A stretch of 52,383 nt of DNA from Bacteroidales bacterium (GTDB lineage: Bacteria; Bacteroidota; Bacteroidia; Bacteroidales; Muribaculaceae): contig JAUNFY010000014.1 in the NCBI GenBank assembly GCA_030524805.1, positions 1 to 52,383 on the forward strand, given 5' to 3'. The number at the start of each line of letters is the position of its first letter. The stretch's first letter is position 1. This document shows positions 1 to 52,383 of this stretch, piece by piece. A program made the translations under genes and the position numbers. A model generated the notes under the pieces. The model was given only the letters and a program-made list of their open reading frames with translations. It was not told the origin of the DNA and made no database searches.

Positions 1-53
1 ATATCGCTAAATTTTACAATCTGAAATCAGCAAGTTGAACTTGCGAAACTTAA

Positions 54-299
54 ATCATTAAAAATAAAGGAAGTTACAAACTTCCGCCGACAGTTCCATC
101 TGAATCCAAAACTTTCAAGACGTTCATCCCTTATCCGTGTCATTATGATCCTCAGGAATGGTTATATTGCATTAAAAGCGGCATATTTGCATTATGTGTC
201 GACTATGTCGGATGGGTATGGTCGGTGCCTGATGATATTACCGTCTCATCAAGTAATAACAGTATTATTGTCACGATGCCCAAACGGGTTTCAAAATAA
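54..299 (+). pseudogene. Fragment of the island's small exported-protein family (C-terminal part)
   Basis: This open frame begins after a stop at 51-53 and has no convincing start codon. Its translation contains KTFKTF, then YDPQEWLYCIKSG, then VDYVGWVW. This parallels the C-terminus of the gene at 6444-6974 (PKTFREF, YDPKEWWFYISNGK, DDWTGMEMW) in the same order and with similar spacing. I read it as the surviving tail of another family member whose front lies outside the window or is lost. It ends just before the next family member starts at 307. Similarity was judged by eye over about 45 residues. Confidence 0.45.
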
Positions 300-306
300 A
301 ATTTTT

Positions 307-822
307 ATGTTGACTATTATTTTGAGTATATTATTGGCCTTTACGTGGAATGCTCAGCCTAAGAAAGGCACCTCTTCATCTGAAGACAAAGGCATCAAGA
401 CCGAGCGATTTAATGTGATAGACATATCCAACGACAGCATCATGCAAGCCATATTGACAGATGCCTTGAAGAATGTAGACCAAAGTGATAATGTACCCTA
501 TTTTCTTCTTGGATATGGGAAACTCAATAATGGAACTCTTATAAACTTTTCAGAATATAATGATTCGGTACTGAATTACAATATGTATCCTTATAGTATC
601 ATATTGTTCGATGGATATAAAGTGCTTGTTAGTGGAGATCTATCCTACAAAATAAAAGGTATCAAAACTGAAAACACCACGTATATACCCAAAAGAACAA
701 GTAGGCAACCCACGGATGTAATGCCGGTCGTCAAATCATATTACTTCATAATGGACGATATTTACGCCAGGTTCAGCCCAACGGAAGGTTGGATATGGTC
801 AGATGGAAAGCCCGACGAATGA
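307..822 (+). CDS. Small exported protein, family A member 1 (possible orphan immunity protein)
   Basis: The 171-residue product starts at the in-frame ATG before a typical signal peptide (MLTIILSILLAFTWNAQP). The frame runs further upstream, but that part overlaps a different coding remnant, so 307 is preferred. No enzyme motif is visible. The C-terminal half follows a pattern shared with the genes at 5557 and 6444: a tyrosine-rich strand, NG-x-LI-x-F-x-EYNDS, a hydrophobic strand, and an aromatic close (YYFIMDD then GWIW). The function is unknown. A family of small, fast-diverging exported proteins beside an Rhs remnant resembles immunity genes of polymorphic toxins, but this is only an inference. 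Base composition is AT-rich compared with the housekeeping genes. Confidence 0.6.
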   Translation: MLTIILSILLAFTWNAQPKKGTSSSEDKGIKTERFNVIDISNDSIMQAILTDALKNVDQSDNVPYFLLGYGKLNNGTLINFSEYNDSVLNYNMYPYSIILFDGYKVLVSGDLSYKIKGIKTENTTYIPKRTSRQPTDVMPVVKSYYFIMDDIYARFSPTEGWIWSDGKPDE

Positions 823-844
823 AATATTTCAATCACATAATTAA

Positions 845-976
845 CAACGGCTACAACTGGCTGACGCCCGCCCCTACTCCGCCAAAAATCCTACGAATAT
901 AATTGATCCTACTGGAATGGAGTACAATTTTACAGGTGGAACAGATGACGGTTATAAATATGAAAGATTTTGTTAA
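845..976 (+). pseudogene. Remnant of an Rhs/YD-repeat core domain tail
   Basis: In the frame of base 845 the translation reads RPYSAKNPTNIIDPTGMEYN and runs to a TAA at 974-976. This matches the strongly conserved end of the Rhs core (the pattern R-Y-S/A-x-x-N-N-P-x-x-x-x-D-P-x-G), after which the variable toxin tip begins. Only about 12 residues of tip follow before the stop, and no YD repeats are present upstream. It is therefore a displaced Rhs C-terminal scrap, as left by recombination at effector tips. The stop overlaps the start region of the lipoprotein gene at 960. Confidence 0.6.
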
Positions 977-1274
977 AATTTTGATATCAGTAACTGCTGT
1001 TGTTACTTTTACATGCTTTCTATCGGGGTGTGTACGTTTTCATACCGGCAGTGCAGCCGATTATGAGAATTTCACCTGTCATAATAAAAAATTGATGGAT
1101 TTCTATCTTTCAAAAGAGTTTGACAAAAACCTTATAGACAAGAAATTCAAGGCATCTAAAAATGATCAGCAAATTATCAATAACCGTTATGCCACATATT
1201 ATAGATTTCTAAGTATTGTTTCAGGTTTAGTATATGGCGCAAAACGAAACGTTCAATGGCATGTAACACGTTAA
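960..1274 (+). pseudogene. Lipoprotein gene truncated at the left end of the capsid element
   Basis: The chosen ATG gives MKDFVKILISVTAVVTF followed by a lipobox (FLSGC), so the product would be a lipid-anchored exported protein. The following 70 or so residues are charged and match no family I recognise. The native reading ends at LVYG; the last dozen codons are read from the repeat motif at 1241-1253 and the DNA beyond it. The gene therefore looks cut by insertion of the element. Its original 3' part is not obvious: joining to the right flank at 5589 does not restore a long frame. It follows the Rhs scrap, again like an immunity or tip-associated gene. Confidence 0.5.
1241..1253 (-). repeat. 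End-repeat copy 1 (AAAACGAAACGTT)
   Basis: Reverse complement of the 13-mer AACGTTTCGTTTT. With the right-end copy at 5576 it forms an inverted pair, sharing CAAAACGAAACGTTC over 15 bases. It lies inside the reading frame of the truncated lipoprotein and probably marks the left limit of the element. Confidence 0.65.
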
Positions 1275-1700
1275 AGCACTGAAGCGTTGTCGATTGACGG
1301 GCGTTTTATGGGGCTAATTGTCGCGCCGAAAAGTTTACATGGCTTTACATTTGGTTAACATTTGGGCGCAAGAAGTTTACACGCAAGTTATACTAATGTG
1401 CTGATAGGTTTGCATTTGGTTTATATGGAGCTATGAAAAAGGAGTATTTAGGCGTAAAGGTTTGATAGTATCTATGCTTGTGCGTTTCGCGTTATAACTA
1501 TGTTTGAATGGTCTTCGCAGACAATTCAAAATGTAACATTAAAAAATTAACAATTCAAGGGAGATGTAACACGTTTTGACCGTGTTTTTCATAGTTTAAC
1601 AATTAATAACTTGCTTAGAATCAACTATCTGAGTGATTTCTAACGTTTCGTTTTGTGTTAAAATGTAACGTAGGTATTCATATAGGGTTACATTTAACAC
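1261..1700. repeat. Left-end region: repeated ATGTAAC heptamers and an inverted repeat, no gene
   Basis: No coding frame is credible between 1275 and 1714. The stretch holds ATGTAAC at 1261, 1531, 1564 and 1663 and its complement GTTACAT at 1687. The last two are part of an inverted pair, GTGTTAAAATGTAAC (1655-1669) and GTTACATTTAACAC (1687-1700). Related TTTACAT and TTAACATT strings occur between 1332 and 1352. Similar GTTAC-C/T-TTTTT strings occur at the right end (5439, 5540, 5560). They look like binding sites for an element-encoded protein. Confidence 0.5.
1642..1657 (+). repeat. End-repeat copy 2 (AACGTTTCGTTTTGTG)
   Basis: Sixteen bases identical, in the same orientation, to 5576-5591 at the right end. 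It sits about 400 bp inside copy 1. It may be an internal recombinase or transposase site, or the true left attachment site if the element is bounded by direct repeats. Confidence 0.6.
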
Positions 1701-1714
1701 TTACATAGGCCGAT

Positions 1715-2182
1715 TTAACACTTAGCGCGATTGTCCTTTTTCGGAACTGCGGTTAATAGTTCGATGGCCTGTGACACTCGTTGTGTTCGGTCGCTTTTCG
1801 GCTCAAATATAGCTAATGTCTCATGGATTGAGGTTAGGCGTTGTAAGACGTCTTCTATGTCGTATCCATTACTCCGCAACTCCATATAGCACATGAAATA
1901 TTGTTTTATTTCCGGGCGATTCTCAAAACGGTTAATTGTCATTCGAGACACACCGAAAAATGCCGCCAAATCTTTTTTGCGAGTTATACCCATGCGATAA
2001 TAGGCTGTGACATAGTTTTCAATAGTCAACGATAGAAAATTGCCAGGTTCTATTGGTTTGGCCGTACGCTTAGTTTCTGACAAAACCTTTTTGACATACG
2101 GAACGGTAGTGTCAACACTTTGTGCGACCTCATACACATTCAAAAACTCTGATAGGTGGATTATGCGCTCTTTTTTCGTCAT
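1715..2182 (-). CDS. HTH DNA-binding regulator of the element
   Basis: The 155-residue product starts at the ATG at 2182 (MTKKERI). The open frame extends 27 codons further, but that part is unusual and overlaps a GC-rich inverted segment. Two helix-turn-helix-like stretches are visible: residues about 15-36 (NVYEVAQSVDTTVPYVKKVL) and about 68-92 (RKKDLAAFFGVSRMTINRFE). The second resembles the Xre/Cro type. It is transcribed away from the capsid genes with the 89-aa gene, an arrangement typical of phage immunity or early regulators. It is the best candidate to bind the repeats at the element ends or the palindromes at 2787-2821. I do not recognise a named family. Confidence 0.7.
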   Translation of the reverse strand: MTKKERIIHLSEFLNVYEVAQSVDTTVPYVKKVLSETKRTAKPIEPGNFLSLTIENYVTAYYRMGITRKKDLAAFFGVSRMTINRFENRPEIKQYFMCYMELRSNGYDIEDVLQRLTSIHETLAIFEPKSDRTQRVSQAIELLTAVPKKDNRAKC

Positions 2183-2278
2183 TTTTTTCTGGGAGGGGTA
2201 AACATGGCGGCTAATGGTATAAATCCGCCCGGAGGTGAGACGTTGCACCGGGCGGATTTTCAAGATAAGAGATTATCG

Positions 2279-2548
2279 TTATTTGTCGATTACACGGGTT
2301 TTCGCGCCCTTTACGTTGTCCATGCTGTCGAGGGCTTCGATGACTTGTTGCAAGGAGAAGAAAGCTTCTGCCAAATTACCCCCGGCGCAGATGTTTTCAT
2401 TGAATACGGACTGTGCTGCATAGAAGTAGATGATTTGGAGTTGACGGCGCACTTCGCCGGGCGTGTTCTCGCTGACAAGAATAGTCAGCAACTCATCGAA
2501 GTTGTAGCGCGATGCGCGTTGTGCAAGGCTCTCATTCGGATTGTACAT
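2279..2548 (-). CDS. 89-residue protein of unknown function in the element
   Basis: The product starts at the ATG complement at 2546-2548. It is a mostly helical, acidic protein (LAQRASRYNFDELLTILVSE near the front, then a repeated Q/I/F/Y helical pattern) with no signal peptide, cysteine cluster or known catalytic motif. It lies upstream of the HTH gene on the same strand, with about 96 bp between them, so the two are probably co-transcribed. A 17-bp direct repeat lies just upstream, one copy 2 bp from the start codon, which suggests control of this gene by an operator at its start. Frames on the opposite strand (2156-2557) read through the same DNA, but this one has the better start and context. 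Confidence 0.55.
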   Translation of the reverse strand: MYNPNESLAQRASRYNFDELLTILVSENTPGEVRRQLQIIYFYAAQSVFNENICAGGNLAEAFFSLQQVIEALDSMDNVKGAKTRVIDK

Positions 2549-2549
2549 A

Positions 2550-2566
2550 ACATGTAATTTTTAGGA
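2550..2566. repeat. 17-bp direct repeat, copy 1 (ACATGTAATTTTTAGGA)
   Basis: Identical to 2687-2703, 137 bp away. This copy is placed immediately upstream of the start codon of the leftward 89-aa gene, where a bound protein or RNA would interfere with initiation. Confidence 0.7.
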
Positions 2567-2686
2567 AGTTAAATAAAAAGCGACCCTTAGGTGTCCTACG
2601 CTATTACATGTAAAGCGCCGGGGCGTTTCCGCGCTCCGCACCATAGGCCGCAAATATCTTTGGGGATTTTGTTTAAAGTGGTTCAT

Positions 2687-2703
2687 ACATGTAATTTTTA
2701 GGA
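2687..2703. repeat. 17-bp direct repeat, copy 2 (ACATGTAATTTTTAGGA)
   Basis: Second exact copy, in the gap between the leftward and rightward genes. Apart from the two repeats and the palindromes described next, I see nothing coding in 2549-2885. Confidence 0.7.
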
Positions 2704-2786
2704 TACGCAAATTTAATACTTTCTTTTGACATACCAAAATTTCAAGCGCAAAAAATAATGGGTGTAAAAGCATTTCACACAAAAGC

Positions 2787-2859
2787 GTGCAATCAATGCA
2801 CACTTCTATGCAATGGTTGCACACTTTTTTTGAGAGTGGGGTTATAATTGATAACTTTG
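2787..2859 (+). promoter_or_regulatory. Capsid-operon promoter with two upstream palindromes
   Basis: The -33 box TTTG (2829-2832) and -7 box TAACTTTG (2852-2859) are 19 nt apart, a very good Bacteroidetes promoter, with the start codon 27 bp downstream. Directly upstream are the palindromes GTGCA-N5-TGCAC (2787-2801) and TGCAA-N3-TTGCA (2809-2821). Their centres are about 21 bp apart, roughly two helical turns, and each continues into ACACTT, so they are also direct repeats. The position fits an activator site or repressor operator. Confidence 0.7.
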
Positions 2860-2885
2860 CGCCACAACACATTAAACCCGAAAGA

Positions 2886-3965
2886 ATGGCACAAAACACA
2901 TTCATAGTCTCCGATGAGACATTAAACTGCTATGGTTGCATAGTCCTTACCGCCGGAATAAACACGGCGCGGTTCGACCGCAACCCGATAATGTACTACA
3001 TGCACGATCGCGACAAGGGCGTTATAGGCCGATGGGAGAACGTCCGCAAGGATGGATCCAGACTGTTGGCCGATGCTGTCTTTGATGACGGATCCGAGTT
3101 GGGTGCAAAGGTAAAGCACCAAGTTGAAAGCGGCTTTTTACGCACCGCGTCCGTAGGGCTTGAAAACGTAAGGCAAGAGGAAATAAACGGCGTTAAAACG
3201 ATAGTGGAATGCGATTTGTATGAGATTTCAATCGTTGACGTTCCAGCCAATGAGAACGCTGTTAAGCTCTACGCTAAAGGCCGGAAGCCTATAACGCTGC
3301 TGTCTCAACTGTCAACGCCAAAGAATGAAAGCGGCAAGAATTCGCAAACATTGCGCGTCCGACTGATTGACATTTTGGGACTGCCCGAAAATGCCACCGA
3401 CAACAATATACTTTCAACGGTCAAGGAACTGATGAAAGAGCCGTCGGCCGTTGAAAAAGAGGTCGACGAGGCGGTCAAAAATGGATTGGTTTCCGACAAT
3501 GACCGACAAAGTTTCATGGCTATGGCACAAGCCAATATCAAGGCGTTCCGCGCTTACTGCAATGGCCGCAGGGATACGCAAAAGGCTGAGATTGAAACGC
3601 TGCTCAATCAAAATATAAACAAGGTAATTCCGCAGGAGCAAGCCGCGTTCAGGCGAGTGGGTGAGCGCATGGGCGTGGACGTGCTGCGCGGCATACTTGA
3701 AGCGATGCACGGCCCTGTAAAACTCACCCATGTACTCGCGTTGCCGCATGACAGAAGCCAGTGGGGGCTTGATGAATACCGCAAGTTTGCCCCGGAAGAA
3801 CTGCGCGACAACCCCGGACTATACAAGCGGCTTGTGGCAGAATCCGCCGGGCATTCCCCGGCGGTCAGGGATTTGTCCTATTACCGTAAGCATGACCCTG
3901 ATTATCTTGCAACACACCCCGATTTTTACCGACAACTTATTGAAAACGAACAAAAACGCAAATAA
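2886..3965 (+). CDS. HK97-type prohead protease (peptidase S78-like) with C-terminal extension
   Basis: The 359-residue product matures phage procapsids. The ATG at 2886 follows the promoter and starts MAQNTFIVSD. The first 130 residues fit the prohead-protease fold: His40 in MYYMHDRDKG, Ser89 in GFLRTASVGLE, and an acidic residue near 113 in LYEISIVDVPANENAV form a plausible catalytic set. Residues about 130-280 are helical and may act as a scaffold, as in fused protease-scaffold proteins. The last 70 residues contain a duplicated motif (LDEYRKFAPEELRDNPGLYK and LSYYRKHDPDYLATHPDFYR). The major capsid gene follows after 5 bp. Portal and terminase genes, which normally precede a protease, are absent. 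Confidence 0.85.
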   Translation: MAQNTFIVSDETLNCYGCIVLTAGINTARFDRNPIMYYMHDRDKGVIGRWENVRKDGSRLLADAVFDDGSELGAKVKHQVESGFLRTASVGLENVRQEEINGVKTIVECDLYEISIVDVPANENAVKLYAKGRKPITLLSQLSTPKNESGKNSQTLRVRLIDILGLPENATDNNILSTVKELMKEPSAVEKEVDEAVKNGLVSDNDRQSFMAMAQANIKAFRAYCNGRRDTQKAEIETLLNQNINKVIPQEQAAFRRVGERMGVDVLRGILEAMHGPVKLTHVLALPHDRSQWGLDEYRKFAPEELRDNPGLYKRLVAESAGHSPAVRDLSYYRKHDPDYLATHPDFYRQLIENEQKRK

Positions 3966-3970
3966 CAACT

Positions 3971-4843
3971 ATGGCACTGAACAAAGAAGTATGGTTAAAC
4001 CAAATACGCGAGGGATTCTACCCCGATGACAGCTTTTTGCAGAAGCTTACCAACTATGACGCATTTGTCGAAAACGACAAAATACACATTGCGTCCGCAG
4101 GCATTGACCCCAAAGTGTTGATCAACAACACCACATATCCCATTGCGGTAGTCGGGCGCGATGATGAGGATTGCGAAATCGAACTTGATAAGTTCGAGAC
4201 TGAAAACACAATCGTGCGCCGCCCGGATGCGATTGAATACAGCTACGACAAACTTGAAAGCGTTATCCGTCAACACCGAAGCACGTTGCGCAAGGCCGTG
4301 ACCATGAAAGCGACACACGCAATCGCGCCGCAGGCCGACACGTTCGACACGCCGCTTGTAACAACTTCGGGCGCAAATGCAAATGGCCGACTACGCCTAA
4401 CATTCGCCGATATTCTCGCGCTCAAGGAGCGTTTCGATGATGCCGACATACCGCAAGACCGCCGTTATCTGGTGTTGCACCCGAAACACGTATCAGACCT
4501 ACTGCTTGAGGATATGAAACTGTTTAAAGACCTCACCAACATTGTCAGTGGCGAACCGCTCAAATTTGCTGGATTCGGTTGCTTCTCATGTTCCACGATG
4601 CCGACATATACGACCGATGGCGGTGCGTTGTCAAAAGTGGCGTATGGGGAAGATCCGACAACCGCTTTTGCGAGTGTGGCATTCTATGCTGATGAGGTGT
4701 TCAAGGCCGATGGCGAAATCTACATGTACGCAACCTATGATGACCCCAAGGAACGCGCCACAATCGTGGGCTTTGACAAGCGTTCTATCGTGCTGCCCAT
4801 CCGTGGCAAAGGTATAGGCTCAATCGTCAGCAAGAACGCCTAA
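3971..4843 (+). CDS. Phage major capsid protein (HK97-fold type)
   Basis: The 290-residue product lies 5 bp after the protease, the standard protease-capsid order. The sequence has features of capsid proteins in Bacteroidales phages: an N-terminal arm, a long central domain with YLVLHPKHVSDLLLEDMKLF (A-domain-like), and a C-terminal beta-rich part ending FDKRSIVLPIRGKGIGSIV. No signal peptide or membrane segment is present. The frame is intact and GC content is close to the chromosome average, higher than in the flanking island genes. Assignment rests on position and overall character; a structure prediction would settle the fold. Confidence 0.75.
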   Translation: MALNKEVWLNQIREGFYPDDSFLQKLTNYDAFVENDKIHIASAGIDPKVLINNTTYPIAVVGRDDEDCEIELDKFETENTIVRRPDAIEYSYDKLESVIRQHRSTLRKAVTMKATHAIAPQADTFDTPLVTTSGANANGRLRLTFADILALKERFDDADIPQDRRYLVLHPKHVSDLLLEDMKLFKDLTNIVSGEPLKFAGFGCFSCSTMPTYTTDGGALSKVAYGEDPTTAFASVAFYADEVFKADGEIYMYATYDDPKERATIVGFDKRSIVLPIRGKGIGSIVSKNA

Positions 4844-4854
4844 AAAACGCACCT

Positions 4855-5052
4855 ATGGCTAAACACAAGATAAAGGCATATTCGTATTCCCGGCGCGTTG
4901 AGGAAGTGAACGCGATATATGACTATTACGCCCGGCAAGGGATGAGCAACCGCGAGATATGGCGGCAGTACATCTATCCGCGCTTTGCCATTGCCGAACG
5001 TACATATTACAACTACCTCAAAAAAAGTGGTTGTACAATTAAAAATAATTGA
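4855..5052 (+). CDS. 65-residue basic protein with HTH-like segment
   Basis: The product starts 11 bp after the capsid gene and is rich in Lys, Arg and Tyr. Residues 28-58 (QGMSNREIWRQYIYPRFAIA then ERTYYNYLKK) look like a helix-turn-helix in which the second helix reads ERTYYNYL. It could be a DNA-binding accessory of the element or a small capsid-associated protein. Its last codons overlap the upstream box of the ncRNA promoter, which ties the two units together. No named family recognised. Confidence 0.7.
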   Translation: MAKHKIKAYSYSRRVEEVNAIYDYYARQGMSNREIWRQYIYPRFAIAERTYYNYLKKSGCTIKNN

Positions 5053-5061
5053 TTAACTTTG
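5031..5061 (+). promoter_or_regulatory. Promoter for the element ncRNA
   Basis: TTG (5031-5033) and TAACTTTG (5054-5061) are separated by 20 nt, matching the promoter pattern used across this window. The upstream box lies in the end of the 65-aa gene and within the palindrome TTGTACAA. Initiation is expected near 5068. Confidence 0.65.
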
Positions 5062-5067
5062 CATCGT

Positions 5068-5293
5068 AAGACCTCCGAAAAGGCGCGATAACTTCAAGCC
5101 GTGAGGCGTGCGCTGGGAATGGTTACTTGGCGTAACAAGCCTAACTGCCGCCCGGCGTATTATTTGACAAATACCATTGCATTCCAAGTGGGTTTAGAAC
5201 AATGTCGGTGCAATGTCTCAAAACGATTCCGTAGCTAATGACTACCGATTCGTAGTCCACGGAGGCTGGCCGATTTGGTCAGCCTCCGTTTTT
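5068..5293 (+). ncRNA. Predicted structured non-coding RNA of the element, about 225 nt
   Basis: No ORF fills this interval, yet it has a promoter upstream and a very strong terminator at its end. Helices visible by eye are GTTAC/GTAAC (5122-5126 with 5132-5136), GGAATG/CATTCC (5116-5121 with 5180-5185), and the terminator stem. An alternative pairing, AATGGT/ACCATT (5118-5123 with 5173-5178), competes with the second helix. I do not recognise an Rfam class. In phages and satellites such RNAs can regulate helper functions or assist packaging, but nothing here shows which. Confidence 0.6.
5259..5293 (+). terminator. Strong rho-independent terminator of the ncRNA
   Basis: ACGGAGGCTGGCC (5259-5271) pairs with GGTCAGCCTCCGT (5277-5289), with one G-T pair and a GATTT loop. 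A run of T follows to 5293. Confidence 0.9.
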
Positions 5294-5385
5294 ATAGCTT
5301 AGCTCCAAATGAAAATTGGTCAAAAAGTCGTATTTTTAATATTTGGAGCAGTGTAAGAATGACCGTTCGAACGTGATTTTAACAT

Positions 5386-5398
5386 AACGTTTCGTTTT
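5386..5398 (+). repeat. End-repeat copy 3 (AACGTTTCGTTTT)
   Basis: Same orientation as the terminal copy at 5576 and 190 bp inside it. The stretch 5294-5535 holds this repeat and an AT-rich sequence without a credible gene. Confidence 0.65.
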
Positions 5399-5539
5399 AT
5401 TTAACATTTCCAAAATTTGTAACTCATTGATAGTCAGAGTTACTTTTTTTACTGATACCGTTTTGTTCACTTGGAACGTGACATCTTGAAATTAGTATGT
5501 ATTGCGTTGATAATTTGCAACTTAAATAACTGTATTGGT

Positions 5540-5570
5540 GTTACCTTTTTGACTTAGTGAAAAAGGTAAC
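5540..5570. terminator. Perfect 11-bp hairpin at the right end of the element
   Basis: GTTACCTTTTT (5540-5550) and AAAAAGGTAAC (5560-5570) are exact complements with a 9-nt loop. The hairpin lies just inside the terminal repeat and overlaps the GTG start of the next gene. It may block readthrough out of the element, or be a protein-binding palindrome. Confidence 0.5.
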
Positions 5571-6363
5571 TTTCGAACGTTTCGTTTTGTGGATTATATT
5601 AGAATCACCATTTAACTATGAGCCTAAATATATTCTCAATGGTTCTTACGAGCTATCTCACGATTACCGGAATATAAAGCTTATTAATTGGTATGAAAAC
5701 AATATCGACTCTATCAGTTGCGAATTGTTTAATGAATATTATCAGATAGAAACCGGTTTTATAAATGTTCCATGTATCACTGAGTTAGACGATCTTGAGA
5801 AACAAATAGAAAGTTATGGCGACTCCATCTTTGGAAGATTACGCGATTTCAAGATCAAGCATTCCCCTTTGATCTGTATCGGAGACACCTCTGTTTTACG
5901 AGAAGGACATTTTAGTAAAGATACAATAAGATTAAAAGAGATTGAACTTGTAGACAACAATATCCTCAACAAACTCTTAGACAGTGTCATGATATCGGAT
6001 AGAAGGAATCCTCACAAGAGGAGTTTATATTCAGCGGATATCAGAAGTTGCAATAACCGGCAATTAGTGAGAATTGTAGAATATGGTGAAGTGAAGCAAG
6101 CGTTGCTATATTCAGAAAATGGATATTATGGCTACATTTTGGTTAGAGACATACCTGTGGTTATTTCCTTAGATAAATCTATCAAATACAGTTGCCTCAA
6201 TCAAGGTAAGAGTAGGTCTTTCGAAATATTATCTAAGGAGTATCCTTTTTCAGAATGTCTCAATAGCAAACATTGGTTTATCATGTCAGACACTGATTTC
6301 ACCAAGATTGATGCGCAAACGGGTATAGACACCTGGAATGATATTATTTTACAATCTGAATAA
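5557..6363 (+). CDS. Family A member 2, larger protein with a front end taken from the element
   Basis: The longest frame begins at a GTG at 5557, and its first 11 or so codons are read from the element's terminal repeat, so the native start and any signal peptide are probably lost. The C-terminal 130 residues align by eye with members at 307 and 6444: SLYSADIRSCNNRQLVRIVE, a GYYGYILV strand, VVISLDKSIKY, then HWFIMSD and TGIDTW. The N-terminal 130 residues have no counterpart in the others. Function is unknown; an immunity role is possible. Whether it is still expressed is unclear, because the hairpin at 5540-5570 covers the start. Treat the first codons as provisional. Confidence 0.5.
   Translation: MKKVTFERFVLWIILESPFNYEPKYILNGSYELSHDYRNIKLINWYENNIDSISCELFNEYYQIETGFINVPCITELDDLEKQIESYGDSIFGRLRDFKIKHSPLICIGDTSVLREGHFSKDTIRLKEIELVDNNILNKLLDSVMISDRRNPHKRSLYSADIRSCNNRQLVRIVEYGEVKQALLYSENGYYGYILVRDIPVVISLDKSIKYSCLNQGKSRSFEILSKEYPFSECLNSKHWFIMSDTDFTKIDAQTGIDTWNDIILQSE
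5576..5591 (+). repeat. End-repeat copy 4 (AACGTTTCGTTTTGTG)
   Basis: The rightmost full copy and probable right limit of the element. It is an inverted partner of copy 1 and a 16-base direct partner of copy 2. Confidence 0.65.
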
Positions 6364-6443
6364 ACGCATAAGATTCGTAATTCGACCACTTTATGCTGTG
6401 GCAATATTGGTAAAACTACCTATAAAATGTATCAACCATAAAC

Positions 6444-6974
6444 ATGATAATTATGATAAATTTGTTAGTAACTGCATTGATGTGCCTCTTGTCGTCACTG
6501 GCAACTATTCCTGATGAACCGGTCATGACAAGCTTTGAGATAGTTCCCCTGACGTTACCTCAGGTAGACTTATCAAGAAACCCCATTACCTATAAACTCG
6601 TAAACAAAATAATCGAAAACAGGGATTCCACGGAAACAATAGGATACTATGCACTCGATATCAAAAATTATAGAAACGGATATTTAGTACGAATAACTCA
6701 ACATTCGGACTCCCGGCTATTTTATTATAAGGGTTATGACGGATATTTTGTAAAGGATAATGTTCCTGTTATTATAGATGTTACAGGATCATTTAAACTG
6801 TATTATCACAGGCCTAAAACATTCAGGGAATTCAAAATGAAGGGAGAATTTTTTCCACCGACAGTATATGACCCTAAAGAATGGTGGTTTTATATATCCA
6901 ATGGTAAATACAAGGAACTTGACGACTGGACAGGTATGGAGATGTGGAACGGTATTTATAAAGGAAAGATGTAA
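6444..6974 (+). CDS. Small exported protein, family A member 3
   Basis: The 176-residue product begins with a signal peptide (MIIMINLLVTALMCLLSSLA). A start at the third codon-pair downstream, 6453, is equally possible. It is the most complete member of the local family: YYALDIKNYRNGYLVRITQH, GYDGYFVKDNVPVIID, a KTFREF segment, and YDPKEWWFYISNGK followed by WTGMEMWNG. No catalytic residues are evident, and the alternating aromatic and hydrophobic pattern suggests a small beta-sheet domain. It lies 80 bp after member 2 on the same strand. Tandem divergent copies of an exported domain suggest repeated acquisition or duplication, as in immunity-gene arrays. Function unknown. Confidence 0.6.
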   Translation: MIIMINLLVTALMCLLSSLATIPDEPVMTSFEIVPLTLPQVDLSRNPITYKLVNKIIENRDSTETIGYYALDIKNYRNGYLVRITQHSDSRLFYYKGYDGYFVKDNVPVIIDVTGSFKLYYHRPKTFREFKMKGEFFPPTVYDPKEWWFYISNGKYKELDDWTGMEMWNGIYKGKM

Positions 6975-7018
6975 GCGATAAGTCATGTTATGCTTTTCCT
7001 CCGGATATTCAGTAATAG

Positions 7019-7288
7019 TCTACAACAATTAAGATTCCTTTTTTACCCCCCCCCTTCGGAGAGCCGACATCATGGGGTGACAACGAAACGTTGTCGTTCA
7101 TGGATCTTTATATCTATGAAACAATGGATATCTGCGACCCTTCGCTGAGCGAATTGAGAATCAATATCACGAGTCTGCATGAAGACGTTTTCAACAAGTG
7201 GATTGTGAAGGATGATATCGTTGTCAAGACCGATAAAGGTTTGTTCTGGCGAGGGCGGCATTTCATATCTGAAAACGGACTCAGGTAG
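7019..7288 (+). pseudogene. Unassigned ORF remnant beside a C9 tract
   Basis: The frame opens after a stop at 7016-7018 and passes through nine consecutive C (7046-7054). It continues as FGEPTSWGDNETLSF and then MDLYIYETMDICDPSLSEL, ending RGRHFISENGLR. An ATG at 7100 would give a shorter product of 62 residues. No family recognised. The lack of an upstream start and the homopolymer suggest a decayed or phase-variable gene. The 11-mer AACGAAACGTT, part of the element's end repeat, occurs at 7082-7092. Otherwise 6975-7297 shows nothing else. Confidence 0.4.
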
Positions 7289-7297
7289 ACATTAATA

Positions 7298-7329
7298 TTT
7301 GGTGGTTTCGGAAAAATGGCTTATCTTTG
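7298..7329 (+). promoter_or_regulatory. Promoter of the GH51 gene
   Basis: TTTG (7298-7301) and TATCTTTG (7322-7329) with 20 nt between them. The start codon at 7395 leaves a leader of about 60 nt, which argues against the longer frame starting at 7299. Confidence 0.7.
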
Positions 7330-7394
7330 CACTATTATTCATTGCGCAGGCGATGGCTGATGTCGTGGCCTCAAAACTTAAACTACTATCTGAC

Positions 7395-9374
7395 ATGAGA
7401 AACGGTAAGATATTCCTTGCATCACTCGCCCTGGCATCAGGTCTGGCGGCAAGTGCTGCAACCAACAATCTTGTGGTGAAGACCAACAAGATCGGTGCTC
7501 CCATCTCCCCCACCATGTATGGTATCTTTTTCGAAGATATCAACTATGCTGCCGATGGCGGTCTGTATGCGGAACTCATCAAAAACCGCTCCTTCGAATT
7601 CCCGCAGACTTTCATGGGCTGGAACATTTTTGGCAATGTAAAGGTGCTCGACGACGGTCCGTTTGACAAGAATCCCCATTACGTGCGACTTGGAAATCCC
7701 GGACATGCCCACAAACACACAGGCCTTGAAAACGAAGGTTTCTTCGGAATAGGCGTTGAGAAAGACAAAGAATATCGTTTCTCGGTATGGGCCCGCACTC
7801 CCGACGGCGGCAAAGCCAAGATTCGTGTAGAACTCACCGACCCCGACACCATGGGCGACAAACAGGCCTTCACCAAACAAGACCTCGAGATAGAAGGAAA
7901 AGAGTGGAAGAAATATACCCTGACCCTCAAAGCAGGCAAAACGGAGCCTAAGGCTCATCTGCGCATCTTCCTCGTAAAGCCGGAAGGCACTGTAGACCTC
8001 GAACATGTATCGCTCTTCCCCGTCGACACCTGGAACGGACATGAAAACGGCATGCGCAAGGACCTCGCGCAAAAGCTCGCCGACCTCAAGCCGGGTGTGT
8101 TCCGTTTCCCGGGCGGATGTATCGTGGAAGGCACCGACCTTGCCACTCGCTACCAGTGGAAAAACACCGTCGGACCCGTAGAAAACCGTCCGCTCAACGA
8201 GAACCGTTGGCACTATACCTTCCCCAACCGTTTCTATCCCGACTATTTCCAGAGCTACGGCCTCGGCTTCTACGAATATTTCCTTCTCAGCGAGGAAATC
8301 GGCAGCGAACCATTGCCGATCCTTAACGTGGGCCTTTCGTGCCAGTATCAGAACAACAAACACGATGCACATGCCTGGGGCGAGGAGCTTCAGCAGTATA
8401 TCGACGACGCCCTCGACCTGGTGGAATTCGCCAACGGACCTGTAGATTCCGAATGGGGAAAGGTAAGGGCTGAAATGGGCCATCCCGAACCGTTCAATCT
8501 CAAATATATGGGCATAGGCAATGAGCAGTGGGGTGAAGAATATGTAGAGCACCTCAAGCCCTTCATCGAGGCAATGAGGAAGGCTCATCCCGAGATAAAG
8601 ATCGTAGGCTCGTCAGGTCCCGACTCGGAAGGCGACAAATTCGACTATCTCTGGCCCAAAATGAGAGAGCTCAAGGCTGATCTCGTGGACGAACATTTCT
8701 ATCGTCCGGAATCCTGGTTCCTTGCCCAGGGTCGCCGCTACGACAACTACGACCGCAAGGGTCCGAAGGTGTTTGCCGGCGAATATGCCTGCCACGGCAA
8801 AGGAAAGAAATGGAACCATTTCAATGCAGCCCTGCTTGAATCGGCATTCATGACCGGACTCGAAAGAAACGCCGATATTGTGGAGATGGCCACCTACGCT
8901 CCTCTCTTCGCCCACGTCGAAGGATGGCAATGGCGTCCCGACATGATATGGTACGATAACCTCGAGAGTTTCCCGACCTCAAGCTACTACGTGCAGCAAC
9001 TCTATTGCAACAATGCGGGCACCAACGTGCTGCCGCTCACCATGGACGGAAAGACCATCGCCGGCGATGAAGATCAGAACGGCCTCTTCGCAAGCGCTGT
9101 GATCGACAAGAACAACAACACTTACATTGTGAAAGTGGCAAATGTGGGCGACCAGCCGCAGGATCTCAACATCACATTCGACGGCATGAAGAAAAAAGCC
9201 TCCATACTCGGCGGCAAGGTCGTTACCCTTCATTCTGATGTGGAAACTGCAGAAAACAGCCTTGAGAATCCCTCGCTCATCGCTCCGAAGGAATCTGCGA
9301 TTGAGGTCTCAGGAAAGGAATACTCAACCACCATCGGCCCCAAAACGTTTGCAGTCTACACGTTTAATTTCTAA
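7395..9374 (+). CDS. Alpha-L-arabinofuranosidase, glycoside hydrolase family 51
   Basis: The secreted 659-residue enzyme removes terminal arabinofuranose from arabinan, arabinoxylan or arabinogalactan side chains by a retaining mechanism. The ATG at 7395 begins a clear signal peptide (MRNGKIFLASLALASGLAAS); the longer frame would overlap the promoter. Motifs are YGIFFEDINYAADGG near residue 42, the acid/base Glu377 in GIGNEQWGEEY, and the nucleophile Glu463 in FAGEYACHG. A carbohydrate-binding-like beta domain lies at residues about 90-210, and a C-terminal beta domain closes the protein. It stands alone, with no SusC/SusD pair nearby, and is followed by trxA. It probably works with the GH43 and beta-helix proteins at 38-42 kb. 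Confidence 0.93.
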   Translation: MRNGKIFLASLALASGLAASAATNNLVVKTNKIGAPISPTMYGIFFEDINYAADGGLYAELIKNRSFEFPQTFMGWNIFGNVKVLDDGPFDKNPHYVRLGNPGHAHKHTGLENEGFFGIGVEKDKEYRFSVWARTPDGGKAKIRVELTDPDTMGDKQAFTKQDLEIEGKEWKKYTLTLKAGKTEPKAHLRIFLVKPEGTVDLEHVSLFPVDTWNGHENGMRKDLAQKLADLKPGVFRFPGGCIVEGTDLATRYQWKNTVGPVENRPLNENRWHYTFPNRFYPDYFQSYGLGFYEYFLLSEEIGSEPLPILNVGLSCQYQNNKHDAHAWGEELQQYIDDALDLVEFANGPVDSEWGKVRAEMGHPEPFNLKYMGIGNEQWGEEYVEHLKPFIEAMRKAHPEIKIVGSSGPDSEGDKFDYLWPKMRELKADLVDEHFYRPESWFLAQGRRYDNYDRKGPKVFAGEYACHGKGKKWNHFNAALLESAFMTGLERNADIVEMATYAPLFAHVEGWQWRPDMIWYDNLESFPTSSYYVQQLYCNNAGTNVLPLTMDGKTIAGDEDQNGLFASAVIDKNNNTYIVKVANVGDQPQDLNITFDGMKKKASILGGKVVTLHSDVETAENSLENPSLIAPKESAIEVSGKEYSTTIGPKTFAVYTFNF

Positions 9375-9455
9375 ATCAATCCGGCATACCGTGAAGGGAA
9401 TTGCCGGCAAGCATTATCGACACGACAAAACTTATAATAAACAAAACATTCAATC

Positions 9456-9767
9456 ATGACTCAATTCAATGACCAGGAAGCACGCGAACTGATTGAAAGC
9501 GGCAAACCTGTAGTGATCGATTTCTGGGCTACATGGTGCGGTCCTTGCATCAAGCTCGGCCCTGTAGTAGAAGAACTCGCTGAAAAATATGGCGACAAGG
9601 TGACTATCGGCAAACTCAACATCGACGACAACGATGAAGTAGCATCCGAAAACAGAGTGCGCAACATCCCCACCGTCCTCTTCTTCAAAGACGGCGAGGT
9701 GAAAGAGCGTTCGGTAGGTTTGGTGAAACTCGCTGACCTCGAGGCAAAACTTCAGGCTATTCTCTGA
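9456..9767 (+). CDS. trxA: Thioredoxin
   Basis: The 103-residue cytoplasmic thioredoxin reduces protein disulfides and is recycled by the thioredoxin reductase encoded at 25225-26166. The active site is WATWCGPCIKL, with Cys28 and Cys31, and the conserved cis-proline is in IPTVLFFKDGE. Length is typical, with no signal peptide. It lies 81 bp after the GH51 gene and is followed by a hairpin terminator. CGPC rather than a more oxidising motif supports a reductant role. Confidence 0.95.
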   Translation: MTQFNDQEARELIESGKPVVIDFWATWCGPCIKLGPVVEELAEKYGDKVTIGKLNIDDNDEVASENRVRNIPTVLFFKDGEVKERSVGLVKLADLEAKLQAIL

Positions 9768-9804
9768 TAAGCCATCGACGGCCGACAACTTAGTCGACAC
9801 GCAA

Positions 9805-9844
9805 CATAAAGGGGACACGCTCATGCGTGCCCCCTCTTTGTTTT
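9805..9844 (+). terminator. Terminator between trxA and dnaE (convergent)
   Basis: GGGGACACGC (9811-9820) pairs with GCGTGCCCCC (9825-9834) with one mismatch and a TCAT loop, followed by a T-rich run. Flanking AAA and TTT let it serve both strands. Confidence 0.8.
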
Positions 9845-9863
9845 CCATCGCCTTATGATGGCG

Positions 9864-12800
9864 CTATTCCGAAAGGACCTTGTATTTCACGGCCATCGAC
9901 TCGAGCTTGTCGATTACATTCTTGTCGAGAGGTATCTTCTTGCGGCTATGTACCTTTATTGCCTGGCGACGCTCCTGGTCGTAAAGACTCAGGTAGAGGT
10001 CGCCGATTCTTGACTCCGGAGTCACCTGCAAAGAAGCGATGTAATCAAACATTTCCTTGTCTTCGACATTACGGTCGACATATATCAGCAGCCCGTTGGC
10101 CACTGTGCCCTTGATGCTGTCGAGCGATGCCACCTCGGTCACCTTCAGTTCAGGATCTACGGGATTGAACATCTTGCCCTGCACTTTTCCTTTGATAAAC
10201 ACGGCTTTGCCCGGCTGGAACCTTGTGAAAATCGTTTCGTAGTCGCGGCCGAAAAACGCAAACTCATATTTGCCCGTAAAGTCTTCGATAGTGACTTTCC
10301 CGAAAGGTTTGCCTTTCTTGGTGGTGCGCGTGATACACTCCGTCACCATGCCGCCCATCGTGATATCGGCACCCATCACAGTCTTTTCGTCCACATTCTC
10401 GCAGTTGGCATTGCAACCGTAGGTGAGTTCCATATAATAGTCGTCGAGCGGGTGGGCGCTGAGATAGATCAGCACAAGTTTCTTCTCCTCCTCGAGCAGA
10501 CGCAGTTTGTCCCAGGGAGTGAACTCCGGATAAGGCGGACGGTTGGTCTCGATAGTCTCGAAATCACCGAAAAGCGACAGCTGCAGCGAGTTCTTGTCGT
10601 TCTGATAAGTCTGACCATACTTCACGAGCATGTCGGCATACGTGGTGTCAAACATCGGATGAAGCATCATCTCCCGCTTGATGCCGAAGCTGTCGAAAGC
10701 ACCGGCAAGCGCCAGCGACTCTATGGCCGCACGGTTGCATCCCGAAAGGTTTACCCTTTCCACAAAGTCGTAGATATCCTTATAAGGTCCGTTTGCCTCG
10801 CGCTCACTGATAATGGCGGCCACAGCGTTCTGCCCTACCCCCTTGATGGCGCCGAGTCCGAATCGGATCACACCATCTTTCGACACGCCGAATTTATCTA
10901 CCGACTCATTGATATCCGGACCCATAACGGTCAGGCCCATCCTTATGCACTCGTCCATGATCACCTTCAGTTTGTCGGCGGCACCGAGATTGCGGCTGAG
11001 CACGCCTGCCATATATTCGGCCGGGAAGTTGGCCTTGAGATATCCGGTCTGATATGCCACCCAGCTGTAGCAAGTGGCATGGCTCTTGTTGAAGGCATAT
11101 GAGGCGAATTTCTCCCAGTCGGCCCATATCTTTTCGAGCACTTCAGCCTTGTGACCGTTTTTCTGGCCTTCGTCCATGAACTTCACCTTCAGCTTCTGCA
11201 TCTTGTCAATCTGCTTCTTACCCATGGCTTTGCGGAGCATGTCGCTCTCGCCGCGGGTGAAGTTGGATAGAAGTCGCGACAGAAGCATCACCTGTTCCTG
11301 ATACACGGTCACCCCGTATGTCTCCTTCAGGTATTTCTCCATGATGGGGATGTCATATTCTATCGCTTCCTGTCCATGCTTTCGGGCAATGAACGACGGG
11401 ATATAGTCCATAGGTCCCGGACGATAGAGGGCGTTCATCGCTATCAGGTCCTCGAATTTCGAAGGCTGAAGCTGACGCAGATATGTTCGCATACCCGGCG
11501 ATTCAAACTGGAATGTGGAAGTGGTGCGTCCATCGCAATAAAGCTTGAACGTCGCTGGATCGTCGAGAGGAATATGGTCGATATCGAGGTCTATTCCCTT
11601 TGAATTCTTTATGTTGGCAAGCGTTTCCTTTATGATTGAGAGCGTCTTCAATCCGAGGAAGTCCATCTTGATCAGGCCCGTATCCTCAATGATGCTTCCT
11701 TCATACTGGGTAGTGATCTGCTTTGTGCCGTCGGCATCGGTAGCCATCGACACTGGTACCCAGTCGGATATCTCATCGCGGCAGATGATCACGCCGCAGG
11801 CGTGGATACCGGTGCCACGGATGTTGCCTTCGAGCTGGGTGGCATATTTGATTGTGTCGCGGATCACTTCGTTGGGATTATGGCTCTCCGCTTCGAATTC
11901 CGGCACATACTTCAACACATTTTTCAGATTGATCTTCGGCGCCTTGCCATTCACCTCCGGCAACCGGTCGGGAACAAGTTTCACGAGGCGGTTGGATTCC
12001 GGCACCGAGACATCGAGCACCCTCGCCACATCCTTGATAGCGCTTTTGGTGGCCATGGTCTGGAACGTGATGATATGGGCCACTTTTTCCGCGCCATATT
12101 TCTCTGTCACATATTTCAGCACTTCATAGCGTCCGTCGTCGTCGAAATCGACGTCGATATCGGGGAGGGAGATACGGTCGGGATTAAGGAAACGTTCGAA
12201 AAGCAGATCATACTTGATGGGGTCCACCCGCGTGATGCCCAGACAATACGCAGCCGCCGAACCGGCTGCCGAGCCACGTCCGGGACCAATGCTGACACCG
12301 AGTTTGTTGCGCCCCGTGTTGATGAAGTCCTGCACAATAAGGAAGTAGCCCGGGAAACCCATGGTCTTCATTATATAGAGCTCAAACTTCAGGCGCTCCG
12401 CCACTTCTTCAGGCAATGGATCGCCATAGATTTTCCTCGCTCCTTCCATCGTCAGTTTATTCAGATAGTCGGCCTCGAACTTGATGCGGTAAAGTTTGTC
12501 GTAGCCTCCCAGCCGGGCTATCTTCTTCTCCCCTTCCTCGCGAGAGAGAACCACGTTGCCGTTTTCATCCTGAGTGAATTCATCGTAAAGTTCCTCCGTT
12601 GTGATGCGGCTCCTGTACTCCTCTTCTGTTCCGAACTCCTTGGGAATCTCGAAAAACGGCATGATCGGTGAATGGTCGATGCTGTACGGTTCTACCTTGT
12701 CAAAAACCTCCATCGTGTTCTCGAGGGCTTCCGGCACGTCGCTGAAGATGGCTGCCATCTCCTCGGGCGATTTCAGCCATTCCTGTTTGGTGTAGTGCAG

Positions 12801-13550
12801 ACGGTCGTCGTTGAATTTCTTCTGCATCGACACGCATATAAGCCTGTCGTGGGCTTCGGCATCATCTTCGTAGGTGAAATGCACGTCGTTGGTAGCCACG
12901 AGCTTTATTCCATACTTCTTCGAGAATTCCATCAATACAGGATTCACTTTCTCCTGCTCGGTATATACGCCCCGGTTTGAGTTAGGCTTGTCGGTGCGGT
13001 GGCGCTGGAGCTCCAGATAATAGTCGTCGCCAAACGTGTCCTTATACCATTTCACCCTCTCCTCGGCAGCCTTGAGGTCTTCCTGAAGGATAAACTGCGG
13101 CACCTCGCCGCCAAGGCATGCGCTGCATATTATCAGCCCTTCCTTGTGTTCGGCAAGCTCGAAGCGGTCGGTTCGTGGTTTGAAATACATGCCGTCGGTC
13201 CATGATTTGCTCACCAGTTTTATCAGGTTCTTATAACCCTTCAGGTTTTTGGCCAATACTATAAGGTGATAACCGCGGTCTTCCTTGTCGCCGCGGTCGG
13301 TCAATCTGTTTTTCGCCACATACATCTCGCATCCGATGATGAGCTTGAATTTCTCCTCGTCGGGCAGCCCTGAGTTCTTTTTGTTGACATAGTTCCACAT
13401 TTCCTTGATGCCGAACATATTGCCATGGTCGGTGAGGGCGATGCCCCTCATACCGAGCTCGATGCTTCTGTCGACAAGTTCCTGGATGGAAGCCTTCCCG
13501 TCGAGAAGACTATATTGAGAGTGTACGTGTAGATGCGTGAATTGTGGCAT
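9864..13550 (-). CDS. dnaE: DNA polymerase III alpha subunit
   Basis: The 1228-residue replicative polymerase starts at MPQFTHLHVHSQYSLLDG, the standard opening of the PHP domain. The frame extends 80 codons upstream, but that part overlaps the NlpC gene in another frame. Domains in order are PHP (about 4-215), palm with the catalytic motif PDIDVDFDDDGR near residue 462, thumb and fingers, a tandem helix-hairpin-helix region (VNLSGCNRAAIESLALAGAF), and an OB fold (ITMGGMVTECITRTTKKGKP). Length is usual for DnaE. It begins 29 bp after the NlpC lipoprotein gene and is probably co-transcribed with it. Confidence 0.97.
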   Translation of the reverse strand: MPQFTHLHVHSQYSLLDGKASIQELVDRSIELGMRGIALTDHGNMFGIKEMWNYVNKKNSGLPDEEKFKLIIGCEMYVAKNRLTDRGDKEDRGYHLIVLAKNLKGYKNLIKLVSKSWTDGMYFKPRTDRFELAEHKEGLIICSACLGGEVPQFILQEDLKAAEERVKWYKDTFGDDYYLELQRHRTDKPNSNRGVYTEQEKVNPVLMEFSKKYGIKLVATNDVHFTYEDDAEAHDRLICVSMQKKFNDDRLHYTKQEWLKSPEEMAAIFSDVPEALENTMEVFDKVEPYSIDHSPIMPFFEIPKEFGTEEEYRSRITTEELYDEFTQDENGNVVLSREEGEKKIARLGGYDKLYRIKFEADYLNKLTMEGARKIYGDPLPEEVAERLKFELYIMKTMGFPGYFLIVQDFINTGRNKLGVSIGPGRGSAAGSAAAYCLGITRVDPIKYDLLFERFLNPDRISLPDIDVDFDDDGRYEVLKYVTEKYGAEKVAHIITFQTMATKSAIKDVARVLDVSVPESNRLVKLVPDRLPEVNGKAPKINLKNVLKYVPEFEAESHNPNEVIRDTIKYATQLEGNIRGTGIHACGVIICRDEISDWVPVSMATDADGTKQITTQYEGSIIEDTGLIKMDFLGLKTLSIIKETLANIKNSKGIDLDIDHIPLDDPATFKLYCDGRTTSTFQFESPGMRTYLRQLQPSKFEDLIAMNALYRPGPMDYIPSFIARKHGQEAIEYDIPIMEKYLKETYGVTVYQEQVMLLSRLLSNFTRGESDMLRKAMGKKQIDKMQKLKVKFMDEGQKNGHKAEVLEKIWADWEKFASYAFNKSHATCYSWVAYQTGYLKANFPAEYMAGVLSRNLGAADKLKVIMDECIRMGLTVMGPDINESVDKFGVSKDGVIRFGLGAIKGVGQNAVAAIISEREANGPYKDIYDFVERVNLSGCNRAAIESLALAGAFDSFGIKREMMLHPMFDTTYADMLVKYGQTYQNDKNSLQLSLFGDFETIETNRPPYPEFTPWDKLRLLEEEKKLVLIYLSAHPLDDYYMELTYGCNANCENVDEKTVMGADITMGGMVTECITRTTKKGKPFGKVTIEDFTGKYEFAFFGRDYETIFTRFQPGKAVFIKGKVQGKMFNPVDPELKVTEVASLDSIKGTVANGLLIYVDRNVEDKEMFDYIASLQVTPESRIGDLYLSLYDQERRQAIKVHSRKKIPLDKNVIDKLESMAVKYKVLSE

Positions 13551-13579
13551 GATCTGATTCGTAATGATTAAATGGGTGT

Positions 13580-14128
13580 TCACTCCTCGACGCGGCCATA
13601 GCCACGGAAAGTGCGCACATAATAAGGTTGGGTGACGTCGGAAATCACTACCCCTTTCGATGCTGAGGCGTGAATGAAATTTCTGTCGTCGAGCATGATG
13701 CCGACGTGCGATATCTTGTCTTCGCTTTTTCCTGTGGCGAAAAACACAAGGTCGCCAATCTTGACATCCTTCTGCTTTATGCTTTTGCAAAACTCCGCCT
13801 GCTTGGCACTGTTGCGCGGCAACTTGATACCGGCTATTTTCTCATAGACCTTGAGCACCATGCCTGAGCAATCTGTGGCCACGCCCTTGTCGGCGCGCGA
13901 ATAGGCGTAAGGTGTGCCAAGCCATGTGTAGGCCTCGTCGACAATCTGCTGTCCCCAACGGGTGGCTTCAATCTTCTTGTGGCGGTTTTTCCGCCCTTTG
14001 TCGAAGTCGGCGCTGATGTGCGGCTTGCCGCCGCCGGACGACTTCTTCGACGTGTGGCACGACGTCAGGACCGGACCGGACAGCAATATCGCCATGATTA
14101 TGGAAAGCAAACGGATTTTCTCTTTCAT
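13580..14128 (-). CDS. NlpC/P60-family cell-wall hydrolase lipoprotein
   Basis: The 182-residue lipoprotein probably cleaves stem-peptide bonds in peptidoglycan. The N-terminus has a signal sequence with lipobox LTSC (Cys24). The catalytic domain carries Cys87 in ATDCSGMVLKVYE, His141 in ISHVGIM, and a third polar residue at His153 in NFIHASA, the NlpC/P60 triad. A Ser/Gly/Lys linker separates the anchor from the domain. It is the first gene of a leftward pair with dnaE. In Bacteroidales such single-domain lipoproteins act at the outer face of the envelope or in the periplasm. The exact bond cut cannot be read from sequence. Confidence 0.92.
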   Translation of the reverse strand: MKEKIRLLSIIMAILLSGPVLTSCHTSKKSSGGGKPHISADFDKGRKNRHKKIEATRWGQQIVDEAYTWLGTPYAYSRADKGVATDCSGMVLKVYEKIAGIKLPRNSAKQAEFCKSIKQKDVKIGDLVFFATGKSEDKISHVGIMLDDRNFIHASASKGVVISDVTQPYYVRTFRGYGRVEE

Positions 14129-14132
14129 GACG

Positions 14133-14163
14133 CAAATTTACTCAATCTAAAGATTTTTTCAAA
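14133..14163 (-). promoter_or_regulatory. Promoter of the nlpC-dnaE unit
   Basis: On the minus strand TTTG (14160-14163) and TAAATTTG (14133-14140) are 19 nt apart. The -7 box is only 4 bp from the lipoprotein start codon, implying a very short leader, or use of another promoter further upstream. Confidence 0.5.
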
Positions 14164-14327
14164 GTATTTTAATACTTTTTTCAATTCCATTCGGCTAATA
14201 TTAAATATAATTAAAAACATGACTGATTTTTACCATTGGCTTCCTATTTGTTGTTAATTGTATGTGAACAACTTTTTGTGAAATATCCATTTCATTGAAT
14301 AATAACGATAACTATCATATACTACAC

Positions 14328-15818
14328 ATGAAAGCAAAGTATCTTGTAGCAACGGCCGCGGCCGGACTGATGATTCCAGCTGCCGCCATGGTGTTTTCCA
14401 ACACCGGACAATCACAGACACCGCAACCGGAATTCCTCAACATCTCCAATGTGCCGGGTACTGAAACCGACTTCACCAAGGCTGCCGAAAGCACTGTCAA
14501 TTCAGTAGTGTGCATAAAGAGCTATGTCAACCGCAACCAGCAGTACGGTGGCAACCAGGGATACTACGACCCGTTCGGAATGTTTGATTTCTTCTTCGGT
14601 CCGCAGCAGCCTCGCCAGCAGCAGCCCCAGCAGAAGAAAAGCGAACCCGTGCAGAGCGGTCTCGGATCAGGCGTGATACTCAGCGAAGACGGTTATATCG
14701 TCACCAACAACCACGTGATTGACGGAGCCGACAAACTGGAGGTGCTTCTCAACGATAATTCTACATACGAGGCTCGCATCATCGGCACTGATGAATCGAC
14801 CGACCTCGCTCTCATCAAGATAGATGCGAAAGGACTGCATGCCATCAAGATCGGCAACTCCGAAAACCTCCGCCTCGGCGAATGGGTGCTCGCTGTCGGA
14901 AACCCCTTCGGGTTCAACTCCACAGTGACAGCCGGAATCGTCAGCGCTAAGGCACGTAGCCTCGGAGCCGACTCCCACAAACGAAGCAAGATTGGCATTG
15001 AGGCTTTCATCCAGACTGATGCCGCCCTCAACCCGGGCAATTCAGGTGGTGCGCTTGTGAATCTTAACGGCGAACTCGTAGGTATCAACGCCGCCATCTA
15101 TTCCAATACGGGAAGCTACACAGGTTTCTCGTTCGCGATTCCTACATCTATCGCGGCCAAGGTCATAGCCGACCTCAGGGAATATGGCACGGTGCAGCGT
15201 GCGGTTCTCGGCATTCAGGTGCTTGAACTCACTCCGGAAGTTGCCAAAGAGAAAGGCATCACCGCCACCAAATCCGGAGTTTATGTGGCTGGCGTTTCCG
15301 ACCGCAGCACCGCGAAAGAACTTGAACTGCAGGAAGGCGACGTGATTGTGGCAATAAACGGTGCGGAGATCAAAAGTCTGCCCGAACTCCACGAGCAGCT
15401 TGCCAAATATTATCCCGGCAACGAAATCAGCGTGACCTACTACCGCGACAACAAGAAAATCACCAAAAAGGCTACATTGCGCAACACTCAGGGCGATGTC
15501 AACATCACCAAGAAGGGTGATTTCTCCGAAATTGGCTGCGCGTTCATGAAGATGAACAAGGAGTCGCTTGCCAAACTGGGCGTAAGCAACGGCGTGAAAG
15601 TCACCGGCCTCAAGTCAGGTCCTTTCAGAAACGCCGGTGTGAAGGATGGCTTCGTGATTATCGAGATCAACGACCGCCCCGTAAGATCGAGCGAGGATGT
15701 GGAGGCAATCTACAACCAGATAATGCGCGATGACAACAACGAAGACAAAGTCATGATTCTCAAGGGCATTTATCCCACAGGGAAGAAAGGCTACTATGCG
15801 GTGAATCTCGCGGAATAA
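14328..15818 (+). CDS. degQ: DegQ/HtrA-type periplasmic serine protease
   Basis: The 496-residue envelope protease and chaperone degrades misfolded proteins. The ATG at 14328 begins a signal peptide (MKAKYLVATAAAGLMIPAAA); the frame extends 11 codons upstream without support. The trypsin-like triad is His129 (TNNHVID), Asp159 (ESTDLALIK) and Ser239 (NPGNSGGAL). A Gln/Pro-rich loop at about residues 80-105 precedes the protease core. Two PDZ domains follow (about 290-375 and 395-490), the DegP/DegQ layout. It stands alone with its own terminator, directly before the primary sigma gene. Confidence 0.93.
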   Translation: MKAKYLVATAAAGLMIPAAAMVFSNTGQSQTPQPEFLNISNVPGTETDFTKAAESTVNSVVCIKSYVNRNQQYGGNQGYYDPFGMFDFFFGPQQPRQQQPQQKKSEPVQSGLGSGVILSEDGYIVTNNHVIDGADKLEVLLNDNSTYEARIIGTDESTDLALIKIDAKGLHAIKIGNSENLRLGEWVLAVGNPFGFNSTVTAGIVSAKARSLGADSHKRSKIGIEAFIQTDAALNPGNSGGALVNLNGELVGINAAIYSNTGSYTGFSFAIPTSIAAKVIADLREYGTVQRAVLGIQVLELTPEVAKEKGITATKSGVYVAGVSDRSTAKELELQEGDVIVAINGAEIKSLPELHEQLAKYYPGNEISVTYYRDNKKITKKATLRNTQGDVNITKKGDFSEIGCAFMKMNKESLAKLGVSNGVKVTGLKSGPFRNAGVKDGFVIIEINDRPVRSSEDVEAIYNQIMRDDNNEDKVMILKGIYPTGKKGYYAVNLAE

Positions 15819-15841
15819 ACAATATAATTGTTAAATACGTT

Positions 15842-15880
15842 AAAGAGCGCGCCGGACTGAAACCCGACGCGCTCTTTTTA
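15842..15880 (+). terminator. Terminator of the degQ-type gene
   Basis: AAAGAGCGCG (15842-15851) pairs perfectly with CGCGCTCTTT (15868-15877), followed by T residues. Confidence 0.9.
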
Positions 15881-16017
15881 TGTTGTATGTTTATACGTGC
15901 CGATGTCATAAATTTTTAACAAAACCGAATTATCGGGCAAATCCGGCAACATATTGGATTATATGCCCGTTTCAACTAAAAATAATTTAAAAATTTGTGT
16001 TAATTTCGGTCTGCGAC

Positions 16018-16048
16018 TTGTATATGATAAAAAAATTTATTAACTTTG
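16018..16048 (+). promoter_or_regulatory. Promoter of rpoD
   Basis: TTG (16018-16020) and TAACTTTG (16041-16048), 20 nt apart, 23 bp before the start codon. Confidence 0.65.
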
Positions 16049-16071
16049 CAATAATTTGTGTAAACTAAGAT

Positions 16072-16932
16072 ATGAGACAATTAAAGATAACGAAATCAAT
16101 CACCAATCGCGAAAGCGCATCGCTCGACAAATACCTGCAGGAAATCGGTCGGGAGGAGCTCATTTCCGTTGCTGAAGAAGTGGAATTGGCGCAGCGCATC
16201 AAGAAAGGTGACCAAGCAGCCCTCGAGAAACTCACCAAGGCCAATCTGCGCTTTGTGGTTTCGGTGGCAAAGCAGTATCAGAACCAGGGACTGAGTCTCC
16301 CCGACCTGATCGACGAAGGAAACCTCGGATTAATACGCGCGGCTCAGAAGTTTGATGAGACCAGAGGTTTCAAGTTTATATCTTACGCTGTATGGTGGAT
16401 TCGCCAGTCGATTCTCCAGGCTCTTGCCGAACAGAGCCGTATAGTAAGGTTGCCTCTCAATCAGGTTGGTTCGCTCAACAAAATCAGCAAGGAGCTGTCG
16501 AAATTCGAGCAGGAAAACGAACGCCGCCCCTCTCCCGAGGAATTGGCCGAGCGTCTTGACATCCCTGTCGACAAAATCTCCGACACTCTCAAGGTAAGCG
16601 GCCGTCACATCTCGGTGGATGCTCCTTTTGTGGAAGGTGAAGACAATTCCCTTCTCGATGTGCTTCCCAACGACGACAGCCCCAGCGCCGATGCCTCCCT
16701 CACTCAGGAATCACTCTCTAAAGAAGTAGACCGCGCTCTGCGTCAGCTCTGCGACCGCGAGAGGGAAATCATCAAGATGTTCTTCGGCATTGGCTGCCAG
16801 GAAATGACACTTGAGGAAATCGGCGATAAATTCGACCTCACTCGCGAACGCGTGCGCCAGATCAAGGAAAAGGCTATACGCCGCCTGAAAGGCCAGAAAA
16901 GCAAACTCCTCAAGAGCTACCTCGGCGAGTAA
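16072..16932 (+). CDS. rpoD: Primary RNA polymerase sigma factor (sigma-70)
   Basis: The 286-residue vegetative sigma factor directs RNA polymerase to the TTTG/TAnnTTTG promoters seen through this window. Regions visible are 1.2 ([18 protein letters not shown]), 2 with [19 protein letters not shown] (regions 2.3-2.4), 3, and 4 with [14 protein letters not shown] and a C-terminal HTH ([20 protein letters not shown]). The long region 1.1 of proteobacterial RpoD is missing, as is normal for the short Bacteroidetes primary sigma. It is monocistronic, with a terminator downstream. Confidence 0.96.
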
Positions 16933-17004
16933 GGCGTTCGCAACCGGACATTACGTCTCGAAGGCTACATACGCTCATTAAGATATCAGCAGCACAAACA
17001 TAAT

Positions 17005-17037
17005 AAAAGGCGACAGATTTCTCTGCCGCCTTTTTTC
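17005..17037. terminator. Terminator between rpoD and the M3 peptidase gene
   Basis: GGCGACAGA (17009-17017) pairs with TCTGCCGCC (17022-17030), one mismatch, with A and T runs on the two sides, so it can act on both converging genes. Confidence 0.8.
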
Positions 17038-17072
17038 TATATTGTCTTATTTTCGATCTCGTCCGAACCGCT

Positions 17073-19214
17073 TCACTTTATTCCGTCGCGGTGGAGAAGA
17101 GCATCGATAGTGGGCTTCTTGCCACGGAATTCGATGTAGAGTTCCATGGGATCGACTGTGCCGCCGGCTTCCAACATCTTGTGGAATTTGTCGGCAGTGG
17201 CCTTGTCGAAGATTCCGTTTTCCTGGAAAGCGGCGAAAGCATCTGCATCGAGCATTTCCGCCCATTTATAGCCATAATAACCTGCTGCATATCCGCCGGA
17301 GAAGATATGGCCGAACTGCGGCGAGATGAGGCAACCGTCGACAGCATCAAACACCTTCACAGGTTCGAGAGCCTTAGCTTCAAACGCAGCGATATCCTGC
17401 GAAGCCCTGAGCGGGGTCTCTATGGTGTGGTATGCCATGTCGAGGAAACCGAATCCGAGCTGGCGCATGCAAGCGTAGGCGGCTGCATATTGCGAGGCGT
17501 TTACAAACTTGTCGATGAGCTCCTTCGGCATTTTCTTGCCTGTCTTGTAATGCTTGGCGAATGTGTCGAGATATTTCTGCTCAGTGAGATAGTTTTCATT
17601 AAACTGCGAGAAAAGCTCTACAAAGTCGTGATAAACATTCGTTCCGCTCAGGCTTGCATATTTTGCCTGCGCGCTCAGTCCGTGAAGGGCATGTCCGAAT
17701 TCGTGCAGGAACGTCTCCACCTCGTAGGGGTTGAGGAGCACCGGTTCATTTCCCACCGGTTTTGAGAAATTCATCACTATCGACACAATGGGAACGCTGC
17801 GGTTGCCTTCATCGTCTTTTGTCTCAGTGTTGAATTCCGTCATCCATGCTCCGGATCCTTTGCCGGGACGATAATAGAAATCGGTATAGATCACGCCGAG
17901 GATCTTGCCTGTCTTATCATATACTTCAAATGCTTCCGCATCCGGATGATAGGAAGGAATATCTTTATTTCTCTTGAATTTGTAGCCGTAAAGTTTGGTA
18001 GCCAGTCCGAATACTCCGTCTATAGTGTTGTTGAGTTCGAAATAAGGCTTCATGTCCTCATCGTTGAAGGCATACTTCTCATTTTTGAGTTTATCGGCCC
18101 AGTAAGAGTAATCCCAAGGCTTCAGGACGAAATCGTTGCCCTGTGTCTGACGTGCGAAGTTCTGGATCTCCTCTATTTCTTTTCTCATCGGATCGCTGTA
18201 GGCCGAATCAAGACTTCCGAGAAATTCCATCACTGCCTCGGGAGTAGCCACCATTGTATTGGAAAGTTGATACTCCGCAAAATTCTTGTGTCCGAGCAGA
18301 CGAGCTATTTCCAGACGCACATTCGCGATATCTTTCAGTATCTCGATATTGGAGAATTGACCTTCAGTGTTGCGCGAATTGTAAAGACGATACAGTTTCT
18401 CGCGGAGCTCGCGATTATCGGCATACTTCATGAAGGGGCTATAGGAAGGTGCGAACACGGTGAAGAGATACAGACCTTCATCATTGCTTTTTCCTTCTTC
18501 GGCAAGCGCGGCATCGGCTTCCGCTTTGGCGGCTACCTTGATCGACTCGGGCAGACCGGCTGTCTGGGCCTCGGTCACCCACATGCGGCGCGCCTTGTCT
18601 TTCATGCCATTTGTGACGTTCTGCGAGAATTTAAGCGTGAGGTCACTGAGTTCAGATGTCAGCGCACGGTATTTCTCACGGTCGGCACCGCTCAGGTTGG
18701 CGCCATTGTTGGCAAATGACTTGTATGTTTCCGAAATCAGGCGCTTGTCTTCGGGAGTGAGGCCTTCTTCCTTGTCGCGGTTTTCGTATACCTGGCGTAT
18801 GCGGTCGAAAAGACGCTCGTTGAGAAGAAGGTTGGCTTCATGCTCAGAAAGAAGCGGAGTGACATTCTGCATGGCGTTCTGGTATGCCTCGTCGCCACAC
18901 GCTCCCTCAAGATTCGACAAGGCAAGAATTGCCCTGTTGAGTTCCCAGCTGCTGCGGTCGAAGGCGACGATAGTGTTCTCAAACGTCGGGATTGAGCGCT
19001 GGTTGACTATCGCGTCTATTGCCTTGTTCTGATACTCGATACCCTCTTTCACCGCTGCTTCGAGATCGGATGCAGTGATTTTGCTGAAGGGCAATACGTT
19101 GTAGGGAAGACCCGACGGGGCAAGCACCGGATTCGAGCTGTCGTTCACCTCAGCCTGAATCGATGTCGTAGCGATTGCTGTAGCTGCCATCATCATAATT
19201 ACTGTTTTTCTCAT
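17073..19214 (-). CDS. dcp: M3-family metallopeptidase, peptidyl-dipeptidase type
   Basis: The 713-residue zinc peptidase probably removes C-terminal dipeptides from oligopeptides. The N-terminus is a signal peptide (MRKTVIMMMAATAIATTSIQ), so it acts outside the cytoplasm. The M3 motif HEFGHALHG is at residues 504-512, with the third zinc ligand expected about 25 residues further on (DFVELFSQF). The flanking GYAAGYYGYKWAEMLDADAF near the end is the conserved C-terminal signature of the Dcp/OpdA group. Length fits Dcp. The M16 gene upstream has its own terminator, so this is probably a separate unit. The symbol denotes the closest subgroup. Confidence 0.92.
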   Translation of the reverse strand: MRKTVIMMMAATAIATTSIQAEVNDSSNPVLAPSGLPYNVLPFSKITASDLEAAVKEGIEYQNKAIDAIVNQRSIPTFENTIVAFDRSSWELNRAILALSNLEGACGDEAYQNAMQNVTPLLSEHEANLLLNERLFDRIRQVYENRDKEEGLTPEDKRLISETYKSFANNGANLSGADREKYRALTSELSDLTLKFSQNVTNGMKDKARRMWVTEAQTAGLPESIKVAAKAEADAALAEEGKSNDEGLYLFTVFAPSYSPFMKYADNRELREKLYRLYNSRNTEGQFSNIEILKDIANVRLEIARLLGHKNFAEYQLSNTMVATPEAVMEFLGSLDSAYSDPMRKEIEEIQNFARQTQGNDFVLKPWDYSYWADKLKNEKYAFNDEDMKPYFELNNTIDGVFGLATKLYGYKFKRNKDIPSYHPDAEAFEVYDKTGKILGVIYTDFYYRPGKGSGAWMTEFNTETKDDEGNRSVPIVSIVMNFSKPVGNEPVLLNPYEVETFLHEFGHALHGLSAQAKYASLSGTNVYHDFVELFSQFNENYLTEQKYLDTFAKHYKTGKKMPKELIDKFVNASQYAAAYACMRQLGFGFLDMAYHTIETPLRASQDIAAFEAKALEPVKVFDAVDGCLISPQFGHIFSGGYAAGYYGYKWAEMLDADAFAAFQENGIFDKATADKFHKMLEAGGTVDPMELYIEFRGKKPTIDALLHRDGIK

Positions 19215-19241
19215 TCTATTGTAGATTGTGTTGGTTGTCAG

Positions 19242-19279
19242 AAAAACGGGAATCCGGAGTCGATGTCCGAATTCCCGTA
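19242..19279 (-). terminator. Terminator of the M16 peptidase gene
   Basis: On the minus strand ACGGGAAT and ATTCCCGT (outer arms 19246-19253 and 19271-19278), with CCGG/TCCGA inside, form a hairpin followed by five T. Confidence 0.8.
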
Positions 19280-19310
19280 TTATTATAACGAGGTTTGTCT
19301 GCTTTTATTT

Positions 19311-22121
19311 TTATTCAGCAGCCTGTTTGCCTACCATGATTACCTCGATATGGTTCTTGCCATCGCAGACGGTATTGAGGAAAGCATTGAATTCATCAAG
19401 AGTGAGCGACTGGAGAGCCTCGATGTAACCGTTGTGGGAGTCGAAACCTCTCTCGGCATTCATGATGCTGCCCAACCAATAGCCATTTGTCTTGGAGTTG
19501 ATCTCATACTGCTTGATGGCAGCTTCCTTCACCTTATTGAAATGATCGGCCTTCGCGCCGTTGTTCAGAAGGTTGTCGAGTTCTTTCTTGGCGCGTTCCT
19601 CGAGGCGGTCGAGTTTATCCTCGGCAGTTTCGTAGTAGTACTGAAGTTGCCAGAGATTGTTGTTGAAGTTGTACGAACCACTTACGGAAGCTCCGTATGT
19701 GCCACCCTCCTCTTCACGGAGAGTCTCGATATAGATCATGTCGAGCACATCGCCCATGAGATCGATCATGAGGCTGTTCTTGACATTACCCTTCACGTTG
19801 GTGCCTGAATAGAGGCTGAAGACTGTAGTGGAGGGCGACTGCATCTGATAGTCGAACTTGTTGTCGACAATGCCTGTCACAGGATTGTTCACACTCTTGA
19901 TCTCTACAGCGGAAGGTTTGCCGGTAGAGGGAAGAGAAGCGATATACTGCTCGAGGAGCGGACGGATTGTTGCCTCATCCACGTTGCCTACGAAGATGAA
20001 TGTGTAGTCAGCGGCGTTGGCAAGATTTTTCTTAGCCATCGAAAGCATCTGTGCATAATCTGCGCTGTCGATGTCTTTGACTTCAAGCTGAGCCATCAGA
20101 GGATTGTTGCCATACACTGTATTCCTCATGGCTTTCAGGAATGCCATCTGGGGAAGTTCCGACTGGGCTTCAAGCATCGGACGGATCTGTGCCATTCTCG
20201 CATTGTAGGTGGTTTCATCAGGATTCAACTCAGTGAAATATGCGTAGATCACCTCCATGAGGGTTGCGAAATCCTTTACGCTCGACGAGCCTTCGAGCAC
20301 GTCGGTGTAATTATTGGTTACATAACCGAGAGATACGGTCTTGCCGGCGAGATACTTCTTCATTGTGTTGACATCGAAATTGCCGAGTTTCGACAATTCA
20401 ACTGCCATATCCATCAGAGCCACATTTGCAGCCTGATCTTTCGAGTACTGCTGCTTGCCACCCTTGCGGAATGCCTGCACCTGAATTTCATCAGCCTTGA
20501 AATCTGTAGTCTTCAGTATCACCTTCACGCCATTGGAGAGTGTGAACTCCTTAGCACCCATCTCAGCTTTGTTGCCTTCCGACACGATGGAACCGGGCTG
20601 GGGAAGTTTGGCGATGAGAGGTTCGGTGATTACTTCGTCCACGTATGCCTCGTAGGTAGTGTTGAGTGTTGACTCAAGCGCTTCTATCACTTCAGCCTGT
20701 TCGAGGACCTTGGTCTTTTCATTGAGTGCCTGGCTTATCACGATCACCTGGTTTTCTTCAGTAAGGATACCCTGTGCCATCTGGTTGTAAAGTTCTACCG
20801 GCAGCATAGCGGTGAGCTGCTTCACAAGGTAGAGTTCCTGCTCGATGCCGGGCGCAGCTGAATTTTCGATGAAGTGGTCGATCAGTTCGCGTCCGTAAGC
20901 ATCATTGACTGTCTTGTCTTTCTCATTAAACTGCTTTTCGAGCATATTCACGAGCCACGCATTCGCACGTTCGAGTTCCGACTGGGTGAAACCTGCCTTG
21001 CAGGCGCGGGCGATGATGCTCATGGCCGACTTGTATGCAGTGAGGATATCATCTTTCGGTGCTACCTGCACAGTGAACGCATCTTTTGTGGCGGCAACGA
21101 GGAAATCGTCGATGTAAACGGCCGCTGATGCGTAGGGACATTCAGGATCTGTCTGATACTCTGACAGACGGTCGTTGATCATCTTGCAGATTACATTCTG
21201 TACGATCACGTCGCCCATGTATCCTTCCACTGTGTTGCGGAATTCAACGGGTGTCTTTTCAGACTTGAAGAAAGTGAGCACGATAGGAGTGCCGAGCTCT
21301 GCATCTTCAAAATGTACGTAGATGGGCTCCTTATTGTCGGAAATTGCCACATACTCACGGGGAGCGGCGTTTTCCGGCATCACTACTGTGGAGAAAAGTT
21401 CCTTTACTTTCTTCTCCATCTCGTCGGCATCGAAATCGCCTACTATCACGATACCCTGCAGGTCGGGACGATACCATTTCTTGTAATAGCTGCGGAGCAC
21501 CTCAGGCTTGAAGTTCATCACGATCTCCATCTTGCCGATAGGCATCTGCTGATACTGGTATTCCTCAAATATCTGGGGAAGGATGGCGGTATACATTCTG
21601 GTCTGCGCATTGTTGCGGGTGCGCCATTCCTCATTGATGACACCTCTTTCGGCATCGATTTCATCTTCCTCAAGAAGAATGCCGTCGCACCAGTCGCGAA
21701 TCACCAGCAGCACGCTGTCCATGAGCGGCTTGTCGGTAGTGATCACATTGTTGATATTATAAACGGTCTGGTCGAAAGCTGTGTATGCGTTGATGTCGGA
21801 GCCAAAACGGATACCTTTCGACTGAAGATAGTTGAGCATGTCCTTGCCGGGATAGTGGGTGATGCCGTTGAATGCCATGTGCTCGAGGAAGTGGGCCAGA
21901 CCGAGCTGGTCTTCATTCTCAAGCGCGCTGCCGACTTTCTGCGCAATATAGAAATTGGCACGGTCTTTCGGCTTTTCATTGTGCATGATATAATAGGTAA
22001 GTCCGTTGGGCAACTTACCACTTTTCACTGCCGGATTCAGCGCCAGAGGAGTTGGCTGCTGGGCAAATGCGCACACCACTATCATGAGAAGCAGTGTCGC
22101 GAGACTGGTTAGTCTTTTCAT
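19311..22121 (-). CDS. M16-family zinc protease (insulinase/pitrilysin type), exported
   Basis: The 936-residue product has a signal peptide (MKRLTSLATLLLMIVVCAFA). The inverted zinc motif HFLEHMAFNG places His77 and His81 as ligands and Glu80 as the base; a distal Glu (GVINEEWRTR) is the probable third ligand. Four M16 half-domains fill the length: one active N-terminal pair and one inactive pair (from about residue 515, FTLSNGVKVILKTTDFK). Such proteins are common in Bacteroidales as periplasmic peptidases degrading transit or signal peptides and small proteins. It is monocistronic, with its own promoter and terminator. A pronounced inverted repeat lies at the start of its transcript. Confidence 0.93.
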   Translation of the reverse strand: MKRLTSLATLLLMIVVCAFAQQPTPLALNPAVKSGKLPNGLTYYIMHNEKPKDRANFYIAQKVGSALENEDQLGLAHFLEHMAFNGITHYPGKDMLNYLQSKGIRFGSDINAYTAFDQTVYNINNVITTDKPLMDSVLLVIRDWCDGILLEEDEIDAERGVINEEWRTRNNAQTRMYTAILPQIFEEYQYQQMPIGKMEIVMNFKPEVLRSYYKKWYRPDLQGIVIVGDFDADEMEKKVKELFSTVVMPENAAPREYVAISDNKEPIYVHFEDAELGTPIVLTFFKSEKTPVEFRNTVEGYMGDVIVQNVICKMINDRLSEYQTDPECPYASAAVYIDDFLVAATKDAFTVQVAPKDDILTAYKSAMSIIARACKAGFTQSELERANAWLVNMLEKQFNEKDKTVNDAYGRELIDHFIENSAAPGIEQELYLVKQLTAMLPVELYNQMAQGILTEENQVIVISQALNEKTKVLEQAEVIEALESTLNTTYEAYVDEVITEPLIAKLPQPGSIVSEGNKAEMGAKEFTLSNGVKVILKTTDFKADEIQVQAFRKGGKQQYSKDQAANVALMDMAVELSKLGNFDVNTMKKYLAGKTVSLGYVTNNYTDVLEGSSSVKDFATLMEVIYAYFTELNPDETTYNARMAQIRPMLEAQSELPQMAFLKAMRNTVYGNNPLMAQLEVKDIDSADYAQMLSMAKKNLANAADYTFIFVGNVDEATIRPLLEQYIASLPSTGKPSAVEIKSVNNPVTGIVDNKFDYQMQSPSTTVFSLYSGTNVKGNVKNSLMIDLMGDVLDMIYIETLREEEGGTYGASVSGSYNFNNNLWQLQYYYETAEDKLDRLEERAKKELDNLLNNGAKADHFNKVKEAAIKQYEINSKTNGYWLGSIMNAERGFDSHNGYIEALQSLTLDEFNAFLNTVCDGKNHIEVIMVGKQAAE

Positions 22122-22169
22122 GTCGGTTATTATTAATTGTTTGTATTTGTCGTGTACAAAAAAATATTA

Positions 22170-22202
22170 CAAGTGTATTGTATTATACATCTAATACACT
22201 TG
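22170..22202 (-). promoter_or_regulatory. Inverted repeat at the start of the M16 transcript
   Basis: CAAGTGTATT (22170-22179) and AATACACTTG (22193-22202) are perfect 10-bp inverted arms separated by 13 nt. They lie directly beside the -7 box, so they are either an operator or a 5' hairpin in the mRNA. Confidence 0.6.
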
Positions 22203-22234
22203 CAAAATTACAATAAATAATTCACTCTTCCAAA
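22203..22234 (-). promoter_or_regulatory. Promoter of the M16 peptidase gene
   Basis: On the minus strand TTTG (22231-22234) and TAATTTTG (22203-22210) are 20 nt apart. The remaining sequence to 22362 shows nothing else. Confidence 0.7.
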
Positions 22235-22362
22235 TAAATTATTCAAAAAAATTAAAGAGTGTGAAAAATTTTGCTTTCCAGACTATTGTCAGGTGCCAAA
22301 GAAGTAGCTTGAATAAATGAGTTGATGACTAATTTATATGGATTTTGCGATGGAATGCGCAA

Positions 22363-22397
22363 GTAAAATCGGTCGCAACGCGGGCGTTGCGACCGAT
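22363..22397 (-). terminator. Terminator of the ftsK-to-fau gene cluster
   Basis: ATCGGTCGCAACG (22368-22380) and CGTTGCGACCGAT (22385-22397) are a perfect 13-bp hairpin with a 4-nt loop. On the minus strand it is followed by TTTTAC, and it lies 7 bp after the fau stop. Confidence 0.9.
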
Positions 22398-22403
22398 CAA
22401 AAT

Positions 22404-22949
22404 TCAAAATCCGCTGATATAGGAATACTGTGTGATGACGATATCCATCGGCACATCATGCGGCTCGCATGGCATTTCATCCATGAGCTGGAACTCATAG
22501 CCTACCCCGATCTTAGTGGCTCTACTTGTAGACAAAAGTCTGTCGTAGAAACCTTTGCCACGCCCAAGACGGTTGCGTCTGCGGTCGAAAGCCACACCGG
22601 GGATTATCATCAGGTCTATCTCATCCACGTCAGCAAGTTCGGACCCTGTCGGTTCCTCTATGTCGAAAGCTCCTCGCTCAAGATTACCTTCTACGTAGGG
22701 AAGGAGGTCGAGATTGACTCCGTTAACTCTCGGCAGGAAGAAATGTTTTCTGCCGGCCCATTTCTTCAGGAAAGATATGGTCTGGAGTTCATCGGGCAAA
22801 GAGTGGTAGACGAGTATCTTGTCGGCCATCATGAATGCGGCCGTATTCTCGAGTCTTGCGAATACTTCCTGTGCAGCCTGCTCTTTCTCAATGTCGGAAA
22901 GCATCATTCGGAGCTGCTTGATTTTTCTTCTGATTTCTGATTTTTCCAT
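22404..22949 (-). CDS. fau: 5-formyltetrahydrofolate cyclo-ligase
   Basis: The 181-residue enzyme converts 5-formyl-THF to 5,10-methenyl-THF using ATP, returning a storage or inhibitory folate to one-carbon metabolism. Recognised by the N-terminal K-x-x-I-R-x-x-x-K/R helix (MEKSEIRRKIKQLRMML), the PGVAFDRRRNRLGRGKGFYD nucleotide and folate site near residue 113, and the length. It is the last gene of a leftward cluster, 37 bp after the ctpA-type gene, and is followed by a strong terminator. Confidence 0.94.
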   Translation of the reverse strand: MEKSEIRRKIKQLRMMLSDIEKEQAAQEVFARLENTAAFMMADKILVYHSLPDELQTISFLKKWAGRKHFFLPRVNGVNLDLLPYVEGNLERGAFDIEEPTGSELADVDEIDLMIIPGVAFDRRRNRLGRGKGFYDRLLSTSRATKIGVGYEFQLMDEMPCEPHDVPMDIVITQYSYISGF

Positions 22950-22986
22950 AGCATTAAATTTTTAGGCATGAAGACCGCATGCGATG

Positions 22987-24612
22987 TCAAGGTTGCAAAA
23001 CCTTGACAATCGCATCATCTTCCAATGTTTCGAGAGCTTTCTTTATGGTAGCGTCTTCTTTGTTGAGCATCTGTATCAATCCGGAATATCCGAGCACATT
23101 GCGGGCTATCTGCGCCTTCAGCAGGTTGATGATCTGCTGACGGCTCTTGTTGATATAGTACCAGCGTGCCGGCACTCCGTTTTTGGCAGCATAGTCCACG
23201 AAACCTTCAAGCAGAGTCTGGTCTCTCGGCAGAAGACGTTCCAGTTCGTCAAGAGTCTTTACGTTTTGAGTGAGCGAATGGTATTTCTCCGCAACCTGGA
23301 AAGCGTACTTTGTTATCAGACCCTTGTTGCTGACATTCACATAATACGACGAATAACCGGTAGTGTCCTCAGCCACGAATATGTCGGGCATGATGCCGCC
23401 TCCGCCAAATACTTTCCTTCCCGAATTGGTGAGGAACACCTTGCTCTTGTCGAGTTTGATGCTGTCGGCGCTGTAGAATTCGCCATGCTCAAACCTGTCG
23501 ACAATATCGAGCATATACTTACCGTCCTCACCGCGCTCGTAAGGTTTCTGGATGCAACGGCCCGACGGAGTGAAATATCTGGCCACCGTAAGGCGTATCG
23601 CGCTGCTGTCGGGAAGTTCTATCTGATGCTGCACAAGGCCTTTTCCGAATGAGCGCCGGCCTACTACCACTCCCCTGTCGTTGTCCTGGATTGCTCCGGC
23701 GAAAATCTCGGAAGCGGAGGCTGAATACTCATCTATCAGCACTATCACCTTCTTGTCCTGGAAATGGCCGTTGCCGTCGCTGACCGCCATGCTCCGGTTT
23801 TCCTTCTGCTTGCCGTTGGTGCTGACGATGATCCTGTCGTCGGGCAGGAATTCATTAGCCATCATTATCACCTGGTCGAGATATCCTCCCGAGTTGCCGC
23901 GAAGGTCGATGATGTAGCTTTCCGCTCCACGCGATGCGAGCTGGCTGAGCGCCATGAAGAACTCCTCAAACGTGTTACGGCCGAACTTCGATACTTTCAG
24001 ATATCCGATACCCTTGTCGCTATCAATCATGTAGACGGCGTCGACACTGTTGACCGGTATATCATCCCTCACTACTTCGAAATCGAGCAATGAATCCGTA
24101 TTCGAACGTTTCACCTTGAGCGAGACCTTGCTTCCCTTCTCTCCTCTCAGGGTCTTGAAGACATTTTCCTGCGTCGCTTTCTTTCCTGTGAGAACAGAGT
24201 CGTTTGCAGCTACTATCTTATCGCCGTTGAGCAATCCTACTTTCTCGGCCGGACCGCCTGCGATGACATCGACCACCACTACAGTGTCGCCAACTATCTG
24301 AAACGACACGCCTACTCCCGAGAAATGCCCCTCCATGTCTTCATTGGCGGCTTTAAGCTGCTCCGCGTCAAAATAAACGGAGTGCGGATCAAGACCGGCA
24401 AGCATGTCGGGTATCACGGTGGTGAGCAGCGAATCGACATCTATCTTGTCGACATATTCGCTGTCTATCAAGTCTATCACAGTGCGGAGTTTTGCTTCCG
24501 CAGGAGAGAATTTGCTGACCGTGAGATATTTTCCAATGAAGATACCTCCCACTATTCCTATCGCCAGGACCAGCGGAATCAGCACAAATCCTATGTTTCT
24601 TTTTTTCATCAT
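22987..24612 (-). CDS. ctpA: C-terminal processing peptidase, family S41
   Basis: The 541-residue protease acts in the periplasm, anchored by or released from an N-terminal hydrophobic segment (NIGFVLIPLVLAIGIVGGIF). A PDZ domain (about 85-170) precedes the S41 catalytic domain. The nucleophilic Ser lies in DEYSASASEIFAGA and the general-base Lys in RRSFGKGLVQ, the Ser/Lys dyad of CtpA/Prc enzymes. A C-terminal helical extension of about 150 residues follows. These proteases trim the C-termini of envelope proteins and regulate peptidoglycan hydrolases in other bacteria. It lies between comEB and fau in the same leftward cluster. Confidence 0.93.
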   Translation of the reverse strand: MMKKRNIGFVLIPLVLAIGIVGGIFIGKYLTVSKFSPAEAKLRTVIDLIDSEYVDKIDVDSLLTTVIPDMLAGLDPHSVYFDAEQLKAANEDMEGHFSGVGVSFQIVGDTVVVVDVIAGGPAEKVGLLNGDKIVAANDSVLTGKKATQENVFKTLRGEKGSKVSLKVKRSNTDSLLDFEVVRDDIPVNSVDAVYMIDSDKGIGYLKVSKFGRNTFEEFFMALSQLASRGAESYIIDLRGNSGGYLDQVIMMANEFLPDDRIIVSTNGKQKENRSMAVSDGNGHFQDKKVIVLIDEYSASASEIFAGAIQDNDRGVVVGRRSFGKGLVQHQIELPDSSAIRLTVARYFTPSGRCIQKPYERGEDGKYMLDIVDRFEHGEFYSADSIKLDKSKVFLTNSGRKVFGGGGIMPDIFVAEDTTGYSSYYVNVSNKGLITKYAFQVAEKYHSLTQNVKTLDELERLLPRDQTLLEGFVDYAAKNGVPARWYYINKSRQQIINLLKAQIARNVLGYSGLIQMLNKEDATIKKALETLEDDAIVKVLQP

Positions 24613-24731
24613 CGACCTAAGTTTTCCTTAATCCATCCTTTAATTCCAATCCATCCATACAAATACATCCATGCAATCAGCCATCCCTATCAATCCGGCA
24701 TTCCTGCCGAACAGGGCGCGGATTCTGATCA

Positions 24732-25181
24732 TCACAAAGGCATGTGGACAATCTCTATGCCGGCCTGACGCAATAAGTCTATGCCGTCTTGAATCCTGTA
24801 GAGATCTGAGAAGACAACTCTCTTGATACCCGCCTGGATGATGAGTTTACTGCATTCCATGCAAGGGGATGCCGTGACATAGAGCGTGGCGTTCTCGCTC
24901 GAATTATTGCTGCGTGCCACTTTTGTGATGGCATTCGCTTCCGCATGCAGCACGTATGGGAAGGTGACATTGTCTTCCTCACAAATATTGGGAAATCCCG
25001 ACGGCGTACCATTGTAGCCGTCGGAAATTATCATGTTGTCCCTGACTATCAGCGCACCCACCTTACGTCGGTGGCAATAGGAGTTTTCACTCCAAATCAT
25101 GGCCATCCGCAGATATCTCTCGTCGATGATGCGCTGTTTGTCTTCCTGTCTGGTATTGCCTGTCATATACCGGTATTTCAA
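24732..25181 (-). CDS. comEB: Deoxycytidylate deaminase (ComEB/dCMP deaminase family)
   Basis: The 149-residue cytosolic zinc enzyme probably converts dCMP to dUMP for dTTP synthesis. The zinc and proton-shuttle motif HAEANAI (His79, Glu81) pairs with TASPCMECSKLI (Cys107, Cys110). The front carries GALIVRDNMIISDGYNGTPS, characteristic of dCMP deaminases as opposed to cytidine deaminases. A competence role, as the name implies in Bacillus, is not indicated. It starts 43 bp after trxB. Confidence 0.92.
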   Translation of the reverse strand: MKYRYMTGNTRQEDKQRIIDERYLRMAMIWSENSYCHRRKVGALIVRDNMIISDGYNGTPSGFPNICEEDNVTFPYVLHAEANAITKVARSNNSSENATLYVTASPCMECSKLIIQAGIKRVVFSDLYRIQDGIDLLRQAGIEIVHMPL

Positions 25182-25224
25182 TACACTGAATCACACAAAG
25201 TAATTACAGTATCTTATTCTAAAT

Positions 25225-26166
25225 TTACAACTCGGAATGCTCGTTCAAGAAGTGTTCAGCGTCGAGAGCGGCTTTCGCTCCTGAGCCGGCAGCCACGATT
25301 GCCTGCCTGTAGTGGGGATCGGCTACGTCGCCTGCGGCAAACACTCCTTCCACACTGGTGCGGGTCGAGGCGCCGTCGGTCTTTATGTATCCGCCTTCGA
25401 GCAGTTCAAGCTGACCTTTGAGGAATTCCGTATTGGGATTATGACCGATGCCAAGGAAGAATCCATCAATCTTGATGTCGAAATGATCCTCTTCCTCAGT
25501 GCCGGCAGCCCTTACCACATGAGCGCCTTCAACAACTCCATCGCCGAAGAGACCTTTCACGTTGCATTCGAAAAGAATCTCGATGTTGGGAGTGTTAACC
25601 ACTCTTTTCTTCATCACGTCGCTTGCGCGCAGGAACGGTTTGCGTACTATCAGATACACCTTGTTGCAAAGTGTGGAAAGATACAGAGCCTCCTCGCAGG
25701 CAGTGTCGCCACCACCTACCACGGCAACATCTTTCTTGCGGTAGAAGAAGCCGTCGCATACGGCACATGCGCTCACGCCCATGCCCTGATATTTGGTTTC
25801 ATCGGCAAGTCCGAGATATTTGGCACTTGCACCGGTGGAGATTATCACGGTCTCAGCCACTACCTCATCGCCATGATCATCGATAGCGACAAACGGACGC
25901 TTGCTCAAATCGATGCTTTCGATGTTGCGGCTTCTCACCTTGGCTCCGAAACGCTCCGCCTGGCTGCGCAGCTGATCCATCATTTCCATTCCGCCTATGC
26001 CTTCAGGATAGCCGGGAAAGTTCTCGATCTCAGTAGTCTGGGTCAGCTGACCGCCGGGTTGATTACCTTCGAAAATCACGGGAGCGAGATTCGCTCTACC
26101 TGCATAAATACCAGCAGTGTATCCGGCCGGTCCGGAACCGACCACAAGCACTTTTATTATTGACAT
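25225..26166 (-). CDS. trxB: Thioredoxin reductase (NADPH)
   Basis: The 313-residue flavoprotein passes electrons from NADPH to thioredoxin. FAD-binding GSGPAGYTAGIYAGRA is at residues 10-25, the redox pair Cys134 and Cys137 in SACAVCDGFFY, the NADPH-binding GGGDTACEEALYL, and the C-terminal FAD contact GVFAAGDVADPHYRQ. Length and order are standard for the low-molecular-weight type. Its partner trxA lies 16 kb away. It is third in the ftsK-lolA-trxB-comEB-ctpA-fau cluster. Confidence 0.96.
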   Translation of the reverse strand: MSIIKVLVVGSGPAGYTAGIYAGRANLAPVIFEGNQPGGQLTQTTEIENFPGYPEGIGGMEMMDQLRSQAERFGAKVRSRNIESIDLSKRPFVAIDDHGDEVVAETVIISTGASAKYLGLADETKYQGMGVSACAVCDGFFYRKKDVAVVGGGDTACEEALYLSTLCNKVYLIVRKPFLRASDVMKKRVVNTPNIEILFECNVKGLFGDGVVEGAHVVRAAGTEEEDHFDIKIDGFFLGIGHNPNTEFLKGQLELLEGGYIKTDGASTRTSVEGVFAAGDVADPHYRQAIVAAGSGAKAALDAEHFLNEHSEL

Positions 26167-26273
26167 ATCTATTTTCTGTTAAGTTTCATTAATATAACAA
26201 TCAAATTCCGCAAATAGCACATCGCTCCCCATTTTTTATGCCCCGGGTCCACTCATCAGCCTCGAGCCTCCGA

Positions 26274-26897
26274 CTATCGCAAATCAACAATCTCCGCTTT
26301 CGGATATCTTGCCGCCGGATATGTGAACGTGTTGGCCGAGAATTTCTGCCCGGTTTTCACACCGGTCACTGAAATCGTGATTTTCTGTCCGTTGCTCGGT
26401 ACCACCACCATTTGCGACGGGAATGAACTCTTGTCTGGGATGGTAAGATGCACGCTCTTGTAGCCTATTTTTTTTGATTTCGGCGTCAGAACGATGGTCT
26501 TGCTTCCTTTCTTTTGGCTTTTAGCGAAGGACGCGGTGAAATAACCGGAATACGCGTTCACTATCTGCATTGGATTGGCCTCGGCCACTTCCGCTGCCGT
26601 GGGTAGCGTCACTGTGGTTTCATTGTTCTTTTTATTATATGTCCACAGTGTTTTGCCGTCATACCATACGGATGTGGCGGATGTGACAAGCGAAAACTTG
26701 CTGCCTGAAGATTTCATGGTTCCGGTCACATCCTGATTGCCCAAAGTCATGGTGAATGAGGCCACAAGTCCGTCGGCTGTCTTTATCGCCTTTGATGCTC
26801 TCTTCAGAATGCCGTCGGCCGTTTCATTCGCCATCATGCTTGCCGAAGCGGCCAGCAGCGACACGACTATCACAATAATTTTTCCTATCTTTATCAT
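26274..26897 (-). CDS. LolA-like outer-membrane lipoprotein carrier
   Basis: The 207-residue periplasmic protein has a signal peptide (MIKIGKIIVIVVSLLAASAS) and the LolA-type half-barrel pattern: ADGILKRASKAIKTADGLVA, FTMTLGNQDVTGTMKSSG, SVWYDGKTLWTYNKK, and PLTI-like strands to the end. It would carry lipoproteins across the periplasm, although Bacteroidetes LolA homologues are diverse. It lies 46 bp after ftsK, a pairing I recall from other Bacteroidetes genomes. Confidence 0.82.
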   Translation of the reverse strand: MIKIGKIIVIVVSLLAASASMMANETADGILKRASKAIKTADGLVASFTMTLGNQDVTGTMKSSGSKFSLVTSATSVWYDGKTLWTYNKKNNETTVTLPTAAEVAEANPMQIVNAYSGYFTASFAKSQKKGSKTIVLTPKSKKIGYKSVHLTIPDKSSFPSQMVVVPSNGQKITISVTGVKTGQKFSANTFTYPAARYPKAEIVDLR

Positions 26898-26943
26898 AGC
26901 AGTTGATGATTTACAATCTGTATTTTACTTTGAGGCTTATATT

Positions 26944-29748
26944 TTACATTGAGGCAAGAATACTTTCCAATGTCACCTGGTCTACGAGGACATCCCTTGC
27001 CTTTCCGCCGGTGGCCGGTCCTACGACGCCGAGAGCCTGCAGCTGGTCCATTATTCGGCCTGCGCGGTTATAGCCTATCTCATAGCGGCGTTGAATTGCA
27101 GATGTGGATGCCGTGCTCGACATCACTATCTGGCGGGCCACTTCCTCAAGCAGCGGGTCTTTCTTGCCGAGCGAGGCCTGATCTATGTCGCCCCCGTCGG
27201 CATCGCCGCCAATCAGTGGTTCGGGAAGTATGTAGGCTCCTTGCGGATAAGGCTGACGGGCGATGTAATCGCACACCTCCTCCACTTCCGGAGTGTCAAC
27301 AAATGCACATTGCACACGGGTTACTTCTCCATTGTTGCTGATAAGCATGTCGCCGCGTCCTATCAGCTGCTGCGCGCCGGTGTGGTCGAGGATAGTCTTC
27401 GAGTCCACGCCCGAACTTACCTTGAAGGCTATGCGCACCGGGAAGTTGGCCTTGATCATACCCGTGATAACGTTGGTCGAAGGACGCTGAGTAGCTATGA
27501 TCACATGAATTCCGACTGCTCGCGCAAGCTGGGCAAGACGCGCTATGGGCATTTCCACTTCCTTGCCCGCCGTCATGATAAGGTCGGCGAACTCATCGAT
27601 AATCACCACAATATATGGCATGAAGCGATGTCCTTCGCGCGGATCAAGTCTCTTTGCCCTGAATTTGTCATTGTATTCATGCACCTGACGCACCATCGCC
27701 TTCTCAAGCAGTTTGTAACGCTCATCCATCTCCACACAGAGGGAACTCAGCGTCGCAACCACATTTTCCATATTCGTGATGATCGGCTGCTCACAATTAG
27801 GAATCTCCGCAAGATAATATTTCTCTATCTTCGAATAGAGTGAGAATTCCACCCTCTTCGGATCGACCATCACGAATTTCAGCTCCTCCGGACGCTTGCT
27901 GTAGAGCAATGAAGTGATGATGGCGTTCAGGCCTACGGATTTACCCTGACCTGTAGCACCGGCCACGAGAAGGTGGGGCATCTTGGCGAGGTCGGCGATA
28001 TATACGTCGTTGGAGATGGTGGATCCGAGCGCTATGGGAAGCCTCTGCTTTCTCTCCTGATATACTTTCGACTGAATTATGGTGCGCATCGACACCGTCT
28101 GCGGATCCTTATTCGCAACCTCGATGCCGACAGTTCCTTTGCCGGGAATAGGAGCAATGATACGCACGCCGATAGCAGCCAGCGACAATGATATATCGTC
28201 GGCAAGATTCTTAATCTTTGCAATCTTCACTCCGGTGTCGGGACGGATTTCATAAAGTGTCACCGTAGGACCTACGGTAGCTTCTATGCTGGTGATGGGT
28301 ATTCCGAAATCAAGCAGAGTCTTTCTAATTTTCTCCTTGTTTTCCATCTGCTCGCTTGCATCAACCGATATCTTTTCCGAGCCGGGACGAAGAAATTCGC
28401 TGGGCGGGAAATTATAGACATGAGTGAAAAGGTTGGCGTCATAGCTTTCGGCCGGTTTTTCAGAACCCTTTTCTATCTGGTTGACGTTGACGGTCATGAC
28501 ATCGGGAGTTTCATCTGCAGCATCTTCCTTCGCGCCATCCAAAGGAATGTCCTGAGGCTCGGATGCCGGCATCTCATTTCTAACGTCGGCATAACCCGCA
28601 GATTCCTCCTGTGCTTTCTCCTCTTCTTCTGTCAAGGCTGTCAAAGGAGCGGGATTCTCATCCGGCGTTTCCGGGATTTCCGTTTCCTCCTGAATTTCGA
28701 TATCGTCATGCTCGCCCGCAATTTTCTCTATATCAGTGCGCGAGGTTCCCTCCGACTCATCTGGATCATCGGGAATATCGAAAATTGTATCTTCTTCTGG
28801 ATCAAAATCCACACTTGATTCATTAGCTTGCCGGATATCATCTTTAATTCGGGTGCTGTCAAGGCCTTCACCCGACAATGCCTCGTCGCGCTTTTCCCTG
28901 AGCTCCATCTCCCTGATTTCCGCTTCTTTCCGGAGAATGGCAGCCTCCTCTTCTTTCTTGAGTCTTCTGCGCTCATCGAAGACTGCTTTCTTTTTCAACA
29001 CCCATTTCACGGCATCGCGCAGACAGATGGTGACAAAAATAGAAAGCAATACGATCGAGAGGATGATCGCACCCGACCATCCTACGAAACCGTAGATTAT
29101 CTCATTGATGTATCTGCCGTGAAAACCGCCCCAATTCACCTTTGTATCGAGTCCGATTGTCAGCATCCCCACCACCACACTTATCGTGATCATGGCTATA
29201 AGCGACTTGATGGTGAAGTCAAGAGTGCGGAACCTCGGGAACCCGATGAGCAACTTCAGCGACATACATATCAACCACACTATCACTACCACAAATCCAA
29301 GTCCAAAACCTTGATTTATCAGTAGTTCGGTGAGACGTGCTCCTCCTTCGCCGGCATCGTTGACAACATTGACGGCATTGCCTACTGTCTCGCTGACTAC
29401 GAGACTCTGGTCTGTGACACACGACACGAAATAAGAAAGGAATGCCACGGCAAACCAGAATCCTGTTCCGCCGAGAATTATACCTGTGGTGATTCGGGCA
29501 GTAGTCGACGTCAAAGCGTTTTTCAATCTTTGGAAGAATGGCTCTCCCGTGGTGTGCTTGCTCTCCGGCTGCTTGCTTTTATCATCCTTCTGCTTGCGCC
29601 GGGAAGCCGACGCTTCGCCCGCAGCGGCCCTGACGCGCCGTCTGCGCACCGGTTGCGGCTCCGGCTGAGGGTCGGCTTCCGTAATCAAAGGGTCGCTGTT
29701 GAAATCAGTATTTGGTATCTGAGGCGAGTAATTATCGTATTTAGGCAT
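26944..29748 (-). CDS. ftsK: DNA translocase FtsK/SpoIIIE
   Basis: The 934-residue septal motor pumps chromosome ends apart and activates dimer resolution at division. It has four membrane segments between about residues 90 and 260, then a long acidic Glu/Pro-rich linker (about 285-480). The RecA-like motor has Walker A VAGATGQGKSVGLN near residue 595 and Walker B YIVVIIDEFADLIM. A C-terminal gamma winged-helix domain (EEVARQIVMSSTASTSAIQR) reads KOPS-like DNA polarity signals. It heads the leftward cluster that ends at the terminator after fau. Confidence 0.95.
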   Translation of the reverse strand: MPKYDNYSPQIPNTDFNSDPLITEADPQPEPQPVRRRRVRAAAGEASASRRKQKDDKSKQPESKHTTGEPFFQRLKNALTSTTARITTGIILGGTGFWFAVAFLSYFVSCVTDQSLVVSETVGNAVNVVNDAGEGGARLTELLINQGFGLGFVVVIVWLICMSLKLLIGFPRFRTLDFTIKSLIAMITISVVVGMLTIGLDTKVNWGGFHGRYINEIIYGFVGWSGAIILSIVLLSIFVTICLRDAVKWVLKKKAVFDERRRLKKEEEAAILRKEAEIREMELREKRDEALSGEGLDSTRIKDDIRQANESSVDFDPEEDTIFDIPDDPDESEGTSRTDIEKIAGEHDDIEIQEETEIPETPDENPAPLTALTEEEEKAQEESAGYADVRNEMPASEPQDIPLDGAKEDAADETPDVMTVNVNQIEKGSEKPAESYDANLFTHVYNFPPSEFLRPGSEKISVDASEQMENKEKIRKTLLDFGIPITSIEATVGPTVTLYEIRPDTGVKIAKIKNLADDISLSLAAIGVRIIAPIPGKGTVGIEVANKDPQTVSMRTIIQSKVYQERKQRLPIALGSTISNDVYIADLAKMPHLLVAGATGQGKSVGLNAIITSLLYSKRPEELKFVMVDPKRVEFSLYSKIEKYYLAEIPNCEQPIITNMENVVATLSSLCVEMDERYKLLEKAMVRQVHEYNDKFRAKRLDPREGHRFMPYIVVIIDEFADLIMTAGKEVEMPIARLAQLARAVGIHVIIATQRPSTNVITGMIKANFPVRIAFKVSSGVDSKTILDHTGAQQLIGRGDMLISNNGEVTRVQCAFVDTPEVEEVCDYIARQPYPQGAYILPEPLIGGDADGGDIDQASLGKKDPLLEEVARQIVMSSTASTSAIQRRYEIGYNRAGRIMDQLQALGVVGPATGGKARDVLVDQVTLESILASM

Positions 29749-30023
29749 TTTATAATCCTTTCGTTATTGACTGTTTATTAGTGAGCAGCTCGCAGAAGTT
29801 AAGATATGACATATTCGGGATAATCTTGAGCCGGATTGGCCGGGCGCGAAGATACTTATCGAGTTAAGCAACTGAACGCCAATGGCAAGATGGCCAAGAT
29901 TTGCCGCAGTCATCATTCCAAGACGCTTTGATTCTGTCCGTTCATATATCCCGTTTAATTTTTGTGAGCTACTTATGAACTGCAAAATTACTAAAAAATC
30001 GGCATTATATGAAAAAAATTTAT

Positions 30024-30031
30024 TAACTTTG
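30024..30031 (+). promoter_or_regulatory. Probable -7 box for the dxs operon
   Basis: TAACTTTG lies 8 bp before the ATG of the 58-aa gene. No good -33 TTTG is present at the right distance, so promoter strength is uncertain. The stretch 29749-30023 shows no other gene; a 73-residue leftward frame there looks spurious. Confidence 0.45.
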
Positions 30032-30039
30032 CAAATGAA

Positions 30040-30216
30040 ATGACACCAATACGCGTTGCAGGACTTGCATTGCTCGCTTTAGTCTGGATATGGCTTTGTG
30101 CGGGCTTGCTCACATCGGCCGACGGATTTAACCTTAAAAACATCCTGATAGCCCTTATGAGCGGTATTGTTATATTCGTACCCTTATACAAAAAATACTT
30201 CAAAAGGGAGAAGTAA
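30040..30216 (+). CDS. 58-residue two-helix membrane peptide
   Basis: Starting ATGACACCAATACGC, the product has two hydrophobic helices, residues about 6-24 (VAGLALLALVWIWLCAGLL) and 34-50 (NILIALMSGIVIFVPLY), and ends in a basic tail (KKYFKREK). It begins 8 bp after a -7 box and ends 9 bp before dxs, so it is probably translated as the first gene of the dxs-trkA-trkH unit. Function unknown. Confidence 0.65.
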   Translation: MTPIRVAGLALLALVWIWLCAGLLTSADGFNLKNILIALMSGIVIFVPLYKKYFKREK

Positions 30217-30225
30217 TGCTGACTT

Positions 30226-32166
30226 ATGAAACAGGAATCATCGCAAACTCCGACGTCGTCTGAAATCAGTAAAGGATATGGCCTTCTTGACAGCATCAAG
30301 ACCCCGGCCGATGTCAGACTTCTTTCATTGCAACAACTTCCTCAGTTATGCGACGACATACGTCGCTACCTCATAGACAACCTTTCAGTCAATCCGGGCC
30401 ATTTCGCCTCGAGCATGGGTGCTGTGGAGATTGTAGTGGCTCTTCACTACGTTTACGACACTCCTACCGACCATTTGTTCTGGGACGTAGGTCATCAGGC
30501 GTATGCCCATAAACTCCTTACCGGAAGGAAGGAAGCATTTGCCAACCAACGCCGCAAAGGAGGCATCAGCGGATTCCCCTCTCCCCTTGAATCTGACTAC
30601 GATACATTCATCACCGGCCACGCATCAAATTCCATCTCGGCCGCACTCGGCCGCGCGATTGCCGACCGCAATACTCCCGGCTTTGAAAGCCACAAGACAG
30701 TAGCCGTGATCGGCGACGCGTCGATAGGCGGTGGCCTTGCTTTCGAGGGCCTCAACAATGTTGCCAACAATCCCAACAACCTGTTGATAATCCTTAATGA
30801 CAACGACATGAGCATCGATGCCAATGTCGGTGGTCTGCACAGATATCTTTCAGAATTATCCACTTCGGCCGGCTACAACAGATGGCGTGCGAAGATTTAC
30901 AACGCTTTCCGCAAGGAAGGATTCGTCACTGAGGAAAGTAAAGGCCGTATACAACGCTTCGCAAATTCCCTCAAGAGTCTGGTGAGCGGGAAGCAGAATA
31001 TCTTCGAGGGATTGAATATCAGATATTTCGGCCCGTTTGATGGCCATGATGTCATCAAATTGGTAAAAATACTGCGCGACATAAAGAACATGGAGACTCC
31101 TCGCCTCCTGCATCTGCACACCATAAAGGGCAAAGGCTACAAACCTGCCGAAGAGTGCCCTGCCAAATGGCATGCTCCCGGTAAGTTCAATCCCGATACG
31201 GGCGAAAAAATATGCGAAGCGTGTGCATCCGATCCTCTTAATTGGCAAGACGTTTTCGGCAAAACCCTCGTGGAACTTGCCAGACTCGACCAACGGGTGA
31301 TGGGAGTCACGGCGGCGATGCCTTCCGGAACATCGGTAGGCATGATGCTCGATGTCTTTCCGGAACGCACATTCGACGTCGGCATATCCGAAGGACACGC
31401 AGTGACATTCTCCGCCGGCCTCGCTACCGGCGGCAAACGCCCTTTCACCGCCATTTATTCCACATTCCTGCAGCGTGCATACGACAACATCGTCAATGAT
31501 GTGTGCATACAGGGTTTGCCGGTGACTTTCTGCATCGACAGAGCCGGCATCGTAGGTGAGGATGGAGTGACCCACCATGGTCTGCTCGACATCGCTTATC
31601 TGAGGTGCATACCCAACATGAGGGTTGCATCGCCGGCTGATGAAGAGACTTTAAGAAACCTCATGTTCACATCGCTCAAGACCGATGGCCCGCTTGCAAT
31701 CAGGTATCCGCGTGGCAAAGCTACGACCTGCGACTGGCAGACTCCCTTCCGGCAGATTTCAGTGGGCAAAGCAAGGGTCGACTCGGAAGAGCAAGACTCC
31801 AAAGTTGCCGTGCTCACAATCGGCCCGGCATTGAACGACGCCCGTAAAGCCAAAGAAATGCTTAAACTTCAAGGCATTGCGGTGGATGTTTACGATATGA
31901 TCTGGGTTAAACCCCTTGATGAAGAACTTCTCGCACGCATCGCAAAATCGCACAAGCATATCGTCACGGTTGAAGACGGAGTGGTCAACGGCGGTTTTGG
32001 AAGCGCTGTCACCGAATGGTGCCGCGACAACAACTGCGATGTATCGATACATTGCCTCGGCGTCGACGACCGTTGGGTGACCCACGGAACGGTTGCCGAA
32101 TTGAAGAAGGAATGCGGATATGATGCTGAAGGTATCGCTTCCGCTGTCATAAAGCTTTTGTCATGA
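30226..32166 (+). CDS. dxs: 1-deoxy-D-xylulose-5-phosphate synthase
   Basis: The 646-residue thiamine-diphosphate enzyme condenses pyruvate and glyceraldehyde 3-phosphate, the first step of the MEP isoprenoid pathway, and also supplies thiamine and pyridoxal synthesis. The transketolase-type order is clear: HLFWDVGHQAYAHKLLTGR, TPP-binding GDASIGGGLAFEGLNNVA with its Asn about 30 residues later (NDNDMSI), HTIKGKGYKPAEE, and the pyrimidine-domain segment SEGHAVTFSAGLATGGKRPF. Length is standard. It overlaps trkA by 4 bp (ATGA). Confidence 0.96.
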   Translation: MKQESSQTPTSSEISKGYGLLDSIKTPADVRLLSLQQLPQLCDDIRRYLIDNLSVNPGHFASSMGAVEIVVALHYVYDTPTDHLFWDVGHQAYAHKLLTGRKEAFANQRRKGGISGFPSPLESDYDTFITGHASNSISAALGRAIADRNTPGFESHKTVAVIGDASIGGGLAFEGLNNVANNPNNLLIILNDNDMSIDANVGGLHRYLSELSTSAGYNRWRAKIYNAFRKEGFVTEESKGRIQRFANSLKSLVSGKQNIFEGLNIRYFGPFDGHDVIKLVKILRDIKNMETPRLLHLHTIKGKGYKPAEECPAKWHAPGKFNPDTGEKICEACASDPLNWQDVFGKTLVELARLDQRVMGVTAAMPSGTSVGMMLDVFPERTFDVGISEGHAVTFSAGLATGGKRPFTAIYSTFLQRAYDNIVNDVCIQGLPVTFCIDRAGIVGEDGVTHHGLLDIAYLRCIPNMRVASPADEETLRNLMFTSLKTDGPLAIRYPRGKATTCDWQTPFRQISVGKARVDSEEQDSKVAVLTIGPALNDARKAKEMLKLQGIAVDVYDMIWVKPLDEELLARIAKSHKHIVTVEDGVVNGGFGSAVTEWCRDNNCDVSIHCLGVDDRWVTHGTVAELKKECGYDAEGIASAVIKLLS

Positions 32167-33497
32167 AGATCATCATAGCGGGAGCCGGCGAAGTGGGCTC
32201 GCATCTTGCCAAGATGCTGAGCAATGAAAATCAAGACATCATAGTCATAGACAGTGATCAGGACAAACTCGACATCCTTGACTCGCACTATAACCTGATG
32301 ACCCTCAAAGGCTCCACATCTTCATTCGATGCAATGCGCACAGCCGGCATCAACGGTGCCGATCTCTACATTGCCGTCACTCCTTACGAGACACGCAACA
32401 TCGCATCATGTGCCATAGCCAAAAAGCTCGGAGTGAAGAAAACCGTGGCCCGCATAGACAATTACGAGTTCATGAAGCCTGAAAACCGCAAGATTTTCAA
32501 AGAACTCGGAATCGACACCCTTATCTATCCGGAACACGTAGCCTCACAAGCCATCGACCTTTCCCTCTCCCACAACTGGGCCCGCTACTGGGCTGAACTT
32601 GGCGACGGACAGTTGAATCTTATCGGCGTCAAGATCAGGAACAACTCCAAACTGTGTGGTGTCAAAATCAAGGATATGCCGGTGTCGGCCCACCATTTCC
32701 ACGTGTCAGCAATCAAACGCAATGCCGAAACCGTGATTCCGGGCGGTAATGACACTATCGAGGACAACGATATAGTTTATTTCATCACCACTCCCGAATA
32801 TGTGGAGGAAGTGCGCGAACTATGCGGCAAACGATCCAAAGAGATCAAGAAGGTCATGATAATGGGTGGAAGCCAGATAGCGCTCAGATTCTGTCTCGAC
32901 TACCAGGACAAGTATAATATCCTCATTATCGATATAAACCGCGACAGATGCGAATTTCTGGCTGCGGAATTGCCTGACGTTGAGGTCGTAAACGGCGACG
33001 GACGTGATGTCGAGGTGCTTCGCGAAAACAATGTCTACCAATACGATGCGTTTGTAGCACTCACAAACCAGTCGGAAACCAACATCCTTTCATGCCTGAC
33101 TGCCAAAGACTTCGGAGTGGTGAAGACGATAGCCGACGTTGAGAACCTTCAGTTCTACAGTCTGGCGGAAAATCTCAATATCGGCCATTCCATCAATAAA
33201 AAACTGATGGCATCGTCGAGTATCTTCCAGATTCTTCTCGATTCTGACGAATCGAACTCAAAATTCCTCGCCCTCACCGACGCCGAGGTATGTGAGCTTG
33301 AGGTCAGGGATAAGGCCAAGATCACCAAATCGCCGGTGAAGGATCTACATCTGCCATGGGGAATGACACTTGCGGCATTGATACGCAACGGACATGCCGA
33401 ACTAATCGGCGGTATGACCCACATCAAACCCGGCGACCACGTGGTAGTGTTCTGCCTTACCGGCACCATCTCAAAAATTGAAAAGTGGTTCAACTGA
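32163..33497 (+). CDS. trkA: Trk system potassium uptake protein TrkA
   Basis: The 444-residue cytoplasmic regulatory subunit of the Trk potassium uptake system binds NAD(H) and gates TrkH. Two RCK halves are visible, each starting with a Rossmann motif: IIIAGAGEVGSHLAKML at residue 2 and VMIMGGSQIALRFCLDY near residue 230, each followed by a TrkA-C domain. The start ATG overlaps the dxs stop, and the stop TGA overlaps the trkH ATG (TGATG), so the three genes are translationally coupled. Confidence 0.95.
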   Translation: MKIIIAGAGEVGSHLAKMLSNENQDIIVIDSDQDKLDILDSHYNLMTLKGSTSSFDAMRTAGINGADLYIAVTPYETRNIASCAIAKKLGVKKTVARIDNYEFMKPENRKIFKELGIDTLIYPEHVASQAIDLSLSHNWARYWAELGDGQLNLIGVKIRNNSKLCGVKIKDMPVSAHHFHVSAIKRNAETVIPGGNDTIEDNDIVYFITTPEYVEEVRELCGKRSKEIKKVMIMGGSQIALRFCLDYQDKYNILIIDINRDRCEFLAAELPDVEVVNGDGRDVEVLRENNVYQYDAFVALTNQSETNILSCLTAKDFGVVKTIADVENLQFYSLAENLNIGHSINKKLMASSSIFQILLDSDESNSKFLALTDAEVCELEVRDKAKITKSPVKDLHLPWGMTLAALIRNGHAELIGGMTHIKPGDHVVVFCLTGTISKIEKWFN

Positions 33498-34957
33498 TGA
33501 AAAAGCATTACGCCTACATCAACTTCCGTATGCTTCTTCGTGTCATCGGATGGCTTCTCATGGTGCTTGCTGGCTTCATGAGTTTTCCGCTCGTGACATC
33601 TCTGATCTATGACGATTCTCAAACCCTTCCCATCCTGATTTCAATGGGAATCACCGTCGTGGCATCATTTGGCATGATGAGCATCCGCCCCAACAGCCGC
33701 GACATGGGCAAGCGGGAAGCGATCCTGCTTACAGCATTCACGTGGGTAATACTTTCGCTGTTTGGAATGCTTCCTTTCGTGCTTTATGGATCACACCCTA
33801 ATGTGACGAATGCTTTCTTCGAAACCATGAGCGGCTTCACCACCACCGGTCTGTCGGTGCTCGATACGGTCAATTTCCTGCCGCATTCCCTGCTGCTCTG
33901 GCGATGTCTGCTGCAATGGATCGGCGGTCTTGGAATCATACTTTTCACTCTTGCCGTGATTCCCATGCTCAACAACAAGGGTGGAATGCTGATGTTTAAT
34001 GAGGAAGTGACCGGAATCACTCACGATAAGATACGTCCGCGTGTCAGCAACACCGCGAAATCGCTGTGGATGATATACATATCGCTGACAGTGGTCTGCA
34101 TTCTGCTTCTCTGGGCATCGAAGATGAATCTTTTCGAGGCTATATGCCACGGATTATCAACCGTATCTACCGGTGGTTTTTCCACCACCGATATGCACGT
34201 GCATGAATGGAACAGCCCCTATATCATCATCATCCTCACAGTGTTTATGTTTATAGGTGGAGTGAACTTCAATCTCATCTACATCGGCATCAACGGCAAC
34301 TTCAGGAAACTATTCACCAACGATTCATTCAAATGGTTCTGCTTCGTTATACTCTTAGGCTATCTTGTGTTTCTGATATCGATGTGGAGCCGCGACCTGA
34401 TCCATTCATGGCAGGACGCCCTGCTGACTCCAATGTTTCAAAGTGTTGCCATTCTCACATCTACAGGTCTGATTGTGCCTGATTTCAAACTGTGGGGGCC
34501 GGTGGCTTATCTTGTGCTGATCATCTTCATGGCCGTCGGTGGATGCGCCGGTAGTACTTCCGGCGGTGCCAAAATCGACCGTTTCATCATCCTGCATCGG
34601 TTTCTGAAAAACGAGATGTACTGCACGATGTATCCATCTGCCGTAAAGGCTGTAAAACTCAACGGCAAAGGCATGTCGAACGACATGACCATGAAGGTAG
34701 TAGCATTCATATCGTTCTATTTTCTCGTAGTGCTTGGCGGGGGGCTGGTGCTGTCCATCATGGGCATCTCGACCGCCGACAGTTTCTTCTACGCTCTGTC
34801 GGCTGTTTCCAACAGCGGAATAGGCGTAGAGAGTGAGTTGTCATTCGCCCTTATACCGGATGCAGCCAAATGGATACTCAGTTTCATAATGCTGACCGGT
34901 CGTCTGGAACTTTACACGGTGCTTCTTCTCTTCAGCAAAGCATTCTGGCAGAAATAG
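33497..34957 (+). CDS. trkH: Trk potassium uptake channel TrkH
   Basis: The 486-residue integral membrane protein is the pore subunit for potassium uptake. The ATG at 33497 overlaps the trkA stop; an upstream GTG at 33485 is less likely. About ten membrane helices and four selectivity-filter-like loops are visible, including ETMSGFTTTGLSVLD, GLSTVSTGGFSTTD, SVAILTSTGLIVPD and AVSNSGIGVES. The motif GGCAGSTSGGAKIDR is typical of the TrkH/KtrB family. A strong hairpin follows. Confidence 0.95.
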   Translation: MKKHYAYINFRMLLRVIGWLLMVLAGFMSFPLVTSLIYDDSQTLPILISMGITVVASFGMMSIRPNSRDMGKREAILLTAFTWVILSLFGMLPFVLYGSHPNVTNAFFETMSGFTTTGLSVLDTVNFLPHSLLLWRCLLQWIGGLGIILFTLAVIPMLNNKGGMLMFNEEVTGITHDKIRPRVSNTAKSLWMIYISLTVVCILLLWASKMNLFEAICHGLSTVSTGGFSTTDMHVHEWNSPYIIIILTVFMFIGGVNFNLIYIGINGNFRKLFTNDSFKWFCFVILLGYLVFLISMWSRDLIHSWQDALLTPMFQSVAILTSTGLIVPDFKLWGPVAYLVLIIFMAVGGCAGSTSGGAKIDRFIILHRFLKNEMYCTMYPSAVKAVKLNGKGMSNDMTMKVVAFISFYFLVVLGGGLVLSIMGISTADSFFYALSAVSNSGIGVESELSFALIPDAAKWILSFIMLTGRLELYTVLLLFSKAFWQK

Positions 34958-34975
34958 AAAATCAAGAGCATGAAT

Positions 34976-35022
34976 AAAAAGAAGCAGAATTTGCAATATG
35001 TCAGCAAATCCTGCTTCTTTTA
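34976..35022. terminator. Bidirectional terminator between trkH and the alcohol dehydrogenase gene
   Basis: AAAGAAGCAG-A-ATTTGC (from 34978) and GCAAAT-C-CTGCTTCTTT (to 35020) pair, with one internal mismatch and a 9-nt loop, A-rich on the left and T-rich on the right. It serves both converging genes. Confidence 0.9.
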
Positions 35023-35056
35023 TAATGACCTATTGGTATTTCTCCTGTAGTTCTAT

Positions 35057-36226
35057 TTATTCTCCGGCTGCAATCCTGTATATGGCTTCAGCCACCTTTT
35101 CATTGACTTTTATATAGTTGCCGAATTCTGCCCCTTTGTTTTCCACCACTTTGGTGGAGAGAAGCTTTATGTCAGGCTCAGTAATGCCAAGTTCATTCAT
35201 GTCGGTAGGCATTCCTATTGATTTAAAGAAGGTCTTCAGTGCAGATATGCCGGCAAATGCAGCTTTTGTGTCGTCTGCTTCCTGCACTCCAAACACTCTT
35301 CGTGCGAACTGGGCAAGTTTGTGAGGATTGATGTCGGCGGCATACGTCATCCAGGCCGGGAACATCACAGCCAGACCTGCACCGTGGGTGACTCCATAAA
35401 CAGCACTGAGTTCATGCTCCAGTCCATGCGTAGCCCAGTCGTCTATGCGTCCGCAGCCGGTCAGGCCGTTGTGAGCCATTGTTCCCGACCACATTATGTT
35501 TGCACGTGCATCATAGTCATCGGGATGCGCCATAACTTTCGGTGCAACCTCGATGATGGCTTTCATCACTCCCTCTCCAAGTCTGTCGGTAAGTTCAACA
35601 CCTTCCGTATTGCTGAAATAGCGCTCCATCAGGTGAGCCAGCATGTCGGTGATGCCGGCGGCCGTCTGATAAGGAGGCAACGTATATGTCAACTCGGGAT
35701 TAAGCAATGAGAATCGGGGGCGAAGGCAATCGCTGCCCATACCTTTCTTGTGAAGGCCTTCAACCTTCGTAATTACCGTGTTTCCGCTTCCTTCACTTCC
35801 GGCTGCAGGAATAGTCAGGACCACACCTACGGGGAGTGCAGCCTTCACCTTTGTGCCGCAATATAGATCCCAGAAGTCACCATCATAGCACATCGCAGCC
35901 GCAATGGCCTTGGCTGTATCGATTGCACTTCCGCCACCTACGGCAAGCAGGGAATCTATACCTTCTTTCCGGGCTTTCTCTATGCCTTCATACACCAGAG
36001 TATCCACAGGATTTGGCTGAACATCACCAAGCTCAGCATACTCAATACCGGCTTCTTCAAGACATTTCTTCACCCTGTCGAGAAGGCCGGAACGTATCAC
36101 TGAACCCTGACCATATACTATCAGGGGTTTATTCATGCCGAACGCTTTCAGTTCTCCGGCTACTTTATTTTCCACACCTCGACCGAAGACATATTTCGTG
36201 CGAGGATAAAACACAAAATTTTCCAT
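35057..36226 (-). CDS. Iron-containing alcohol dehydrogenase (group III)
   Basis: The 389-residue cytosolic oxidoreductase has the NAD(P)-binding segment LLAVGGGSAIDTAKAIAAAM near residue 95. Metal ligands lie in the Asp/His set GITDMLAHLMERYFSN and HELSAVYGVTHGAGLAVMFP. Sequence and length resemble the NADPH-dependent butanol dehydrogenase/YqhD-like branch, acting on aldehydes or alcohols in fermentation or detoxification. The true substrate cannot be read from sequence. It ends 35 bp after the shared terminator and lies 2 bp after the GNAT gene, with which it forms a leftward pair. Confidence 0.92.
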   Translation of the reverse strand: MENFVFYPRTKYVFGRGVENKVAGELKAFGMNKPLIVYGQGSVIRSGLLDRVKKCLEEAGIEYAELGDVQPNPVDTLVYEGIEKARKEGIDSLLAVGGGSAIDTAKAIAAAMCYDGDFWDLYCGTKVKAALPVGVVLTIPAAGSEGSGNTVITKVEGLHKKGMGSDCLRPRFSLLNPELTYTLPPYQTAAGITDMLAHLMERYFSNTEGVELTDRLGEGVMKAIIEVAPKVMAHPDDYDARANIMWSGTMAHNGLTGCGRIDDWATHGLEHELSAVYGVTHGAGLAVMFPAWMTYAADINPHKLAQFARRVFGVQEADDTKAAFAGISALKTFFKSIGMPTDMNELGITEPDIKLLSTKVVENKGAEFGNYIKVNEKVAEAIYRIAAGE

Positions 36227-36228
36227 AT

Positions 36229-36762
36229 TTATTTTATTAGCTTCATTTTATCATATAGATGATCGAAGAAATTGATCTTGCCGCAATCTTCAAAACCTAT
36301 TTGCGAATAGTAATCATGCAGACGAGGTTTGTCGATATCCACCAGAAGCATGAACTGACGGTAGCCTTGCGCCTCACCATTCTTTATGGCAGCTTCAATC
36401 AACTTCTTGCCCAATCCCCTACCACGTCCTTCGGGAAGAATTGCAAGAGAGTCGAGATAGTACTCGCCCGGTTCCGTTTCAGGAGTCATCTGCTGAACGG
36501 CATCCCAATCGAGATCTTTCCACATTTTTGGCCACGTGAAATCGCGCATTTCCTTATAGTTGTCGCCTGCATACGACACTATACAGCCGATAGGCTTGCC
36601 ATTTTCAACGGCAATAACAGCGTTCTTCCATGAATATATGCCAAAGTCTTCGGCACATGTAGCCTTTGCTGCCGCAAGGTCTGAAGTATCCATATCAAGA
36701 GCGGTCAAGACCGTCCATCCCACAAATTCCGAATCCTCCCTGACTGCTTTGCGTATTTCCAT
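36229..36762 (-). CDS. GNAT-family N-acetyltransferase
   Basis: The 177-residue acyl-CoA-dependent acetyltransferase carries the CoA-binding signature SLAILPEGRGRGLGKKLIEA (motif A, R/Q-x-x-G-x-G/A) near residue 110, and a C-terminal tyrosine segment HDYYSQIGFEDCG typical of GNATs. Residues 1-60 vary more and would set substrate choice, which is unknown. It is the first gene of a leftward pair with the alcohol dehydrogenase, with only 2 bp between them. A divergent promoter region lies upstream. Confidence 0.88.
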   Translation of the reverse strand: MEIRKAVREDSEFVGWTVLTALDMDTSDLAAAKATCAEDFGIYSWKNAVIAVENGKPIGCIVSYAGDNYKEMRDFTWPKMWKDLDWDAVQQMTPETEPGEYYLDSLAILPEGRGRGLGKKLIEAAIKNGEAQGYRQFMLLVDIDKPRLHDYYSQIGFEDCGKINFFDHLYDKMKLIK

Positions 36763-36784
36763 TGTAGTCTCCTTATTTGATTTG

Positions 36785-36911
36785 TCGCTAAATTAACAAA
36801 TAATTCCGAATTGGCAAAATAAAAACTCAACCTGTCACTACGAATCTGTATCGCAACCCGATTTCCTATGGTTTTATTTTGTTTTTCCAATTATTATTGT
36901 TAATTTAGCGA
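36785..36911. promoter_or_regulatory. Divergent promoter pair built on a 15-bp inverted repeat
   Basis: TCGCTAAATTAACAA (36785-36799) and TTGTTAATTTAGCGA (36897-36911) are exact inverted copies. Each contains a -7-like TAATTTAG with a TTTG 19 nt upstream (36815-36818 leftward, 36878-36881 rightward). This gives matched promoters for the GNAT gene and the Rpn gene that share the sequence around their start sites. Confidence 0.6.
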
Positions 36912-36991
36912 AATGAAGTTGTTTAAACTTATTTCTTAGTTAATAATCCGTAATAAATTTACACAATTTCATTAATAAAATGTGACAGTTT

Positions 36992-37897
36992 ATGACAAAA
37001 CATAGGGAAACATTCATGAATTTGAAGACCGACTTCGCGTTTAAACGCCTTTTCGGTACTGAACAATTCAAACACATCTTGATAAAGTTTCTTAACATTC
37101 TTTTCAAGAGAGATGGCATACATGTCGATGATGTAGTTTATCACGATAAGGAAGTGCTTCCACCCGACCCCAATGGTAAGAGAATTGTGTATGATGTATA
37201 CTGCACCTCAATAAAAGACCATGGAGAGGAACATTTCATTGTCGAGATGCAGCAGGTATACCATTCCAACTTCGAGAAAAGGGTAATGTATTACCTTTCG
37301 AATGCACTTACCGCACAAGGTAAAAAGGGGTCGATGTATAACCTGGACCCTATTTTTGGAATCTTTATTGTGGATTTCAATTTCAAGCATCTTTACAACA
37401 AGCTCATTCAAGATTTCCAGATGATGGAAACAGAGACGCATCAGGTTTTCTCAAACTTATTAAGACTCCTGATTGTTTCTCTTGAAGAAGTGAAATCCTC
37501 ATGGGAAGAGTGTGAAACCGAACTGGAACAAATCACCTATATTATAAAAAACATGCATCTTATGGATAAAAACTCAGAAGCTTACAAAAGCAAAAAGTAC
37601 GATGAACTTTTTGATGCAGCCGAAATAAGCAGTATGGCGGCTGAGGATGTTGTCACATACGGTCAATCCCAGCGAAAATTGGAAGACCTTCAGCTTGCTT
37701 ACGACTGGGCTCGTAATGAAGGCCTTACACAAGGTATCGAGCAGGGTATTGAGCAGGGTATCGAGAAAGGTCGTGAGCAAGGAATAGAGCAAGGGAAAAT
37801 AGAAGGGATACGCATGACGGCTCGCAAACTTTTAGACAACGGGATCGATCCTGATTTCATCAAGCAGATCACAGGTCTTTCCCCCGAACAATATTAA
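36992..37897 (+). CDS. Rpn/PD-(D/E)XK nuclease family protein (transposase_31/YhgA-like)
   Basis: The 301-residue product belongs to the recombination-promoting nuclease group. The N-terminal LKTDFAFKRLFGTEQF is the family hallmark. Catalytic candidates are Asp68 (IVYDVYC) and Glu85-x-Gln87 (FIVEMQQVYH), the D...ExQ active site. A 12-bp in-frame tandem repeat encodes G-I-E-Q/K units near residues 248-268, followed by a short C-terminal helix (KLLDNGIDPDFIKQITGLS). Such genes occur in many divergent copies in Bacteroidetes and are thought to affect recombination or defence. It stands alone. A second start at 37016 is possible. Confidence 0.85.
   Translation: MTKHRETFMNLKTDFAFKRLFGTEQFKHILIKFLNILFKRDGIHVDDVVYHDKEVLPPDPNGKRIVYDVYCTSIKDHGEEHFIVEMQQVYHSNFEKRVMYYLSNALTAQGKKGSMYNLDPIFGIFIVDFNFKHLYNKLIQDFQMMETETHQVFSNLLRLLIVSLEEVKSSWEECETELEQITYIIKNMHLMDKNSEAYKSKKYDELFDAAEISSMAAEDVVTYGQSQRKLEDLQLAYDWARNEGLTQGIEQGIEQGIEKGREQGIEQGKIEGIRMTARKLLDNGIDPDFIKQITGLSPEQY
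37733..37797 (+). repeat. In-frame 12-bp tandem repeat (GGTATCGAGCAG type)
   Basis: About five degenerate 12-bp units beginning GGTATCGAGCAG and GGTATTGAGCAG, drifting to GGAATAGAGCAA, encode G-I-E-Q/K. Unit-length changes would keep the frame, so copy number could vary without breaking the gene. Confidence 0.75.
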
Positions 37898-37975
37898 TCG
37901 TAAATCTTTATCATAATCCAACCTGCATTCTAAGCGAAAAATTCACCTTTTATTTCGTTTTATCAACTCTGAATT

Positions 37976-38006
37976 GTTCGTATCTTGGAATTTTTAAGTA
38001 CTTTTG
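37976..38006 (+). promoter_or_regulatory. Promoter of the beta-helix gene
   Basis: TTG (37976-37978) and TACTTTTG (37999-38006) are 20 nt apart. Transcription would begin near 38013, which supports the start codon at 38064 rather than the longer frame. Confidence 0.6.
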
Positions 38007-38063
38007 CATTCTAGATACGAACTGAATTCAGAACCCTACAACTACGCCGAACAACCTGTGATC

Positions 38064-40478
38064 ATGAGATTACCACATTTTACAAGATTGATAGTGTCAG
38101 CAATTCTCATGCTGGCACTTGAAACAACCATATCCGCTGGAACCATAATCACGTCTGATGGCAGGCAATATACCATTGACGCCAACACCATCCTTCTTGA
38201 TAGAGAACAGATTTATCGCGACTCTTCCGCATATACCGACGCCCGCTCCGCTTTCGACAGGATTAATGAAATGGGCACAAACGTCACTCTCCTTGTCGCA
38301 CCTTCTGTATATTGGCTCGACAACCCCGACGACCCGGAAATCCGTACAGACAAAGACGGAACACCATTCGCCATTAGAGTTAAATGCGACAGCCTGCGTA
38401 TCGTCGGGCTTTGCGAAAAGCCGGAAGACGTGGTATTTGCCGTAAATCGGGGCCAGACACAAGGTGCGGTAGGCAATTTCACCATGTTTGAGTTTGAAGG
38501 GGATTGTCTCACTACTGAAAACATTACCTTCGGCAACTACTGCAACATCGACCTGACATATCCGAGAAATCCGGATTTAAACAGAAGTCGCCGCAAAGAC
38601 GCAATCGTGCAAGCCCAGATAGGCATCTGCAAAAACACTGATCGGCTCTATGCCAACAACTGCCGCTTCCTAAGCAGACTCAATCTATGCCCTTTTGTGG
38701 GTGCCCGGCGCAGTCTTTATGATAATTGCTATTTCGAATCAACCGACGACGCTCTTTCCGGATCTGCTGTCTATCTTGGTTGCTCTTTCCTTTTCTGCAG
38801 TAGCAAACCCTTTTACTCCACATCGGAAACCGGCGCCATATTCCTTGACTGCGATATCAAGAGCCTTTGCAGTGGACAGCAATACTTCACTAAAGTACCG
38901 GGGCAAGTCGCAGCCATCGACACCCGTTTCACCGCTACCGACAATATATCGATAGGATGGACCCGCGACGCATCAGACGTCAGATGCTTCCAGCACAACA
39001 TAACACTAAATGGCGAAGCATACACCATTGATGCCGGTCGACCTGAACTATGGACTGACCTTGGCGGAAATGGTTTGATGGATGCCTACGTGGTGGAATG
39101 CAACGGCAAAAGATTCTATAATCTTCCCAACCTTCTGAATGGTGACGACGGATGGGACCCCAAAAACCTCAATAAGACAGTGGCTGAAGCCGAAAAGATT
39201 CTCGGAAGAAAACTTACCGGTATTCCGGTAGCGGTGAGGATGACAACCGACAAAGGTAGCCTTGAAGCCAGAAACGATACCGCTACCATCACTGCCACTC
39301 CCCTACAGTGGGGCGGATATCCGGCCGGAGCACCGACAGTCACCACTTATGTCTCCGACAACGGAATACCCCGACCAATAGAGGAGACCATCACCCATAC
39401 TTTGCCCAACGGACTTACCGCATCACAGACTATCAGTATAGCACCACTTCTGCGGGAACCGCCTCGCTTCAAAAAGAAACCTTCATTGAAGTTTGACAAG
39501 ACCGAAGGGCACTACCATGTAGATTACAAGCTTACCGGAAAAGGGCAAGACATATCAGCGATAAATTGGGTGCGTGTTGTGGAAGAAGATACTCTTTCAC
39601 GGGCTTTTCTTATAAAGAAATCCAACCGCAATGATGGCTACACTCCTGCCGCAGCTGATTATGGCAACAAGCTCATGGCCGTCGTAGTTCCTCAGTTCTC
39701 CGACTCCAGACCCGGCGAATTAGTTTGGTCCGACCCTATCGCCATAGAGAATATCGATGCAATAAAAGACTATCCCGAATCTGAACTCTTCACTGACTTC
39801 TCCGACATACCAATAACCGCCCGCAAACCCGGCTGCCAGAGTGTCTGGTGTTTTGATGTCTTCAAACCGCATGACACACGCCATGTCACCAACTGGGAAG
39901 CCACGGATGGAGCAGGCTGGTATTTCGGAAAAGGATATGATGCTTCGGTGAGCGAAGGACTCGTACAGGATGTGAGAGGCGCCCGCCTTTCCTACTACCC
40001 GACTCGCGACACCTGCCGCGATATGAAAGTGGAACTTACGGCCGAACCCGCCAAAAGCGGCGGTCAGGGCTTCGGGAGCGCCACTTCGCAATATATGGAT
40101 ATATGCCTTAAATTCGACCCCGTCGATCTTGATGGCTATGCCCTGCGCATTGAACGCACTGCCGACCACGACCGCGCGGTAAGATTTTCTCTGGTCAGAT
40201 ACGACAAGGGCATTTCGTCCGTTATCAATGAAGGAGTAGTAAGCAACTGCTTCCGCACTCCATGCCACATCAACGTAGACATCACCGACGGAATACTGAC
40301 AGCCACGGCAAGCAGTGACGCCGCTCCCGCCGCTCCCTGTTGCTCCGAGGTTGTGTCTGAAGTGCATCTCTCTTCCCCGGTAGCTGCAGATGGTCTTGCC
40401 GGATTCTGCATCCAGCACACAGGCAGCACCGGACCATCATCAACTCTCCTTAAAGACCTGAAACTGACATGGCGATAA
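38064..40478 (+). CDS. Secreted beta-helix protein, pectinesterase-like
   Basis: The 804-residue product has a signal peptide (MRLPHFTRLIVSAILMLALE). Residues about 40-300 form a right-handed parallel beta-helix pattern with many N/C ladder positions (LYANNCRFLSRLNLCPF, then SLYDNCYFESTDDALSGSAV). This recalls CE8 pectin methylesterases (NCRF, CYIEGTVDF), but the canonical catalytic motifs are not intact, so the activity is uncertain. Residues about 385-590 look like Ig-type modules, and residues 590-804 a concanavalin-like domain with a weak resemblance to the C-terminal domain of the next gene. It lies 41 bp before the GH43 gene, which suggests a joint role on pectin or arabinan. Confidence 0.65.
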   Translation: MRLPHFTRLIVSAILMLALETTISAGTIITSDGRQYTIDANTILLDREQIYRDSSAYTDARSAFDRINEMGTNVTLLVAPSVYWLDNPDDPEIRTDKDGTPFAIRVKCDSLRIVGLCEKPEDVVFAVNRGQTQGAVGNFTMFEFEGDCLTTENITFGNYCNIDLTYPRNPDLNRSRRKDAIVQAQIGICKNTDRLYANNCRFLSRLNLCPFVGARRSLYDNCYFESTDDALSGSAVYLGCSFLFCSSKPFYSTSETGAIFLDCDIKSLCSGQQYFTKVPGQVAAIDTRFTATDNISIGWTRDASDVRCFQHNITLNGEAYTIDAGRPELWTDLGGNGLMDAYVVECNGKRFYNLPNLLNGDDGWDPKNLNKTVAEAEKILGRKLTGIPVAVRMTTDKGSLEARNDTATITATPLQWGGYPAGAPTVTTYVSDNGIPRPIEETITHTLPNGLTASQTISIAPLLREPPRFKKKPSLKFDKTEGHYHVDYKLTGKGQDISAINWVRVVEEDTLSRAFLIKKSNRNDGYTPAAADYGNKLMAVVVPQFSDSRPGELVWSDPIAIENIDAIKDYPESELFTDFSDIPITARKPGCQSVWCFDVFKPHDTRHVTNWEATDGAGWYFGKGYDASVSEGLVQDVRGARLSYYPTRDTCRDMKVELTAEPAKSGGQGFGSATSQYMDICLKFDPVDLDGYALRIERTADHDRAVRFSLVRYDKGISSVINEGVVSNCFRTPCHINVDITDGILTATASSDAAPAAPCCSEVVSEVHLSSPVAADGLAGFCIQHTGSTGPSSTLLKDLKLTWR

Positions 40479-40519
40479 CAACAACCTAACATTAAACATT
40501 TTAAACCATCATAAAAATC

Positions 40520-42199
40520 ATGAAAAGTACCTCTTTGATTCTCTCAGCTGCGGCCGTCTGCCTGCTTTCGGCGCAACCTGCCGCTGCTGATGTGTCGAAG
40601 GCTTATGTCTCCGACCTCGGTAATGGCAAATACCAGAACCCTGTCATCAACGCCGATTATTCCGATCCCGACGTGATTCGCGTAGGCAATGACTACTACA
40701 TGACTTCGTCGAGCTTCGCCAACCTTCCTGCATTGCAGATTTTGCACTCCAACGACCTTGTCAACTGGACAATAGTGGGTGCGGTAGCTGACACCTATCC
40801 GGCTCCTGAGTTTGATGGAGTGAGCCATGGCAACGGCGTGTGGGCCCCTTCAATCCGCTACCACAACGGAACATACTACGTGATGTATGGCGATCCCGAC
40901 CGCGGTATATATGTGGCAAAAACCGACGACCCGCGCGGACGCTGGAGCGACCTGCAGCTGATTTATCCTGTTGTCGGCGTCATCGACCCGTGTCCTTTCT
41001 GGGATGAGGATGGCCGCGCATATATCGCCCACGGTTATGCCGGAAGCCGCGCGGGAGTGAAGAGCATCATCGGCATGATCGAGATGAAGCCTGATGCCTC
41101 GGGAGTGATTGGCCAAGACCGCGTGATCTACGACGGACATGTCGACAACGAAACTATCGAAGGCGCCAAGATGTATAAACGCGGCGACTGGTACTACATC
41201 TTCTCTCCTGCCGGAGGTGTTGCCACAGGCTGGCAGGTTGTGATGCGCAGCAAGAATCCCTGGGGACCATACGAATGGCGCAATGTCATCGAGCAGGGCG
41301 ACACAGATATAAACGGCCCTCACCAGGGTGCTTGGATCGACACTCCCGACGGCAAGGAAGACTGGTTCATCCACTTCCAAGACAAAGGCCCGTACGGACG
41401 AGTTGTCAACCTCGAACCCATGAAATGGAATGAAGACGGATGGCCCGTGATCGGCGTCGACAAGGACGGCGACGGACGCGGAATTCCGGTGCGCACATAC
41501 AAAAAGCCCAATGTAGGAAAGACATATCCTGTTGCCACTCCGGCCGACAGCGACGAGTTCGATTCCAACACCCTCGGACTCCAATGGCAATGGAATGGCA
41601 ACCCGCAACCGCTCTGGTATTTCTGCGACGCTGAGAAGTCAACCCTGCGCCTCTTCTCCCACAATACTCCTGACGCCAAGACTCTATATGACATGCCTAA
41701 CGTGCTGATGCAGAAATTTCCCAACGAAAATTTCACCGCTACAGCTAAAGTTGAATTCTTCCCGAGAGTCAAAAACGGTAAAGTGGAGACCGGCGAAGCA
41801 GGTGGCATCGCCATCATGGGCAACAATTTCGCCACTCTCCAGCTTGAAAGCCGTTCCGACGGAATATATCTGGTGCAGACCGAATGTATAGGCGCCAACA
41901 AAGGCAACACCGACGTGAAGGAAAACGCTGCCGTCAAACTCTCCAATGGCGGACCCGTATGGCTGCAGGCTGAAATAAAGATGACCGGAGCGAAACAACC
42001 GAAACAGAAATCGGACTATAAATGCAAGGTAACTTTCAAATATAGCCTCGACGGCAAGAAATTCACTACATTCGGCTCACCGATGGACGTGCGCGAAGGA
42101 CACTGGATCGGCGCCAAGGTCGGTGTGTTCTGCTCGCGTCCCTGGAAGAGCAACGACAGCGGCTGGCTCGACGTCGACTATTTCCGTATAACTAAATAA
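40520..42199 (+). CDS. Glycoside hydrolase family 43 enzyme with C-terminal beta-sandwich
   Basis: The 559-residue secreted enzyme (signal peptide MKSTSLILSAAAVCLLSAQP) has a five-bladed propeller. The base Asp49 is in NADYSDPDVIRVGNDYY, the pKa modulator Asp156 in VGVIDPCPFWDEDG, and the acid Glu214 in DNETIEGAKMYKR, the GH43 set. Residues about 350-559 form the beta-sandwich (DEFDSNTLGLQWQWNGNP to DVDYFRITK) found in the beta-xylosidase and arabinofuranosidase subfamilies. It probably removes arabinofuranosyl or xylosyl residues; which cannot be decided here. It follows the beta-helix gene and is closed by a strong terminator. Confidence 0.92.
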   Translation: MKSTSLILSAAAVCLLSAQPAAADVSKAYVSDLGNGKYQNPVINADYSDPDVIRVGNDYYMTSSSFANLPALQILHSNDLVNWTIVGAVADTYPAPEFDGVSHGNGVWAPSIRYHNGTYYVMYGDPDRGIYVAKTDDPRGRWSDLQLIYPVVGVIDPCPFWDEDGRAYIAHGYAGSRAGVKSIIGMIEMKPDASGVIGQDRVIYDGHVDNETIEGAKMYKRGDWYYIFSPAGGVATGWQVVMRSKNPWGPYEWRNVIEQGDTDINGPHQGAWIDTPDGKEDWFIHFQDKGPYGRVVNLEPMKWNEDGWPVIGVDKDGDGRGIPVRTYKKPNVGKTYPVATPADSDEFDSNTLGLQWQWNGNPQPLWYFCDAEKSTLRLFSHNTPDAKTLYDMPNVLMQKFPNENFTATAKVEFFPRVKNGKVETGEAGGIAIMGNNFATLQLESRSDGIYLVQTECIGANKGNTDVKENAAVKLSNGGPVWLQAEIKMTGAKQPKQKSDYKCKVTFKYSLDGKKFTTFGSPMDVREGHWIGAKVGVFCSRPWKSNDSGWLDVDYFRITK

Positions 42200-42284
42200 T
42201 TTGCAAACCATAAAAGATATATGATTTAAAAAGTTATCCAAAAACAAAATCTATATATCTAAAAATTAGCATATTATAAATTTT

Positions 42285-42342
42285 CAAACTCCCGAAAGTT
42301 TTCCAAAACTGAAATTTTGTAAAACTTTTCGGGAGTTTTTCT
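42285..42342 (+). terminator. Terminator of the beta-helix/GH43 unit
   Basis: AACTCCCGAAAGTTTTCCAAAA (42287-42308 region; outer arm AACTCCCGAAA) pairs with the arm ending TTTTCGGGAGTT near 42337, with small mismatches, and T residues follow to 42340. Confidence 0.85.
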
Positions 42343-42372
42343 TGTCGATATGAAGTTATTTTTATAACTTTG
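42341..42372 (+). promoter_or_regulatory. Promoter of nrdD-nrdG
   Basis: CTTG (42341-42344) and TAACTTTG (42365-42372), 20 nt apart. The -33 box directly follows the terminator T run of the previous unit. Confidence 0.65.
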
Positions 42373-42375
42373 CAG

Positions 42376-42405
42376 AGTGAAATCTTTCACCGGATTTCAC
42401 TTTTT
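42376..42405 (+). promoter_or_regulatory. Leader hairpin with T run in front of nrdD
   Basis: AGTGAAATC (42376-42384) and GATTTCACT (42393-42401) are perfect 9-bp arms with an 8-nt loop, followed at once by a T run. The hairpin begins near the predicted transcription start and lies 57 bp before the start codon, so it could be an attenuator, a 5' stabilising hairpin or an operator. Confidence 0.6.
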
Positions 42406-42461
42406 ATCGCTCCTCTTTATGAATGAATCAGATAAGTAATCTTTAACATTTTTTTGCATAG

Positions 42462-44666
42462 ATGATCCAGATAGTCGAAAAGCGCGACGGACGCGTGGTG
42501 GGATATAATGAAGAAAAAATCAAGGCCGCAATACGCAAGGCCATGATGATGACCGAACAGGGCGAGGATGAGGCTCTCATACAGCGCATCGCCGACCGCA
42601 TCGGCATGACCGGTAAGGAACGAATGACAGTGGAGGAGATCCAGGACCGCGTTGAGATCGAACTCATGAAGTCATCGCGCAAGGACGTGGCGAAGCGATA
42701 CATAGCCTACCGCGACAAACGCAGCGTCGCCCGCCGTGGCAAGACCCGCGACATATTCCTTGAGATCATCGAGACAAAAAATAATGATGTCACCCGCGAA
42801 AACGCCAACATGAATGCCGACACCCCCGCCGGCATGATGATGAAATTCGCATCCGAGACAACAAAACCTTTTGTTGACGACTATCTGCTTGATGCGGAAG
42901 TGAAGCAGGCTGTGCGCAACAACTATATCCACATCCACGACAAAGATTACTATCCCACCAAGAGCCTCACCTGCGTGCAGCATCCGCTTGACAATCTGCT
43001 CACCAACGGTTTTGTGGCAGGCCATGCCGAAAGCCGCGCGCCAAAACGCATCGAAACCGCAGGAGTCATCGCCTGCATCTCGCTTGAGACGGCTCAGAAT
43101 GAGATGCACGGCGGCCAGGCCATCCCCGCTTTTGATTTCTATCTTGCTCCTTTCGTGAGAATCACGTTCAAGGAAGAACTGAAGACTCTCGAGCAGCTGT
43201 CGGGACGCGACCTCTCGCGCTTCTACGATGCCGAACTTGATGACTATGAAAAGAAGGACCTCGACGGGCTGGAGGGCGACGACCGCTTGTTTCAACACGC
43301 TGTCAACCGCACCGTGTCAAGAGTGCACCAGTCGATGGAAGCGTTCATTCACAACATGAACACAATCCACTCGCGCGGCGGCAATCAGGTAGTGTTCAGC
43401 TCAATCAACTACGGCACGGACACATCAGCCGAAGGACGCTGTGTGATACGGGAGATACTCAACTGCACCTATGAAGGCGTAGGCAACGGTGCGACAGCTA
43501 TCTTCCCCATACAGATATGGAAGAAGAAGCGTGGAGTAAGCTATCTGCCCGAAGACCGCAACTACGACCTCTATCGCCTCGCATGCAAGGTGGCGGCACG
43601 CCGTTTCTTCCCCAACTTCCTCAACCTTGACGCCACATTCAACCAGCATGAACTCTGGCGCGCCGACGATCCGCGTCGCTTTGAATATGAAGTGGCCACG
43701 ATGGGATGTCGCACACGTGTGTTTGAAAACCGTTTCGGCAAGAAGACATCGGTAGGACGCGGCAACATCTCCTTCTCCACCATCAACATAGTGCGTCTGG
43801 CCATCGAATGTATGAACATCCAGAACGAGGAAGAACGCATCAACCGATTCTTCGAACGCCTCGACGACCTGCTTGAACTCACAGCCAAACAACTCGACGA
43901 CCGTTTCCAGTTCCAGAAAACGGCCCTCGCCAAGCAGTTCCCCCTCGTGATGAGCACCCTATGGATCGGAGGCGACAAGCTCGACCCCAACGACACAATT
44001 GAAAGCGTCATCAATCAGGGCACCCTCGGCATCGGATTCATCGGTCTTGCAGAATGCCTCATAGCACTCATCGGCAAACATCACGGAGAATCTGACGACG
44101 CACAGCAACTCGGCCTTCGCATCATAAAATACATGCGGTCGAAAGTCAACGAATTCTCAGAGCGCTATCAGCACAACTATTCGGTGCTCGCCACTCCCGC
44201 CGAGGGCCTGAGCGGACGTTTCACCAAAATCGATCGTAAATCGTTCGGTGTCATCCCGGGCATCACCGACAAGGATTACTACACCAACTCCAACCATGTG
44301 CCCGTTTATTACCACTGCTCTCCGCGCCACAAGGCCAAAATCGAGGCTCCTTACCACGAACTGACCGGCGGCGGACACATCTTCTACGTGGAAATCGACG
44401 GCGATGCCACCCACAACGAGGAATGCATAATGCAGATTGTCGATATGCTCGACAAATACAACATGGGCTACGGATCGGTGAACCACAACCGCAACCACTG
44501 TCCGAAATGCGGCTACGAGAACGCCGAGAAAAACGTGGATTGCTGTCCCAAATGCGGGACTCGCTTCGAGACAATCCAGCGCATCACGGGTTATCTTGTC
44601 GGCACTACCGAACGATGGAATTCCGGCAAACTCGCCGAACTCAAAGACCGGGTGGTGCATAAATGA
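42462..44666 (+). CDS. nrdD: Anaerobic ribonucleoside-triphosphate reductase
   Basis: The 734-residue class III reductase makes dNTPs without oxygen, using a glycyl radical installed by NrdG. An N-terminal ATP-cone (about 1-95, VEKRDGRVVGYNEEKIKAAI) gives allosteric control. The catalytic barrel contains conserved KSLTCVQHPLDNLL and GYGSVNHNRNHCPKCGYEN near the end, with a four-Cys zinc site (CPKCGYENAEKNVDCCPKCG). The radical glycine is Gly710 in RITGYLVGTTERW. The partner gene nrdG starts 14 bp after it. The gene agrees with an obligately anaerobic lifestyle. Confidence 0.96.
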   Translation: MIQIVEKRDGRVVGYNEEKIKAAIRKAMMMTEQGEDEALIQRIADRIGMTGKERMTVEEIQDRVEIELMKSSRKDVAKRYIAYRDKRSVARRGKTRDIFLEIIETKNNDVTRENANMNADTPAGMMMKFASETTKPFVDDYLLDAEVKQAVRNNYIHIHDKDYYPTKSLTCVQHPLDNLLTNGFVAGHAESRAPKRIETAGVIACISLETAQNEMHGGQAIPAFDFYLAPFVRITFKEELKTLEQLSGRDLSRFYDAELDDYEKKDLDGLEGDDRLFQHAVNRTVSRVHQSMEAFIHNMNTIHSRGGNQVVFSSINYGTDTSAEGRCVIREILNCTYEGVGNGATAIFPIQIWKKKRGVSYLPEDRNYDLYRLACKVAARRFFPNFLNLDATFNQHELWRADDPRRFEYEVATMGCRTRVFENRFGKKTSVGRGNISFSTINIVRLAIECMNIQNEEERINRFFERLDDLLELTAKQLDDRFQFQKTALAKQFPLVMSTLWIGGDKLDPNDTIESVINQGTLGIGFIGLAECLIALIGKHHGESDDAQQLGLRIIKYMRSKVNEFSERYQHNYSVLATPAEGLSGRFTKIDRKSFGVIPGITDKDYYTNSNHVPVYYHCSPRHKAKIEAPYHELTGGGHIFYVEIDGDATHNEECIMQIVDMLDKYNMGYGSVNHNRNHCPKCGYENAEKNVDCCPKCGTRFETIQRITGYLVGTTERWNSGKLAELKDRVVHK

Positions 44667-44680
44667 CGATATAGACCGAT

Positions 44681-45133
44681 ATGGAAAATATTACTTTCAG
44701 GGTGCTCGACATCGTGCGAGGCACCACAGTCGACGGTCCGGGTTTCCGGACCGCCATCTATTTTGCGGGGTGCCATCATAAGTGTCCCGGGTGCCACAAT
44801 CCTCAATCGTGGGATTTCGAAGCCGGCACCGAAATGACTCTTGAGGAGATCATGCAGGTGGTGGAGGAAGAGGACTTCGACGTGACGCTTTCAGGAGGCG
44901 ACCCTCTGTATCACGCCGAAGACATCGCTCACCTTGCCCGGGCCATCAAGGAAACGGGGCACACCGTATGGCTCTACACCGGCTTCACCTACGAAGAGAT
45001 TCTGGATTCACCGCTCCTTTCAGCACCCCTTCCCTACCTAGAGGCTATCGTGGAAGGACCCTACATTGAAGCGCTGCGCGACCCCGACCTGCTTTTCCGT
45101 GGCTCTTCCAACCAACGTATCATCAGATTGTGA
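44681..45133 (+). CDS. nrdG: Anaerobic ribonucleotide reductase activating protein
   Basis: The 150-residue radical-SAM enzyme generates the glycyl radical on NrdD. The CxxxCxxC cluster site is Cys31, Cys35 and Cys38 in FAGCHHKCPGCHNPQSWDF, and SAM contacts lie in LSGGDPLYHAEDI. Length is normal. It directly follows nrdD in the same operon. About 195 bp of non-coding sequence follow before ftsY. Confidence 0.95.
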   Translation: MENITFRVLDIVRGTTVDGPGFRTAIYFAGCHHKCPGCHNPQSWDFEAGTEMTLEEIMQVVEEEDFDVTLSGGDPLYHAEDIAHLARAIKETGHTVWLYTGFTYEEILDSPLLSAPLPYLEAIVEGPYIEALRDPDLLFRGSSNQRIIRL

Positions 45134-45272
45134 CCGCTCGCCGGAGCTCAGTTGAAAGTGGAAAGTTGATATTTGGAAGTTATCTGATCTTGATGAAAAG
45201 AATCATGGGGTTAACACCTTATGTTGTTTTTTCAGTTCTTAAATAAGTTTAGGCAACTTCTTTGGCACAAAA

Positions 45273-45304
45273 TTTGTCAAACCCAATTAAAATCACTAAT
45301 TTTG
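45273..45304 (+). promoter_or_regulatory. Promoter of the ftsY operon
   Basis: TTTG (45273-45276) and TAATTTTG (45297-45304), 20 nt apart, 25 bp before the ftsY start codon. Confidence 0.7.
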
Positions 45305-45329
45305 TAGTCTAAAAAACACAACCACCATT

Positions 45330-46298
45330 ATGGGATTCTTCAAAAAACTATTCTCTAAAGAGAAAAAAGAACAACTCGACAGCGGTCTTGAAAAGACCAA
45401 GCAGGGAGTATGGGATAAGATAACCCGTGCCGTAGCCGGCAAATCCAAAGTCGACGATGAAGTGCTCGACAATCTTGAGGAAGTATTCGTGACATCCGAC
45501 ATGGGCGTCGACACATCGCTGAAAATCATACAGCGTCTTGAGGAACGGGTGGCGCGCGACAAATACGTCAATTCATCCGAACTCAACAGAATCCTCTGCG
45601 AGGAAATCACCGACATGCTCTCCAAGCCCGAGAATGAAGGCGCGGAAACGGGCGATTTCGAAATTCCCGAAGACAAGAAACCATACGTGATAATGGTAGT
45701 AGGTGTCAACGGGGTTGGCAAAACCACCACCATCGGCAAACTGGCTCATCAGTTCAAGGCCGCCGGCAACAAGGTGGTGCTCGGCGCAGCCGACACTTTC
45801 AGGGCTGCCGCCATCGAGCAACTTGACATCTGGGGTGAACGCGTAGGAGTGCCCGTAGTGAAGCAGAAGATGGGCAGCGACCCTGCAGCCGTGGCTTACG
45901 ACACCCTCAGCAGCGCGAAGGCCCAAGGTGCCGACGTGGTCATCATCGACACGGCCGGACGTCTTCACAACAAGATCGGTCTGATGAACGAACTCACCAA
46001 GATTAAGAATGTGATGCAGAAAGTTGTGCACGACGCTCCGCAGGAAGTGCTCCTCGTGCTCGACGGAAGCACCGGACAGAATGCCTACGAACAGGCTCGC
46101 CAGTTTGTGGCTGCCACAGAAGTCAACGCTCTTGCCATCACAAAACTTGACGGCACAGCCAAAGGTGGCGTGGTGATCGGCATCAGCGACCAGTTCAAGA
46201 TTCCGGTGAAATATATCGGCATCGGCGAGAAAATCGACGACCTCCAGATTTTCCGCAGCGATGAATTCGTGAAATCGCTGTTCGGAAACGCGGTATAA
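45330..46298 (+). CDS. ftsY: Signal recognition particle receptor FtsY
   Basis: The 322-residue SRP GTPase docks ribosome-SRP complexes at the inner membrane. The N-terminal A-domain is short and basic, with an amphipathic start (MGFFKKLFSKEKKEQ). The NG domain has the P-loop GVNGVGKTTTIGKLA near residue 125, the insertion-box segment, DTAGRLHNKIGLM, and TKLDGTAKGGV. It starts the rightward ftsY-rimO-menF-M13 series. Confidence 0.97.
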   Translation: MGFFKKLFSKEKKEQLDSGLEKTKQGVWDKITRAVAGKSKVDDEVLDNLEEVFVTSDMGVDTSLKIIQRLEERVARDKYVNSSELNRILCEEITDMLSKPENEGAETGDFEIPEDKKPYVIMVVGVNGVGKTTTIGKLAHQFKAAGNKVVLGAADTFRAAAIEQLDIWGERVGVPVVKQKMGSDPAAVAYDTLSSAKAQGADVVIIDTAGRLHNKIGLMNELTKIKNVMQKVVHDAPQEVLLVLDGSTGQNAYEQARQFVAATEVNALAITKLDGTAKGGVVIGISDQFKIPVKYIGIGEKIDDLQIFRSDEFVKSLFGNAV

Positions 46299-46340
46299 TC
46301 CGTAATGGTCTTTTTCTGAACACACACCCGACAAGCATCA

Positions 46341-47642
46341 ATGAGAAAAGGAGAGATTGATGTCATATCGATGGGTTGCAGCAAAAACCTCATCGACAGC
46401 GAACGCCTCATGAAACGTCTTTTCGAGAAAGGCTATGAGGTGATCCACGATCCGGAAGCGCCGCGTGGCGAATGGGTCGTGGTCAACACTTGCGGTTTCA
46501 TTCAGGATGCCAAGGAAGAATCGATCGACCTCATCCTGCAGCTCGGACAATTAAAACAACAGCGCAAGATAGGCAGGCTCGTGGTGATGGGATGCCTCTC
46601 GCAGCGATATATGGACGACTTGAAGCAGGAGATGCCGGAGGTGGACATCTGGTATGGCAAATACGACTGGAAGACATTCATTTCCTCTCTTCCCGACAGG
46701 AAAGAAAACGTGAATCTCCCTAAAGACTGGGAACGAAGCCTCACGACCCCTCCCTACAGTTCATATCTGAAGATTTCGGAAGGATGCAACCGCTTCTGCG
46801 CTTTCTGTGCCATACCGATCATCACCGGCCGCCACACTTCGCGTCCCATCGAGGAGATACTTGAAGAAGTTTCCGACCTTGTGGCAAAAGGAGTGAAGGA
46901 ATTCAACGTCATTGCCCAGGACCTCAGCAGCTACGGCACCGACCTTTATGGCCGCCACGCGCTCGCCGAACTGATCGACCGCATGGCCGGCATCGAAGGA
47001 GTGGAATGGATCAGACTGCATTACGCCTACCCATCCGATTTCCCCACCGACATACTCGACGTGATGGCGCGCCGCGACAATGTGTGCAAATACATCGACA
47101 TAGCGCTCCAGCACATAGCAGACCCGGTGCTCAGCAACATGCGTCGCCACATCGACGGCAACAAGACGCGTGAACTGCTGGCAGAAATGCGTCGCAGGGT
47201 GCCGGGGCTCAAGATACGCACCACCCTCATGGTAGGCTTCCCCGGCGAAGGAGAGGAAGAATTCCGCCAGCTGCTCGATTTCGTCAGGAACGAGAGATTC
47301 GAGCGTATGGGAGCATTCGCCTACAGCGAGGAAGACGATACATGGGCTGCCAAAAACCTCGACGACTCCATACCGGAAGAATTGAAGCAGGAACGCCTCG
47401 ACACGCTCATGAAGGTGCAGGAAGAGATTGCCCTCGCCCGCAACGAAGAGATGATAGGCCGGACTGTGCGCGTGCTTATAGACCGCGTGGAGGGCGACAC
47501 ACGCATCGGACGCACTCAGTGGGATTCACCGGAAGTGGACCCTGAGGTGTATGTATCCGGTTCCGACGCATGTCCGGGCGATTTTATCAATGTCAAAATC
47601 ACGGGGGCTGAGCCCTTCGAGCTTTTCGGTGAATTGGTTTAA
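46341..47642 (+). CDS. rimO: Ribosomal protein S12 methylthiotransferase RimO
   Basis: The 433-residue radical-SAM enzyme adds a methylthio group to the conserved aspartate of ribosomal protein S12. The N-terminal UPF0004 domain binds a cluster through Cys13 (SMGCSKNLIDSE), Cys51 (NTCGFI) and Cys85 (MGCLSQRY). The radical-SAM cluster is Cys149, Cys153 and Cys156 (EGCNRFCAFCAIP). A TRAM domain closes the protein (IGRTVRVLIDRVEG). The DSERL after the first Cys distinguishes RimO from MiaB. It starts 42 bp after ftsY, and the next gene overlaps its end. Confidence 0.96.
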   Translation: MRKGEIDVISMGCSKNLIDSERLMKRLFEKGYEVIHDPEAPRGEWVVVNTCGFIQDAKEESIDLILQLGQLKQQRKIGRLVVMGCLSQRYMDDLKQEMPEVDIWYGKYDWKTFISSLPDRKENVNLPKDWERSLTTPPYSSYLKISEGCNRFCAFCAIPIITGRHTSRPIEEILEEVSDLVAKGVKEFNVIAQDLSSYGTDLYGRHALAELIDRMAGIEGVEWIRLHYAYPSDFPTDILDVMARRDNVCKYIDIALQHIADPVLSNMRRHIDGNKTRELLAEMRRRVPGLKIRTTLMVGFPGEGEEEFRQLLDFVRNERFERMGAFAYSEEDDTWAAKNLDDSIPEELKQERLDTLMKVQEEIALARNEEMIGRTVRVLIDRVEGDTRIGRTQWDSPEVDPEVYVSGSDACPGDFINVKITGAEPFELFGELV

Positions 47643-48606
47643 GTATCGGCTCCCGAATGGAGATGAGATAGTGAGCGGTGCATCAAGCCGCCTCCTGCAA
47701 GACCTTTCGGAAGAAGGTTTTGCCATCGCACCTTTCCATAATGAAGAGGTCGGCACGTTGCTCATCCCGGCCGATATCAAAAACCCCGACGAAGCGATAT
47801 TCACCCCTCTCCACTCCCCCCTCTATCCATCCACATCCGAAGCGGATTACCTCAACGAAGTCGCGGCGATAGCTTCCCACTTCACAGGGCGCCGCGGCAA
47901 GACCGTAGCATCCCGTTGCATCAGGATCGATACCGAAATCGACCTCAATGCCACATTCCAATCCCTCTGCGACAGTTTTCCCGATGCGTTCATATTCATG
48001 TTCTCCACCGAGGCAACCGGCACCTGGATAGGAGCATCGCCCGAACTCCTGCTTGAGGCATCGCATTGCGGCGTCGCCACCATGGCGTTGGCCGGAACGC
48101 GGCCTGCCGCCGAATCCGGTGAGTGGGACCCCAAAAACATCGAGGAGCAGCAGATGGTGACCGACTACATAGTGAATATTCTCAGCCAATGTTGCGAAGA
48201 AGTGGAAGTGTCGCCGACATTCACCAAACGGGCGGGAAAAGTAGCGCATCTCTGCACCCCCATCAGGGCAAGCCGGCCAACGGTGGCATTGAGCGACCTA
48301 CTGCTGAAACTATCCCCCACCCCTGCCCTTTGCGGCAGCGACAAAGAGGAATCTTTCCGCATCATATCAAGTCTCGAACGCCACCGGCGGGAGATGTATG
48401 GCGGCTTTTGCGGGCCTAACCGGCTTCACGGCACCACATCTTTCTTCGTGACCGTGAGGGCAGCCAAGTGCAGCGACCACGCCGTGTGCGTATATGCAGG
48501 TGGTGGCATCACACAGCATTCCGTGCCCGCAGCGGAATGGGAGGAGACTGAAATGAAATCGAAAACAATAACACAAAACATAATTTCTAAATCTACAAAA
48601 CAATGA
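47590..48606 (+). CDS. menF: Isochorismate synthase-like chorismate-binding enzyme
   Basis: The product (338 residues from this start) belongs to the chorismate-utilising MenF/EntC/TrpE/PabB superfamily. Supporting segments are GTWIGASPELLLE, ALAGTRPAAESGEWDPKN, KHxxVV-like QMVTDYIVNIL, and the C-terminal RREMYGGFCGPNRLHG and YAGGGITQHSVPAAEWEE. These fit isochorismate synthase for menaquinone, the usual quinone of Bacteroidales, better than TrpE. Start choice is uncertain: ATG at 47590 overlaps rimO by 53 bp, and GTG at 47629 overlaps by 14. The YRLP segment just after rimO's end belongs to the conserved front. The stop overlaps the next ATG (ATGA). No other men gene is in the window. Confidence 0.82.
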   Translation: MSKSRGLSPSSFSVNWFKYRLPNGDEIVSGASSRLLQDLSEEGFAIAPFHNEEVGTLLIPADIKNPDEAIFTPLHSPLYPSTSEADYLNEVAAIASHFTGRRGKTVASRCIRIDTEIDLNATFQSLCDSFPDAFIFMFSTEATGTWIGASPELLLEASHCGVATMALAGTRPAAESGEWDPKNIEEQQMVTDYIVNILSQCCEEVEVSPTFTKRAGKVAHLCTPIRASRPTVALSDLLLKLSPTPALCGSDKEESFRIISSLERHRREMYGGFCGPNRLHGTTSFFVTVRAAKCSDHAVCVYAGGGITQHSVPAAEWEETEMKSKTITQNIISKSTKQ

Positions 48607-50639
48607 AACTCAGAAGCTTCCTTTTGATCGCAGCTGCCACTACATTCGTAGGCATGCAGGCCGATCATCTCAAGAGTCTCGACCCCAAGGGCGTGGACCC
48701 CAACACTCCCGCCACTGAGGATTTCTATCGTCACGTCAACAAAGGCTGGATGGACTCCCACCCTCTCACTCCGGAGTATTCCCGCTACGGCGCTTTCAAC
48801 ATCCTCACCGACTCAAGCAACAACCGCGTGCGCCGCATCGTAGAGGGTCTCGCTGCCACCAACCCCCAGCCCGGCACCAACGCCTACAAGATCAGCACCA
48901 TCTTCGAGCAGGGTATGGATTCAGTGGGCCGCAACAAGCTCGGTGCCGCTCCCATCAAGCCCCTCCTCGCTAAAATCGAAGGCACTGACCACGAAGGAAT
49001 GAGCGACCTTCACCTCTGGATGCACAAAAACTACAGCAGCCCCCTCTTCTCGGGCGGCCCGCAGGAAGACCTCGCCAATTCGCAGGTCTACGCCATGTAT
49101 CTCGGCAGCAACAGCCTCGGTCTCGGCGACCGCGACTACTATCTCCTCAACGACAAGCGCAACAAAGAGGTGCGCGCTGCCTACGAGAAACTGATCGAGA
49201 AATACATGACCCTCGCCGGCTATTCCAAGAAAGATGCAAAGCGCATCGTGAAGAGCGTGCTGAAGATTGAGACGGCTCTCGCCGACTCGGCCCTCACCCG
49301 CGAGGAAAGCCGCAACATCCCGGCCCTCTACAATCCCTACAGCTACGAAGACGTGAAGGCTACTTGGAGCAACCTCCCCCTCGACCGCTTCTTCAAGGAG
49401 ACAATGGACATCGACGCTCCCGAAACCATCATCGTCACTGAGCCCAAATCGCTCAACGCAGCCAACAAGCTCGCCGGCGAACTCACCGACCGCGAACTCA
49501 AGGACTACTACGCATGGATTCTCGTTGACGACTACGGTTCGTATCTCAGCGATGACTTCGCCAACGCCGCTTTCGAATTCAACAAAGTGATGAGCGGAGT
49601 GCAGCAGCAGCGTCCCCGCTGGAAGAAAGCGCTTGGCGTAACCGAAGGTCTGCTCGGCGAAGCCATCGGCGAACTCTACGTGGAGAAATACTTCCCCCAG
49701 AGTTCAAAAGACTATATGATCGGCCTGGTTGAAAACCTCCGCAACGCCCTCGGCAAGCACATCATCCACCTCGAATGGATGAGCGACGACACTAAGGTGC
49801 AGGCTCTCAAGAAGCTCAACAAGTTCACCGTCAAGATCGGTTATCCCGACAAGTGGAAAGACTACTCAGAGCTCAACATCGACCCCGCCCTCAGCTACGC
49901 CGAGAACATCCAGAACGCAAGGATGTGGGCACAGAAGGAATACCTCAAGAAATGGGGCAAACCCGTCGACCGCACTGAATGGGGCATGACTCCTCAGACC
50001 ATCAACGCTTACTACAATCCGCTCAACAACGAAATCGTGTTCCCCGCCGGCATCCTTCAGGCTCCTTTCTACGATCCTGAAGCAAGCGACGCCGAAAACT
50101 ATGGCGGCATCGGCGTGGTGATCGGCCACGAGATGACACACGGCTTCGACGACCAGGGCCGCAACTTCGACTCCGACGGCAACATGGTGAACTGGTGGCA
50201 GCAGGAAGACGCTGAGGAGTTTGCTAAACTCGCACAGGGTCTCGTCGACCAGTTCAACGCAGTGGAAGTGCTCCCCGGCCTCAACGCCAACGGTGCCTAC
50301 ACTCTTGGTGAGAACATCGCCGACCAGGGCGGTCTCCGCGTGGCTATGACTGCATTCCTCGACAGCCAGAAGAAGAAAGGTGTCGACGTAGACAGCAGCG
50401 AGGCTCTCATCGAAGGCCTCACACCCGCACAGGTGTTCTACATGAACTACGCCAACCTCTGGGCACAGAACATCCGTGAGGAAGAGATGCGCAACCTCAC
50501 CACAGGCGACGTTCACTCGCTCGGCGAAAACCGTGTCAACGTGTCGCTGCGCAACATCGCCCCCTTCATGAAGGCTTTCGGCATCAAGGCCGGCGACAAG
50601 ATGTATCGTCCCGCCGAAGAGATGGTCGTAATCTGGTAA
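48603..50639 (+). CDS. M13-family zinc metallopeptidase (neprilysin/PepO type), exported
   Basis: The 678-residue endopeptidase has a signal peptide (MKLRSFLLIAAATTFVGMQA). The zinc site is His509-Glu510 and His513 in IGHEMTHGFDDQGRNFD, with Glu570 in GENIADQGGLRVA as the third ligand. The N-terminal VDPNTPATEDFYRHVNKGWM is characteristic of M13 proteins. It acts on short peptides in the periplasm or at the surface. The ATG overlaps the stop of the isochorismate-synthase gene. Codon use is strongly biased to C-ending codons, suggesting high expression. A hairpin terminator follows. Confidence 0.94.
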   Translation: MKLRSFLLIAAATTFVGMQADHLKSLDPKGVDPNTPATEDFYRHVNKGWMDSHPLTPEYSRYGAFNILTDSSNNRVRRIVEGLAATNPQPGTNAYKISTIFEQGMDSVGRNKLGAAPIKPLLAKIEGTDHEGMSDLHLWMHKNYSSPLFSGGPQEDLANSQVYAMYLGSNSLGLGDRDYYLLNDKRNKEVRAAYEKLIEKYMTLAGYSKKDAKRIVKSVLKIETALADSALTREESRNIPALYNPYSYEDVKATWSNLPLDRFFKETMDIDAPETIIVTEPKSLNAANKLAGELTDRELKDYYAWILVDDYGSYLSDDFANAAFEFNKVMSGVQQQRPRWKKALGVTEGLLGEAIGELYVEKYFPQSSKDYMIGLVENLRNALGKHIIHLEWMSDDTKVQALKKLNKFTVKIGYPDKWKDYSELNIDPALSYAENIQNARMWAQKEYLKKWGKPVDRTEWGMTPQTINAYYNPLNNEIVFPAGILQAPFYDPEASDAENYGGIGVVIGHEMTHGFDDQGRNFDSDGNMVNWWQQEDAEEFAKLAQGLVDQFNAVEVLPGLNANGAYTLGENIADQGGLRVAMTAFLDSQKKKGVDVDSSEALIEGLTPAQVFYMNYANLWAQNIREEEMRNLTTGDVHSLGENRVNVSLRNIAPFMKAFGIKAGDKMYRPAEEMVVIW

Positions 50640-50685
50640 TCTGCAACCGTTTGCCAGACCGCAACAATCATCGCGGCGCAATATA

Positions 50686-50721
50686 AAGAAAGAGTGGAAC
50701 AATAAATTCCACTCTTTTTTT
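50686..50721 (+). terminator. Terminator of the M13 peptidase gene
   Basis: AGAGTGGAA (50691-50699) pairs perfectly with TTCCACTCT (50707-50715), followed by TTTTTT. The T run also supplies the -33 box of the next promoter. Confidence 0.9.
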
Positions 50722-50750
50722 GCTGTTATGGAAAATAATGATTAAATTTG
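50719..50750 (+). promoter_or_regulatory. Promoter of prs
   Basis: TTTG (50719-50722) overlaps the end of the terminator T run; TAAATTTG (50743-50750) follows after 20 nt, 52 bp before the start codon. Confidence 0.7.
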
Positions 50751-50802
50751 CATCGTAATTGGACGTCTCCCTGCGGAGGCAAATAACCCTATATTATCAA
50801 TC

Positions 50803-51750
50803 ATGAGCAATACTCTACCGCCCATCAAAGTGTTTGCAGGCACCAAGAGCCATTATCTTGGCGAAGGCATTTGCAAAGACCTGGGCATTGAACTTGGCAA
50901 GATGAACATCGAGCATTTTGCCGACGGTGAATTTGAGGTATGTTTCGACGAATCGATACGCGGAGCCGAAGTATATCTCGTTCAATCCACTTTCCCCAAC
51001 ACCGACAACCTTATGGAACTGCTTCTGATGATAGATGCCGCCAAGCGCGCCTCGGCTGCCAGCATCAATGCAGTGATACCCTACTTCGGCTGGGCCCGTC
51101 AGGACCGCAAAGACAAGCCGAGGGTGTCGATAGCCGCAAAACTTGTGGCCGACCTCCTGAGCGTAGCCGGTATCGACCGTCTGGTGACGATGGACCTCCA
51201 CGCCGACCAGATCCAGGGTTTCTTCAATGTCCCCGTCGACCACCTGTATGCTTCATCGGTTTTCATCCCCTATCTTGAAAGCCTGCATATCGACGACCTC
51301 GTCATCGCTTCGCCCGACGTGGGCGGTGCCAAACGTGCCAACTCCTACGCCAAATACTTCGATGTGCCCCTCGTGCTTTGCCACAAGCAGCGCGCGAAAG
51401 CCAACGTGGTGGCAAAGATGCAGGTGATTGGCGACGTGAAGGGAAAGAACGTGATTCTCGTCGACGACATTGCCGACACAGCCGGCACCATCACCAAGGC
51501 TGCCGACCTCATGCTCGCCGAAGGTGCCAACTCCGTGAGGGCACTCATCACCCACCCCGTGATGAGCGATCCCGCAACAGAACGCGTCCTCTCCAGCGGC
51601 CTGTCGGAAATCATCTTCACCGACTCCATCCCCTACCACAAGGAAAACGAAAAGGCTACGATACTGACTGTCACCAAACTGTTTGCCGACACCATCCGTC
51701 GCATCCACAACAACCAGTCTATCTCCAGCCAATACCTCTTCAAACCCTGA
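50803..51750 (+). CDS. prs: Ribose-phosphate pyrophosphokinase (PRPP synthetase)
   Basis: The 315-residue enzyme makes PRPP from ribose 5-phosphate and ATP, feeding purine, pyrimidine, histidine and NAD synthesis. It has the two phosphoribosyltransferase-like halves. IPYFGWARQDRKDKPR is the ATP-binding flexible loop, TMDLHADQIQGFFNVPVDH the divalent-metal and ATP motif, and NVILVDDIADTAGTITKAAD the PRPP/ribose-phosphate loop. The N-terminal ADGEFEVCFDESIRG is also typical. Length is standard for class I enzymes. It is monocistronic, with a GC-rich hairpin after the gene. Confidence 0.96.
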   Translation: MSNTLPPIKVFAGTKSHYLGEGICKDLGIELGKMNIEHFADGEFEVCFDESIRGAEVYLVQSTFPNTDNLMELLLMIDAAKRASAASINAVIPYFGWARQDRKDKPRVSIAAKLVADLLSVAGIDRLVTMDLHADQIQGFFNVPVDHLYASSVFIPYLESLHIDDLVIASPDVGGAKRANSYAKYFDVPLVLCHKQRAKANVVAKMQVIGDVKGKNVILVDDIADTAGTITKAADLMLAEGANSVRALITHPVMSDPATERVLSSGLSEIIFTDSIPYHKENEKATILTVTKLFADTIRRIHNNQSISSQYLFKP

Positions 51751-51779
51751 CAATAATCCAACCCCATACCCCCACCCCG

Positions 51780-51806
51780 AAAGGCCGCCCCACCAAGGCG
51801 GCCTTT
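51780..51806 (+). terminator. Terminator of prs
   Basis: AAGGCCGCC (51782-51790) pairs with GGCGGCCTT (51798-51806), a perfect 9-bp stem with a 7-nt loop and a short T-rich tail. Confidence 0.75.
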
Positions 51807-52000
51807 CCTATTACCTATCCCCCGACGAAAACATTTACCAGAAACACCAACCACACCATCCATCCATCTACCATAAACTCTTACCCAACAATATTTTACC
51901 ATAACCACATAATCATACTCACCCCCAAGTATGCCATCCAAAACAAGACTCAACATTTTAACTTAATTTTTGTTAATTTCACAATTTTCCCCTTTTAAAT
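51807..52000 (+). other. Non-coding, G-depleted spacer
   Basis: About 190 bp without a credible gene. Between 51813 and 51957 only about six G occur, and the strand is mostly A, C and T with repeated CCATCCAT-like strings. A similar though shorter G-poor patch lies at 24616-24700. No promoter or hairpin is seen until 52002. Confidence 0.5.
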
Positions 52001-52001
52001 A

Positions 52002-52032
52002 TTGCCGAAATGAAAAAAAATTGATAATTTTG
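52002..52032 (+). promoter_or_regulatory. Promoter of the terminal ncRNA
   Basis: TTG (52002-52004) and TAATTTTG (52025-52032), 20 nt apart. Transcription is expected near 52038-52040, exactly where the first stem begins. Confidence 0.65.
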
Positions 52033-52037
52033 CGATT

Positions 52038-52383
52038 GCAGACCGCCTAAGCAGAAGCCCCGGTCTGGGGTTAAGCGGGAGGGTCTGCAGACATAACAAA
52101 AGCGTTTACTCGACGCTCTTTCTTGGCTATCAGGAATCTGGAAAATTCAATGGTAAAGTCAGGAATCAGCAAACAGTAGATGTCTTAGTGGATATGTATA
52201 TTCCGTCCGCATCCGGCGCGTGAGCGTTGGAGTCGGGCGTATAGCATATTCTGCGTGAGGCTTCTGCGTTGTTTGCTCGTTCTACTTTACCGGGCAATTC
52301 CAGAGCCTCTGATAGCTGAATGAGCAACAAGTACGGCTCTCACGTATTCTATGTTAAATTCCAAATAATTTTGGGATTTTTTT
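52038..52383 (+). ncRNA. Predicted structured ncRNA, about 345 nt, family not identified
   Basis: No ORF fits the interval, but promoter, helices and terminator are all present. Stems seen are TGCAGACC/GGTCTGCA (52037-52044 with 52082-52089) enclosing CCCC/GGGG (52058-52061 with 52067-52070), GCGTGAG/CTCACGT (52253-52259 with 52339-52345), and within it TTGTTTGCTC-G-TTC with GAA-T-GAGCAACAA (52269-52282 with 52318-52330). The RNA ends in a terminator at the window edge. I looked for the hallmarks of RNase P RNA, tmRNA and SRP RNA and did not see them. It could be a housekeeping RNA in divergent form or a Bacteroidales-specific one. Confidence 0.65.
52359..52383 (+). terminator. Terminator of the terminal ncRNA
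   Basis: TTCCAAA (52359-52365) pairs with TTTGGGA (52370-52376) over a TAAT loop, followed by seven T to the last base of the window. Confidence 0.8.

Follow-up and report, generated by a model that had tools for sequence, protein, structure and literature searches.

The 4,368-bp element described here lies in a 52,383-nucleotide stretch of a Muribaculaceae contig (the window), and is likely a capsid-encoding phage satellite, mobile as a non-autonomous transposon of Mu-like Bacteroidales phages. Its protease-capsid layout recurs in 13 distinct insertions spread over several genera and families of Bacteroidales (the window, L003-L008, L057-L059, L142, L144 and L145), which make up one apparently undescribed family of tiny mobile elements.

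Limits, genes and control regions of the window element

The element occupies one stretch of chromosome, 1231-5598, and is bracketed by a 4-bp target-site duplication (TSD), TTAG (Table 1). The initial annotation located it correctly, but the limits given there, 1241..5588, fall 10 bp short at each end. A 5-bp duplication, the first guess, was rejected, as a 5-bp repeat was found in 0 of 14 elements. Joining the flanks without the element regains a host ORF of 362 codons; a search for an empty allele of this gene in 100 other genomes of the genus gave no more than partial matches, at 30-34%, in 2 of them, and the restored frame is thus the sole evidence for the unoccupied state at this site. 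The motif reported earlier as repeated at both ends is a 13-bp sequence, AACGTTTCGTTTT, present in four exact copies. With up to 2 mismatches allowed, 6 copies are found across the 52 kb, where shuffled versions have 1.65 +/- 1.18 and 0 of 100 reach 6. The two left-end copies are spaced 401 bp apart in the window, 399 in L003 and 391 in L008, and the right-end copies 190 bp apart in both the window and L003. The copies are presumed to be transposase-binding sites because of where they lie and because a Mu-like prophage has comparable sites.

Table 1. Features of the element, in coordinates of the window
Feature	Position	Strand	Basis
Left TSD copy, TTAG	1227..1230		End analysis
Element, 4,368 bp, termini TATATGGCGC-AAAACGAAACG ... 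CGTTTCGTTTT-GTGGATTATA	1231..5598		Relatives and full phages end likewise
Outer left AACGTTTCGTTTT copy, presumed transposase-binding site	1241..1253	-	Position and like sites in Mu-like prophage
Second left-end AACGTTTCGTTTT copy	1642..1654	+	Motif search
HTH regulator, 182 codons from TTG	1715..2263	-	ORF list, profile match
89-aa protein, function unknown, apparently c4-2-controlled gene	2279..2548	-	ORF list
c4-2 antisense RNA	2576..2653	-	Rfam RF02944
Direct repeats TGCAAT-N4-GCACACTT (2788, 2809) and promoter TAACTTTG (2852), ahead of capsid operon	2788..2859	+	Repeat search; promoter by eye
Prohead protease, 359 aa, C-terminal scaffold-like domain	2886..3965	+	Profile matches
Major capsid protein, 290 aa, HK97 fold	3971..4843	+	PHROG match, AlphaFold2 model
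Small HTH protein, 65 aa	4855..5052	+	ORF list
Structured 3' transcript region with strong terminator hairpin at its end; possible ncRNA	about 5070..5298	+	Folding
Inner right-end AACGTTTCGTTTT copy	5386..5398	+	Motif search
Outer right-end AACGTTTCGTTTT copy, then GTGGATTATA terminus	5576..5588	+	Motif search
Right TSD copy, TTAG	5599..5602		End analysis

All five ORFs first read in the element, the protease and capsid genes among them, are present and open, and none matches a transposase, integrase, portal, terminase or tail family above the cut-off. Below it, the HTH regulator matches a PHROG named excisionase (E 0.081) and resolvase/transposase helix-turn-helix Pfams (E 0.025-0.034), in its HTH region only; for its start codon, comparison with the L003 homologue favours an ATG at about 2182 over the TTG. 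Homologues of this regulator are found in L003 and L014, and HTH-type proteins fill the equivalent slot of L008, L057-L059 and L142. The 89-aa protein has no family match in PHROG and Pfam profile searches, and its slot differs between elements. The protease scores over the cut-off against Peptidase_S78 and under it against Mu-like_Pro, also matches phage head proteases, and has His40, Ser89, Glu113 and Asp118 invariant in an alignment of six S78-type sequences. The capsid protein matches the major head protein family PHROG 267 (E 9e-17), and its AlphaFold2 model (pLDDT 83.6) adopts the HK97 fold. Small proteins resembling the 65-aa HTH protein sit after the capsid gene in most relatives.

The c4-2 RNA, which the initial annotation did not name, scores 56.3 bits against a gathering threshold of 41 (RF02944) and was found in 12 of the 13 satellites and in none of 8 phage sources scanned, five of them partial. 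Its loop, ACATGTAAT, can pair through a 9-nt match with ATTACATGT, directly ahead of the start codon of the 89-aa gene. A complement of 6-11 nt between the loop and the start of the next gene is present where expected in 12 of 13 c4-2 copies (12 satellites and L014), and in 11 of the 13 the background fraction for an exact complement is <=0.05; L144 fails this test (5 nt, at another place), and L006, with 6 nt and a background of 0.26, is weak. The test was designed after the pairings had been seen and is to that extent post hoc. By duplex energy the pairing does not stand out from background in the window (0.62 of background stretches are as strong) or in L059 (0.68), and does so only mildly in L003 (0.29) and L057 (0.17). 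Base pairing of the loop with the next gene's start region is supported by covariation, in part post hoc. The ncRNA proposed in the initial annotation stands as a structured 3' region (folding z -4.2, equal stability in 0 of 200 shuffles) that reaches the gathering score of no Rfam family, with a weak match to McaS at 33.7 bits against 42. Ahead of the capsid operon, the sequence TAACTTTG is read by eye as what we take to be a Bacteroidales-type promoter, and the TGCAAT-N4-GCACACTT repeats are possible operators.

A family of small insertions that moves as such

Defined ends (3.7-4.7 kb) and a 4-bp TSD are found in 12 of the 13 insertions, with an element length of 4,180 +/- 244 bp (n = 12) and, apart from protease and capsid, no ORF longer than 182 aa in these 12; L007 and L143 showed neither a TSD nor shared or matching ends by two methods. 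With the offset of 10 bp fixed beforehand, the TSD was predicted at six of six loci (L004, L005, L006, L008, L058 and L059), each with between 2 and 6 candidate end pairs; under shifted offsets the matches averaged 0.02 and never exceeded 2 of 6. The rule had been set on the window, L003 and prophage copy A, and the ends of L057, L142, L144, L145 and L146 were picked with the TSD in view; a count of TSDs in 14 of 14 elements, which includes these loci, is therefore partly circular.

The same gene set lies at different sites, a check proposed in the initial annotation that comes out in its favour. L144 and L145 are 96-97% identical in two blocks that account for most of their length, while their flanks are unrelated and their TSDs differ; L058 and L059, 80-97% identical by block, likewise have unrelated flanks. 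The near-identity of L144 and L145 at unrelated sites means that the small form itself moved, and that it is mobile is almost certain. A host ORF is regained by joining the flanks at 3 of 8 loci tested, and the gene hit by L003 is uninterrupted, at 91% identity, in another species. In scans of viral contigs, satellite-level identity was seen only in L014 and a copy of L008, among the 80 of 269 matches listed in one scan; phage records gave relatives at 26-39% identity among the 20 of 30 matches listed, and plasmids at 35-37% in 2 records.

The capsid proteins of the satellites form a single clade (support 99/96) separate from 24 phage capsids, in a midpoint-rooted tree where long phage branches meet and the clade is one side of a branch. 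No terminase match lies within 6 kb of the clade's capsid genes in any of the 13 insertions (flanking sequence is ample on either side at 10 and shorter at 3), against 23 of the tree's 24 phage rows, L015 being cut short. The gene set hence also occurs outside full-length prophages, contrary to the outcome that the initial annotation named as refuting. Sufficient flank but no terminase match was also found at seven loci with low capsid scores (<95 bits; L157, L011, L023, L024, L098, L101 and L119). At L157, tail-type genes adjoin the capsid locus by eye. Six capsid genes of genome G130, considered as multicopy satellites, were rejected: terminases adjoin them, which makes them prophages. Among relatives, dN/dS values of 0.04-0.10 for the capsid (4 pairs, 2 further pairs saturated) and 0.12-0.37 for the protease (5 pairs, 1 further pair saturated) indicate purifying selection on both, and there can be little doubt that the genes are retained for a function.

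These observations bear on the alternative raised in the initial annotation, a Mu-like prophage that has lost much of its interior and is decaying in place. Such a deletion would equally preserve the ends and the TSD, and a solitary phage-end remnant apparently exists (L199), but the small form is seen in 13 insertions across several genera and families, with near-identical copies at unrelated sites, the capsid clade was not observed next to a terminase and is under purifying selection, and the c4-2 RNA is common to 12 of 13 satellites and was not found in the 8 phages scanned (five partial). A deleted prophage is thereby largely refuted and is highly improbable. Only slightly less so is a domesticated, encapsulin-like nanocompartment gene pair riding on a Mu-like transposon. 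Encapsulins rank as high as phage capsids among the fold matches of the capsid model, so that the fold does not separate the two; the capsid's sequence family, however, is that of a phage head protein, beyond the clade it is closest to phage capsids, it is accompanied by a maturation protease whose His and Ser are invariant, and there is no constant cargo gene.

Kinship with Mu-like phages and the likely source of transposase

Copy A of G130, a full prophage, ends in similar termini flanked by a 4-bp TSD, and TATGGG/TATAATC-type termini are shared by most satellites, this prophage and Porphyromonas (Pg) phage014a, whose record ends agree with those of the satellites; in L144 and L145 TAT...ATA is kept and the termini are otherwise divergent. 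Repeats of 4 bp are also reported to bound Porphyromonas phages (PMC10367356). Hankyphage p00 (BK010646) and phage014a (BK068095) have similar terminal sequences, and their protease and capsid genes are homologous and identically ordered. The window capsid is 24-46% identical to full-phage capsid proteins. Of 397 family genomes, 50 contain the end signature, at 58 places in all, where a reversed control gives 4; among 30 places examined, L171, L173 and L183 lack the upstream motif and are possibly chance. L199 appears to be a solitary phage-end remnant.

The Mu-like Bacteroidales phages are 33-43 kb long and carry MuA, MuB, terminase, portal and tail genes, whereas the satellites, at 3.7-4.7 kb, lack MuA, MuB, terminase and portal; the element has none of the MuA, terminase, portal and tail genes that define a Mu-like phage or intact prophage. 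With Mu-like phage ends, a capsid gene and no transposase, the satellites most likely move by parasitising those phages. Mobilisation in trans by such a phage, as first proposed, is strongly supported by the match of ends and TSD length to the full prophage and the Porphyromonas phages, and it is very likely that a Mu-like phage transposase moves the satellites.

The window's own genome has no MuA match (phrog_310, E <= 0.001). MuA-family matches, some weak, occur in 6 of 11 genomes, including that of L146, and the same profile matches 6 of 14 control genomes. A resident helper is for the most part lacking: a second capsid match was absent from 8 of 10 satellite-bearing genomes searched (a set without the genomes of L004-L006); in G245 the second signal consists of two 43-residue scraps, and G778 alone of the 10 has two phage-type capsid genes. 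No exact helper of the window element was found, the closest right end lying at a contig edge in G199, which has no capsid match. L146 is a sister element of 8.2 kb with protease, capsid, MuA and MuB, and may show how the satellites arose.

Proposed life cycle and comparison with known elements

The satellite ends bear helper-type termini and presumed transposase sites, so that when a helper phage is induced or infects, its MuA and MuB would transpose and replicate the satellite in trans, a step strongly supported by the anatomy, with the part of the helper's enzyme inferred, and a 4-bp target duplication would be made at each new insertion. Between the ends lie control genes and a head module, the protease with its fused scaffold-like domain and the HK97-fold capsid, with which the satellite would build its own procapsid; helper portal and terminase may then fill this with satellite DNA from the left end, and helper tails finish the particle. 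The c4-2 RNA would repress translation of the adjacent small gene and so exert an immunity-type control. We infer that packaging is into the satellite's own capsids, and consider it reasonably probable that these serve spread. A packing limit would fit the narrow spread of lengths (4,180 +/- 244 bp, n = 12), but the argument is weak, given that lengths may just be inherited.

An unlikely but more serious competitor holds that the element is an intracellular transposon on helper transposase, whose capsid mainly poisons helper assembly through mixed or mis-sized capsids, protecting the host or favouring the satellite, while its DNA rides in helper-type heads. Known satellites remodel helper capsids, according to PMC10945586 and PMC12409344, and the window capsid is homologous to those of full phages. 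For interference, however, the capsid alone would suffice, yet a protease with scaffold-like domain accompanies it in all 13 insertions. L004 and L005 have a Clp-type protease in place of the S78-type, and L005 also hankyphage-type termini; such a replacement is expected if the protease must function in assembly.

The element has two traits of a phage satellite: phage-related functions (protease and capsid) without a full virion gene set, and membership of a family found at several sites in several hosts. Like cfPICIs it encodes its own capsid, but cfPICIs, PICIs, P4-like satellites and PICMIs have their own integrase and integrate site-specifically, whereas the element has no integrase, TSDs differ, and flanks were unrelated in the two pairs compared. 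One account has all known satellites integrating at specific sites by satellite-encoded integrases (PMC10803314). PICMI115, at 6,110 bp, with an integrase and a putative primase, is called the smallest satellite of characterised activity, and PICMIs are described as having no capsid-remodelling gene; the element is similarly minimal, at about 4.2 kb, with capsid and protease and no integrase. MITEs are described as having terminal inverted repeats, a TSD and no transposase, and as moving in trans; the element resembles them in its ends, TSD and want of a transposase, and differs in carrying a conserved phage head operon and RNA control where MITEs have no protein genes. As with C4 of phage P1, which is reported to be needed for full ant repression (PMC8198154), the antisense RNA lies upstream of a small gene and pairs near its start, though the element's RNA belongs to Rfam c4-2 and its 89-aa gene has no family match.

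Somewhat less firmly, we lean towards a new class of satellites without integrase, replication or DNA-packaging genes, which jump by a helper's transposase, make small capsids of their own for ~4.2 kb, are perhaps the smallest satellites of tailed phages, and have in L146 a self-transposing sister. No transposable phage satellite is described in the literature searched. If these satellites borrow the transposase of a helper, they would break with the rule of satellite-encoded, site-specific integrases (as stated in PMC10803314), and transposable phages would join the range of phages known to be parasitised, in a dominant gut order with few satellites described in the literature searched (PMC11874982, PMC12324425). 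As a minimal system found in nature, the family would bear on the least that a capsid parasite requires, on whether an HK97-fold capsid can be fitted to a genome of about 4 kb, and on how end-sequence specificity and a capsid module co-evolve with a helper.

Boundaries of the element and its relatives

The window corresponds to contig C86 in a draft genome of 2.9 Mb with 95.5% completeness. The initial annotation proposed a capsid-encoding phage satellite with five ORFs and a motif repeated at both ends, and both features hold up: the five ORFs are present, their family matches agree with that description, and the motif occurs in four copies. The predicted structure of the capsid protein has the HK97 fold by fold comparison. 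Inverted repeats at the ends led to the termini, 10 bp outside the AAAACG core of the motif, and removal in silico of the element with one TTAG joins the host frames and re-forms a host ORF of 362 codons. Next to the split host gene lies one that is 27% identical to it (window 5557-6363 and 6444-6974), and the two apparently belong to a small family of unknown proteins.

Coordinates of termini, of the sister element and of associated tRNA genes
Feature	Position	Sequence, size or match	Bounding repeat
Window element, left terminus	1231	TATATGGCGC-AAAACG	TTAG
Window element, right terminus	ends 5598	CGTTTT-GTGGATTATA	TTAG
Sister element L146	2722-10955	8,234 bp	AATG (TSD)
tRNA gene between terminase and protease genes, Mu-like prophage	L060:8316-8388		
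tRNA gene between terminase and protease genes, Mu-like prophage	L066:11600-11671		
tRNA gene in front of protease, satellite L006	446-517	82% over 78 nt to G130 phage	

Close relatives of the window capsid protein are encoded at loci L003-L008 (61-83% identity) and at L142, L144 and L145 (68-74%), with further relatives at L057-L059; L003 and L008 lie in genomes G305 and G159, both assigned to the window's genus. After duplicates were merged (L055 and L026 with L003; L056, L027, L013, L078 and L217 with L008; L143 with L007), the set comprised 13 distinct insertions for which both sides are present, together with L014, a partial copy on a viral contig, and none of these 14 loci has a terminase match within 6 kb of the capsid gene. 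In that scan the window, L006 and L058 were left unlabelled by the script because less than 5 kb upstream or less than 3.5 kb downstream was present, but their ends and flanks were nonetheless seen. A genome search found the capsid protein at satellite score level in 6 of 397 family genomes (the window's own counted), in 4 of 392 other genomes of the order sample, where a fifth carries the possible intermediate L146, and in none of a further 246 genomes from the class sample, where there were two weaker matches.

Ends are defined for 12 satellites, which have a mean length of 4,180 bp (sd 244, range 3,727-4,713); apart from protease and capsid, their largest ORF encodes 182 aa. The longest, L059 (4,713 bp), has an extra virion morphogenesis gene (10796-11287) assigned to PHROG 26, tail completion or neck, whose match to Phage_tail_S falls below the family cut-off. 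At L006 (60-3996) the left-type and right-type termini are exchanged relative to gene direction, and the gene block seems, by this arrangement, to be inverted between the ends.

In a midpoint-rooted tree of 38 capsid proteins, with long branches flagged, the 13 satellites form one side of a branch (support 99/96), 24 phages fall outside it, and L146 is sister to the satellites (83/90); on this sequence evidence the satellites are one old lineage. Four close pairs give pairwise dN/dS values of 0.04-0.10 for the capsid, with two further pairs saturated; for the protease, five pairs give 0.12-0.37, with one further pair saturated. L146 encodes MuA (PF09299), a MuB-like AAA ATPase, a Clp-type protease, a capsid protein, a weak baseplate-V-like match and a 91-aa protein that appears membrane-bound; no terminase match was found there, and L146 may be a self-transposing intermediate. 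The Clp-type protease domains of L004 and L005 and the S78-type domains of L003 and L006-L008 are mutually unrelated, and a similar C-terminal scaffold-like domain is joined to both types, next to capsid proteins that are closely related; the protease domain has apparently been swapped. The tRNA gene of L006 is a possible relic of the origin of the head module.

Evidence for movement

Twelve of the 13 satellites are flanked by a 4-bp target-site duplication (TSD), and none by a longer one. A previously fixed rule predicted the TSD at 6/6 loci, while shifted ends matched at no more than 2/6. Removal of the element regained a spanning host ORF at three of eight loci tested (window, L003 and L004); no such ORF was listed for the other five, among them L006, whose left flank is just 59 bp. 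The L003 target gene is intact in genome G269, 91% identical over 148/148 residues with the joint spanned. Furthermore, L144 and L145 share two main blocks at 97.4% and 95.8% identity with no match between their 2-kb flanks, and L058 and L059 match block by block at 80-97% identity, again with unmatched flanks (only 597 bp on the right of L058). The small form itself therefore transposes, and is not produced afresh by deletion at each site.

Ends shared with Mu-like phages

Genome G130 has six near-identical capsid genes, each adjoining a terminase, and one whole prophage, copy A, was delimited at 37,045 bp. Its ends are TATGGGCATG-AAAACGAAGCG on the left and CGTTTCGTTTT-GGCGATTATA on the right, with TSD GATG; it encodes a PHROG 310 transposase (E 3e-44), and inspection by eye added a MuB-like ATPase along with other virion genes. 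The six near-identical Mu-like prophage copies (L060-L065) lie in a 5-contig assembly, and the 4-bp repeat AGAG is common to the left flank of one copy and the right flank of another, suggesting rearrangement or misassembly between copies.

Of 397 family genomes, 50 carry the end signature TCGTTTTGNNGATTATA, at 58 places in all, compared with 4 for the reversed pattern used as a control. By hand arithmetic, its distance to the capsid gene is 0.5-1 kb for five satellites (genomes G000, G305, G159, G032 and G190) and 14-24 kb for 17 places, in 13 genomes, that share their contig with a phage-type capsid gene; the remaining places had no nearby capsid match or were left unassigned. Independent support comes from Porphyromonas phage014a, whose deposited ends are TATGGGGCAAG-AAACG and TATAATCGGC-AAAACG and for which its authors describe conserved termini and 4-bp bounding repeats (PMC10367356). 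The L008 satellite shares 26/26 terminal bases with a prophage end in genome G090 that adjoins tail-type genes (by eye), the ends of L057-L059 are similar to those of the G130 type, and the L005 termini TAAGGGGGG/TAAATCCG are those of hankyphage p00, which also has a Clp-type protease like those of L004 and L005. This correspondence by type looks like helper-specific adaptation.

Control region and proposed life cycle

The antisense RNA c4-2 (RF02944) is found in 12 of the 13 satellites, L007 being the exception, and in L014; none was found in L146 or in eight phage sources, five of them partial. A near-invariant box, TTCCTAAA, precedes the c4-2 loop, with variants in L006, L008 and L014. The loop is complementary to bases ahead of the next ATG, with the complement at the expected place in 12 of 13 copies, and the pairing covaries between elements: ACATGTAAT with ATTACATGT in the window, TAACATGAGTA with TACTCATGTTA in L003, and TGATTTATAA with TTATAAATCA in L005. 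Duplex energies by themselves do not stand out. In phage P1, full repression of ant requires C4 RNA (PMC8198154). The small protein after c4-2 varies from element to element, and we infer that its gene is an inducer or antirepressor slot. A 17-nt box, TCCTAAAAATTACATGT (minus strand), which c4-2 could pair with, flanks the RNA gene in the window (2550-2566 and 2687-2703); a start codon follows each copy, and at the upstream copy it begins a short frame that extends through c4-2.

Published work shows that hankyphage replicates by transposition and that its headful packaging starts at the left end and takes in about 2 kb of host DNA on the right side (PMC12135933). A satellite with ends of this kind would be copied by the enzymes of a Mu-like phage; as it has no portal, terminase or tails, these would have to be supplied by the helper, and as it carries capsid and protease genes, it probably assembles a head of its own. 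Neither a PHROG 310 transposase nor a second capsid gene was matched in the window's own genome, so, as far as a draft of 95.5% completeness can show, this copy now seems to be without a resident helper.

According to PMC10803314, all known satellites share integration at specific sites by satellite integrases, and the families covered in the portion of a review seen (PMC11389934) include no transposable one. We found no transposable phage satellite in the open-licence papers searched, in the parts available, an absence that is no proof. The window element is real, well bounded, mobile and maintained, and represents a new arrangement within a known kind of element, the phage satellite.
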